Positions 1-64,000 of a stretch of DNA of 64,000 nt are shown here, piece after piece; the stretch's first letter is position 1, and each line of letters begins with the position of its first letter. The DNA comes from Coprinus comatus (taxonomy: Eukaryota; Basidiomycota; Agaricomycetes; Agaricales; Agaricaceae). A program made the position numbers and the translations under genes. The notes below the pieces were generated by a model that was not told the DNA's origin, did no database searches, and was given only the letters and a program-made list of their open reading frames with translations. The DNA is taken from positions 558,001 through 622,000 of the forward strand of contig JAWPGT010000009.1 of assembly GCA_034638255.1 (NCBI GenBank), written 5' to 3'.

Positions 1-1438
1 ACAGGTTAGCTGGGTATTTTGTACTCTGAAGACTTGATGGCTGACCTTGCATCTCTGTTTTAGAAAGAATTGCAGCAGGCTATTGCCGATACTCAGAAGG
101 AACTGAAAGACAATGAGGTTAAGATTGAGCATTGGCAATCAGAACACGACAAATTGGAGCTCGAAGAGATTGAGTGAGTCAATTATATTGAATGAGACTT
201 TTCAGTCTTTTGACCTCCCACGTTAGCTCAGACGATGAGGATGAGGATGAGGACGAACAGACTGAAAGCGCTTCAACAAAGACCAAAGACGGTGATGGCA
301 CTTCCGTGGCAGAAGGTGAAGATGAAGAGGGAGAAAGAGTCAAAGAAGATCCAGATGGGCCTTCAAAGAAACCCGCTGCTCCTCGCAAGCTACACGAGTA
401 CACACCGGATGAGCTCATTCATTTCAAACAGAAGGAGCTTATTGGAGACGTTGAGTTGCTAGATGGTAAATTAATATACACTGCCAATCCTGATTTGGAG
501 GCTAACGATCACATTCGCCAGAAAAACTCAAGAATGCCAAGCCAGATCTTAGTGTTCTGAGAGAATATAAACAACGCGAAGCCGAGTTCTTGAATCGTGC
601 CAAGGAACTTGAGGAAGTTACAACCCAAAGAGATGAACAAAAGAAGGAATATGATAGCTTGAGGAAGAAGAGATTAGACGAGTTCATGGCTGGATTCAAC
701 AATATCTCCTTGAAATTGAAGGAGATGTACCAGGTAACTCTTTTTTACATCGTATTATTTTCTAGAACAATGCTGACACTATACAAAAGATGATTACGCT
801 CGGAGGCAATGCTGAACTAGAACTTGTGGATAGTTTGGATCCCTTCTCTGAAGGTATTATCTTCAGTGTAATGCCACCCAAGAAGAGTTGGAAAAATATC
901 TCCAATCTGTCGGGTGGAGAGAAAACTCTTAGTTCACTTGCTCTCGTCTTTGCGCTACATCACTTTAAGGTTTGTTTCTTACCATTAGGTTTTTTTATCA
1001 TTGCTAATGACAAATTACACGAAATATAGCCTACTCCATTATACTTTATGGACGAAATTGATGCTGCACTGGATTTCAGGAATGTTTCTATTGTTGCAAA
1101 CTATATCAAAGATAGAACAAAGAATGCGCAATTCATTATCATTTCTTTAAGGTCCGTTTTATATTACTGAACTAAGAGTTAGTTACTCACATCAACGACA
1201 GAAACGACATGTTTGAGCTTAGTCACCGCCTCATCGGTATCTACAAGACTTCAAATGCTACACGAAGTGAGTCATTCATCCCTCGTTCACTAATCCACAT
1301 AAGCTACAACGACACATAGGTCTTTCCATCGACAACCACCTTCTACTTACAAATAAACAGAAGACAAAACAAAGTCGAACTCAAAGTCAGCAGAAACAGC
1401 AACAATCCGTTTCTCTCTCAACCGCATCCGAAGTGTAG
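1..1438 (+). CDS. SMC4: Condensin ATPase subunit SMC4, C-terminal part
   Basis: This is the 3' end of an SMC-family gene; the rest lies left of the window. Exons read as 1-4, 64-173, 227-465, 522-733, 790-969, 1030-1151, 1202-1266 and 1320-1438. The exons encode the end of the second coiled coil with an acidic Asp/Glu stretch (about 227-260), then the C-terminal ATPase head. The ABC signature is LSGGEKTLSSLALVFALH and the Walker B region is LYFMDEIDAALD. The wording of the head (FRNVSIVANYIKDRTKNAQF, then SLRNDMFELSHRLIGIYK) matches SMC4 rather than SMC1-3. SMC4 pairs with SMC2 in condensin and compacts chromosomes in the nucleus. All splice phases close without a frameshift. The product ends in a Gln/Ser-rich tail. 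I am confident of the family and of the SMC4 assignment. Confidence 0.93.
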
Positions 1439-1675
1439 TAGACCCGCCCCTTAGTTTACATGTTGTTGTATACCCTATGTTTGTTGTTTTTGGGCCCTCT
1501 GTATAGTTTTAAACCTTTTTTGTTGGTTTATTTCTCTTCTAATCATCGTCTACTGCTATCCATTTTATCACAGGTGATTATTGTCAAATTATGTTATCAT
1601 CATTACAGTCTACCGTACCATATTTACTTAAAACATATGTATTTTTTCTTGAATCTCTCCATGAAAACGGCTGCG

Positions 1676-3314
<1,639 letters not shown>

Positions 3315-3371
3315 AATCAGCTTGCTATATTATTACTCTACTGTCCCACGCTCTACGAATACTAACTAGTA

Positions 3372-5735
3372 CTAATCGGTCAATCCGTTAGGATCATACT
3401 CAAATTCCGTATAAATAGGTACCCAAATTTTCTCTTTCACCAATTGCCTCACATTCTCCAACGTCAAATCCCTGTTGCCCAACTTGCCCTCTTTTACAGC
3501 CTTCTCCGCAACCGCTACAGAAACCTCGAAATTTATCCTTGGAGCCTCTCCGAAATCAGGCAACAACGCATTTCCAGCATAATCTCCATCTCTCTCGTGG
3601 TTGTCGGTTTTAGAAGATGATGCTGTTTGTGACTGGACTGCCGAAGATAGTGCTGCAAGCTTTTGTGCACCAGCTACAATCATCGTGTCAGTCAATTCCT
3701 TCGACTTGGCGCATATGGCACCAAACCCAAGACCAGGATAAATCAAAGCATTATTACATTCTGCGACTCTAAATCACGGTCAGACGAATGTTCCCAGACG
3801 ACATAAATGATGATCTGTGAACTGCCGACTTACTGAAACTCCATTTCTTTTCCTTCTACCGTCATTTTCACAGGTGGGAAAGGACTTCCCGTGGCCACCA
3901 ATGCCTTTCCATCTGTCCACTTCAGGATATCTTCTGGTTTGGCCTCGGCAAGATGAATAGGGTTCGACAGTGGAAAGACAATTGGCCTCTCGCATCCTCC
4001 ATCCATCATGGCTTGAATAACTTCTTGTGTAAATGCACCGGCAGCTGTTGAGCAACCAATTAAAACCGTAGGTTTGACTCGTTTCACCACGTCTAAAAGA
4101 GAGACATTTCCACTCCAACCCTCGTCAGCCCTACGAACAAAATCCTCCAGACGACCTTTTATTTGTCCGAGGCCTTTGGCTATACCGTCTCCAGCGTCGT
4201 ACACCAGGCCTTCCTTATCTATTAGCCAGAATTTTGCACTAGCTTCTTCTCTGGATAACCTGTCCGTTGCCATTATTGCGTCCCGTACTTGTGTCGAAAC
4301 TCCCAAGCCTGCTGCACCTGCGCCCATGATGATATACCGCTGCCCAGATAACATACCTTCTTTCTGATGGCTATGACGACCAGCAATACCCATCGCTGCC
4401 ATAAGACATGCCAGTGTAACTGCACCTGTACCCTGGCTGTTGACATTGAGGGTCAGATGAACTTCTTTCGTGGAGGTGATTTCGACTTACATATCGTCAT
4501 TGAAAACTGCATGATGATTTTTATATCTCATCAACAATTGTAAGCATTTTGGGATGCAAAATCTTCGAAATGGACCAGACATTGAGGATAGTATTTGTTT
4601 ACCAATTTTATAAATCTGAAGAAAAGTCATGCTTATAGGTTATCAGCCCAGCAAAAGTTAAAGTTCTTACTTGTCGACAAATTGATCATATTGTGACCTC
4701 GTATACGACGATTTCTCCATCCCTGACACGAGTTCAGCTATGGTTACAAAAGCTCGTGAAGATAAACGGGAAACATACAACATAAAGTTCGTCATCCAAT
4801 AGTTTCTCGTTGTCTGTTCCTACGTCCAAAACAACATTCAGTGATTTTCTAGGGTTCAAACCACCGATTAATCTAAATCATCAAGTTTATTAGCCGCAAA
4901 AAAGCACAAATAAGGCACAAACGCACGTATAAATGGCAGATTTTGCTGTCGATATCTAATCATTAAAAATAAATTACATCAGAGCAGGCTTAAATTATTT
5001 CATTGCATTAAATCTCACAGCGATACCCTATAAATATTCGAAGACAGAGATCTCTGAGTTCACTTTTTATTAACAATCAATCAAGATATAATTACTCACA
5101 CCAACACCTTGATCTCCAATTCCAAGTATTGCCTCCGAATCCGTAACAACAATAAGTTCAATATCTCTTCCTCCCTTCGTCTGTTCCAAGAAATCGTTTT
5201 CCATAGTATCTTGATCAGTGATAGTCAAATATAACCCTTCGCTTCTCCTAAACAAATGTGAATATTGCTCTATAGCTTCAGCCTAATACAAAAAAAAGCG
5301 CATAAAGTCACTAAACATCATCATATATAGCATATACATACATATATGCTAATCAAAGGGGAAAAAAAAAATGAAACCTACCTCAGTAGGTGTATAAATA
5401 ATCGGCACCAACTCTTTCAAATGTTGAGAAAGAAGACTATAATACAAAACCCAATTCTGATCCTTCAAACTTTGAAGAAAAGTATTCTTCCTCAAAGGTT
5501 CAGGACGGGAACTTAATTGTTCATAAGCTCTTTGAACTTGTTGATGTAAAGTATTAACCCTCGATGGTAATCTTCCTGAAAGTCCGAATTCTTTTCGTTC
5601 TCGAGCATTGAATGCAGAACCTTTATTGAACTTTGGATTTGTCAATAAAGCATCACCGCGTAATGCAATGTGAAGGGTAGGTTGACTGTGAGGTATGATG
5701 TCGTGCTCTTTGCCTTTGTGGGCTTCACCAGCCAT
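3372..5735 (-). CDS. NAD(P)-dependent malic enzyme
   Basis: This enzyme decarboxylates malate to pyruvate while reducing NAD(P). Exons on the minus strand are 5735-5382, 5282-5100, 5027-5019, 4955-4927, 4872-4779, 4722-4671, 4615-4491, 4436-3834 and 3768-3372. Family landmarks in order are LTNPKFNKGSAFN, IIYTPTE, ILGIGDQGVGGIA, GGLNPRKSLNVVLDVGT, the substrate/metal block VFNDDIQGTGAV, the nucleotide-binding GAGAAGLGV, and CNNALIYPGLGFGA near the end. The predicted length of about 615 residues fits the family. No clear mitochondrial presequence is seen at MAGEAHKGKEHD, so a cytosolic location is plausible. Two frame breaks (about 4536-4540 and 4693-4698) each need one extra base; adding them makes every downstream splice phase fit. 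The 9-nt exon at 5019-5027 supplies Gly-Ile-Ala of the conserved GVGGI motif. Confidence 0.93.
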
Positions 5736-6016
5736 AGCGTCGTTGGTTGTCGTGGATGATGGTACTAGTGTACGAAGTTGTTTGCGTCACGTTGGAACTG
5801 GATTTGATTATATGCTATGGAAGATATCTAGATTTTGCCAGGCTGGAAAATTCCGGGACTGACGGGATGATAACGGAGAGGCAACGGGACACTGGTGGAT
5901 TTACAAGAGGAAAGTATGACCTCGAGTATGACGTAGTTACATACTATTTTTATCTCAAGAGAAATACAATTGGAAAAAAGAAAGCGTCCATCGCTGTAAG
6001 GGAATATCTCAAGATC
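5736..6016. other. Intergenic: malic enzyme promoter / MARVEL gene 3' region
   Basis: About 280 bases lie upstream of the malic enzyme start and downstream of the next minus-strand stop. The open frames on the plus strand here do not show coding features. I see no recognisable regulatory motif. Confidence 0.4.
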
Positions 6017-6766
6017 TCAAGCTTCAGTAACCAAACTTCCACCATAACCATCCCCACGCTTAACAGCACGAATTCCCAGTACAAGAGTAGTGAACAAGGC
6101 AATCGTAAGGAGGATACTGAAGAACAATAATCTAATCAGTCTCAGGGGTTAGTACAAAATGTGAGAATCAACGTACAATTCGATCCAAGCAAAGGCTACT
6201 AGCGCATTTAGGTGGTTGCAGTACACGTATAAATCTTGTACTGAACAATTGAGTCCACCACCTATCGATTCTGTAACAGCAGCGGCTGCTGTTAACCAGA
6301 ACACCCAAGTCATGAAGAGGCTACACAAAGATGCGTTGAATGACTATTTCAAGATAACATAAACTCTAAGACTGAAGATTAGGACTTACTAGATGGCATG
6401 TGTGAGGATGCTAGCTCCTATTGAGCTACGTGCAATGAAGAACAGGACCATCAGCGGTGGGGTAAGAAGCGTAGTCCATGCAGAAACAAAAAGCGTATAG
6501 CGAACACGATCGCGTTCTCCTAGCGTTCTGTAGTTGTGGTGGCTGTTAAAACGAGCTACTAGCCATCCTGAAATCGCGAGCTGCGCTTCCAGTCAGTCCC
6601 TTATTTCTCTCATGAATACTAACAGGAAGCCATACTTCGATAATGGCCACAAGAACAATAAGCCCAAATAGAACTAGGTAACGCTCGTTGAGAACGCTCG
6701 TAAGGAAAGGTGGTTGAGAGAGCACATACTTGGATAAGCTCTTCGTACAATCGTGTCTATGCCCAT
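6017..6766 (-). CDS. MARVEL-domain four-helix membrane protein
   Basis: Five exons (6766-6730, 6673-6624, 6580-6390, 6320-6177, 6131-6017) give about 178 residues with all phases closing. The start ATG at 6766 gives MGIDTIVRRAYP, immediately followed by a hydrophobic helix (LFGLIVLVAIIEVWLP). Three further hydrophobic stretches follow: around the VRYTLFVSAWTTLL region, the YLFMTWVFWLTAAAAVTES segment, and LFFSILLTIALFTTLVLG near the C-terminus. A Cys pair flanks a short loop (LNCSVQDLYVYC), and the tail is RAVKRGDGYGG. This four-helix layout with the WVFWLTAAAAVTE-type third helix is typical of the MARVEL proteins of mushroom-forming fungi. Their exact role is poorly known; MARVEL proteins generally sit at membrane contacts or eisosome-like domains. 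Confidence 0.75.
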
Positions 6767-7279
6767 GTCTTAGTAGTGAATGGAGTCTTGGTAGTTACAG
6801 TTGTACTTTTGGGTGCAGTCGTAAACTAAATTGTTCGGGGCTTTCAGGTTAATATAATCGTTTCAGTCGTGAAAAGGAGATCCAGATGTGCAGTGTAGGC
6901 GCAGTCGATCACAACCCAGAATTCAACCTGACGTCAGGGTCTACGTCAATCATGTGACCGAGGTAGTTCTAATTATAGATCAGGCATTATACTGTTCAAC
7001 GAAGACCTGAGATTTTCATTCGTGTGTAGTCGATACGGTAAATCCTCTCTCGAAGATCATTCACACGTACACAATGCCTTTAGAGAATATCTCAGAGTCT
7101 CTCAAATCCACTGCTACGCAGATATGTACCCAGGTACGATCTTTCCGCAGCAAATCATAACGACATTATGCTATGCGACGAATTCAAGCATCTACATTAC
7201 ACACATCAATACTTAACAGCAACTCCCGACACAGCTCTCAACCATTACAACAGCTTTTTTCACATCCCCAACAAATCTC
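6767..7279. other. Intergenic, no gene seen
   Basis: About 500 bases lie between the MARVEL gene start and the stop of the next minus-strand gene. Short plus-strand frames at 7022-7382 overlap the 3' part of the secreted-protein gene and show no codon or domain signal. Confidence 0.4.
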
Positions 7280-7797
7280 TCAACAAGTACACTCAGCTGA
7301 TTGTACATACCAAGAAATCACACCAAATGGACCGAGGAGTGTACTACCAGTAAGTCCCTCGATAAAATCTTCTGTTTGTTGACAAGTCCAATTAATGGCT
7401 GCATGACGGTTATGAGCTTGGAAAACATCGTCTGGATTTTCTGTGGATGTCGCTCCGATAGTCTTTAAAATAAAAGGAAAGATAATATCAGGAGTTTAAC
7501 ATAATCTGTAAATAAACATTCGTGTACTTACGTTGATAGAATGGATAGGAGAGTGAATTATAAGTTCCCGTGAAATTACTGTTTCATTCAGGTAAGTTTA
7601 CAGTTTATACACCTCCTTAAGTAGTACTTACTATTATTAAATTCGAGGTTAACATCTGTAACACTTGGATCGACGGGAACGTTTGGAATAAATACATAAT
7701 CACAATCTGCAAAGTCATATTGCGCAACGACTCCAGATATTACAGAGTTAAGGGTTACAGCGATGAGAGAGATGAATACGTTTTTAAAGGTCATCAT
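7280..7797 (-). CDS. Small secreted protein, function unknown
   Basis: Three exons (7797-7632, 7578-7532, 7462-7280) give about 131 residues; splice phases close and canonical GT-AG sites are used. The ATG at 7797 opens with a clear signal peptide (MTFKNVFISLIAVTLNSVIS then GVVAQ as a likely cleavage region). The mature part has four cysteines, including a C-terminal Cys-Thr-Cys, and a His/Asn/Trp segment (FQAHNRHAAINWTC). I do not recognise the family. Its small size, secretion signal and cysteines are those of a fungal small secreted protein (candidate effector or cell-wall protein), and it lies near another small secreted gene at 8.5 kb. Confidence 0.6.
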
Positions 7798-8549
7798 TGG
7801 AAGGGGATTCAAACGGTTACAGTTGTCACTTGTACAGAAACATGAACTTCCTCGGCCTTTATATACTACCCACTCCTTACTTCTGTCTTCTAGGTAGTAG
7901 TGCTTATAGGCTTCTCGGTTGTACTTTTAACACCTGACCCTTCTCATTCCATAAGTACCGACTGGAAATACGAATGAGCCTCAATATAATAATTATTTGA
8001 CTGCGGCGGGTAGTTGGGTGGCACATCCGAGTCAATTGTCACCATGTGTTCCATGGCTACTACTTGAAGTACTGATTGATTTTCGGCATCCGAGTCAGCT
8101 TCTTAGAGTCCGCATGACACAAGGTGGATTACTAACCTTCTTGTTATTCAATTAAAGATGTAACCCCGGGAATTTGAATGGTACAACATTGTATTTCATA
8201 TTCAAATTTCCTACAAAAACGATGAAGGCATTTTGTATTTGTGTAATACATAGTATCAAAACCCGAGTGAACTTGAGTACATAGCTTGGGTTTAACCTTT
8301 TGCCTTCCGAGTACTTTTGTATGAGACAACTTCGGATATTACAACACTATGGTAAGTCGGGTATTATATGGACTTTGAGGCTGCTCAGGATCATGATCCA
8401 TGGTAAGTACTTAAGTACTCACGATTTTGATTTTCACAATATGTATATTTAGAACTTGGCCTTCAAAAACGAAACTATTGACAATGGTTATATAACAACG
8501 AAGTACTAGTATTTAACACGTAAATACATAGGCAAGTGAGCAACATCTC
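7798..8549. other. Intergenic, no gene seen
   Basis: About 750 AT-rich bases lie between two small secreted-protein genes. The short frame at 8144-8329 (-) lacks homology that I recognise and has no splice partners. I see nothing else. Confidence 0.4.
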
Positions 8550-9111
8550 TTAGATGAAGTTCCAATCAACACGGATGCGACCAAGGTCAGGATTAGCAAG
8601 TTGATTGAAAGCAGCTGGAGACAAATCAATTCCGCCTGCACCACAACCAGGACATAAATCGACAGCGGTAACATCGACGCTCCTTCCTTGATCTAGAATT
8701 ATTTAGAGATAAAGAATTTAAACACAACGGCAAATGACAAATGACAATGAGAAGAAGAGAGAACTTACAAGTTACACGGATACGACGACCACAGGCAGCT
8801 CCTGCGGCGTAATCTCCTGGGTTGAGTGCAGCGACGAGGTCATTTGCGCTGTTGTTCTGACCACAAGCACCGAGCTAAATAATGAATCTTAGCATAAGGC
8901 TGTAATGCCATGAGCGAGTGAGACTATAGAAGCGTACACCAGGGGCATAGAAGGTAGCTAAAAGAAAAGTCATTCGTTAGCTTGAGCTTCTGGACGTATA
9001 CCTAGTATAAGTGAAGTAGAACGTAAGCTCACCATCACCATTAATTGCGAGGGCACCACCGAAGAAAGAAGCAGCAGAAGCTACTGCAATAACGAGTTTG
9101 GAGAAATGCAT
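8550..9111 (-). CDS. Secreted double-psi beta-barrel protein (expansin/RlpA-like)
   Basis: Four exons (9111-9033, 8957-8938, 8874-8769, 8692-8550) give about 115 residues, and all phases close. The N-terminus is a signal peptide (MHFSKLVIAVASAASFFGG, ending near ALA). The mature domain starts with ATFYAPGLGACG, then an Asn-rich segment, a GAACGRRIRVT strand, VDVTAVDLCPGCG and a terminal AAFNQLANPDLGRIRVDW. These are the hallmarks of the DPBB fold shared by expansin-like, cerato-platanin-adjacent and RlpA-like secreted fungal proteins: the T-F-Y start, the DLCPGC motif and the FxxLA(N)PxxGR(I)xVxW ending. No separate carbohydrate-binding module follows. Such proteins are usually wall-loosening or host-interaction factors; the substrate cannot be told from sequence. 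Confidence 0.88.
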
Positions 9112-10786
9112 TGTTTATTCGAGAGGTAGAAGTGTTTAAGCGTGAGTGTGAAAGAAGTAAAAACTTGGGAGTGTTTTTGCTGAGGTTTTCAGAAGGACAG
9201 ATAGAGCCCTTTTATACCTTTGGTTTGTTCGAATATCTTTGGTTTTAGACGGCTACACAACTTTCAGTTAGCACAAACATACTTCGCATATTTGTGGAAC
9301 ACCAAATCAGTGTTCCGATGAGTTAGTAGTTAAAACTATCCATTTTTGTATTCCCAACTTACTAGCATATCTTCAGCGGGCGTTTCAAGCCAGATGAAAT
9401 AGTGGACTTGAGAATTATAATTTCTTTTAAAAACAGAGGGGATAACAAGCCACTAAGTTGCTCCACTGATTTTTAATTCCGAAGCTGTTGGTCCACTGGA
9501 CGAGCGCGGTGATGTCATGCGGATTCCGACTTAGTTTTATTTTTGCGACCGGACATTCCATAGGACCGTACACACCTTGTTTGTTGAAATTAGGTGTTCC
9601 CTTTATTATACAATTCCAAGTTGAAGGGGACAGATTTTGAACGTGCCGTTTTCTCGTATGGGTTCGTAGTTGGAAGGTACCCAAAACCATTTCTCTGGAC
9701 AAGGATACTTTGAGTTATCATTATTGGTATAAAGTTGGACTAGAGGAGAGATAAAAGTGGAGATCACAAACTAATTATTAGTACATCATCGTCAACAGCA
9801 CTAATTATTCCCGACCTAGAGACTAGTATTGGATTTTTGATTGTTATATGGTCTTGTCCATGCCTCATGTTTATTCCAGCATATTTTGGAGCAGGAAAGA
9901 GGGCGACTTCTCAACGGCAGATAGAAATATCCTATTATGAGCTTCTTGTTGACTGCAAAGCGATGATCCAAGCACGATAATTACCGGAAGGCAAACGCCA
10001 TAAGCCACATGAGTACCAGAGTAATTGCCGAAATATTTGAGTACCAAAAACATGGTGAAACGGCGCTCGCACTCTTTGAAGCCAATTTGAGAAAAAATTA
10101 GCATTAGTAGTTTAGTATGGATGTTCAAATTCTCGCAAACCATGTGCAACATCAGGCCTCAGGATTAAGCCAAGCGTAAGCACATGCTGTTTCCCGACTT
10201 TGTAGGAGTCAGTAAGCATTCTCCAATTTTGCGTCAAAATGTGAAACTTACTGGGGTGCTGAAAAGAGCGAAAATGGTCTAGCTATATAAAATATTAACA
10301 AGGTGTTCGCTTCATGCGAATTTAATTTGGTTAGGCTTCTTTGTAGCGATGTGAACTTGAGATAATAATAATGTTTTTACTTTGGTTGGAAAAGTTGGGT
10401 ATAGTGATATCGCTTCCACACACGGGATAGAGTTCTAATAATGTTGTCGTTCTTTTTGCGAGTAAAAATATTTGCGTTTTTGGGGATAGTACATACCATG
10501 GGTAGCACCAAGGCGAGAACGATGAAGGATGGAGATGTAAAGAGACAAAAGATACCACCCAAACCAGCATAGTCAACACGATACTGCGTTGTTAAGGCAG
10601 CACTAACAGTAAGTAGCCTGAATGAATGATTAGAACTTGTCCATACAAACGCGCATGCGAATACCATAGTTAAAAAGCGTCGATGACAAGATATGGATAT
10701 GATATATGACAAGTTGCCGAGTGATTGTAAGTAGTCCTGTGATATCGCATGGCCAAATAACACCACACACATTCCCTCACCTCACC
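9112..10786. other. Intergenic region with possible PAQR/hemolysin-III-like relic on the minus strand
   Basis: Between the DPBB gene and SNF1 I see no complete gene. On the minus strand around 10770-10490 an open frame contains a hydrophobic stretch with RVDYAGLGGIFCLF, preceded by a Ser/His segment (TSSNHSF). This is loosely like the H-x-N-x-S ... R-x-D-Y-x-G core of PAQR/hemolysin-III membrane proteins. Later minus-strand segments (about 10150-9870) are hydrophobic, but the frame is not continuous and the C-terminal histidine motif is not convincing. I read it as a possible decayed membrane-protein gene. The SNF1 promoter must also lie at the right end. Confidence 0.25.
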
Positions 10787-13044
<2,258 letters not shown>

Positions 13045-15739
13045 ATGCTACTTTCTCTCCGAAGCTGTAATTCAAAACCCACCACCCGCATCGAAAGATG
13101 CAGGATGTATATTTGTGTATCATTTTCTTTTCTCTCTCACTCTGTTGTCATTCACGTATGAGTTGTGCTTTATGATATTGTAGATCTGTTTTGTGTTTAG
13201 TTATTTTGCATAGAGCTTGGCCTTTTGCCTATGTTTTTTGCGATCCATTAATGTTTCGCAGTACATATATTAGTATACTCTTCTTTTCGTATCCTCCCAT
13301 GTTTCGTACTTCATGTTGTATAAGATATATCTGCAGTAGTCATTTTCCCCCAATATACCTCATTCATGTATGGAAAATGAAATTCCTTAAAACAAATATC
13401 AGCGCCTAGCCTTTTGTTTTTTCGTCGATCTATTCTAATTGGGTTATCGGCGATCGATCCGTGTAAGCGTTCCATGTGGGGATCCCCATGGTAAACTGAG
13501 CTATTTTTAACAGACAACTCCCAGTCGATCAATTGATCTGCAGACTCCAAGACAAACATCATTTTACTAAGCTTCATTGGTTCTCACACAATATGAAATT
13601 TCATTAGTCCTTTTCTGATAACCTACCACCATCCCGCTGGCATATCAATATCAATACATCAGTTGTTTTTTCTCCGACGTTTGTTTGATTTCAGCAACCT
13701 ATTGCAATTGTCATCAGTCTGTCCAATGTCATAAGCGTTGGTGTGTTAATTGAGAAATGAGTTAATGGTGGGTTGTAGTGTTACAACTCTCCTGTACTTC
13801 ATCAGTATATAATTGGGAGATTGAATTTGTACACTGCCTTTTGTGACCCTCACGCGGCGTATTCGGTCATTATTTTTGGATTCAAATCATTTGAGTTGCT
13901 GGGAGCTAGAGAATGGGAATACAGTGTGAACCCGAACTTATATTATATGTGTAGTATGGAAACTGGAATATGCCTTGGGGCTCAAGAACTAAGTTTCAAA
14001 TAACTAGGATTTCAACAGCTTACTTGCAAATACGGGGATATTCAAATAGCTAAATATTTCCAACCCCTATGTAATCATTTAAAACAAAAATAGTACATCG
14101 ATGACGTGCTGCGGGTTCACATATTAGATATGCTCATTCTTCATGAATAATTTGGGAAAACACTGGTCTGAAAATATTTTCCAACATCTTGACGCACCAT
14201 GTATTCGATATACGATTTTAACAATCCTATGGATATGATTACAAAGTACTGGAACTTTGTCCGTGTCCTGTGTCCCCCTTAAAAATAGTGTTGATGTATT
14301 GAAGAATCATGCAAAACTATTGAAAGAAATGGTAGAAGTAGTAAAGGGTTTACGGAATGATGTAGTAAGTCATTGTCATAGTTGAAATGGTGACGAGCTG
14401 CTTGAGTATTTCAAAGACAGTAATGCTAAGTTTGTTTCCATTGTGTTTTCTCTAGCGAGCCCCGACTCGGAGTCAGACATATTTGCGTAATTCATAAAGT
14501 AGATAGTAAAGGATGTTGATACCCGGTAGACCAGGGCCTAAGTACAATCACGGGTGCTTTTGCGAAGTAATTGATAGTTTCAATCTCCTTCCCGAGTAAG
14601 CCATGAACCTGACAAACTCTTGTACTAAATATATGTGTGAAATAGATACCCCAATCAGAATATGTATGCGTAAAAAATTTGGGGCTTCTTTTTCACGTCA
14701 GACAAGGTTATTTATATATGCACAAGATCCTCGTTTTTCGATTTGTCAACAATTGTGTACACATGATGCCCCTTTCCAATCCTCTAATGTCTGGTTGTTG
14801 TGTCACCCTTTGTCCTTGCTCTTCTTCGGAGTATGGATGTCACTAGAGTTGCCATGATATGGATTGATATTTCTTTAGCGTTGATTTAAACACTGCCTTG
14901 AGACTTCAAAAACCTCATGGTACTCAGTGATGGAATTTTGAAAATCACAGATACCTTCCGATTCAATCATTGGTTACTAATGGTAATACAAGACCAATGA
15001 GAATGAAGGCGATCTCGTATACTTAGTATCAATAGAGTACACCACTCCACTGAGATCACCATTTGAGTTCTGTTGCATTTTGTGCTAAGTTGAAATCATG
15101 CAGCTACCCGGTGGTGGATCGTGATTCGTGATGGTCAAAGATGGAGCAAAATTATTTTTGGCTTAGAGATCAAGAACGAGGTTCTTGACATGAGATTTTA
15201 TTGGGTCATCGTATAATCAATGGCAGTCTTGGGAAGAGAAACAAATGCAGTGAATTAAATTATGTAGACTCTGCATCCGTCGTCATCCCTACTCTCATCA
15301 TTAGTAATTCTTCTGATCTTCTAAAGCGCACTTAACATAGAACACCAACGAAAAGTAATACTATTACGGACCTATAATGTAGAGTCAGATAGCCTATCTA
15401 AAGAACTATTGCTATTTTCAATTCTTGTATGGTTGTGAGGGTCAAGCAAAAGAAGGGCTGATTTCTCGGGAAGTAGCTTGAGATTTCAGGATAAAAAGAG
15501 AGTGCCAGAACGAGAGTTCAGATAACCTCTTTCCCTTTCTTTATTACTCTGGTGTCAGACCCGGTGTCTGTTTTGCAGTTGATTTTCTTCTAGTTCATCA
15601 TTGCTTGTACTTTTGATTTTCCAACTTCAACTTGGTTTCAGTCACCTTTTGTTCACTTCACTTCACTTCATCCAGGCTAGCTCCTGTATCTTCAATCTAT
15701 TATCCTTCGTTCATATCCATCTGCTTTGCTTTGACCAAA
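13045..15739. other. Large intergenic region, no gene seen
   Basis: About 2.7 kb, AT-rich, with frequent stops in all frames. The short frames at 13311-13577 (-), 13821-14003 (+) and 14603-14857 (+) have no recognisable domain, signal peptide or consistent splice partners. The right end (about 15480-15739) has pyrimidine-rich stretches and is the probable promoter of the HsbA-like gene. No tRNA or transposon ends were recognised. Confidence 0.4.
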
Positions 15740-17102
15740 ATGGCTCGTGTATTCGGTTATCTTCTTGCTCTTCTCGTAGTCTCTACTTCTGTGACTGCCG
15801 GTCGGTGTCTTTAGTATCTCTCAAATTATGATCACTTACATTGTCCCTATTAGTTCCCATTGAACCTCGCCAGCTGGGTGGTATAGGTTGTAATGTTGCT
15901 CGCCTCAGGACTGTGGCTGGCCTTCGACAAACCACTAAAGCTGTTCAAAAACTTTCTGGGTCCGCGTGCGTATTATTTTTATATCACACTCACTATTGAC
16001 TTCACGGATATACTCACATCATTAATCAGTGATGCCGCTACGGCAGATGCTGCTACAAGCGCTAGTGCAGGTCTCCAACAAGCCAGCGGTGGAATCAAGA
16101 CTATCGCAGGAGCCCTCTTGGCCGGACAAGACGCACCTGCTGAAGCAAGAGATGAGGTCGCCGCAGGTTTGACTACTGCTCAGGAAGCTTTGGCCGGTAT
16201 CACTGCGTGAGTATCAACTTAAGCCATAAAGTTGTGTTAATTGATTTTGAATTTGTTGAATAGGACTGATGATGCAACCACGGATATGCTTGCAAACGCT
16301 CAACAGAAACTTGAGAAGACTATTAGTGCTGGTCAAGATGTCGTGGCCAAATGCGGTGGCGGTGGCGCTGCTGCTGCTGACGACGCTGTCGCTGCCGCTG
16401 ACGACACTGCTGCTGCTGATGCCACTGCTGCTGATGCCACTGCTACTGATGCCACTGCTGATACTGCCACTGTCAATGGCAATGAGAGCACCAACGCGGT
16501 TGCTAGCAAATCAAATACCGCTGCTAGTACCAGGAAGAATGCTCGTGAGTGATATGCATGCCAAATATAAGAGTTCGTGGTCCTTATAACATGTTGGTTT
16601 TGCAGGTACATTGGGAAGACGTCAAATCGGTGGTATTGCTTGCAATATCGCTCGTTTCCAAACGGTGGGTAGACTCGCAGCTTCGTCAGCAGCTGTAAGG
16701 AAGGTTAAGAGTGCTGCTGCAGGGTGAATGACTTCCTGCTGTATAAAAATAAAGCCATATACTCATCGGCGTATGGTAGGGATACTGCGACAACTGGTGC
16801 TGCAACTGAAGCAGGAACTGCCTTGAACAGTGCTAAAGCTGGCATTGCCAAGATTGTTGCTTCGTTGGTTGCTGGGCAAAAAGCTCCAGCAGCTAGTCGT
16901 GATCAGGTGGAGGCAGGATTGAACGATGCTATGACATCACTTGCAAATGTTGAATCGTAAGTCTTTTTCTATAATTCTTTGCCTGTCAGTAAATGACTTC
17001 GTGTTTAGTACGGATGCTGCTGTTACGGATGCTGTTGCTTCCGCGATGGACAAGATTTCAAGCACTCTTGAAGCTGGAAACCGCGTTGTTAGTTCATGCT
17101 AA
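15740..17102 (+). CDS. Secreted HsbA-like (hydrophobic surface-binding) protein with two repeats
   Basis: Seven exons (15740-15800, 15854-15965, 16030-16206, 16264-16544, 16606-16723, 16780-16956, 17009-17102) give about 339 residues, phases closed. The signal peptide is MARVFGYLLALLVVSTSVTA. Two homologous Ala-rich helical units follow. Unit 1 starts RQLGGIGCNVARLRTVAGL and unit 2 RRQIGGIACNIARFQTVGRL; both contain a GIKTIAGALLAGQDAPAEAR-like segment (GIAKIVASLVAGQKAPAASR in unit 2). A low-complexity Ala/Asp/Thr linker (about 16370-16480) separates them, and the protein ends in Cys. The Cys at each unit start and after the last helix, with helical Ala/Val repeats, resemble HsbA/cell-wall galactomannoprotein domains that coat hydrophobic surfaces. 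Assignment to HsbA is by pattern, not alignment. Confidence 0.7.
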
Positions 17103-17504
17103 TTAATAAATGGACCAAGCATTCAACCGTACATCTACTAATGAACTATGTCGGCTGTATTACCTTTGTAGTATCTAGGGGAATAATTTTTTGTATACAA
17201 ATAAGGACAAACACCAGTAGTGCAAGCAACACTCTCATTAATTTCTCATTCAACATTCATGCTTACCTTGAGAAATGCTACACGTTTTCGCCCCCAGCCA
17301 AACCCCATAAGCTTATCTACTCGATATGGCCGGCCCTTGCAATCAAGGCTATATCACCCTGCTATACATCCTTACACCTGGAAAGCATGGTTCTTTTATC
17401 GACGGGATGGGACGCAAAGGTCTAAACTGACTGGTGCCATTCTTGGTGTGTAATCACTTTAGTTTGGGAACATCATTATAAAACTAGCATCTACAGCTTC
17501 TGCA

Positions 17505-17984
17505 ATGGTTACTACTTTATACATCCTCCACACTTCAATGGAGCTGCTAGAAAAATGCCTTGACGCGACCGATATTCTACAAGCCCTTGTCCTCCTCCAA
17601 CGACTTGACGTTGAATATTCGTCATATGACTTCAACAAACCTGCTGATGCGATGGCTTATATAACCATATTACTTAGGAGTTTCCCTACCCTCCCCAAGG
17701 AACACATCGAAGGAATGATAGAAGTCACCGGTCAGCTCGTCAATTCCAAGAAAGACTCTCACCTAGCACTGCAGCAATGTTTGGAGGAACTGCATCAAGT
17801 CCTTGAGGACAGTCGTCTCCAAGCCCAACCACCCCTAGAAACCGCGAAGCAAGCGTTGTATACTTTGTTTGGTGGTCTCAAAAAAGTGTATGAGACGGGC
17901 GACGAGAACGACAAACAAGTGGGTAGTTGGATCAAAATTCGTACATCGAGTAGCAAGGGTTCTTCGTATGATGTACTGGGATAG
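17505..17984 (+). CDS. Hypothetical helical protein, 159 residues
   Basis: A single open frame with ATG at 17505 runs 159 codons. The translation is mostly amphipathic helix with Leu/Gln/Glu-rich stretches (LQQCLEELHQVLEDSRLQAQ), no signal peptide and no cysteine pattern. I do not recognise a family. It could be a complete small gene or one exon of a larger or decayed gene: the upstream sequence ends with an acceptor-like tract around 17497. No neighbour gives a functional hint. Confidence 0.4.
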   Translation: MVTTLYILHTSMELLEKCLDATDILQALVLLQRLDVEYSSYDFNKPADAMAYITILLRSFPTLPKEHIEGMIEVTGQLVNSKKDSHLALQQCLEELHQVLEDSRLQAQPPLETAKQALYTLFGGLKKVYETGDENDKQVGSWIKIRTSSSKGSSYDVLG

Positions 17985-18127
17985 GTCTGTTTCAATCTCT
18001 CCTTTGAATCACCATTCTAACAAACTCCAATAAGCGCCGCAAATACAAATGCATTTAATATAAAAATAGATGCTGTGAGTCGAGATTACATGTTGCCCTT
18101 TACTCATTAATAACTTCTTCAAATCCA

Positions 18128-18826
18128 CTATTCAGGATCGTGCCATGGAATGCCTTGCGCTTCTCGGAAATCCTCCCACTCCATCCATTTATCCTTCATA
18201 AAATCGTAGGATGGCTTCCAATCTATGCATGTATGAGATGCTCCTTGTCTTTCCATTGTGAAGTTGCGCTTAGTGAAATCCCCTGGTTCCAATGTCACAT
18301 CCGCTGAACACAATATCCACTGTCGCAGATAATTGTAGCAATGGTGAATATGTCCTTTTCTCGAATGTCCAATATGAGTCCATCCTTTTGCTAAGGCATT
18401 TCTCATTCCTCTGAGGCAATGTAATTGATGGAACATTGCAACAGCAAACATACGTTTCTGCTCTCCTAAACGCACATGACCATCACCCACGCTAGCAGTC
18501 CACAGCCATTCATCTTCTGATTCAGTGTTCGTGATTGCATAATGTACGCTCTCTTCTACAACCAGTTTCACATATTGTTCTGGGACTGGTAGTCGTTTTG
18601 GGTGGTCTGCACCAACGAGTTCTAGTACGTCGGTTAGTATAATATTTTCACTACTCGGATATATTTACTCACTATAGCTTTCCAGTCCAGGTTTATTGAT
18701 TGTTCTCCGCAACTGAAGGTCCTGTAGTATTTTCAAATCTCCAGCCAGCTGAGAGAGCGATGCGGTCAAATACATCGATATTCCTCCCAGGGCGAGTGCG
18801 AGGACGAAGTTGACATGATTACGCAT
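18128..18826 (-). CDS. UstYa-family (DUF3328) membrane-anchored oxidase-like protein
   Basis: Two exons (18826-18673 and 18621-18128) give about 215 residues. The N-terminus has one hydrophobic helix after MRNHVNF, giving a type II membrane anchor. The lumenal part carries both family motifs: MFHQLHCLRGMRNAL and, about 35 residues later, HIHHCYNYLRQWILC, followed by the conserved CIDWKPSYDFM near the end. UstYa proteins are known from ascomycete ribosomal-peptide toxin clusters, where they oxidise or cyclise the precursor; many basidiomycete members have no known cluster. No precursor peptide or other tailoring enzyme lies beside it here, so a role in a RiPP pathway is only a possibility. Confidence 0.85.
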
Positions 18827-19362
18827 TTTTACAATACGCGTCCAAAACTCGGATTCTCCGGTATATATGGATATCCTTGAACTTCACAGCCTTGTGATAC
18901 AGTGATAGATTGGTACGGTCACGCTGTATCATAATTGACAACCGCTGTTAGTGCACTGGCCTACTACTGACTAAAGCTCCTGCCTCAACTTCATGAAACA
19001 CCGGAGTTGATTTGCATCCGGTGTTAGATTACACTGAGTATGGTCCTGCTTCCTATTTTCCATGTGTTATGAGGACCTACCGAACGTTTTACAGCAAAGT
19101 ATATGACAATGCATCACAACAAATAGACGGTTATGTTATAATAATGTTATGATAAACACCTAGGCCTACTAATACCAAAATAATGCAGTGTAAGTCAATG
19201 ATGCATACCAGTTGATCATCATAAACGCAGTCTTTTTTAGACGATTGATACTATGCAACGGACATAGTCACATCAAATATAGCCGTAACAACATTAATAG
19301 TCGCTCTTTAAGATACTTATGAATGGTGACTCTTGGGTCATTCCCTTTCCCCCTTACTCACA
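18827..19362. other. Intergenic, divergent promoters
   Basis: About 535 bases lie between the starts of two divergently transcribed genes. The sequence is AT-rich with no distinct motif that I can support. Confidence 0.35.
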
Positions 19363-20345
19363 ATGCTACGAATCTCCTCATTTGAAGACACAGAGACGTA
19401 TGCACTATTACCACAGGATTCAACGAAATGCCAGGAAGTCGAAGTCTCTGGCATGTGTTTCCGTTTTCTCGGTTCAACTATTTACTCTTTCTCATATACT
19501 CATTTCAGGACAGTCCAGGGAGCATGAATCTACATCAACCATACCTCTATGGATGGTTCTCTATTTTTTGTTGTTTATCGTGGCTGATGTGGTGATTTAT
19601 GTGCGCATACACAATTTTCTGCTGGACAATAGGCCCCTTAGTCCATCGGAAATGCCGATAAGAGACCCATACGTTGGTCTAGACGAGATGTACAATTCCG
19701 GAGATGTTAAGCCGTCGATGTATGAACCGATCATTAACGCCCCAATTCTTGCACAACAAATTAGCCGCATAGAACCAGATAAAGTCTTTCCCGTGGATAC
19801 TCACCAGTGGTTGAGTGATTATGGGACACTTTCCCCTCCTGATAGAAATCTCCACGTCTCCTTTGATGTGAGTACCATATCTCCGCAGAAACGGAACGAT
19901 AATGTTTACAGAAAACTTCGTATAGGTCCACACTATTGCACAATTCCACATCCTGGATTGGGGAATGGAAAAATGTGCAATAACAGTACGACTACCATCA
20001 CGCGATACCATCCTGCCCCACCCTTATAACATCAAAGATGAAAATGGTGTTATTCGTCTAGATATATGTGAACTTGATACCACAAGGCCTTTAAATGCTT
20101 TAGAACTCACATGGAGGAAGCGTCCGAGGTGTACCAAGAATATAGGTATCATTCACGCACAATTAGGCCAAGAAGTACAGTTGGAATCATTTCATTGTGA
20201 AACGGGAACATTCAAGGCATTTGAGGTTTCATGTGCGGGTGATATGCCCGAGTGCGAAGTTGATGTTTGGACGAATCATAATGATACTTGGGGTGGGTGT
20301 ATTTCAAACTCTCAGATGTGTAACGTTGCTGATACCGGATATTAG
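19363..20345 (+). CDS. Basidiomycete single-pass membrane protein with Cys-rich C-terminal domain, unknown function
   Basis: The probable start is ATG at 19363 (MLRISSFEDTETYALLP). An intron of uncertain borders lies within about 19440-19515; a second intron is 19868-19925. A hydrophobic helix (LWMVLYFLLFIVADVVIYV) follows an acidic cytoplasmic tail, then RPLSPSEMPIRDPYVGLDE and a lumenal domain containing AQFHILDWGMEKCAITVRLP, FHCETGTFKAFEVSC and CEVDVWTNHNDTWG. I recall this layout as a widespread family in mushroom-forming fungi, related by annotation to But2-C-terminal-like proteins, without a known function. The last few codons may be shifted: one extra base in the G-run at 20290-20293 would give a family-like ending and a stop at 20323 rather than 20345. 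Confidence 0.65.
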
Positions 20346-20661
20346 GTCTGTATTTAACGCAATATCAGACGGTGTTGTGAAGGGGGCCACATTAAATGCT
20401 AACTACATTAACATATTTATTTATAGTGGTACTCGTTAACTTAGTTGATTCGTAGTCACTGGTTGTATGATAATATTTTCGGTTCGTATAGTATACTCTA
20501 AACATTCATTAGTGCTTGTGTACTAGCTCAACTTCAAGAAGTTCATAGATATTGAGGAAAACTGAGTACTAAAGCAAACTCGATTGATTAATTGAAGGTT
20601 CAATATGCCATCACGTTTAATATTTGTACCGATTTGTACACAGGGTTTCATCCGTCTACAA

Positions 20662-22401
20662 CTATGCAAGTTCATTCATCACATCCTCTTCCATCTGATT
20701 TACTTTCAAGCTATCCGTTATCTTCATACTTTCCCTGCTATTGTTTATATATGCGCGGAAGAATGTCTTCGTACTCGTATCGGAGTCTGCGTTGGAAGAT
20801 TCCAAGTAGTAGACGTTCTGCACAAAAAATTAGCAGTGACATTACAAAGAAGCAAAAGTTAACGCTGACATGTCCAATTGTAAAACTGGCCTTTCCGGTT
20901 AAGGTGCTCGACAAATAAAAGTCAATCGGATTTCCATCGGTGACGATGTAAATTTTGAATCCGCTGGTAAGTGACGAAAAAGTCAAGTAATACTCAAACT
21001 CACATTCTAGTAAAGGCAGGAATGTCTGGTTTTCTTATTTCACTGCTATCGTCTTGAATTCGTTCTCACATGTACCGGGTGTTTGTCATTGTGATCTTGC
21101 TGGTAGAGAGGCGTCCTGCATTCAAACGTTCCTCGTCTTCAGGAAGGTATATGCTGGCGCCTGAGGACAATAATCCAAATTCACCCCAGCTAGCGTAGAT
21201 AGAAAAGGTAACGCTCATATACTCGATCTTTGGATGGCTGAGCAAGTATAAATATGCGTCTTGCACAGGGTTGGCATACTGATAGATTTCATCCGATCGA
21301 GCGTCTCGAAGAACATCCCATATACCGGTTGTATGTGCTCCAATCAGCTGTGGATTCTGGTTTGAAGTGGTAACCCATTCCTGATACGTGGTACGGTTGG
21401 TTGGGTCAGCCTTCAACGCAGAAGCAAGGTCCTCATCCCCGCCGACGACAGAGATTAGGCGCTGTTCGAGTGACTGGTACCCGTGGAACTGCTGCTCCTC
21501 GAAAGCAGTACTATCATATTCGCCACTAGTTGTGACCCCATGGAAAGTTGCCGCCACATTTCTAAAGAAATTCTGGTTGACCGTTGCGTCCTGGTTAGAA
21601 GCCCATGTACACTGGAATGCACAGGTCAGACATTTTAACCTAAGCTCTAGCAAACCTCCTTACCATTTGATATCTAGCTCCATAGCGTCCCGACAAGAAG
21701 ATATGGGTCCCGAACTGGGCGAAAAAGTTCTGATAAGCACCAAGCGCATCCGGTGTGAAAGGTTTAGGAAGTTCTTGTAACGCAGGGAGTAGGGTTGCTT
21801 CATTGATTGAATTGAGGTACCTATCCAACGCCGCACCGTAATCTTGCGTATGGAATTCAAAGAATCCAAACTGCATATTGGAGGGAAAGGCTTGTGTTAC
21901 AGGCAACAACGAAGGATCATCGACACTCAAAGCCAAGTAGTTAACAGAAGCGTCTTGATTGCTGCGGAATGTACGTTGCGCTTCAGAACCCGTTGAGAAG
22001 GCCTACAAATCCATCGTCGCTGTTTCCCCTGCGTCAAGGACCCTGACAATGTCTGGCACGATATACTGTTTTCCTGCTGATCCTGTCAGAAGATGGTTAG
22101 TTTCTTTTAATACTTATAGTAAGAGGAGTTTTGCTAACCAACGTTTTCCAAATGCGTTTTTCTTGTGTCCACAGAAATTGCTCTTTGATCTGTTGGAGTA
22201 GCATGGCTTACCTATCATCAAACAATTATCAGAATGCTTTCGAACGATGTGGATTATGGAAAAGATACAATGACAACCACTCACAGAGTCTAGGTTGATA
22301 GGAGCGGTGGTCGATAAATCGATTCCATAACCCAACAGAGCTGAAGCAGGAAGCATATCAACGGTATCGGACATTTTGCTAGATATTGAATGATCTGACA
22401 T
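20662..22401 (-). pseudogene. MACPF-domain protein, probably broken copy
   Basis: The exon layout parallels the intact MACPF gene at 23.3 kb: 22401-22285, 22211-22139, 22082-21664, then from 21611 down, ending near a stop at 20662-20664. Family features include the helical stretch ending FAQFGTHIFLSGRYGARY, a GEYDS turn, and a conserved SWGEFGLL segment. The reading frame has a TAG stop at 22003-22005 within the third exon. It also loses frame near 21060-21100, before the C-terminal beta-rich part, which resumes about 20960. Two separate lesions suggest a decayed copy, though sequence error is possible elsewhere in this window. MACPF proteins assemble into membrane pores or attack-complex-like rings. 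The target of this family in fungi is unknown. Confidence 0.65.
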
Positions 22402-23269
22402 TCTCTAACGACGGCTTAAATAGTTCCACAGTGTTCGTAAAAATCGTAAAATTGAGGTAGTGCTGGAGTTCCAGACAGCTCGTCAATATTGCACATTCTA
22501 CGTGTCTTCCTAGGTATGATCGTTACATGAAATTTTTGAGACAACACATGCCTATTTACAGCTAAGAACGTGTATCACAAGTGTTTTCACCACAACATTC
22601 GGCCTAGAAGCTGTCTCTCTCATCCGGCACGGTCACATGTACCTCAGTTTTGTGATCCCCGCCACGGTTCCATATTCAAAATAATCGTCGTGGTCACGAG
22701 CTCCTCTGCACTAACTTCTTCTTCATCAACATCAGGATTCTTATCATCGGGGGTTCCGGGTTGTATTAACAGGCGAAGTAACCGCCTTCGAAATATCCTT
22801 GGTATTCACGTAAAGGAAGGAAGAGAAAAAGAACAGAACCTCAGCTTACGCCATCTCGCAGCCTTGGTGATACTAACTTCATGTTTTTATGTCCATTCGA
22901 TTCGCTGACTTGAATTTCTAATAACCTAATCAGGAAGGATTCTCTTCTTGAGTTGGACTATAATAATTTGAGAATGATGTTCTTGTCCCAAGTCGGCAAG
23001 CGATGACCACGTAGAATTGCAGCTGCCATTGATGATTTTTGAACGACAGCTTGGAAGTTTACTCCGGCATGCAGTGTCGTCATCTGAACTTTTCGGCCCC
23101 AACTACCGACGTACAATGTACATTGTCAGACATGAGATGAAAAGATGAAATCAGAATGGGTTAGGATCCTGAATGTATAAAGAGGACAGATTTTCGTTAA
23201 AAATCTTAGGAAATATACAATTTTCCAAACTCACTCTCAAGTCACAACTAAAGCAACTCATTGAACTCA
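22402..23269. other. Intergenic between head-to-head MACPF genes
   Basis: About 870 bases are shared as the 5' region of two divergent MACPF genes. The frame at 22570-22908 (+) shows no recognisable domain. Just left of the right-hand gene (about 23175-23210) is a TATA-like AT-rich stretch before the start at 23270. Confidence 0.35.
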
Positions 23270-25068
23270 ATGGCTGAAACTGAACCTCGCTCTTCCCCTC
23301 TTGTTCCAGCTATGAACTTTGTGGGATTCTCCCTTGACTTGTGTAGCGTGACCCCTCTCGATGTTGGGAGTGTATGTACCATTTTTATTCCTGCTTATTC
23401 TTATATTGATCATTAATGCTTTTTGCAGGTCAGCGAATCAGTAAAGAGAGCTGTTCAGATTATTAATATCGACGAGCACGATACTCCAAGTGAAGTCGAA
23501 ATCGGTAAGGCGCCTTTTTTGTTAAATTGATATGTTTTAACTGACGATATTATGATTTAACTTTTTCTCACTAAAGACGGTGTCACTTACAGTGTTCCCC
23601 GTATGGTCAACATCAATTTCCAAAGCAAGAGCGAACAAGCATTTGAAAGCTGGTCCACTGGAGGAGATGTGACCAGAGCCTTCATAGCCAACAATGCACT
23701 CACATCCAAATTCGGTGCCATCGCTGGGTCTGCTTCTTCTGCATTTGCTTTCCAGAAGGCTTTCTCCGACAGACATCAATTCGGCTTTTTCAGTCAGAAT
23801 ACATCTGTATATTCTGCCAATTTGAAAGGCTACTTGTTTGCGCTTAATGAAGACGAACTTTCGACCCCTATCAAGAGATTGCCTAATCCGTTTGCGGAGA
23901 CCACGGATGTGCTGAGGGCCTACAGAAACTTCTTTGGTACTTTTGGAAGTCATGCTATAATCGATGCGCAATATGGATCTCGTTTTCAATTGGTATGCAC
24001 TCCATCCACCTTTCCTGGAATTTTAATGAACCCTTCGGTAGATTGTACATGCGTCTAATACCGATACTGAAGTCAACAATCGTTTCAACGCTAACATTCG
24101 CGCCAACTTTGGTGGTATCATGTCCAATGGCGAATACGATTCATCCGTAATGAACGAAGCACAGTACAGACGATACGAGAATTTCATGATGCGATCACTT
24201 TCTATTCGTGGTGGTGACAGACAACTCGCTCTCGATATTCAAGCTACACCAAATTCCTATCCACTCTTCACAAGTTGGCTTAATACAGGACGCACGAACC
24301 CCGATATTATGAATTTTGGCTGTATAGAACTTTGGAATTTGGTTCGAGAAGCTGCGAATAACGAGCTTGCAGTTTATGCGGATCCTTTGCAAGATGCATT
24401 TAATTATATTACTTCTCATCCAGAAGTTTATAGAACTGCGGTCACCTTGACTATTGAATCGGATTGGGGAGAGTTTGGATTACTTACACCTAGTGCTATG
24501 TGTCAACAAAATCCTGACAAACCTATTGAAAATCCGGATAATTTGGTGTTTAGGGAAACTAGGGTTAGGTGGGGTAAGGAGCACAGTCATGATTATAAGA
24601 GAGTTACAATTGAGTACGTCTCTTGTCTTTTATTTATTTTTATTGCCTCAGAATAACTAAATCGAGTTATAGGTTCTGGGTGATTAACGATGGATCGCCA
24701 ATTGACTTTACTATTTCACACGGATCTAATGGAAGTAGTAGTGGAAGTGGAACTGCCATAGTGACATTTGGTGGTGTACGTTAAACAACCCATTTATTAA
24801 CACTTAGAGTTGTGATCTGACGTTATTCATACGATTTATACAGAAAAGCTATGTTAACCAAGGGATCATCGATAATAATTGGAACACGAAATACTTCTTC
24901 CAGGCACCCGTAGATGGTACTCCAGTTTTCCGTCATACTCCGATGAGAAATGCTCCACCGGCTACTTGGGATCAAGTGTTGAATGAATATCTCAAGAGAC
25001 AGGCTGATGGGGAAATTCCAAATACTACGGATGTATGTGTTGAAGCTATTTTCGAACCGGGAGCCTAG
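23270..25068 (+). CDS. MACPF-domain protein (intact)
   Basis: Six exons (23270-23371, 23429-23504, 23577-23992, 24042-24613, 24673-24775, 24844-25068) give about 497 residues; every phase closes. There is no signal peptide (MAETEPRSSPLVP), as in many fungal MACPF proteins. The membrane-attack/perforin fold is suggested by the FFGTFGSHAIIDAQYGSRFQ segment (a Y-G-T-H-like signature), the GEYDSS turn after a strand-helix pair, the ESDWGEFGLL strand and a C-terminal beta-rich domain beginning FWVINDGSPIDF. A head-to-head paralogue with the same exon plan lies at 20.7-22.4 kb. Fungal MACPF proteins include two-component pore formers, but no aegerolysin-type partner is seen nearby, so whether it forms pores is unknown. 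Confidence 0.82.
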
Positions 25069-25596
25069 TAGGTCCTAAAGGTTGGACGTAACACATGAAT
25101 GGGGAGCGTCTCGTGTAAATTTATATGTTTATTGGACTTATTAGTAGTGGCATCAGTACCAAGGAAGTTTGTCAAATTGTGTTGTATTATGTTGATATGA
25201 TTTGATTGCTAGACTGTCAATATGTGGGTGCCTTACACACCTGTAAAGAAATACGATACACATGGTAACCGAAAGCAAAACTTCCACCTTTTGAACGACT
25301 GCCACACAGTCTATTTTTTTTTAACTCAATGACGTCAATAATCTATTTATGGGTCCGGATATATCCGTGGACCCCTTGCATGATTGAGCAATCTCTGGAG
25401 TATTGCAGTACCAGCTTCACCATAAACTATATAATACACATTAAATTGTTCATATACCTATGATACAAACCCAAACCCATCATCTCTCTTCACCGAAAAG
25501 AGATTCCCAAACCCATAATGTATGTCTGGATTATATATGCGAGAGAAAACTTGGAACGGGGGGCCCCAGTCCCTACTAATCCAAATTTAAAAAAAA
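25069..25596. other. Intergenic between convergent genes
   Basis: About 530 bases hold the 3' regions of the MACPF gene and the Atg14-like gene. No gene is seen. Confidence 0.4.
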
Positions 25597-27457
25597 TTAA
25601 TCAAGTCCAACATCTTCATCAACCAAATCCCATTCTTCATCTTCACCTTCAACTTCCTCGATTCTTTCTCTCATAAGTATCCTATTTCTTCCATAACCTG
25701 GTACCATTCCCATAAATCCTAGACCTCTGTTTCTTCCATTTGTGGATGAAGGTGAAGTTGATGTTGAAGTTAATGTTGATGTTGATGTGGTATTGGTAGT
25801 AGATGATTCATCGTTATTAAGTTGGTTGTTGTTATGTCTATTAACACCGGAACCTGGTGTAGAGATGGATTTGACATTTCGAGATCGAGAGGAAGGATTG
25901 ACGGATGTTGCTTGTAATAACTGAGAGAAATCTAAAGGAAATGAAGCTGGTGTAGGTGATGGAAGTAGTGGTGTTGATTCATGCGATTTCCTGAGAGAGA
26001 AAAAAAAAGAGAATTTAATCAATAATTCAATGCATATATTTTAAGAAAATAAAAAAAAAATAAAAGATCGTACCTTCCAAGTTCAGAACTACAACAAACA
26101 CTCCACAAATTACTTAACACATCCCCAACTTGAGAAAGTGGCACCTCCACATTCTGAGTCCAAGCTAAATATGAAACATTATATAAAAGCATAGCAAGAG
26201 CAGTTGTGAATGAAGAATGTGGTTGATCGGGTAATGTTGAAGCCATGTAAGATTCAGTTATTGCTGTGTTCAGTGGAATTTGATTATCATCTATGCTCAT
26301 TTCGTTCGTGGTTTGGAGTGTATTTGACTTTGTAATGATTTATTGGATTTATTAGTAGATGAGTTGGAAGTGGTAATAGGAGAAGCTCCTGTTATTAAGT
26401 GCGAGGGCTCTGAAGAAGGTAATGTTGATGTAGGGGGAGCTGAAGAAGATAGATGAAGAGGATGTTTCCTGTACCACCTAAATATTATATGTTTTCATAA
26501 ATATGCCAACGTAAATCATCCAAGAGAAGAGAGAACGTACTTGGCCCAACCACCATTCTCACCACCTCTAATAGCGCCAATCCAAGGTTGACCAACACCC
26601 AACTTCTTTCCACTCCAAGTGATCTCAAAAGGTAATTTAATACCGAGATAAAATGTCAACAAGGAAAGAAAATGGACTGTATGCGTTATTACTGCATTTA
26701 TATGATCCGGTGGATATCCTAGAAAGACGTCAGAAACAAAAGGAGATTTAAAAAAAGGTAATAACAGGTACTGACGTCGAATATCACCAGGAACAGGTAA
26801 AATCAAACCTCCAATTGTCCATTCTCCTTTAGTTCCTGCTTTACCACCAATAGGTGGTCTTCCACCTACCTCGACGACATTAAAGACTTCTACCAGCTCT
26901 TGTACCAATCCTGATCTTGCACGAGCAATTGTGTTTGAGAGTGTAGCTAATTCTTGTGCTTCGCGTGAGAGAATGGCGTTAGTGTGTGTGGGGGATGATG
27001 AAGAGGATGAAGATGGACGAGAGGATGATGTTAGCAGTTTGGCTGCGGATAAAGAACGTCTACGAGAAGCTAATTGTTCACGTAGAGTTCGTAGACGATC
27101 TCGTTCTGGGACGAGTATGAGCATTTGAGCAAGTAGAAAGAGCAAGTGAATCACTTCTATCGTTGTCCTTTCTCAATCTCACAAGTCCATCAGTCAAGTC
27201 TTGTACTCTTCGTTGACATTCTGCAGCTTTCGCTCTTGGTATCCTGATCATTGCAATGTGTTCTAGCGCCCGACTAGCTTTGATGATTTGTTCGTCACGT
27301 TCACCAACATAATGTTGTAATTGAACCCGAAAGTCTTTTGAGCTGCCATTCACTTCAGACAAAGGATGATTTTTGTAGGATAAATTACCTACTGTATTTT
27401 GAGGCAATTTTCACAAAAGAACTGACGATGAGGACGTTCGCATATCTTGCAGTCCAT
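25597..27457 (-). CDS. ATG14: Autophagy protein Atg14/Barkor-like
   Basis: The start ATG at 27457 gives MDCKICERPHRQFFCENC, the paired CxxC motifs found at the N-terminus of Atg14. Exons are 27457-27393, 27342-27155, 27105-26776, 26718-26541, 26477-26074 and 25990-25597. A coiled coil follows (LTDGLVRLRKDNDRKRDRLR onward), then the Atg14/UVRAG-type domain with GGLILP, HINAVITHTVHFLSLLTFYL and LPFEITW. Next come a Ser/Thr-rich linker, a helical block with LSQVGDVLSNLWSV, and an acidic C-terminus. Atg14 targets the PI3-kinase complex (Vps34-Vps15-Vps30) to the phagophore. In the fifth exon the frame needs either a short 38-nt intron (26291-26328) or one extra base. The sibling protein Vps38/UVRAG is less likely because of the N-terminal cysteines. 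Confidence 0.82.
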
Positions 27458-28078
27458 GGGAGGGTCAATCAAAGACCGATAGTGTTTAGGTAATAAACCA
27501 AAGGTTACTATATTCGTTACAATTGTGTCACATATCTACAAAATAAAAAAATGTATGTCCCAAAACTACGGACACTGACTCTAAAAAAACCTTCCATAAA
27601 AACAGAGGATGCGTACAGTGTTCAACTCTGAAGAGACGAAATATCTACACTCTTTCGTAAACCCCTTCATCCACCAAAACGGAGATAAAAGGCGAGAAGA
27701 ATGAAGATTTAATCTTCCATGAACGTAACAGGCTCCTGGTGTAGGAATATCACTTGGAGCCTTGACTAGGTTCATGGGATGGTTGGGTTGTTTCGTTTTC
27801 GCTTTTACGCGAAGAGTCGGCTTTACGAGAATGACTAATAGAGGAATTTTGCTTCATATATTCGATCGAATTTTCATGGAACAAGGTGTCTTAAGAAAGG
27901 ATGGACGAACAGAACACAGGATGCCAATTTTTTTTTTCGATATTACCACCGCTGACAAACCATTATCCCACGACTCGATGCGCACGCACGTGCCAAGTGA
28001 GATAAGATTAGATGTCGAAGAAGTGGATGGGAACTGAGCTTCCCAACGTCTCTTCCTCCTAATCGCCCTACTCCAAAC
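27458..28078. other. Intergenic, divergent promoters
   Basis: About 620 bases lie between the divergent Atg14-like and PNPOx-like genes. The plus-strand frame at 27762-28037 has no recognisable product. No clear motif. Confidence 0.35.
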
Positions 28079-28905
28079 ATGACCGCTACCGCTATACCAC
28101 GTTGGAAGACCCTACTCGCCTCCGCAGTTGAAAAATATCCAAAAGAAACAGGTACAACTAATTTCACTTATCCATTAAAATAGGCCCGGGGGCTTATATT
28201 CCATATATCGTAAAAAAAAAAACAGTCCTTCAAATAGCAACAATCGACCCATTTGCCTCAATCCCACACGTTCGTTCCCAAATATTCCGTCAATTCCTTT
28301 CAAACCCAACAAAACCCTTCCTACCCCTACTCCTATCATCAACCGACATTCGTACACCCAAAGTAACTCAAATCCTCAATAATCCCAACATTGAAGCAGC
28401 ATGGTGGATTCCTAGTACAAGTGAACAATATCGTATATCAGGTCGAGTTAGTCTCGTTACTTCTCCAAATCATGAAAGGGATTTATATGTGAAAACGAGG
28501 AATGCTTTGTTAATGAATGCCTATGTTGATATGGAGGGTGGTTTGGCTTTGTTAACTCCGAATGGACCAGGAGAATATGATTGGGAATCTAAACGACTTG
28601 AAATATTTAGGAATATGAGTAGTCATATGAAAGCGAGTTGGTGTAGACCTGTACCTGGAAGTGTACTTGTTGGAGGACCAGATGAAGCTAAAAAGTGGCC
28701 TGAAATAGTCGAAGAACCTTCGGAAGAAGAACCTGAAGATTCTGAAACTAGGAAAAATTGGAATACTGCTTTTAACAATTTCGCTTTGGTTGTGATTGAA
28801 CCGAGTGAAGTTGATTATCTTACAATGGCTGTTGTTCCTAATAGGAGGTTCAAGTTCACCCGCAGTGTCGAAGGTGGTTGGGATGAAGTGGAAGTGGTCC
28901 CATAG
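28079..28905 (+). CDS. PNPOx-like FMN-binding split-barrel protein (Alr4036 type)
   Basis: Two exons, 28079-28151 and 28226-28905, give about 250 residues. The start MTATAIPRWKTLLASAVEKY is the usual opening of the family, followed across the intron by VLQIATIDPFASIPHVRSQI, the strand pair of the flavin-binding split barrel. Then come EAAWWIPSTSEQYRISGRV, a helical segment with WESKRLEIFRNMS, and the C-terminal VIEPSEVDYLTM and RRFKF. This order matches the eukaryotic Alr4036-like pyridoxamine 5'-phosphate oxidase-related proteins. The fold binds FMN, but true PNPO activity is not established for this subgroup. No presequence is evident. Confidence 0.88.
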
Positions 28906-29116
28906 TTCAAAACCTTTTTCTTTTCTTGTTAGTTACATATGTACATAAAAAAATTCTAGATACCACAACAACATTCATAACTATTTACATATATATACAA
29001 GTGCCTATATACTTGGATTTAGGGAAAGGAGATAGAAAAAGAAAAGCGCAGTCGCCGTCCTGGGAAGCCTTTAATTCTCGAAACAGTCCTTAATTCGAGA
29101 TTCTAATCGCATCATT

Positions 29117-30087
29117 TTATGCCTTGGCTTTCTTTGCTTCTTGTTCACTTTCCTCGTCCGCAACTTCAGCTTCATCAATCGTACGTTTCTTTCCTACAGT
29201 AACAGTGGCTTCCTCTCCTCCAACTTCGCCATCAACTTCAGTAATAACTTCATCTCCTTCAACTTGACCTTCACCTCCAACTTTATCTTCTCCGTCACCT
29301 TGACTTTGACTTTCACCTTGAATTTCATGTTCATCATCGTCAGTGTGATAATCTTCATCAGCAACTTCGATATCCTCTCCGTTCTCAGCATTAGGCTAAT
29401 AAATATCACAAAATACATATGGTTTTATTTAGCGCCCTTATTTCAGCACGAAGAGAGAAATTCGACTCACATCACCGAGTAACTGAGCAGTCAAACTCTG
29501 CAATAACGAATGGAAATAAAATAAAATAAAATCAGTATATGAAATAATCACGAATTGACGTAACACAAAAAAAAATAATGATCACATACCAAACCAGGTT
29601 CTCCGACTTCTTCTTCATCTTCTTCATCTTCTTCATCTTCATCGTCCTCATCTAAATCCTGAAAAAATACGAATACGAACATAAGAACACAAATACGAAC
29701 AAGAACGTGGAAAACTAATAAATATATACATACCTCCTCCTCACCACCAACAATAACACGACGAGACCGACCAACATTCCTTCCTTCTTCTAAGTCTATT
29801 TCTATGGGCTCTTCCTCATCACCACCTTCATCCTCATCTTCATCCGCATCCACATCGTCATAGTCATCGTCGTCATCATCATCATCATCGTCGTCGTCGT
29901 CGTCATCTTCACGCGCTTTAGCGTTCTCTTTAGCGTTCTCTTTAGCGATAGCTTTAGAGCCTTCAACTTCCGCTTCAGGATCATCAAATTCTTCTTCAAG
30001 ATCACGATATCTTGAAGAACCCGGAGGATATCGTGCTGCAAGTTCTTCATATACCGAGTCAATTAAGGAAAGATCAGTTGGGTCCAT
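29117..30087 (-). CDS. Highly acidic protein with long Asp run, unknown function
   Basis: Exons 30087-29734, 29658-29590, 29497-29471 and 29395-29117, beginning MDPTDLSLIDSVYEELAARY. After a short helical N-terminus with PPGSSRYRDLEEE, the protein is almost entirely Asp/Glu, with an uninterrupted Asp run coded around 29880-29915 and further DEDEDE tracts. A basic island (RSRRVIVGG) interrupts it. The C-terminus ends with GKKRTIDEAE and KKAKA, a nuclear-localisation-like pattern. A 27-nt exon (29471-29497) encodes SLTAQLLGD. Acidic, nuclear, low-complexity proteins of this kind are often histone or ribosome chaperones, but no domain is recognised and I do not assign a function. Confidence 0.65.
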
Positions 30088-30997
30088 GTTTTTTCTTTCT
30101 TTCCCAACAGCAACGGTAACTATAACGTGTGTTATATAAACGTTTGAACGTTTATAAGAGAGACGATGTATGTGTGAGCAAGGCAAAGCAGAGAGAACCT
30201 TAAGAGTGTCCAGTAACCAAGAGTGAGAGGTTGAAGGGGAAGAAATGTGCGTGAAGTGGGATGATGAGAGTAAGAAGGAGAACGCGAATGTTGCTGAAAC
30301 ATCAACAAAACCAAAACCGTCAAAACCGGAAAAGAATTCCTCGTTGCTATAATATGATTGGTTTTTGGACAGCTCGAAGGGGTTCTCTTGTTGATTCTTC
30401 TTGTTTATCAGCTGTCGTGGGGTTCTTTCCCCCCTTTTTTTCAATGTGCTGTTTCCAGAACTTATGTCATTCGAACCTCGGTTTCACACAGGTTTCAGTG
30501 TCAAAGACCATCGGCGCTAACGGAATGATGCGCGTTGTATGTAAATGGACCGGACGGAGGATGTCCATCAATACATCAATGATCACCGAAATTTGAATTT
30601 GTTATAACCTGGCTATGACATAATGCAACTTGTGATTGGGTGGCGCTTCGGTGGCGCAACCCTGCGCGCTGACAGGTGTGTTCGTAGGTTTAAACGAAGA
30701 GTGGATTAAAGATATTGCTAGTTATTATTGAAGACTCACGAGAGAAGGTGGAAGGATAAGTGAAAAATACATGTAGTTCATGAGAGAGAGATGGTGTAGA
30801 ATGATACAATATGAATGAAATGCAATGGGTGAAATCGAATGAGATAAGTTACAGAGGCATGTACCAAAAATGTGAGGGGAACTATACAATGACGATGCAA
30901 TGAGAACGCCCCGTAGTACCTGTGTACACGTAAAAATGCAAAGGAAAACAGGAGAAAGCATAGTGAGGGGCCACATAAACCCAAACATATCAACACT
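30088..30997. other. Intergenic, no gene seen
   Basis: About 900 bases lie between the acidic-protein start and the stop of the next minus-strand gene. Frames at 30261-30596 (+) and 30725-31014 (-) have no recognisable product and overlap likely promoter or 3' untranslated sequence. Confidence 0.35.
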
Positions 30998-32059
30998 TCA
31001 AACTTCCCTGACATCGCTGTTATCGCGATGTTCTGATCGCAAATCCAGACCGCTTAATGACTCTGTGAGCACCTTGCACTCCGAGGAGTGAACGTTGAAA
31101 GTGCAAGCACATTTATGGGCCATCAGGTACAGTGGCGAAGATGAGGTAGGAGATTGGGGTGACTGAGAAGTTGATGTGGGAGGAGTGATAATACTGCTAT
31201 TACTTGGCAATGGAGATGGAGATGAGGAGGAGTCATAGTTTTGACTGATATCATCTTCTGAGAAAGGAGAAAAAGGTGACGAGGAAGACATTGGGAGCTC
31301 GATATTCTCTTCATTGGTCGCAGGAACGGCACGAAGTGGCTTTAATCCGCCTCTGCGGGAAGTAAACTTCATAGAACACTTATCAGATGACGGTGGTTCA
31401 TCTGATACTAGGATATGCCCAAAGTCCATATCGTCTTCCTCTTCTGAGTCGGACATGCATCGCGATGGTAAACGGTCAGGGAACGATGCAATGTCTGGCA
31501 GAGAAGAATCGTCTTCTGTTGCGCAAAGATCGTCGTCGAAACAATAATCACTCCCAACGTCGAATATGTCTTCGACGTCTTGTGCATTATTGCATGAAAC
31601 AAATAAACACTTGGGTATAATGCGAGGACGGGTATCATTTAAGGTGTCTGAGTGTGACACAGATTGCGAAATCTATATTAACTTATAAGCAAGATTGAGA
31701 GACGGGAGAGCGAGTACGCTCACGTCTCCGTGATTGCAATCTGGTCCTTGGTCAAATGACGGCAACATTTCTACAGATGCATCACTGTAGTCACTGTCTG
31801 TATAGTCTCCGTCCTCTTCATCAGAATAGGATTTGTATGATGCAGATCTTAATGTAGCGCGAAGGTCACCATCATCTTCCTCATCGCTGTCGAGGAGACT
31901 AGGAGAGGGATGGACAGGTTTGGATGGGAAACATTTGTTAGAAGGCTTCAAGGATGATTTGAGGACAGCTTGAGTTTGATTGGCTGAGCCTTGGCGGCCG
32001 TCTGTGGAAGAGCGTGAGGTTGTCATGTTTGAGTCCATGGTAGTGTTAGTAAGAGCCAT
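30998..32059 (-). CDS. Ser/Asp-rich disordered protein, unknown function
   Basis: Two exons, 32059-31724 and 31672-30998, give about 336 residues from the ATG at 32059 (MALTNTTMDSNMTTSRSSTD). Composition is dominated by Ser, Asp, Glu and Pro with repeated acidic Ser clusters (LLDSDEEDD, SDSEEEDDMDFGH), possible casein-kinase-2 sites. Short ordered-looking islands include LKSSLKPSNKCFPSKPVHP, RPRIIPKCLFVSCNNAQDV and FTSRRGGLKPLRAVP, which might be docking motifs (for example PP1- or histone-binding), but that is only a guess. No known domain is recognised. Confidence 0.6.
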
Positions 32060-32887
32060 ATCTGAGACATCCTCAGGTTTTTGTATAAACTCAGAAATCT
32101 ATAAATAGATATTTCAATCTGGACTGATCACGTTGAAGCTTCCCACAATACAGCACTGTGCTAGATCTCAGCTCTCCTCTCCCTCGGGCCTTATCATCGC
32201 CTGTTCGACATTTATATGATAATTTTTTTGCGGTGGACAATGCGAATATATATCCTACTGTACGGAGCTAGAATACAGAGACGGCGGAACTGTCAATAAA
32301 AGAATACTAACCTCCACTACAAATCGGCCAACTTCTCTTTCGACTCTCGAGCATCTGCTGAGCTCGATTGAGCGGCTACTACACTTTTATTTTCACCTTA
32401 TTTATTTCTATCCATCGCATGTCGAAGCGAAATATCAAAATCTTTCTTTATGTTTATTACTCTAAACCTTTAACTTCCCGAAATTCCCACCCCTTCTATT
32501 CCACATTCCCTAGCTTTCTCTATTTTTCTTTTCAAGAGCTAACGAACAGAGCCACATGTGATCAGTCGATCAATCAAGATTATGTGATCCCTTCTTTATC
32601 GTATAATAGGTGTAGAGGCATTGTGGAAGAGTAAATCGTAGCCACTCAGGTAAGTAACGAAGAGTAAAGGGGGAAGTATACATGGTATATGGTTAACATA
32701 CTACGCAAGTTTCAATTAGGGAGCTCTAAAAGCATTGTCATACGATAAAACAGAGCCCGTTGCGATTGCGATGGTCCGTGCATGCTAAGCTACTCGCACA
32801 CTAGCTAATGTTATGGCCCCTCCTCTAGCCGCTTCCGCTCGCCATCTCTAATCTGGTCCTGTCGAGTCGCAGACTAAACATTCCCAG
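32060..32887. other. Intergenic, divergent promoters
   Basis: About 830 bases lie upstream of two divergent genes. The first exon of the plus-strand pseudokinase gene may begin in the right-hand part, but I could not place its start codon. The frame at 32368-32634 (+) is not convincing. Confidence 0.3.
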
Positions 32888-33986
32888 TAGCGACGTCACC
32901 CAAGGAACGACTACATCAAATATTTACCAGGGTTATGTAGATAATGCGCCAGCTTTCGTTAAAGCATGGCGCGTGCGGCATGTGAACAATGCTAAAAAGA
33001 ACAAGGTTGGTTGTCCCCCCCCCCAGTCCTATTATTTGGCCCCTTCATCTGGACGTTAAACTCTGGATCTCACTTCTTTACAGTACTATAATGCATTATT
33101 GACTTGGGAGAAGATCCAACATGAATGCATCCTTCCTCTTCTCGGAATTACCCTTGGTCCAACTGTGGAACAAATACCACGCATAGTAATGGCTCGGATT
33201 TCCTACAACATCATAGAATACACCCAGATAAGGCCGAACGTTTCTCTGGTCGGACTGGTAGGCTACCAAATGGATAGCATGCTAATAGAACCCACTCAAC
33301 TCTGGCTCATGATCAGCTGTGCTATGTTGCGGAAGCACTTCAATACTTACATTCACGTAACCCGCCAATCGTTCATGGAAACGTTCGGGGCGTATGTGCC
33401 TTAACTTCCGGCCTCAATCGATCTAATGAAAAATTCAAATAGTCAAACATCCTTGTTATGGAGAATGGCCATGTCTATCTATCCGATATTGGGATGCGAA
33501 TATCCCTTTGCGAATTAGGTAGTATCCAGGATCCCAATGTTCGCTGGACGGCACCAGAGTTACTGTTGCATGAACCCGACCCTCAACACAGAATTGCTCC
33601 ACCGATGGATGTCTGGAGTTTCTCCATGACCGTCTTAGAAGTGAGTCTCCCAATTGATCCTGGATACTCATACTTGGAATAGATCCCTAAACATATCTCT
33701 ATCCCTTTCTCTTCATATATATTCAAATTTAAAGATATATACACGCCGAGATCCATACGACAATTATCCAAATAATATCGCATTCATCCAAGCTCTGGCA
33801 AGGGAAGAAACGCCTCCCCGACCAATACTAGAGATTCCCTCACCAGCATTGAACAGTGTTTGGAGTATACTTGAGTGTTGTTGGAGTTTTGATCCCGATC
33901 TAAGATTGAAAATGAGTACCGTTGTTCCATGGATCAGGGGTTTACTTTTGAGTGAGATCCGTACTCGAGACATTGGCAGGAACTGA
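32888..33986 (+). CDS. TKL-type pseudokinase-like protein (catalytic residues lost)
   Basis: Exons at about 32888-33005, 33084-33257, 33317-33391, 33443-33640 and 33735-33986 join in phase; the 5' start is unresolved. The translation follows the kinase fold of the expanded TKL kinases of mushroom fungi: a degraded Gly-loop (VTQGTTTSNIYQG), the beta-3 Lys in FVKAWRV, HECILPLLGI, then VAEALQYLHS, the catalytic loop IVHGNVRGSNILV, LSDIGM, VRWTAPELL, PPMDVWSFSMTVLE and PYDNYPNN. The catalytic Asp of HxD is Asn and the DFG Phe is Ile, so phosphotransfer is probably lost while the fold is kept. An alternative is an ageing copy of an active kinase. Confidence 0.7.
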
Positions 33987-34359
33987 TCAGGCTTGATGTC
34001 ACCCTTTCTTAGTATTTCTTTTTCTTTATTTATCTTGTTGTGTTATTATTTGTAATTGTAGCGGATACCCGAATATCATTACATCAAAAGATAAAAACAA
34101 AAAATAGCGAATGCTAACGATACAATCCTTATAACTCCGGAATAAGTTGGTCCAGTACTGTTCTCGTATCAGATTGCTCCGGTCAACATTTATATTTAAC
34201 ATTGAAGGCGGTCAAGAGGCTTTCACCTACTCACCGTTAGGCGACAAAAACAGATAAATATTGCAAGGGAGTACTTAAAAGTATATTCCCAAAGCCGAAA
34301 ATATAGAGAATAAATGTCATTTGGTAACTTTCTCACGTAACTACTCGGCCATATGTCAT
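33987..34359. other. Intergenic between convergent genes
   Basis: About 370 bases separate the pseudokinase stop and the carboxylesterase stop. No gene is seen. Confidence 0.4.
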
Positions 34360-36793
34360 TTACAAAGGATATTTTTTTGCCATTTCTACAAGGTATGCCA
34401 TAGGTGCTGCCCTATGCCTATCAGGACTGATTACCGCTGCAGGGAAATCATCAACCGTCGGGCCTTTGGGGAGTTCCAACAAGAACGGATTTTCATGGTT
34501 GTAAGTAGGCCATGCAACTGGTGCGTCCTCGAGATTAGGGTCATGATGGTTTGCAAATCGAGCGACGTATGGTAATAATGGGAAGTGACTGGGTGTTTCA
34601 AATCTAGCATCAGAGCCATGACCCTAACGAACACGAGTTGTCAGTTACCGCTTCTCTTTTATTTGATGGTATCTACTCACAGAGCCGAAGATAGCTGTCT
34701 GTTTTCGTTGTTTGGATACTTTTAAAAAAGACTTTAGTACGTTGTTCAGCGAGGTTAAAACGAGTTAGAGGACTCACGGTATACCCAAAGATTCTTATTG
34801 CCCGCTTTGGATTGCTGGATGGCAAAGAATCTACGGGGTGCTTGGAATACCGTATCTCCGATGAACGCCGCTCTCCTCTTTAATTGAGTATCAACAAATG
34901 TACTTTGACCCATATCAAATGGTGAGCCCGCAGGGTCTGAGTCAATGTAATGCTCATTTAACAACTCATCCACCTCTTCGTCTGTAGCAGCAGGCACCCA
35001 AACTCCCTTGACCCAGTTCCTGAATGTCGTGGAATTCCTGCATAAGACGTAGTGATTAATAAGATGATTATTGGTGCTGGTTTGGTTGTACTGACGATTG
35101 TTGGTTCAAAAGAGGATAAGCGAAGAGTGTTCCCTCGTCGTCAACATTGCCTGGATAATTGTATCAGTACCGTCCCCCAATGAGAACATCTCAAAAAATC
35201 TACCAAGTACTAAGGGAACATTTGCGATCTGATTATTTTCGACAAGGTCAAATGGCCTTCCGGACAAGAAATCGTCATCGACTCGGGGAGACCACACGAG
35301 AGCCAAAGACTAAGCCATATTAGTACTTAGACGTGGAGAACTGATACTAGTTCATACCGTCCTTGCAAAGAAGCTGTTGGTATTATCAACGGCTGCTGTA
35401 ACCTCGGCCAACGGGGCGGTGCGAATACACGTGAGCTTCTCTGCTGCAGTGCCAGTACAGTTTAACGCATTGACAAGAGTATCAAAGCCGGCCTTAGAAT
35501 GTTGAATTGAGTACACCCTTGAAAAGGAACAAGGGGTTTTGTTTTGGCTTACTTGTCCATTCTCCATTCCTGAAACTGGTAATGGTGGTCCTGACTGAGA
35601 GAAGACGGCATGGAATAAGCCAGCCGCATTTCCATTGTTCGTCAACATTTGCAGCACTGTAGACATGCCACCAGAAGATTGTCCCCACCTGAGATTAACG
35701 AAATTCAGTTACACAATGCGAACTTTCGGAAAGACTACCACCTACAGGGTCACTTTTCCTGGATCTCCACCAAATCCAGAGATATGGTCGTGAACCCAAT
35801 TAAGTGCTGCTCGCTCTGATCATAGGCAAATATCAGCCTCTAATTTTTCGAATTAACAATAAAACTCACGATCTCGTAAACCAATATTCCCAACGCCACC
35901 CTCTTTCGCTTCAATACCCCCGAGGAAGCCATACGCTTTAGAGAATATTAACACCATGAATAAATGTGAATGAAGACAACAGCATACCTGAAACACTAGA
36001 AAATTACCGTCAGTCAGCCCATCATTTTATATAAAGCTAGGCAACAAATAAATAAAAACCGACCGATAATTGAACGAGACAAAAATAACGGGTTCGTTCG
36101 TCTGAATTGATTGATCCACCACCGATCTACCCATTTCATCCCAACTGTCGGAGCTCTTAGCAACATTATTAGGACGGCAATTTTTGGTAAGTACCTTTCA
36201 CTGTCACCAATCAAGAAGCCACCTAATCGAAACAAATGAATGATAAAATTGACATTCAAAGAGTATCCTATGGTATCCACAAACCTCCAAAAATCCACTA
36301 AATACCAATTATATCAGAATTGTTTGAGCGAGAGATATAATATAACTTACAAATAATACTGGTAGCTTAGCATTTTCTGGTGTGTTTGCAGGTCTAATGA
36401 TATTAATGGAGAGGCCTATAAAATCGGAAAGAATCAGTCAATAGTTCGTCTTCTCGATTGTTGTAACCCACATTCCTCTGCCTGAGAGGTGGGTGTTGGA
36501 ATTTTCCCAGCCATTAAAAGCTGAAACCAAAGTTCTGCCGTTTTAAGAACTTTATGTTGTATACAGCCTGGACCATAGCTAGTAGCCTCGATTACGCCCG
36601 AGTAATTCTGCTTGGGTTGGGGTATATTGAAACGAGGAGCATCAGCAAAAGGTATGCCAAGGAAGGACTCTGTTAAGCCATTTGCATTGCTGAGACCTTG
36701 AACGGAAGCATTTCCTAGAGGTGCAGTAGGGCCAGGGTTTAAAGCGAGGAAATACTGAAAAGCACGAGAGATGAGGGCAGAAGGTATGAACAT
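34360..36793 (-). CDS. Type-B carboxylesterase / lipase
   Basis: A heavily split gene of about a dozen exons. Key pieces on the minus strand are the start MFIPSALISRAF (ATG at 36793; an upstream in-frame ATG at 36856 also exists), ESFLGIPFADAPRF, the C-L-S-I-N disulfide region (exon ending near 36350), GGGFLIGD, PVIFVSFNYRVS, GGIEAKEGGVGNIGLRD, ALNWVHDHISGFGGDPGKV, the nucleophile GQSSGG (about 35671-35687), DDEGTLFAY with the acid residue, and GHGSDARFE with the catalytic His (about 34600). This is the alpha/beta-hydrolase family that includes fungal cholinesterase-like lipases. All joins are in phase. The nucleophile elbow is GQSSG rather than the common GESAG. No strong signal peptide is visible, which is unusual for this usually secreted family. 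Confidence 0.88.
35988..35995 (-). other. 8-nt microexon of the carboxylesterase gene
   Basis: The bases between acceptor (TAG at 35996-35998) and donor (GT at 35987-35986) encode part of the Arg-Val-Ser-Ala junction joining FNYR to AYGFLGG. Without it the conserved block shifts out of frame. Confidence 0.6.
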
Positions 36794-36856
36794 TCTGTGT
36801 GTTGGAATGGTATAACTCGACGCACTTTTTATAGCTTTGGAGCTGAGATTATACAT

Positions 36857-37497
36857 TGTTCGAGGTGTTTAGATGAGGATTAGGCTGACAGCTAGAATGA
36901 TCTCGGAACAATGTGTTAACCGAGTATCGGTTCTCTCCAGACATTTGAGATGAAGACCAGGGACGCCAATAGAGATTGTGAGAGGAATGTTGTAATCACC
37001 AAGAATCCCGAGATTGAAACACATAACTGGAGAGTAATTGTTGTTCTCAACAAGTCCTGATCACCAAGTCGTTCTCCAATTACTATGGGTAGACTTGAAC
37101 ACTGTTAAGAGCCTTCACCCTCGGAGTATATTAGCGGAAAAAGCCTTTTGTATGTCGCACTTGCAAATATTTTAGGGATGCGAGTTGCAAGACTGAGTCT
37201 GACAGGCTTCTCGAACGCCCCTTGGCATCCCTATTTTATGCATAACCCCACTCACCATATATGATTATTTTGTGCCAAACACTCCATATGATAACGATCA
37301 TCAGGCAGCCTTCGAAGAATCCGCAATAGTCACATTTTTCGCGCGCGGAGCTGGTGCTAGTCCACGTCTGGTACATATCTTATACTATCTATTGATAGCA
37401 TCAACACATATACTTAGAGCAGAAGATGAATTAATGTGCACATACTTAAAGAGAGTTACAGTGACAGCATTATCGTGGCGGTAACGTTAGCCTGACG
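36857..37497. other. Intergenic, no gene seen
   Basis: About 640 bases lie between the carboxylesterase start and the stop of the RNA-repair gene. The frame at 37272-37484 (+) carries no recognised product. Confidence 0.35.
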
Positions 37498-40104
37498 CTA
37501 AAGGCTAATAATTCCACCTCCTACCCCACGAGAAGTCGAAGCAACACCATTAACGTGAAGACTTCCCCGTGCCCAATGTTCATTCCCCGCAATGAAATCA
37601 CCTCTGACTACTTTACCCCTCTCCTCGACCACTCCATCTCGCTCTACCTTAACATAAATACCTCAATTTTCCATCATAGAATTTTGACTTGGACTCAATC
37701 AGTTCCAGTAATCTCTTTTTCTCCGGCATCTCATTCTTATATTCACATATCATAGGTACCAAAATTATCTTCGTTTCCTCTAACATTCCTTCGAATGTTC
37801 GACGATCAACAAATTGCGCGTGCTCCGATCATATAAGTCAAAAGCGATGAAGAGATCAGGAAGGTGGGTATATGCAATTGAATGTGTTGCATACACCATT
37901 CGCCATAAAGGATGTATCTTTCGGCAAAATAAGGATCCCGATCAAGGACACGATACAGACATTCTCGATGTTCTTCTATCCATTTTCCTAACTTCTTGAA
38001 CTGCTCGTGCGTATTTGAATTAACATAATGTGATCGGTTTTGAACCAGGATACGAGAACGATCCACAGAGAGCGAGAACCCCATATTAGCACCATCTATT
38101 TTCTCGGTGACAACCACCCGACCAACTATATTGCGACCGAGAGAGTAATCCGAGGAAACGATATCATCGGGCGTAGCAGCGCCAATATCAATCAGATGAG
38201 GAGTGCGAGGAAATTTGGAGACAAATTCGCTGAGCGGAGCAAAGTGTTGGATAGCCTCCAATGCAGCATTGAAAGACTTGATCCGTACAACAGCAGAAAA
38301 TCCTTCAGATAATCGAGGCCTAACAAATTGTTCATGCATTTGCGTGATTGCGTTACGAACACGACTTCCGGGTGGTAGAGTGGGATGACCAGTTCGCATC
38401 TGAGCCCTCGAAATACAAAGGTCCCTCTCATAATCAAACCAGATACATATTGGCGAAACAGCCCAATTGGATGCTAATTGAAACCATTCCTTCCTCTCTA
38501 TGTCGGACATATTACATCGATCCAGAATAACGCAATTGGGTCCAGGGTTCTTGGATATCGCAGATTCGCAGGCTGAGCGGTTCCCAACGTCGTCTTGGGA
38601 AATACGATAAAAATTCTGAGTGTGTCGAGCAAGAAGCGCATTGGAAACCACGATTTTCCAGAACCAGGAAGGCCGACAAGAATGTAGAAATTGGAATAAA
38701 TGAGTATCCCTTCCACTTCCATAGAACAAGGCGGAGGTTCAGAAGGTATTACTGAGAAATATGGATTGTCGTTTCCAGATTGTACTACACCATTTGGAGA
38801 CAAATTCCTCCTGCTGTATAGTTTCTATGCTTCCAGGTCGAAGTGATCGTAACGCTTTGATAGCTTCGGTAGCGGGAAATTCCGGTTGTGTTCGATATGG
38901 ACTGGCCTTTTTAAAACCGTACGCGGCCAGATAGCACGCTATTACAGTTCCAGCTCTTCCCTTTCCACCACCACAATGAACTAGGAATGGGAGTTTTTTC
39001 TCGTCTTCTACCAGCCTCATTACAACGTCCATTTGTTCGATAGATGGTGGGTAAAAATTAGGGATAGGAAGGAAAGTATTTGAGATACGTTTGTTTCTGA
39101 ACCAAGATTCAGGGAGGGGAGTTTCTTCGGTTAGTGTTAAGACGTTTCGTATCCCGATATAGGGTGACGCTAGAGCATCGATATCGTCTTCATTTCGGGG
39201 AGTTGACATTACAGCCAAATGATATGGGATTACCCAACGAAAGAACCTCGGTAGCTTGTAGAATTCATCGTTCCGTCCCGGTATGAAAAGTGACTCTCGA
39301 GGCTCTAGAGCGAGAGAGGGTGTAATCTCCAGATCACTGAGCGCTGCTCGAGATCTTTAGACCAAGGGTAAGGAGATACGGAGATTCTACTTTTTCGTGT
39401 TCCAGAAAGACGGGTCCCCATTCAGTATGATGAGAGTATTCAATAAGTTTCTTGATACAATATTTTCGTAATTTATCATCATCTGCGCGGTCATAAGCCT
39501 GTGCATAAGCAAGCATCGCGTCCTTGTAAGCACCGATAAAAAAAGAGGCATCAGCAAAACGCGTGAAGCCTTTATGCGAAGTCGAGGAGAGATTAATGAG
39601 TTTTGCGGCCGCGTCTCTGGCCTCTTCGTAATGTAGGAAAATATAGGATGTGAAAGACAAGTGATCCAAGTATTCTGGCGTAACAGAAAGTGGGTGTTGA
39701 TCAGGCAATAGCGACCTGATGCTCTTGTTCATGGTATGATTGTCGCAACGTGTTAAGGTGATATGAAATTCTTTAGGTTGAAGACCAAATCTTTTGCGAA
39801 ATTGCTGGCCTGCAGCCCATATAACGACCACAAAAAACACCCCATCCTTCCCACCACCAACCCCAGCGCTATAAACATGTCGAGCATCAATACTGTCGGA
39901 TTCCTGCTGTAACTTCTCGAGTAGTGGCGGCGTGAGTTGGCGAACTTCATCTTTAGTGATGAGAGTTATGTGGTATGCCATGCCTGGTTCTCTTCGTATG
40001 TTCTGTACCTCCGAGCACCCTTCAATAGTAGCACGAGTTATCCCATCGACGCCATCGCCTACAAGTGCCCAGAATCCGCGAATTTTCTTGATAGACATAG
40101 TCAT
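37498..40104 (-). CDS. Multidomain RNA-repair enzyme: 2H phosphoesterase - phosphatase - kinase - RNA ligase
   Basis: Exons 40104-39363, 39304-38753 and 38709-37498, about 836 residues. Domain 1 has two H-x-T motifs, YHITL (about 39961-39972) and FHITLTR (about 39752-39764), the mark of 2H phosphoesterases that open 2',3'-cyclic phosphates; a helical TPR-like segment follows. Domain 2 is a dual-specificity-type phosphatase with VHCGGGKGRAGT (C-x5-R, about 38950-38978). Domain 3 is a P-loop kinase with GLPGSGKS (38651-38674), RISQDD, VILDRCN and a lid RTGHPTL. Domain 4 is an RNA ligase with motif I EKIDGAN (38085-38105), QNRSHYV, YGEW, AFDLYD, EGIYVKVE and KVVR. The last exon needs single added bases at about five places (38645-38647, 37896-37897, 37811-37813 and twice in 37661-37670); with them all motifs and phases fit. 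Domain order and ligase type differ from fungal Trl1. Confidence 0.82.
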
Positions 40105-40343
40105 GAAGAGGAGAAAATGGTAATCACGACTTTAACGATGCTACTTGAGGGCATGATCTGGCATAATATAGTGTGCTGGCCGGTTCCGGTGGAGTCAGGA
40201 TGATGGTTTGTGATGATTTCCTAATTGAATATATTCAATATTGATTTCGCGTGACTGTGCCGCTATACTGATGTGATCCGAGTGATACACCTCTCCGAGT
40301 ATATGAACACATCTGCATACCCTTGTTCTGAGATAGGCACATT
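40105..40343. promoter_or_regulatory. Shared bidirectional promoter region
   Basis: Only about 240 bases separate the divergent start codons of the RNA-repair enzyme (40104, minus) and the ATS1/Kti13-like gene (40344, plus). Both promoters must lie here. No specific binding site can be supported by eye. Confidence 0.55.
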
Positions 40344-41768
40344 ATGTTGACCTTGCTTTCAACCGGTTCTAACGCCCAGGGACAGTTAGGTCATGGAACC
40401 ATTGAAGATTCTAATGTCTTCATTCCATGCTCATTCGCAAATTGTCCCTCTGGGACCCTACCTAAATCCACATCATCCATCCTCAAGGTCGTTACCGGAT
40501 CCAATCACACACTTATTCTTTTAGAAATCCAACACAAAACAAACAACTCTACTACTACTATAACAACAGAAGTATGGGGTTCTGGAGATGGAAGTAAAGG
40601 TCAACTAGGACCTGACTTCCTTCAACATCAAATGTATCAAAATCAATCCAATTCGACCATATTCCAAAAACTATCATTGGAAATTACTCTCGAAAAGCTT
40701 GGATTGGGCTTAGAGTTTGGATATACAATATCTGATATTGGAACTACTTGGGAAACATCTTATGTCGTTCTTCACCATCCTACAAAACACGACGCCATTC
40801 TTTCTTTTGGCTCTGACGATTTTGGTGATCTCGGTGTTGGAAAACTACCAAACAAAAACAAAAATCTGGGTCTACAAGTTGTTGATTATTCAAGTATCAC
40901 TATAGACGGAAAGTTGTTACGAGATGCTAGCATAGCTACTGTCGAAAAGCTACGAACTGGACAAAGACATATCATCGTATCTTTAAGCGCTTCTTGGAAA
41001 AATGACGATGAACCGTCCCAAATCCTGATTGGATGGGGTGCTTGTAGACATGGTCAACTTGATAACCCAGCTTCGAACCCATCTCCACCTTCAATCCAAC
41101 CAATCGTCAAACCCACTCCAAATAAAACTAAACCGAAATCGAAAACAAACCAAGCAAAGACTAGATCACAAACAGAACCTACCTTCCATTCTCTACCTAT
41201 CCTACTCATATACACCTCAAATCCCGAGGACATGATCATCGAATACTCATTAGGAATACAACACTCAGTCTTTCTTCATAAATCAGGGAGAATTTCCTAC
41301 CGAGGTTCAAACCGTAAACAACAACTCGAAGGGCTAAACAGCCTTCAACTTCAACCCATCCGGGACGTCAAATGTACCTGGAATGGAACCTACATTATCA
41401 CTGGAAACGAACCTACAAATATCCTATCAACAGGAAGTAACACTCATGGACAACTAGGTCGTTCCGAACTCGATCCAACTACCCCTGTTATGTCCATAAC
41501 AAAATCAAAAATTAAATTCATGACATGTGGTAGTGAACATATCCTGGTCGTTATAACCAATGAAAGCGGTGAAGAAGATGTTTGGGGTTGGGGTTGGAAT
41601 GAGCATGGAAATCTTGGAATTGGGAACACGCGAGATTCCCCTTCCGCAGTGAGAATCATGTCTAGAAAAGATCTGCCGAGGAATCACATTGGATCTCATG
41701 ACCTTATCTATGGTGTATGGGGTGGAACTGGTACCAGTTGGATCTTACTTGGATCATCAGAAACCTAG
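40344..41768 (+). CDS. ATS1: RCC1-repeat protein, ATS1/Kti13-like
   Basis: One uninterrupted frame of 474 residues from ATG at 40344, unusual in this intron-rich region. RCC1-type blades are visible as LSTGSNAQGQLGHG, VWGSGDGSKGQLG, LSFGSDDFGDLGVG, GWGACRHGQL, YRGSNRKQQLEG, STGSNTHGQLGRS and VWGWGWNEHGNLGIG, ending in GVWGGTGTSWILL. The last two elements resemble the C-terminus of yeast Ats1/Kti13 closely. Kti13 works with Kti11/Dph3 in diphthamide synthesis and in Elongator-dependent wobble-uridine modification of tRNA. A long Lys/Pro/Gln-rich insertion (about 41050-41180) interrupts one blade. Other RCC1 relatives are possible, but the short seven-blade form without extra domains fits ATS1 best. 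Confidence 0.78.
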   Translation: MLTLLSTGSNAQGQLGHGTIEDSNVFIPCSFANCPSGTLPKSTSSILKVVTGSNHTLILLEIQHKTNNSTTTITTEVWGSGDGSKGQLGPDFLQHQMYQNQSNSTIFQKLSLEITLEKLGLGLEFGYTISDIGTTWETSYVVLHHPTKHDAILSFGSDDFGDLGVGKLPNKNKNLGLQVVDYSSITIDGKLLRDASIATVEKLRTGQRHIIVSLSASWKNDDEPSQILIGWGACRHGQLDNPASNPSPPSIQPIVKPTPNKTKPKSKTNQAKTRSQTEPTFHSLPILLIYTSNPEDMIIEYSLGIQHSVFLHKSGRISYRGSNRKQQLEGLNSLQLQPIRDVKCTWNGTYIITGNEPTNILSTGSNTHGQLGRSELDPTTPVMSITKSKIKFMTCGSEHILVVITNESGEEDVWGWGWNEHGNLGIGNTRDSPSAVRIMSRKDLPRNHIGSHDLIYGVWGGTGTSWILLGSSET

Positions 41769-42090
41769 TTTTCTTGGTGATACTGCGCAAACCTTTGTTG
41801 TTCCTCGGTTAAGTGATCAATACATCGAAGTATGTATATCTAACATCAGGATCGCCTCCGCAGTACTGTTGTTAACACTGTGCAAGTGTAAAAAAGGGGC
41901 TTGTCCCTAAATATTGTCGGTTACATTGTTCTTCCACGTCGTCTGACATGATTCTAATTTATTGATCACATAACGAAGACATCAGAAATAATGCACTCTA
42001 ATACAAACAGCAATTAACATACATCAGTCCCCCATAGTAAGAAGAAGAAGAAAAAACTACGATCAGCGCGCACCGCAAGAAAAATAGAAA
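41769..42090. other. Intergenic between convergent genes
   Basis: About 320 bases hold the 3' regions of the RCC1 and kinase genes. No gene is seen. Confidence 0.4.
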
Positions 42091-44543
42091 TCAAGCGGCG
42101 TCTAACTCCCGCAACCATCCAACAACTTTACCCACAGCCTGATCATCCAACGGATTCAAAGTACCATGAACCGACATTCTAAATGCTGATGATGACAAAA
42201 ACTCATCATTACATCGCGGTCTCATATCCAACAATGACCTTCCTCCCCCTTCTCCATCAATGCCTATACTATTCCTCCTAGCTGCCATTTTTGGCATCCT
42301 CTCAAGTATTTTCGCAGCGGTTGGTCGTTTTTTGGGATCTCTATCCCAGCATTTCCCCATACATCCCCACAACTTCTCAGTTAGCCCCCATTGAGTCCAG
42401 GGCTGGCTGAAAGGATCCGGCCGAGTAGGTCTTTTGTTTTGTAAGACCACCAAATTAATTAAACGAAATTGAGCGGAAGTCTCAAAAAAAGGAAATTTTC
42501 CTGTGAAAATCTACCGAAAAACAAACGTTAATGAAATGATTACCAAACCGAATCAAATCTGTCCAGGGATTCTGAAATAGTGATAATAATAAAAAAAAAA
42601 CCAACCTCATACATAACGCATCCAAAGGCATATATATCAGCTTCCATAGTAGGTCTTGGTTCCTCATCCAAGTCATCCGAATCGTCCAATAATTCAGGCG
42701 CTTGCCAACGTGGAGTACCTCCTGAAAGCGCCGTACTTCTTGCCGAAGTCAAACCCAATGTCTCACTATCCATCATTGCCAATCCAAAATCAGCAATACA
42801 AGCTCTTCCATCTTTTGTGACCAAAATATTCGGCTAAAAACGAGGACAACGATTTCTTTGTGAGTATCATGTCATCTTATTTCCAACGTTGCGAGCGCTG
42901 ATATGATAACGTACCCCTTTGATATCACCATGGACAAAGTGTTGGCGGTGCAGGTATTCGATACCTTGAATGATATCAAACACCTAACGTGTACAAAAAT
43001 AGAACATATCACTTTAAAATACAAACCATGACAAAATTAGATTTTGTACGCACAAGGAGTAACCTGTTCACCCCTTGATTCTGTTTCAAATAGGTGTTCA
43101 CGTTGCCATTATTTAGCCAAGGCGATACAAGACTAATACGACCATATTGATCTTGAAGCCGGTATATACCGTAGAATGGTAAGATATTTGGATGATTAAC
43201 TTGACTCCACAGCAATCCTTCTTTCCAAAATGCCTATTAGAGAACGCAGTATCAATCACATCATTTGGATCGACTTCAAGCTCAAATTCCCATGTACATA
43301 CCTTGACAAGCTTCTTGATTTCCGAAGGCCGCCGGATCCTAACAAGTTTTATGCAAAGGCGTTGGTTTTGGTAAACTCCTTTATGTATTTCTCCAAAATT
43401 CCCGTCTGGTTCGTCATTTGGTGACAGATCTTCAAGAACGAGATTTTGAAGGGTAAAGCAGGTAGGAGGAAGGGTTGTTGTCGACGAAAGTTTAATCAAA
43501 ACCTTTCTGAGGTTTGCTCTCGTTCTTTCAGGCAGATCAGGAACGTCAAGAAGCTATATTTGCTATGAGAAGATCTTTAACTTCAGCCTATGAGAGACAA
43601 AGAACTTACAGTTTGCATCATATCTATAACGAGCTGAGCTTTCTTATCTTTGAATTCCAACAAAGCATTCTTTTTCTCTGGCTTGGATAGGATATTCATA
43701 AACAGTGATAGTGCCTCCGCTACGGTCGGTTTTTGTTGCTGTGGGTTTACTCTCCTGCCCGGTGATCTTTTTGTAAAGCTAGAGACTGGGGAAAGCATGG
43801 AGACACAAGACTCTGATGATCTACTAGTACGCAGACGCTATTTTTAGAGGAATATATGAGCCTTGAGACGTTATGATATACAACATAAAAACAATTTACT
43901 TTTGATTGCCTTGGAGACACAACAAGATTTCGAGGAGACATGTCATCCCGAAATGATACACCGCGTTCTCGGACAGTGTTAACAGAACCTTTCCTTTTCA
44001 GCGAAGATTTTAGAATTATCGAAGGTGGGGGATTTAATGAAGTCTCAGGGTGTTCTAAGAGTGATGGCATATTGCAAACAATTCGCTGGGGAATGTTGTT
44101 TAATTTTGGACTTGTAAGTGTCACGATCATTGTCTTCCTTGTTTCTAGGGTTATCTCCATATTATAGTCTGAAGAAAGCAGTTCTATCGACCCAGTGACC
44201 AGTTCTCGATTGTTTTCAACGAGCTTAGCGAACTTGAGAATGAGGTGACATGGATCATGGCTAAACGGTTTTCCAAGTCATTGGAGGCAAATAAATGGTC
44301 CCAGAACTTAACCACCCACATTTTATCCAAGAAACCCCTGACCAGTACAAGGAATTCAGACCATTTCTCCGGTTCATACAGGTGTACTTGAACTTTACGC
44401 AGGAATACGCTAGCGCCTGGCCTACTCTTATCTACGATCTCTCTGATTAGCGCCTCTTGGTCAACGACTGGCCCTGATCTATGGTTGGCTTTTCCTTCAG
44501 AGGTGGCGATAATGATAACAGGAGAGCCTCTTCTGAGGGCCAT
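42091..44543 (-). CDS. TKL-type protein kinase with uncharacterised N-terminal region
   Basis: Nine exons (44543-44320, 44260-43900, 43837-43610, 43553-43302, 43233-43054, 42983-42915, 42833-42606, 42571-42544, 42500-42091) total 1,980 nt, so 659 residues, and every phase closes. The N-terminal third (from MALRRGSPVIIIATSEG, with VFLRKVQVHLYEPEKWSEFL) is a globular-looking region that I do not recognise, followed by a Ser-rich linker (KSSLKRKGSVNT). The kinase domain has GNFGEIHKGVY, CIKLVRI, VNHPNILPFYG, the catalytic loop VHGDIKGPNILV, IADFGLAM, TPRWQAPELL, DIYAFGCVMYE and a C-lobe CWDRDPKKRPTAAKIL. All catalytic residues are intact, unlike the pseudokinase at 33 kb. It belongs to the tyrosine-kinase-like group expanded in mushroom fungi. 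Confidence 0.85.
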
Positions 44544-45155
44544 AAGATGGTGTCTGTGAAGCAGTAGTGAAATAGGATCATGATGTATGTGGCTTCTTCA
44601 AAGTATAGCCACTGGAGCGTGTGAAGCATGAGGCAAGTTGAGGTACGCCATGCCGTTATCAAGGACAAAAGAGGTATGTTTTTGCTTTGTATGTACAACA
44701 TTAACATACGTCTTTGCTCTCAAAAAGGTTCCTAAAGGTGAGTTCAATGCAATAGTTCCCTAGGAATAATAAGAATGTATTAGTACTAGGAGGGATCGGG
44801 ACGAGATATAGTATTGGGAGTCACATGGGAAGCTCCTAACAATCAGTCAGAGTCTTTGAGGTCGTAATCTTCATGTATTTGTCGAACGGTGGAACCTCTC
44901 AGAGATGCCAGCTATGATTGTCAATATATGCGCATGTATGTCGTTATGTCCGTTCATACCCGTCCAATGAGTATCTGTAGGGAGGTTACATAAGCGCATA
45001 TAGGTTGATGGCGGATAAACCTGGGGGAATTACTTGTGTTGCATCCTTGGCCTCGTTATAACGGTGGAGATGCCGTATATGCGCCTTTACAAGACGTTCG
45101 GGGTCCTCATTCCTAGGTACCTGAGTATACGATCTACGGGTGTGGTGTTTGGCGA
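44544..45155. other. Intergenic, no gene seen
   Basis: About 610 bases upstream of the TKL kinase gene. A minus-strand frame at 44447-44707 overlaps the first kinase exon out of frame. Nothing else is recognised. Confidence 0.35.
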
Positions 45156-45370
45156 TTACCCTAGGACTTTCTGAAGATTATCAATTTCTTCTTGAAGTGC
45201 AGCAATACGAGCTTCTGTTTTCTGTATAGGAGGATGAGCGACTGGAGACCAGCTGATTGCATGGCATACCTTTGCCGAGGTTGTGGCATACATTGGTGAT
45301 GAGAGAACTGCCAAGGCCGATGCTGTTGAGTAACCAAGCGTAACCCTAGCTGCGGGTTTGTTGTCTGTAT
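45156..45370 (-). CDS. Short coiled-coil protein, 3' exons only, uncertain
   Basis: Two exons in phase: one ending at the donor near 45270 that encodes a hydrophobic segment (RVTLGYSTASALAVLSSPMY) and ATTSAK, and a last exon to the stop at 45156 with a short coiled coil (ARIAALQEEIDNLQKVLG). The single helix followed by a coiled coil is like small mitochondrial membrane proteins, but I cannot name the family. The upstream exons and start codon could not be resolved in the 45370-45600 interval, which also holds the promoter of the divergent ABC transporter. Confidence 0.35.
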
Positions 45371-45628
45371 ATTTCTTACCGTATCTCCGGGGTCCCCGGA
45401 TATTCCAAGATTAGCAGTTCCAAGAGTATCCTAAGCCATGGCACAGGAATTCCGGGGTGACAAAGCGCAGCAAAAGTGATCAAAATCCTCCATTCGGCGG
45501 CACACCTGTGCCTGCGTGGTTGTGAAGAAAGTGTCCATTCGGTCCACATCTTCCCATGCTGTGTTATCCGTTCCTTATTATGCAACTCTGATTTTCACTC
45601 CTTACAACCCAGATATACCACCCGCAAC

Positions 45629-48600
45629 ATGGCGGGACTGTTCTGGATACAACTGCGAACACTGGTGCGGAAGAACTGGACTGTCTTCTACACAAACCCT
45701 TTTGTGAGTAGCAAAGTGTTGGAAGAACAAGCTGGCACTCACCCTTCTTCTCAGTCCTCTTTTCTACGCTGCTTCGTCATACCCGTCCTGGCTGGTGCTT
45801 TTCTGGCCTTTGCTCAGCTTTTCTTCAACAAACCCAACAATGTATGCGTTTACAACCTGCCAGTTTAAGCCATACTGACGTTTTGCAGCTCGGACTTGGG
45901 GCACCAATCTCGATATACGACCTTGCTTCTCAATTCGATGGATTGGCCCCTCTGATATGGGCGGATGGAACCGATGGAACTGGCACACCTTCTCCCCAAG
46001 ATATAATGGCCCGTATAACATCGGGCTTCAACCAACAGCAACTCAACAGTATTCGCCAAATTACCAATGCATCAGAGATTCCTTTCGAGTGTCCACAAAA
46101 CTTCAACCTTCGCTCCCCTTGTTTTGCTGCGATCGCTTTCAACGACATTCCTGCGCCTGATCAAGGCCGCTCCATCAATTATACAATTAGGGCGGATGGG
46201 GGATTGAGATTTATCGACGTAGAAAGGCATACAAGCGACTTTGAGTTGCGAGTTCTACCATTACAGTGGGCTATTGATAAAGTGGGTACTCTCGTCATTT
46301 GAGCTATACTAAGGGCTCACCTTACCTCACAAGGCCATAATTGAATTACAAACTGGAGTGTCTGTTCAAACCCCGCTCGAATGGCCCTATACAAAGGAGA
46401 CCAATGAGGAGCAAAATACTAGATTTCGTTTGAGTAAGTGGTGGTATCCCAACGTTATAATCACGTTCTAAACTATGTCAGGTTATATACGTGGATTGCG
46501 CGAATTGCTTGTCATTGCCTTGTGGGTCTTGTTCATGAGTGTGATATAAGAACCTTAACTCAAACTTGTACAGGTTTGCATGCTACGTTCCGATTGCATA
46601 TCAGCTTCCAGGAGCTGTGGCTGGTGAACGCGCAACATTGTTGACTTCTCATATGAAAGCAATGGGTCTATTGGATTCTGCCCGCATAATGTAGGAGTCG
46701 CGTTAACACAAACTGCTGTGCATATACTGATCCTGTCCCATAGTTCATGGCACCTCAGCTTCTCACTTGTCCATCTACCAACCTGGATTCTTGTCTCTAT
46801 CATTTGGCGGTTCCGTATCTTTGCGGAGACTAGTGTCTTACTGGTTTTGGCTGTGCATCTCCTTCTCCCCCTCTCATTGGCCTCTTGGTCATTCGCTGTT
46901 GCTGCTCCGTTCGGGAAATCGCCACAGCTAGCGGCAGTAGTCTCCACTGCGTTAGCATTCTTGTTTGCCATATTAGCTCTTGTGTTAAATGCCGCGAGGA
47001 CTGGAATCTGTTTCATTTTTACTTTGTTATTCCCCCCTGCCTTCTACACTTTTGCAGTCAGGGTTATGGCCGGTTGGGAAAACAACCACCTCGGAACTAA
47101 CGCTATAAAGGGTGATCCAGACAGTGGCGTCAGCCTACTGCCTCTGCTTATTGCAGCTTTGGTATGTGATCTCGCCTTGTCGAAGAGTCTTGCCTGATGA
47201 AACTCACAAAAATCTAGATCAACATTTTCATTTGGCCTTACATCGCAGTTCTTCTGGAACACAAAATTTACGAAGTTCCGGTGCGTACACCAAAGCGATG
47301 GTGGCAGTTTTGGAGGAAAGGTAGTCCGAACACGGAACATATAGCGGAAGACCTCGCTGTCTCGGTTCGCCATCTTAATAAGACCTTTCAAACTTCGATA
47401 TTCAAGAAAAGGAAAGTTACTGCTGTCGGTGACCTTAGCCTTGATATTCCTAAGACTGGCATATACGTTTTACTTGGGTCAAATGGGTAGGTTCATGCTC
47501 CCTGTGGGTTGCATTTTTTTCTTGAGAAACTAACGACGTATGCATGCAGAGCTGGGAAGTCTACCTCGTTATCCATCATCGGAGGTCTCCTTAGTCAAAC
47601 GAGCGGTTCCATCACCTTCGCTGGTGGGACTTCGCGTCCTCCACGCGGGACACTCGGCATCGTGCCCCAAAAGAATGTTTTATTCCCAAAATTAACATGC
47701 TTACAAACTCTTCGCGTATGGCGTGCGGTGAAATGGTCTGATAAGACTGATAGAGATGAGGATTTGGAGCAGTTGCTGAGGGATTGTGACCTTGGTAACA
47801 AAATCAATGCTGAGGCAGCTATGATGAGCGGAGGTCAGAAAAGGAAACTGCAGCTGGCAATTGGATTGCTAGGTGGTTCCAATGGTACGTGCTGTAGTGA
47901 TTTGGCATATTGTTTTGTACTGACGGTTGATCAGTTGTACTTGTCGATGAATGTACATCTGGTGTTGATCCTCTCAGTCGCCGAGCTCTATGGCGAACGT
48001 TAAATTCATTTAAACATGACCGTGCAATTGTTTTTACCACTCACGTATGTCATGTTGGTTCTTGTTCCTATTTTCTTCCTGACGGTATTGAGAACAGTTC
48101 TTGGACGAAGCCGATCTACTGGCGGACCACATTGCTATTCTTGCTGTTCCAGGGAAACTAGTTGCCGAAGGCTCTCCCGTTGCTCTGAAGAAGAATTACG
48201 GTGAAGGTTATACTATTCAAGTTGTTTTCAAGTCTGCAAGCGAATCCAAGAATACGTCGATACTGCACGCGGAACTTTTAGGAAGAATAAGGAATATATG
48301 CCCTAAAGCTCAAGTTTCGATGATCTCAGCTACTCATTTTGGGTATATTCTAAAGTCTAAGGATGACGCTGATGCACAACAAGTCCTTGAATTGCTGGAA
48401 TCGGAAAAGGAGACCTACGACGTCACTTCTTACGACGTGTTGGCCACGACAATTGAAGATATTTTCTTGGACCTTATGAACAAAAACGTTCCATCACAGC
48501 TAGATAACACCTCTCAAGCTGTTGAAAAGCTCTCTAACGATACCCTTCCTGCTATAATACCCCTGGAACAAAAATTGTCTCGTTCTTCCATGAAGCTCGC

Positions 48601-51306
48601 AACTGGGCGACGCGTATCACCTTTCCGCCAGGCATTCACAATATTTCATAAACGTGCCCTGATTCTACGGAGAAGTTGGCTTACTCCTTTATTGATGATT
48701 GCCATTGCTATCGCTGGATCATGTATTCCTATGGTTTTCCTTCCTACCCGTCCTGTTGTATGTGGCCGGCAACTTGCGAACTCAACTTCCATATCGTTAT
48801 ACCTTCCTGGAAATCCCCTCAGTGTACCTTTCACTTTTGGATTTTCGTCAAGAACTGTTAATTCTCCCCCTGGTACAATCCGGAGTTTGGGCCCAAGCAC
48901 CAACCTTTTCCGCATAACGGACAGGGCGGACACTGCGGAGTTTACGGAGTATTTCCAACAGAACTACCGTAATCTTTCAGTTGGAGGTGTTGCCTTCGAT
49001 TTTGAAACTGGACAAAGTTTGGTTGCTTGGGAGGCATCTTCTCCGGGGCTTACAGGGGCATCAATGTTGAATCTTGCGAGTAATGTTTTGTATAACAGGG
49101 CTGTAAACCAGACTCGTGACAACGCCGTGACGGAAAATACGATTATTAGGGCAAATTATTCACCTTTCCCCTCTAGAGCTGCAGGGACGTTATCAGCTCT
49201 GAGGTGGGTTGTTTTCTTCGGCTCAGCTATGGTAAGTGCATACGCATGTGCCGTTTTCATGACTTAACCATTTGAACCAGGCCATCTATCCGGCTTTCTT
49301 TACTCTGTATACCTCAAAAGAAAGACGGTCGTCAGTTCAGGCCATGCAGCTGTCCAATGGTCTCTCGGATCCTATTGGGTTATGGCTGGGACATCTATTA
49401 TTTGACACATTGTTTTCTGTGTTCTTGTCCACAATTATCGTTATCATTTTCGCAGCTGCGTCCAACCAATTCCATGGTTTGGGAGAACTAGTACGCTTGA
49501 ACATCTACAGTAGCAACTTCGAACCTACTAATGTTTGTTATAGTGGTTGGTCATGGTTCTATATGGTATCGCAGCCGCACTTTTCTCCTACTGCGCTTCT
49601 TTGGCCTTCAGTACACCTTTGACTGCGTTTGCGGCGGTCGCAGTATATCAAGAAATCATACTTGTTGTACGTACTCATTTTGTAAGTCGAAGACAGGGTC
49701 GCTCACGACCTGGGTAGCTTTATCTTTCAGCATACCTCTTAATCCTCACTTATGCAGATGTCGCTAAATCCAGTGGTATAATCAACATCCTCCACTTCAC
49801 AGTCTCCATTGTCGCTCCAGTATGCAGTGTTGCACGGGCTGCTTTCGTCTCGATCAATATGTTTTCCCTCCTCTGCAGTGGCGATGAGGTGGTTTCTGCA
49901 GGTTCTCTAGGTTCAATAGTTAGATATGGCGGGCCCATCCTCTATCTGTTCGTCTATGCCTTCGTTCTTCTTGCCATCCTTGTTTGGGCCGATTCTGGAT
50001 CACTCTTTGCTCGAAAAGTCACCAAAAACAATGCTACAATCACCGGGAAGAGCGGCGCTTCTGAGAAGGACAATGCCGCTAATCAAGTTGAAAGTGCACT
50101 GGCAGCAGGAGAGCTATTACAGGTTCTTGGTGTCTCGAAGGCTTATAATGGTCAAAAGGTAGTAGATGATACCAGTTGGGGTGTCTCGCGGGATACTGTG
50201 TTTGCGCTCCTTGGGCCTAATGGTGCTGGAAAAACTACCAGCTTCAATATGATTCGTAAGTCAAGTGTGGTCTATAGTATAATTTTCACTGAATGTTTAT
50301 TGCTCGTAGGTGGCGACGTTGTTCCAGACAATGGAGATGTTTTGATTGACAATACGTCTGTCATTCGTTTCCCACGAACAGCCAGACTATCGCTTGGTGT
50401 TTGCCCCCAGTTTACCGCCATTGACTCGCAGTTGACTGTTAGGGAGCATCTGTTTATTTATGGGCGTTTAAAAGGTCTTAAGAAGGGCGAGGAGTTGAAT
50501 GAAAGCATTGAATCTATTCTCGCAGGGACTGCATTGGATGCATATGCGGATCGGCTGGCTAGTAAACTCTCCGGTGGGAACCAAAGGAAGTTGGCGTTGG
50601 CCATTGCTCTTATTGGTGAGATTCTATCTATGCATACTGTTATCCAATAATTCCTGATTCTTGTTCTTAGGAAACCCTCCTGTTATTCTTATTGACGAAT
50701 TTTCAACTGGTGTTGATGCAAAGATGAAACGTGATATGTGGAAAACACTCCGGCATGTGGCACATGGAAAAGCGGTCGTAATCACTACTCGTGAGTACTC
50801 GTTTCTTATTCGGGGGGGATGACAGGAATGTTAATCAACATTTACAGATTCAATGGAAGAAGCATCTGCCCTGGCTACGAGAGTTGGTATTCTAGCTAGG
50901 CGTCTTCTTGGTGAGTTTTTGGCAGATCTAAGATTCAATATCTACTAACATTATCGCAGCTGTCGGAACGACTGAAGCACTGTCTGCCCGATATGGAGCA
51001 TATGAGGTACACTTCACGTGTCGGAATCGGGAAGAAGTTGTTAAGGCCCGCGAACTCATGACCAAGATTCCTGGATCTAAGATGCTGGACGACTTGACCA
51101 CTCGATTTGAGGTGCCCATAGAGTCTACGGAAGGTGGGATGTCCCTCGCCAAGCTTTTCCATCTCCTTTCAAGTCATGGAGACTTCACAGAATATACAGT
51201 GGAGAAGGCTTCGTTAGAGAGTGTTTTCTTAAAAGTAATTAGAGAGAATAATGTTAAAGAAGAGGATAACGGTTCGGCGAAGAAACCGTGGTGGAAGTGT
51301 TGGTAG
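45629..51306 (+). CDS. ABCA-type full ABC transporter
   Basis: Start ATG at 45629 (MAGLFWIQLRTLVRKNWTVF) and stop at 51304-51306, with many 45-60 nt introns; about 1,550 residues. The order is TM helix - large lumenal loop (from about 45900) - TM cluster (46.7-47.2 kb) - NBD1 - TM helix and loop (48.6-49.2 kb) - TM cluster (49.2-50.0 kb) - NBD2. NBD1 has Walker A GSNGAGKST, signature MSGGQKRKLQLAIGL and Walker B VVLVDECTSGVDP. NBD2 has GPNGAGKTT, LSGGNQRKLALAIAL and VILIDEFSTGVDA, followed by HSMEEASALATRVGIL. The large loop after helix 1, the GGQKRK/GGNQRK signatures and the regulatory domain after each NBD are typical of the ABCA (lipid-exporter) subfamily. The substrate is unknown. Confidence 0.9.
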
Positions 51307-51872
51307 ATAGATACCGATGGAAACTGGAAAAAGGACTTCTTTACTTTAATTAATTGTAGATACCGTATTTATATACTTATTGCAGCCGTCGCTCCTTTAT
51401 TTTTCCCAACATGCAGTATGTACTTGGGTATCGTTTCGTTTTAAATATATGTGCTATGATTTGCTTTCTGTTGATGCGCTTTCATTGAGTTTTAGATCAA
51501 TGTGTGAGTAAGTTTACGCACATGATTAATTGATTTGATGACGGCCTACCCCTCTGATTGCCTTATGTACTATACGTTTATAATACAACTAACATAGTTG
51601 AAACAACACCGAAAACTTCTCATTCATATCCTGCACTTCTGTACCCGCAGTATCTGACCCTGTAGTTTGATATGTAGACACAGCCCTTGGGCGTCTAACG
51701 GGTTTTCCAAATCAAGAGGGTGGTGCCTTAACCGGACCACACTGTTTGATACAAGCTCTTCTCACTCCCACACAGAAACCTCTCCGGCCAGTTTTAGCGC
51801 TTCAGTCTTTTCTTCTCATTGCTTCTGCTTTTTAAAATTTAACGCTGAAGACTCGGCGCTCATATATACGCG
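51307..51872. other. Intergenic, no gene seen
   Basis: About 570 bases between the ABC transporter stop and the PAH gene start. The frame at 51667-51945 (+) is not convincing. Confidence 0.4.
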
Positions 51873-52563
51873 ATGGACATACCTAATCCGAATAACAGTC
51901 CTAATAACAAGATTAACAGCAATATCGACGAAATTGGGAGTGTGACCGAGATTGAAACTGTTAACGAGAAAGAGATAAAGACTGTGACAGCTTCTACACC
52001 AATCAAAACGATACGAGAGGCGTATGAGTATTTGAAGTTGGTGAGGGTTCAGTTGCAAGTTTGTAATCGTCATGAAGTCTATGGGTCTTTTTTGGAGATT
52101 ATGAGGAGGTTCAAAGAACAAAGGTGAGCCTTTCGCCTTTCGTTTCTGTTTCTGTTTCCTCTCTACCCTCTTTCCATTCTTTTTTACTTCTTCAAACCGG
52201 AAGACCGGTTATTGTGATATAATGATATACTGATGATACCTTGATGGGGAGGATAGTATGGAACGTATGGAAGTGATCGAACGTGTGGCGGAACTGTTCG
52301 CGGGGCATGATCAGTTGTTGTATGGGTTCAATCAGTTTTTGCCTAAAGGTTATCGCCTTGAACCTTTCTCTGAAGGTGGTTGTGTCAATGTCAATGGCAG
52401 TGGTTCAGGCTCAGATGATGATGACGAGCAAGAAGATGATACTGTAACTGGGACCGGGTATAGGTTGGTGGTGATTGTTACACCTGAAGGTAGAAGTTTG
52501 AGACAAACGAAGGGTTATGGTCATGGTCATAGGCGAATTGGAGGAAGGATACATTTGGACTGA
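51873..52563 (+). CDS. Stand-alone paired amphipathic helix (PAH, Sin3-fold) protein
   Basis: Two exons, 51873-52123 and 52257-52563, give about 185 residues. After an Asn-rich start (MDIPNPNNSPNNKINS) the central domain reads TIREAYEYLKLVRVQLQ, EVYGSFLEIMRRFKEQ, then RVAELFAGHDQLLYGFNQFL and PKGYRLEP. This is the four-helix PAH domain of Sin3, including the LF.GH..L..GFN.FLP signature. It is followed by a Gly/Ser/Asp-rich low-complexity segment and a basic tail (HGHRRIGGRI). None of the other Sin3 domains (HDAC-interacting region, further PAH repeats) is present. Free PAH domains could bind the same repressor motifs as Sin3. Such small PAH proteins recur in mushroom genomes; their function is not established. 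Confidence 0.85.
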
Positions 52564-54179
52564 TGAAAAACACTACTACTTTCAGTGAGAAACCCAACCT
52601 CATTCACAAACTGGGATTTTTTCAAAGGATGCGTCACATACCAATATGAAAAATACCCCAAAATACCCCCTCTCAAACCATCTAAATTCCTTCTTGCTGT
52701 TGGTTGCTCTATAGGAAGAAAGAGATAACACCTTCCCCACACAACAACAAAAAACAATCCGCATTGTATGTTGCATAATCTGTTTTCATCATGGGCTATA
52801 TGATATATGACCCCTTTTATTACTATCTGTCCAAAACCTCTTCGCGCTTATATCTTTTTGGTCTTGTTTTCGAATGTTCCCTGCTTTGTTTTTTTTTTTT
52901 TGTTGGTCTTTTACACAAGTTGATAAACTCCTCTAGCAATCCATCCTCCCCTATGCTCCTTCTGTTATTAAATTTAAATATATACCATAATATTGTTATT
53001 CCCGCTGATTTCGTTTAATATAATAACTAATTATATCGTTCTTGACAGTTTACTCGCGTTGTAATGAGATTTGCATCAGGAGCCCTGCGTCGTTTCAAAA
53101 AAAAAATGACAGGAACTGTTGTCGGGGCATCGGAACCCTGTACATATATATATATATGTGTGTGTGTGGTACGTCCCTCCATGGTTGCCAAATAATTCAA
53201 CGCGCGTTTGAATTATATCATTATTCCAAACTGAATTTTCACTTACAAGTAATAAGTCGTCCTTTCAACTTTCAGAAAATCGTTTGTACTTACTGAATTG
53301 TTGAATCCCATCAAACATATATTCAATCGCAAGCCATAAATAGCAAACGGAATACTTTATACGGAAAACGGTTGAAGAGATTGTCCGAGATCAGCTAATA
53401 TGTCATTCCGGAGAGAGGAAGTGTAGTAAACCAAAAATAGAGATTAAATATGTGAAAGATGGATAAGATCCGAGGGACTAAGTGAATAACAATTTGTGAT
53501 AATTCTCCCGTTTTTTTTTTCGCCACTCATAAAAATACTCTTCGAAGGGTAGTACTCACTCCACCCTCAATATCACACTATATTGACATTGATTATAGTA
53601 ATAAGAGAAGAGAAGGAGCTTTCTTCTGGAGTCAGGTCAGACTCATGTCTGAAACTTGATGGTCACTTGCGAGCAATGAGGTAAATTAACACCGAAATAG
53701 TGTTACTGACGTTCTTGGCACTATTCTTCCCCACATTCTTTATATCCTTCCAATCGAAAGGCAGATCAGATCACCTTCATCGAAGCACCATTTCTATCCC
53801 TTGTAGTTTGTCCAATAGTATTCCAATTGGTACTTTTTCGACTTCCTTCTATAATCACCATTTTGCGACAAGGTGATTGTCCCAAACTTCATGCCCGCAT
53901 CCCTCAAACTGAAGGTGAATCTCGGCAATCTCCTCTCTCATGGTAGCATCACTTCATTTCCCAATAAGACGCTGTTATAGCTTATGGTATTATTTGACAA
54001 AGGGCCTTGAATTATGGTAAGAAACTGCGTTCGCAAAGGTGCCACTAGAAAATAATACTAACAATAATGATTATACAACTAGTACCAGTATGTGCAGTCA
54101 TCAGTGTACCGTACTACTTGAAGACAACAAATAAATAAATAATATCAACAGCTATCTGATATCATGGTGCATCTACAGC
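52564..54179. other. Large intergenic region, microsatellite inside
   Basis: About 1.6 kb, AT-rich, without a recognisable gene. A short (TA)n-(TG)n microsatellite lies at about 53141-53168, and T- or C-rich tracts occur at 52890 and 53510. Frames at 52527-52757 (-), 52791-53018 (+) and 53042-53296 (+) have no domain signal. Confidence 0.4.
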
Positions 54180-55640
54180 CTACCGTACTACTTCTTCAAT
54201 GTCACCCTCAGACTCGTGTAGAGCAGTATTATGATTCCCTACTATTGCCCCCGTCATGTTCTCCTCGTCACTATTCTGATGGTTCTCATTATATTCATCA
54301 GGTTGACCAAATTGGGTACCATTGTTTCCCCTGGAATCACCGGAATTTCCACCAAAACGTATGGAAGTTAGTTTCTGAGCTACTGAGCCCTCCGTGAGTT
54401 TACAGTTTGTTTCACGTAGGTTCAAGATCAAGCGAGTCCCCTGTTTATGACATTGAATATAATCCTCCTTAATATCACTACCACCAGGCTGAGGGCTCAC
54501 GAATGATATTAAAATAGACTTACACAGAGGTAAAATAGGGCTGCGAGCCATCTGTCCAGAATAAGATGCAATGATGTTAATATAATGGATAGGGAAGCTT
54601 GCAGGTAGAAACGCACATATCCCAACTAAGAGTAGCTAATGAACTATTGAGGACACTGGCTGCTTCCAGTAACGAAATGGTATTAACGACTACCATATAA
54701 TACTTGCATTAGTAAAATAGGAGCACTCTTTCGCAGTGCAAACTTACTAAATATCCTGTATAGTTATTTTGCGTGCAAGGTATTAATGTTTCTAGAAAAT
54801 AGACTCGAGTAAAATATACAAATACTCACGGGATGAAATACAGTGTACCATCGCGGTAAAATACATAGATGACAGGTGTCACTTTTCTAATGTGCATAAC
54901 ACTAGCCCGGACTGTATCCCCTGTTTTTATATCACGGAGAACATGGAACAACTTGATGAGAGTTAATGCTAACTCAATACCTGTTGAACCAAAGGTTAGA
55001 CATGTTTCTCACTGAAACTAACATCTTTGGAACATATACTTGTAGTAAATACACGGATTCCCCTATATATATGGATATTATATTGCAGTGGACCAAGTAA
55101 AAGCTGGTATGCTTACCTCAATGCAATAGCATAATACACGTAGGAAAGAAACGCCGTCTGTGGTCCCGATAAGTAACATCCATGGAGGAGTGGAACTGAA
55201 ACCGAATATTTTATCCCATAAATTCCACTAATCACGAGCGCGCCAGCTCCAGCCTAGTAATATGACGCATTTAGTACGGTTACTAACCGATGGTAGAACA
55301 TTTGGGGATTCACATACACTAATTTCCACTAATGTACAGTTTTGTGCTTAGCGGTGAGTTAGTAGACTAGCGTAACACTCACATATTACAGCCAATATGA
55401 GTACTATTGTCACTAGAAGTTACGAGAGCGTAAGTGCCAGTTGTGGAAGCCTATGACTCAAATTAACAATACCTGGATAATTATTATTCCACAGCGCGCG
55501 AAGCCGAAACACGAGTAGAGTTTTAATAGCACCGGCGAGTAATAGTTCCAGGATTCTAGTGGTAGAGTCATGTTATCAGAGCACATAGAAAATGAGGAGG
55601 AACTCACGTGAGGGACATGAAATTGCTGATAAAGCATCTT
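54180..55640 (-). CDS. Multi-pass membrane protein of mushroom fungi (DUF6533/6534-like), start unresolved
   Basis: A chain of short exons on the minus strand encodes hydrophobic helices: ILELLLAGAIKTLLVFRLRALW (about 55500-55560), TIVLILAV (about 55390-55420), GAGALVISGIYGI with HGCYLSGPQTAFLSYVYYAI (about 55140-55250), and GIELALTLIKLFHVLRDIKT plus PVIYVFYRDGTLYFI (about 54840-54990). Further helices follow, then GTRLILNLRET, the usual end of the transmembrane part. The C-terminal tail is Asn/Gly/Glu-rich and runs to the stop at 54180. The pattern of exons and the RALW, YRDGTLYF and LILNLR motifs recall the large DUF6533/6534 family of agaric membrane proteins. The N-terminal exon and start codon could not be fixed. 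Function is unknown. Confidence 0.55.
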
Positions 55641-57510
55641 TTTTTTGTGTCAGCTCTGGCGAGAGCTTCATGAAGGTATTTAACTTACGCCTATAATACA
55701 TTCTACCGTTAGAATACAGTTGAAAAGAAGCTGATATGAAATTTAGAAACTTACTCTTATCGACAGTCTATTTAAATGAACTGTTTTAAGAGAGAAAGTT
55801 AAAAATGGAAAACTAGTACTATGATTCTTCCGACATTTGACCTACTATATTGCGCAAGTCTTCAACGATTATTAGACACCGGGAAACAAAAGATGAAACT
55901 CGAGCTATCTTACAGGATGAAGCATACAGTCATCAGTCCAATCGAGTTATACACAGTGTGAATCATAGTCCTGGACCAGGAATGTTGTTTTTGGGGACTG
56001 TGGGTAATCCAAGTCAGTCGGTACTCGGAATCAACCCCTTCAGGGACTGTTTGAGATTTAGGTCTCACCTGTGGATATACTTGATCTACGGTACGTCGAG
56101 AAGCCGATGAATGCATGTACAGTATATATCCTTAAGAACATACCTCTCGGGACAAACGGCAAAGAAAATCGTATACGCAAAGGGTGAGTACAGAGTCTAA
56201 GATAGAGAACAGTATTAGAGTTGAATTAGCACATTTTCCAGAAAATGAAAGACTAACAGTGGATGTACCCTTCTCTACGAACAGAATTCATGTCCTGTAT
56301 CAAACTATTGATGTCGTCAGCTGTCAAACCATATTCATTCGACATGTTCTGAGAGCAGTAGTGACGATGTAAACTGGTGTAGTCCTGGGGCAGGTTGGGT
56401 TCTTACGAGGGATCCGAGATACCTTTATAGCTGGCAATGAGGTAGCATATCCGAATATAACTTGAAGCTTGAGCCAGGGAGACTGAGAGACGCGGCTGAG
56501 ATGCCATCTTGAGGACGTTGGTCAATGGGATATAGAGAGGTACTATGATGTGTGTTCAAGTCCGATTGGAGGTGCAAGACCGGCGGTTGAATAGTGCCGA
56601 TGAAGCTCTTGAGTGAAGTGCTCGGTTGAGCTTTTGATCCCGAGAAAGAGTCAGATCCAAATGCATGACACCTAGAAAAACAAAATTGGATCCTATCATT
56701 TTATCATGCGTTGTTTAGCTTGGTAGTGGCATAGGAGACTAGTTTTGGTTAAGCCCTGATGAAGGATGGAAATGAATGGGTATAGTATGATCGAATGTTG
56801 CATTAGTGCCTCGAAAGAGTCAAGACAGAGGTTTTGGAAATTATGTTTGGATGGTGGGCTTGGGGCCAAATAATCCAGAATAAACGTCCTGATAGACCTA
56901 GTGTTCTTCAACGGGAGTTGACGATATATGCGTAGATTGTGGTAATTTATGCGAAAAATGTATTTAACGTTACGTCTCCTCCGTTTACCATAATCCGTGG
57001 GAACCGTACAACCGGCATTTGCCACTGTCCATCAATTTTATCTTTTTGCGTACACCTGTGTACACACCGTCGTAATTTTATGTTACATTACTTGTGTGTC
57101 TATATACTCTATCATACTCAATACCTTACCTAGATCTACATTCTACACAATATACTAGTAGTGTGTTAACTTCGTGATTCGTGATATTATTGTTCGCTCT
57201 CTCTGGTTCTGATAATACACTAAAAACATTTACCATCCTAATAAATACAGATCGCTGTCACGACTCATTAAAGGTAAAAATGCAGACTCGACAGATTGTA
57301 TCGTTAATCGGCTCTCAATAACACAGTAGTTGCGTACTGCTTACTACTACTACTCAGTAGCTACCACCCCACGCGTCTTGGTAGGGCGACTGGCATTGGG
57401 TATCTAGTAATCCAATCCACTACCTAGTAAAAGAAAACATTCTTTCCCCAAAAACACTGAAATTCCTGTAATACGTGTCCTTTTGTCTTTATGTAACATT
57501 TATTCCACAC
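55641..57510. other. Intergenic region, no further gene seen
   Basis: About 1.9 kb. The left end may contain the first exon(s) of the membrane-protein gene at 54.2-55.6 kb. Frames at 55850-56110 (+), 56184-56372 (+) and 56696-57025 (-) show no recognisable domain. No tRNA or transposon terminal repeats were seen. Confidence 0.35.
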
Positions 57511-58957
57511 CTACATTATACTGCCCCCATTCCCAGGTCCTCTTGTCCATTTCTCTACCGGAGAACCAGCAAACGTACTCCCCTGACTTTCTTGAGGACT
57601 CTTCGCACTAATACTATCCTCCTGACTGTTATTACCAACGATATTCATCCGAGGTAAATCCAAAGTACTCGTAAGACTTGTGTTTGTTTTTTTCGTTTCT
57701 TCGGTATGTACGAAAAGGAGCGTAGTTTCCACGTCACTTATTAGTTCTTTTCTCCAAGCTTTACCGCTGACCACTCGTAGTACGATCAATTGAGGACATA
57801 GACACTGAGGGAAAAAAGGTTAACACCGATTCAAAAAGAATGACCAAAAAGAAAAAAAAAGAAAGAAAGAAATGACATACAGTCAACTTCGCCCAGACCT
57901 GCCCAAACCCAATCGAAGTCATATTACCCATAGCATACGGAACCAAAAACATAATCCCAACCAAACTATACGGAGCCGCACTCTCAATTAAAATTGCCAC
58001 CACATTCGTATAAATCTTTGCACTATCTTTCCCTATAACCCTACCTATAGCACTTGATAGTCGTAGAAGTCGATACGAAATTAATAGGGTTACGATGATG
58101 TTTAAGGAGATTGTTATAGTGTAATATGGGACGCCGAAGTTGATTGTTTTTCCTCCGAAAAAGTTTCCGCCCGGTTTACCGGCGATTACTAGTTCTATTA
58201 TTGCTAATGCTAATGTAAAGAGTTGGTAAGTTGACGTGAAGGGAGGTTTGGAAGAAGGAAAGGACGCACAAAGGCCTGCCAGATAGGCTAAAATAGGGAA
58301 TATCATGATATACCAATTTGACCCCCAAATAACAAACAACCTATTCAACTATAACCGAGTGTAAGTCCTCGGAAACATCATCTCAACTTCAATAAAGAGG
58401 AGAGATAAACTCACTAATAAAGCATCACCCATAAAAATCATAGCAACAACCGAACTAGATCCCAAAGTCTGATACCAAGCCGAAACTTCCTCAGCAAACC
58501 AACCTTCAACACCACCCACATGATTTCTTCCATTTATCCACATGTGTTCCCCCCAAACCGCATTACAAGAAATATCAATTGTTAATAGTAGAACCAAAGC
58601 CGTACTATAGAATGCGAAAAATCTTCTTGATCTGGGCGTTCCTACTGTTTTACTTGAAGTGAGATATTTCATCGTTGTGAAATACATTACTAGTTCCACT
58701 CCTATTGGTTATGATTGTGGGGATCCATATGAGATATGTACCACCGTCGTCATCATCATCGTTGTGGTTGTGGATTTCGTAGTCATTTTGTGACGAAGGC
58801 GATGGGAACAGACGGAGAGTCAACAAATAAACGAAAGGATAATAATCAGAACTCTACTTGATATCACTGGTATAATAAAAAGCGACTTCTCACCATACAG
58901 AATCCCACTCATATAATTTCCAATATAATAAGCATGCTCAAATACAGGTGTCGCCAT
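57511..58957 (-). CDS. Multi-pass (about 7 TM) membrane protein of mushroom fungi, unknown function
   Basis: The start ATG at 58957 (MATPVFEHAYYIGNYMSGIL) is followed by a long first intron to about 58697. The exons then encode successive hydrophobic helices: FFAFYSTALVLLLTIDISC, SSSVVAMIFMGDALL, then (after an intron at about 58349-58410) RLFVIWGSNWYIMIFPILAY, YQLFTLALAIIELVI, FGVPYYTITISLNIIVTLLI, RLLRLSSAIGRVIG, and AILIESAAPYSLVGIMFLV. The RxxVIWG-x-NW, VPYYTITISLN and AILIESAA motifs mark a large family of agaricomycete integral membrane proteins, with no assigned function and receptor-like topology. The cytoplasmic tail is Ser/Thr-rich and ends near 57511. Confidence 0.75.
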
Positions 58958-59611
58958 CTCGTCTCGTCTCGCCTCCCTCCTTGTATTGATTGATCACAAT
59001 GGTAATACAATAAATCACCCAAATCAATCCTTAGCCCGTACTTGGGTAGGGGGGTGGTAACGTTTCGTGTATGTTGGTGGGCGGGTAAAAGGCTATGTCA
59101 AGGTAGCAAGCAAGTGGCAGGATGCTTGCCAAACACAAATAACTTGAAACAAGGAGTGCTGATTTGCACTGCTCTAGTGGAGATGGGAGATGGGATATTA
59201 TGAAGGGGAGGGAGGAAGTAGAACCCGAAGTTTCACCAACAAAAGTAGTATATATGGATTCTCAGGCCCTCCAAGAGAAGTCACCTTAAACTGCCAAATC
59301 CTATCGAGGGAATCAAACCTCCGGTGGCCTAAAACACTGACGCTAGGTGATGTTCCATGCGTTGAGCACGCATAAGTATGTCAGCAATCAATCAGTTAAT
59401 CATTAATCAACGAAGTTTGCTTGAACCCTTTGGGAATTTCCCGTTGATAAAAATAAAATCATCAGACACCATCGGCGTCACCGCCCATTGAGTCAGATAG
59501 TATTGTTGGTAACTGCTTTTGCCGAAGCTATTCATGACCATAGCCGATAATAAAGAACTGCTTGCTGGGGTCGATTCTCCCTTTTCTCTTCCCTCTCTGC
59601 AGCTGCAGTAA
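58958..59611. other. Intergenic, divergent promoters
   Basis: About 650 bases between divergent genes. A tRNA B-box-like sequence lies at about 59318-59328 on the minus strand, but no complete tRNA fold could be built. Confidence 0.4.
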
Positions 59612-60445
59612 ATGATGGTGTCCTTCTCAAAGTTACGGCACAACCAAGAACAAACGAAACGAAACCTTCTAACATTCTTCATCTGCCTTTTCTTCGGAAT
59701 AAGCCTCATAGTGAAAGTCTTCGGAAACATTTTCATAAAGAAACAATTCCAATTGTCTAATATCAAACATCCCTCCCAATACAGTAAGTCGCTCCTTCTC
59801 CATCCCTTCTAATTCCCATTCCATTCCTGCCTTTTCTTTTTATTATTATCTTGATCCACTGTCATGCTGTCACCTTGACCACCACACCAAAAACCGAAAT
59901 GTCAACTTCCACTTAATTTCTTCTTTTTTTCGCCTTCTATCTTAGGTTACCTCGGAAAGGACTACCCAGAATCATGGCCAATCCATCGTGGCAATGTTCT
60001 CATGGCATTTGATAACCCAAAACATTTCCGTCTAGACACCAACGATGGAGCAGCAGAATGGAAATCTCTCATTCCGGGCTTAGGAGGTGATGATGGAGTT
60101 GTCTACCTTGGCACTAATCATCAACCATACACCATTTCAATGTTCCATCAACTTCGATGTCTTGACATCATCCGGAACGAAACGGTAACTGAATGGGAAA
60201 ACGGAGAAGAGCGTGTACCAACGCCACTAGCTAGGCATTGTTTGAATTATTTAAGACAGATGGTGATGTGTCGTGGTGATTTGGAATTAGAATCTTTCCA
60301 ATTTGCGTCGAATAAAAATCCAATAGATATGCATGGTGTATATGAATGTAAAGATTGGGAAGCGGTGTATCGGGAGACGAGGGAGAATCAGAAGAGTATG
60401 ATGCGTGGCGTCAAGGGCGAGGAGGAGAGAATGCGCAATAATTAA
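59612..60445 (+). CDS. UstYa-family (DUF3328)-like protein with altered first motif
   Basis: Two exons, 59612-59783 and 59946-60445, give about 223 residues. The ATG at 59612 is followed by a basic stretch and a single transmembrane helix (LLTFFICLFFGISLIVKVF). The lumenal domain shows GKDYPESWPIHRGNV, then the first family motif as MFHQLRCLDIIRNE, where the second His of HxxHC is Arg, and the second motif ARHCLNYLRQMVMC, then ECKDWEAVYR near the end. It is a distant relative of the gene at 18.1 kb. If the HxxHC histidines are the catalytic ones, as proposed for this family, the first site is impaired here. No biosynthetic cluster is visible around it. Confidence 0.75.
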
Positions 60446-60547
60446 TTTAGGGACCTTCTGTTGTAATTTAATGTAGATGTAGAACATTATTCTGTCATTG
60501 GTTTTGAGTACATTCGTGATGATCGTAAGAAGGACATACCATAAAAA
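60446..60547. other. Short spacer between convergent genes
   Basis: About 100 bases separate the stops of the UstYa-like and siroheme synthase genes. Confidence 0.4.
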
Positions 60548-62403
60548 TCAAAAATCCTCCCAGCCGTTATCCAGTCCTTCATGGACTCTCCACCCTCGGT
60601 TATCCAACCAACGCTGGACCCTTTCGGCATCTTTTTTATCTTCTCCTTCGTCAAGAACCGAGACATCCCCCTTACCCGACAGCGCCAAAACAGACCAACC
60701 AATAACCATCATACCAGGTGGCCTCTGTTCGCCAGAATTAGCCAAGGCCTCCACGATATTATCCAATGTCGAAGTCAGAACCCTCTGATCAGGCATCGAA
60801 GCACGTTCAATAATAGCGATGGGAGTATTGCCAGGATAAGCACCGCCTTCCCTCTTAACTGCCTCATTTTCGTGAGTGAGTGATTGAATAACTTGAGGAA
60901 GTCGAGCGACGCCCATAAGAACAACAAGAGTACGACCACGCTCGTACGCTGGGAATTGAATTTCTTTGCCTTGTCGACCAACGCCCGTGCATACAATGAA
61001 TGATTCGGCAACTCCACGTTGAGTAACCGGGACCCCGGCAAAAGTAGGTGCTGCAAGGGCGGAGCTGACGCCAGGAATAACCAGTGGTTCAAAACCATGG
61101 CTACGGAAATAGAGAACTTCTTCTCCTGCTCGGCCGTAGACTACTGGGTCCCCTTGCTTCAGCTAAAGAAAAGCAAGATATATGCATTTAGTACGAACTC
61201 CAAAGAGGGATAGCTTGGGTTAACTTACCCGTACGACGGTTAAGCCTTTATTAGCAGCTTCAATAGCGGCTTCCATCATCTCCTGTTGTGCACCCTCTGC
61301 ATTTCCAGGAAACTTTCTAGCAATACGAACTTGAACTCGTTCGGGTATCAAAGCAAGAACTGCGGCAGGAACTAGTTTGTCTGATAGGACCAAATCAGCG
61401 AGTTTAGTGAGTGCAGTGTGTGTCGCCAAGGTAAGGAGTTGAGGATGACCAGGACCAGAGCCAACTAACAGAATCCTTCCTTTCTTCGGCACATCCAATC
61501 CATGTCTCGACACCACCTCTCCACCAAAAACATCGTGTTCTACATTATTTTCCCCAAGTAAAATCGTGTTCATCTCTTGTTCCGACATGGTTGCCAATTT
61601 AGATATTGGCCAATACTCGCTGACTTGAGCTACCCATTTCATTCGCCTCTTAGCGCCCTGTGATGTTGTTTCGAAGAAGTAGGGTTACGTGGGGGAACAG
61701 GACGATTTGGAGTAGAAGGAGAACTATCTTCATTTACTTCATCTTCTTCCACCTCTTCTTCAACAGACGTAGACGAGGCTTTTGCCATGTTACGTAGTTT
61801 ACCAAGTTTGACAGCACTTGTTCCAATTTCCTTTGGCATTTTTGAAACAATATCACGTCTGATACGTCCTGCAAGTCGACAGCCTTGTCCATTGGTAGTA
61901 ACACCTATTTGAAGCGGTGTCTTTTCTCCCGTTTGTGCATCATCGAACCGATGGGTAGAAGTGAACGAATAGTCGCATAATTCCGGAATGTCGGTTGTGT
62001 TTACAGGAATATTATGAGATTTGAAAATATGGTAGAGAGCAGTTGCTGATGATTTCGTACGACGCTGAGGATTGCTGATAATGGTGTCTGTGATAGAAGC
62101 AAGAGATATTGAGGGAAAATCATCCAAGAAGGAGTTGAAAGTGATTTCTTCTTGTTGAGTGGAAGATCCAGGCAAACCATCCCAATCTACAAACTGGCAT
62201 TGACCTTGTTCTACACGCCATTTAACTTCAGCACAAGCTTCTTCAAGTCCACCTTTCCCCAATATTATCACTTCAAAATCAGCTTCAAGTGCTGCAAAAG
62301 CTCTAGAAACAGCCAACAGTCCAGAACCAACAATCAAAATTGTCTGCTGTCTTGCACGAAATGCAAGTAGCAATGAAGCACCTTTAGTCGGGACAGGGAA
62401 CAT
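60548..62403 (-). CDS. Fused siroheme synthase (Met8-like dehydrogenase/chelatase plus uroporphyrinogen-III methyltransferase)
   Basis: Exons 62403-61229 and 61162-60548. The N-terminal part (MFPVPTKGASLLLAFRARQQ then TILIVGSGLLAVSRAFAALE) is a Rossmann NAD-binding domain as in Met8, followed by a Glu-rich linker and the Met8-type C-terminal MKWVAQVSEYWPISKL. The C-terminal half is a precorrin methyltransferase: RILLVGSGPGHPQLLTL, LKQGDPVVYGRAGEE, LVIPGVSSALAAPTFAGVPVTQRG and GRTLVVLMGVARLP. Together these make siroheme, the cofactor of sulfite and nitrite reductases. Near 61639-61680 the frame shifts by one base. As written, the first frame stops at TGA (61639-61641) overlapping ATG of the second, but one added base joins them, and the exon length then fits the splice phase. 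A single fused gene is more likely than two. Confidence 0.88.
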
Positions 62404-62584
62404 AGCTGAGAATGAGGGAGAGATTTCCCATGATTTTTTTTCTGAAAATAAAGAGAAGAGGATAAGAATAATGTTGTCGTGCTCATGAGCAACAATTGGC
62501 TCAAACAGAAAACCAAAATTATTAAGTAATCATTAAGTCATTGGGCACGTGCATCCCCCAACCCTCTCACCCTCTTACACTCAC
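62404..62584. other. Bidirectional promoter between siroheme synthase and SRP14
   Basis: About 180 bases between divergent start codons. No motif is assigned. Confidence 0.4.
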
Positions 62585-63279
62585 ATGCAGCTAGTCGACA
62601 ACGACGCCGTATGTCCTTTTCCTCTATCCTTTAAATTCCCAATATATATATATAACAAATATTATATCACCTAGTTTCTAACACAATTGACGGCGTTGTT
62701 TGAATCTACGACAGACCATGGTTCAATATGGTTAACTCATAAACGATGTACGAGATCAATAAACACCTCTTTATTTATCATCATCTCTCATTTCATTTCC
62801 AGTAACATACGAGGATGGAGATGTAAAAATGGAAGATACAGAACAAACTTTGGATTCAAAAGAATATCAATGTTTAATACGTGCTACCAATGGCAAGAAG
62901 ATTAACTTTTCTACTCGGGTATGTAAATAACACTCTCAATCATCAATAAAAACAACCCCTCTCTCTCAAACCACACCTGCTTCAAATATTAACCACATTA
63001 TAAAATCAGGTAACCCCAGATGATCTAAACAAATTCTATTCCCACTATGGTACACTTCTCAAAACCTCCTTAACCACTCTTCGTAAACGTGACAAGAAGA
63101 AGGAGAAAACTCGTTCAGAACAAGCTCTCAAACGCAAGAAACGTATGACAGAACCTGTTGTCATTAATGGTCCTAAACGTGGTGCTGGAAGGAAAAAGAG
63201 ACAAAGACAAGTTGCGCTTGTTAACAAACAAATCGAATCCCAGAAAAGATTCAAAGAGAGGGAAGAGGCAAAGAACTGA
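62585..63279 (+). CDS. SRP14: Signal recognition particle protein SRP14
   Basis: Four exons (62585-62608, 62675-62747, 62803-62918, 63010-63279) give 160 residues, phases closed. The protein begins MQLVDNDAFLTQLTALFEST and continues GSIWLTHKR, then an acidic insert (EDGDVKMEDTEQT), CLIRATNGKKINFSTRV, DLNKFYSHYGTLLKTSLTTL and a long Lys/Arg-rich C-terminal tail. This is the order of SRP14: the loop with WLTHKR and the C-terminal helix KFYxxYxxLLKxS. SRP14 is part of the Alu domain of the signal recognition particle, where it helps pause translation of secretory proteins. The basic tail extension is common in fungal members. The tiny first exon (24 nt) is supported by the conserved LxxDxFL start. 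Confidence 0.93.
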
Positions 63280-63479
63280 GGTCGAATCTTCATCAATTCA
63301 TCATGATTAGAGGTATAGTTCAATCTCGATGTGATTGTAGATTAAACTACCAAGCAGATCAAATACAAAAAAACGACTGTTGAAAAAGAAAACGAGCATT
63401 AATCTAAAAACTATAACGTAACAGGAACTAATATCCTACACAAAACCAAAAAAAAAAAATGAAAATTCCTACTATACTA

Positions 63480-64000
63480 CTAAGACCATGGATTCCCACC
63501 AAACCCAGCACTACTACTCGCACTTCTCTTCCCAGCTCCATAATCACTTGGTACCACCCAAGGATCTGCAGTAGCTGTCCCAGTAATTGTTCCATCAGCA
63601 GTCCCAAACGAAAGTCCCGTGTCTTCAACTCCAACTCCAATAGGAGAACCAAATGGATTCAAATCATACCCAACCCGATTAGACTGATAACCTCCTCTTG
63701 AAGAATCAAACCTCCCACCAAAGTTGCTATATCCATTGTTGGAAGATTTAGATGATGAAGGAGCACCCCAAACAGGTGCTTCAAATGCACCTCCAAACGT
63801 CGTTGACGCTGACGCTACTGGTGTTTCCGAATACCCAAAAGATGAAGATGGGAATGGTTCCGTCTGAGTCCTATTCATCGAAGATGAAAACGATGAACCC
63901 CTTGTTTCTTCACGTACAGAAACAGATTTCCTAAAATCTTCTTCCAACCCCACTGTTCCATATCTACTCTTCACTTCTGAATCATCAGGTATCGGGGCAG
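63480..64000 (-). CDS. C-terminal part of Ser/Gly-rich protein with NPF motif, unknown
   Basis: The gene starts to the right of the window; only the last 173 or so codons are present, ending at 63480. The sequence is low-complexity, rich in Ser, Gly, Phe and Asn, with aromatic repeats such as YSNFGGRFDSSRGGYQ and an Asn-Pro-Phe motif (YDLNPFGSPIG), then GFGGNPWS at the C-terminus. NPF and similar motifs are common in the tails of endocytic adaptors and ARF-GAP-like proteins that bind EH domains, but the folded domain lies outside the window, so this is only a hint. No function is assigned. Confidence 0.55.
   Translation of the reverse strand, partial: APIPDDSEVKSRYGTVGLEEDFRKSVSVREETRGSSFSSSMNRTQTEPFPSSSFGYSETPVASASTTFGGAFEAPVWGAPSSSKSSNNGYSNFGGRFDSSRGGYQSNRVGYDLNPFGSPIGVGVEDTGLSFGTADGTITGTATADPWVVPSDYGAGKRSASSSAGFGGNPWS

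Follow-up and report, generated by a model that had tools for sequence, protein, structure and literature searches.

A locally frame-broken member of the Swiss Army Knife family of putative RNA-repair proteins in Coprinus comatus

Results

A Swiss Army Knife-type gene on the minus strand

The window, that is, the whole 64,000-nt stretch of Coprinus comatus DNA that was analysed, carries a gene of the Swiss Army Knife (SAK) type on its minus strand and, next to it, a divergently oriented RCC1-like gene. The features are located as follows.

37498..40104, minus strand: whole SAK-type gene, reading from the ATG at 40104 to a stop codon at 37500-37498; 868 codons long, intronless, with at least six frame changes
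39736..40104, minus strand: 2H phosphoesterase domain (2H-SAK; PF22547, 1.6e-20, Pfam stretch 39736-39996)
39972-39964 and 39765-39757, minus strand: H-x-T motifs of the 2H domain, both intact in the window copy
39409..39690, minus strand: TPR-like helical module between the 2H and phosphatase domains
39350..39364, minus strand: frame change from the 2H/TPR piece to the phosphatase piece
38799..39251, minus strand: Cys phosphatase domain (PTP-SAK; PF22784, 3.4e-58; alignment to DUSP23, PDB 2img/4erc)
38973-38975 (Cys), 38955-38957 (Arg), 39057-39059 (acid-loop Asn) and 38823-38825 (SIET Glu), minus strand: residues of the PTP-SAK domain
38747..38757 (approximate), minus strand: frame change from the phosphatase piece to the kinase P-loop piece
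38290..38710 (approximate borders), minus strand: polynucleotide-kinase-like domain (AAA_33; PDB 9drz, 9d8a, PNKP)
38648-38671, minus strand: P-loop GLPGSGKS of the kinase domain
38647..38669 (approximate), minus strand: frame change just past the P-loop
37534..38120, minus strand: RNA ligase nucleotidyltransferase domain (PF09414, 1.8e-16, and a second piece at 0.0034)
38100-38102, minus strand: Lys of ligase motif I
37662..37896, minus strand: three frame changes inside the ligase domain, near 37896, at 37816-37819 and at 37662-37664
40344..41768, plus strand: RCC1-like neighbour, intact and divergent

From the start codon to the stop codon, the minus strand encodes two H-x-T motifs, HCGGGKGR, GLPGSGKS and EKIDG in this order. 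The first-pass annotation had read the locus as two H-x-T motifs, a C-x5-R loop, a P-loop and a KxDG ligase in succession, and all of these motifs are present. It had also predicted one spliced protein of 836 residues; the domain order held, but there is no single ORF, the span is 868 codons and there are no introns. The TPR-like module was absent from that account. The profile search of each segment that had been proposed as a check gave Pfam matches over the cut-off of 27 for 2H-SAK (74.1 bits) and PTP-SAK (196.5 bits); the RNA_ligase match was also over its cut-off and continued in a second piece, and AAA_33 matched the kinase piece at 1e-5 with 26.3 bits, just under the cut-off of 27. The kinase and ligase pieces are in the right order without a common frame. 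In a relative of 856 aa, P0001, all four domains were over cut-off in one chain, ordered as 2H (14-118), PTP (282-432), kinase (from 470) and ligase (659-831). The four-domain match of the window pieces, together with their order, is far beyond chance. On the same strand at 35355-36868, pieces of the carboxylesterase family (PF00135, positions 11-73 and 188-269) lie in separate ORFs.

The architecture in other fungi

The Pfam descriptions of PF22547 and PF22784 expand SAK as Swiss Army Knife, a name that we take to trace to Burroughs and Aravind (2016). When one frame of the window served as the query, 7995 candidates, those sharing the most words with it, were scored; 562 of them matched at E up to 1e-3, and architectures were counted in the best 120 of these. 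The search that had been suggested for the same architecture in other Agaricomycetes was positive: 2H-SAK, PTP-SAK, AAA_33 and RNA_ligase occur together in 109 of the 120. The other 11 are without 2H-SAK; nine of these are shorter than 800 aa, and one (P0111) also is without AAA_33. Four further proteins, taken from the 8 matches to a query of residues 1-300 from a Kwoniella protein, bring the set to 124 relatives, 114 of which have a length of 800 aa or more. One intact relative comes from Coprinopsis cinerea (P0069). Among the matches listed, Macrolepiota and Leucocoprinus are the closest organisms with a name. Of the named relatives in the 120 listed, many bear the source label "ATP dependent DNA ligase" or that of a phosphatase, whereas their domains suggest RNA repair.

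The window gene is a locally broken member of the SAK family, and its architecture is already known rather than a discovery. The locus had been described as having the domain order of Trl1 in reverse; the separation from Trl1 stands, but Pfam already holds the Swiss Army Knife, which is common in the listed Agaricomycetes. Searches of viral and prokaryote contigs, with two peptide patterns each, confirmed no relative of this architecture, and the defence-system models of PADLOC gave no match. PHROGs and NCBIfam gave single-domain matches only, to RNA ligases, polynucleotide kinases and others. A literature search by title or abstract, with subscription papers mostly outside its scope, found no treatment of fungal SAK proteins; in the portions of two papers that use similar wording, "Swiss-army-knife-like" denotes a phage HAD phosphatase, a different usage (PMC9503650), or the wording occurs in a reference on Cdc48 alone (PMC11090510).

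Conservation of the catalytic residues

The phosphatase domain is the most uniform at its catalytic loop, where the Cys and Arg of C-x5-R are kept in 124 of 124 relatives and in the window copy. The acid-loop residue is Asn in 122/124 (Asp in one, a gap in one), and it is Asn in the window too. The earlier assignment to the Cys phosphatases was borne out by the Cys and Arg; the usual general-acid Asp, however, is missing. The Glu of the SIET motif is found in all 124 and, by alignment count, corresponds to E134 of VHZ. DUSP23/VHZ is the best structural match of this domain and is also among the best by sequence. In parts of one paper (PMC12848742), backup residues are named in VHZ (E134), Tk-PTP, ShufPTP (E132) and SsoPTP (E40), and kinetics are given for ShufPTP D63N, a variant whose E132 is believed to substitute. 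By analogy, the SAK phosphatase looks like a natural version of this variant. An acid-loop Asn would be compatible with a weak phosphatase, with one that acts on another end (such as the 5' end) or with a site that only binds.

In the kinase domain, the Lys-Asp-Arg set is kept in 121/124 relatives. Its best sequence matches in the PDB are 9drz and 9d8a, solved structures of the kinases of Lichtheimia and Rhizopus, and it also matches PNKP. The ligase is of the PF09414 type, with Lys/Glu/Lys/Lys at motifs I, III, IV and V in 118/124, and stops shortly past motif V with no further C-terminal domain. Foldseek gave the Naegleria RNA ligase and T. brucei REL1 as its best structural matches.

The 2H domain is more variable. 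Both H-x-T/S motifs are intact in 90/124 relatives; one is altered in 9 and both in 13, and 12 have gaps, which may be gene-model cuts. A FastTree tree of residues 255-836, which excludes the 2H part, requires at least 10 changes between altered and intact 2H, and at least six between both-altered and both-intact, with gaps left out. Several Mycena, Collybiopsis and Kwoniella proteins are among the altered members, some of which could be annotation errors; the Mycena sanguinolenta protein P0085 is one in which both motifs differ. In this tree, the SAK proteins of Kwoniella (Tremellomycetes; P0096, P0100, P0103, P0105 and P0241-P0243) lie inside the agarics beside Collybiopsis and Rhodocollybia with moderate support (82-89); transfer is possible, as is an artefact of sampling and long branches. 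The first-pass annotation had the 2H domain open a cyclic phosphate, and the motifs are indeed intact here, but this step is not essential everywhere, because the motifs are altered in 22/124 relatives and the phosphatase Cys and Arg in none. The sequences suggest that the 2H step is probably dispensable in several lineages, and the phosphatase, kinase and ligase look like a constant core to which 2H is an optional part. If the 2H domain can disappear repeatedly, opening the cyclic phosphate may not be the main job of the protein.

Structure prediction, also proposed earlier, was informative in part: the model of the 2H/TPR ORF had a mean pLDDT of 88.8, but the full-length model had a pTM of 0.52 and says little on domain placement. 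Structure comparison for the 2H fold returned lists filled with TPR matches, and the 2H assignment is based on the Pfam match and the motifs.

The broken reading frame

Two comparisons, tblastn with the queries P0001, P0003 and P0004 and blastp with the stop-free pieces, placed the successive pieces of the window copy in frames -3, -1, -2, -1, -3, -2 and -3. Gaps between adjoining pieces do not exceed 13 nt and overlaps do not exceed 23 nt; with P0001 the offsets at six junctions are -14 to 0 nt. Introns were rejected as the cause of the frame changes: the homologue segments meet without spare sequence. CCT and HSP70 genes of the same genome, taken as a control, have 43 intron-like junctions of 47-198 nt across 24.9 kb; in this coarse comparison, built on HMM pieces, there are zero frameshift-like junctions and one ambiguous one, whereas the 2.6 kb of the SAK locus contain six or more frame changes. 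The ambiguous junction, neither an intron nor a clean frame, is in a CCT chaperonin gene on contig C9 (954574-955413, plus strand). Poor sequence throughout the genome was considered and is not supported by this control or by the intact RCC1-like neighbour. The damage looks local to the SAK locus, since CCT and HSP70 are free of clear frame changes and the neighbour is one ORF. Homopolymer counts across the window are not decisive on the frame changes; runs of four or more equal bases number 17.5 per kb in the neighbour versus 13.8 in SAK, with the longest run 5 versus 7.

Apart from its frame, the coding sequence is well preserved. Of the 856 positions of P0001, 842 are covered by pieces free of stop codons. 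The window copy retains every one of the 144 columns that at least 118 of 120 relatives conserve, and 214 of the 219 covered columns at the 114-of-120 level; individual relatives deviate at 0 to 13 of the latter. Against eight outgroups its mean identity is 59.4%, versus 59.8, 59.5 and 59.4% for three intact relatives. Under neutral decay, computed assuming seven frame changes, the probability of leaving no other damage is at most 0.013 at four or more substitutions per indel, 0.11 at two and 0.34 at one. All 144 near-invariant positions are kept, and therefore either the breakage is recent or the sequence is locally wrong. No second intact SAK copy was found in the genome with P0001, which matched the SAK locus and, weakly, contig C54 (78273-78704, minus strand; PTP-SAK, 2.6e-9), the latter perhaps a separate DUSP23-like phosphatase.

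We give even odds to the reading that the frame changes are real and that the gene was lost recently in this lineage, leaving a young pseudogene. The contrast in frame-change density with the coarse CCT and HSP70 control points this way, as do the failure to find a second copy and the intact state of the neighbour 239 bp away despite its more frequent, though at most shorter, homopolymer runs. A hint of wider loss comes from Agaricus bisporus, the top match for the neighbour, as no Agaricus name is among the 120 SAK relatives listed (many of them nameless); SAK may be lost or unannotated in Agaricus. The near-complete coverage, the kept near-invariant sites and an identity to outgroups about equal to that of intact relatives speak against a pseudogene, and so does the neutral-decay probability at four or more substitutions per indel, but less so the values at two or one. 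These marks of purifying selection at the protein level, with no other damage seen, instead favour a gene that is intact in the organism and whose frame changes stem from local faults of sequence or assembly; we hold this to be a little short of an even chance, as the housekeeping genes and the adjacent gene have no such density of frame changes. The broken frame weakens the claim that the window copy works, not its membership in the SAK family.

The RCC1-like neighbour

The RCC1-like gene is one ORF whose relatives are matched over 99% of the length, and 239 bp separate its start codon from that of SAK. Pairing contigs by exact size, we found SAK and RCC1-like genes on the same contig for 15 of the 120 listed SAK matches (0 or 1 in a shifted control), and the two have consecutive locus tags in five named genomes. 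Among the named species in both lists (best 120 each), 12 have the genes on the same contig and six on different contigs (Galerina marginata, Pholiota conissans, Gymnopilus junonius, Paramarasmius palmivorus, Crassisporium funariophilum and Leucoagaricus sp. SymC.cos), and Hermanssonia is ambiguous; Amanita polypyramis has a shared contig but non-consecutive tags. The pairing is not universal. Some sources name the neighbour ATS1, which we take to be Kti13, or SERGEF. Identity with ATS1/KTI13 was not supported in a profile search, where UVR8, HERC1 and RCC1 chains scored equal to or above ATS1. According to part of one report, zymocin exploits the tRNA modification by Elongator, a pathway in which yeast Kti13 takes part (PMC10468694).

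Discussion

The locus is best read, with a probability of about 0.72, as a fungal SAK RNA-repair member whose sequence predicts self-contained healing and sealing by a 2H domain, TPR-like helices, a phosphatase of the DUSP23/VHZ type, a 5'-OH kinase and a bare ligase of the Rnl2/Naegleria type. Where intact, the 2H domain would open a 2',3'-cyclic phosphate; the phosphatase would remove the resulting terminal phosphate, perhaps with the SIET Glu replacing the missing Asp; the kinase would phosphorylate the 5'-OH; and the ligase would adenylylate itself and join the 3'-OH to the 5'-phosphate. We infer these reactions, an RNA substrate and the biological role from the domains, their order and the conserved residues. 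If the activities are true, mushrooms own a second, self-contained RNA-repair route beside tRNA splicing. Simple clues to the RNA ends on which SAK acts are the Asn of the acid loop and the recurrent changes at the 2H active site.

One alternative would have the phosphatase trim 5' ends, for example triphosphates, for ligation or decay rather than heal 3' ends, with 2H as a relic. The canonical general acid is missing in 122/124, as might be expected for a better leaving group, and 2H is repeatedly altered while the phosphatase is kept; against this stand a 5'-OH kinase on the same chain, which implies 5'-OH substrates, the invariant SIET Glu, and nearest structures that are VHZ and archaeal PTPs, with no named RNA 5'-triphosphatase among the best 50 matches listed. 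We regard 5' trimming as unlikely. Distinctly unlikely as a whole is a broader proposal, that SAK is a general mushroom RNA-repair system in which the Cys phosphatase is a new 3'-end healer with the backup Glu and no Asp, in which 2H is shed repeatedly because another enzyme, such as the CPD of Trl1, or the phosphatase itself handles cyclic ends, and in which the RCC1-like neighbour provides a link to the tRNA wobble modification recognised by fungal anticodon-nuclease toxins, making a module of ribotoxin sensitivity and repair. A role of SAK against anticodon nucleases, as first suggested, is speculation.

It is very improbable that SAK is the tRNA-splicing ligase of the organism in rearranged form. 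Ligase, kinase and 2H domains are present as in Trl1, but the Trl1 ligase, kinase and CPD families match together on contig C45 of the same genome and Tpt1 on contig C43, and the SAK ligase (PF09414) and kinase (AAA_33) belong to other families. Neither the window pieces (searched to an E of 1) nor P0001 (to an E of 0.01) matched PF09511, PF08303 or PF08302. The original reading of the locus as an RNA end-healing and end-sealing enzyme apart from Trl1 is thus supported by the domain matches and by these family matches elsewhere in the genome.

Among known systems, the SAK proteins of Pfam are the closest to the self-contained repair protein proposed here: the window copy is over cut-off for both SAK models and no difference in architecture was seen, but unlike them it is frame-broken. 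Its phosphatase shares the SIET Glu with VHZ, which in contrast has Asp in the acid loop and is a stand-alone enzyme. The ligase domain has its best structural likeness in the RNA ligase of Naegleria gruberi and in REL1 of T. brucei, which are single-activity enzymes, unlike SAK; the Naegleria enzyme presumably has an extra N-terminal domain, absent from the SAK ligase. T4 Pnkp with Rnl and the bacterial Pnkp-Rnl-Hen1 system combine a kinase, a 3'-end phosphatase and an Rnl-type ligase as SAK does, and their phosphatases are of the HAD or metallophosphoesterase type, not the Cys type. They are separate proteins or a complex, unlike SAK, as described in part of one paper (PMC4411300). Trl1 likewise joins a ligase, a 5'-OH kinase and a 2H phosphodiesterase in one chain, with ligase and kinase families other than those of SAK. 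Its domain order differs, it is not known to have a phosphatase, and the 2'-phosphate is removed by Tpt1. The 2H route of yeast and plants leaves a 2'-phosphate, as stated in part of another paper (PMC3400036), and a protein that combines its own phosphatase with an Rnl2-like ligase, as the first-pass annotation had reasoned, would therefore represent a separate route.
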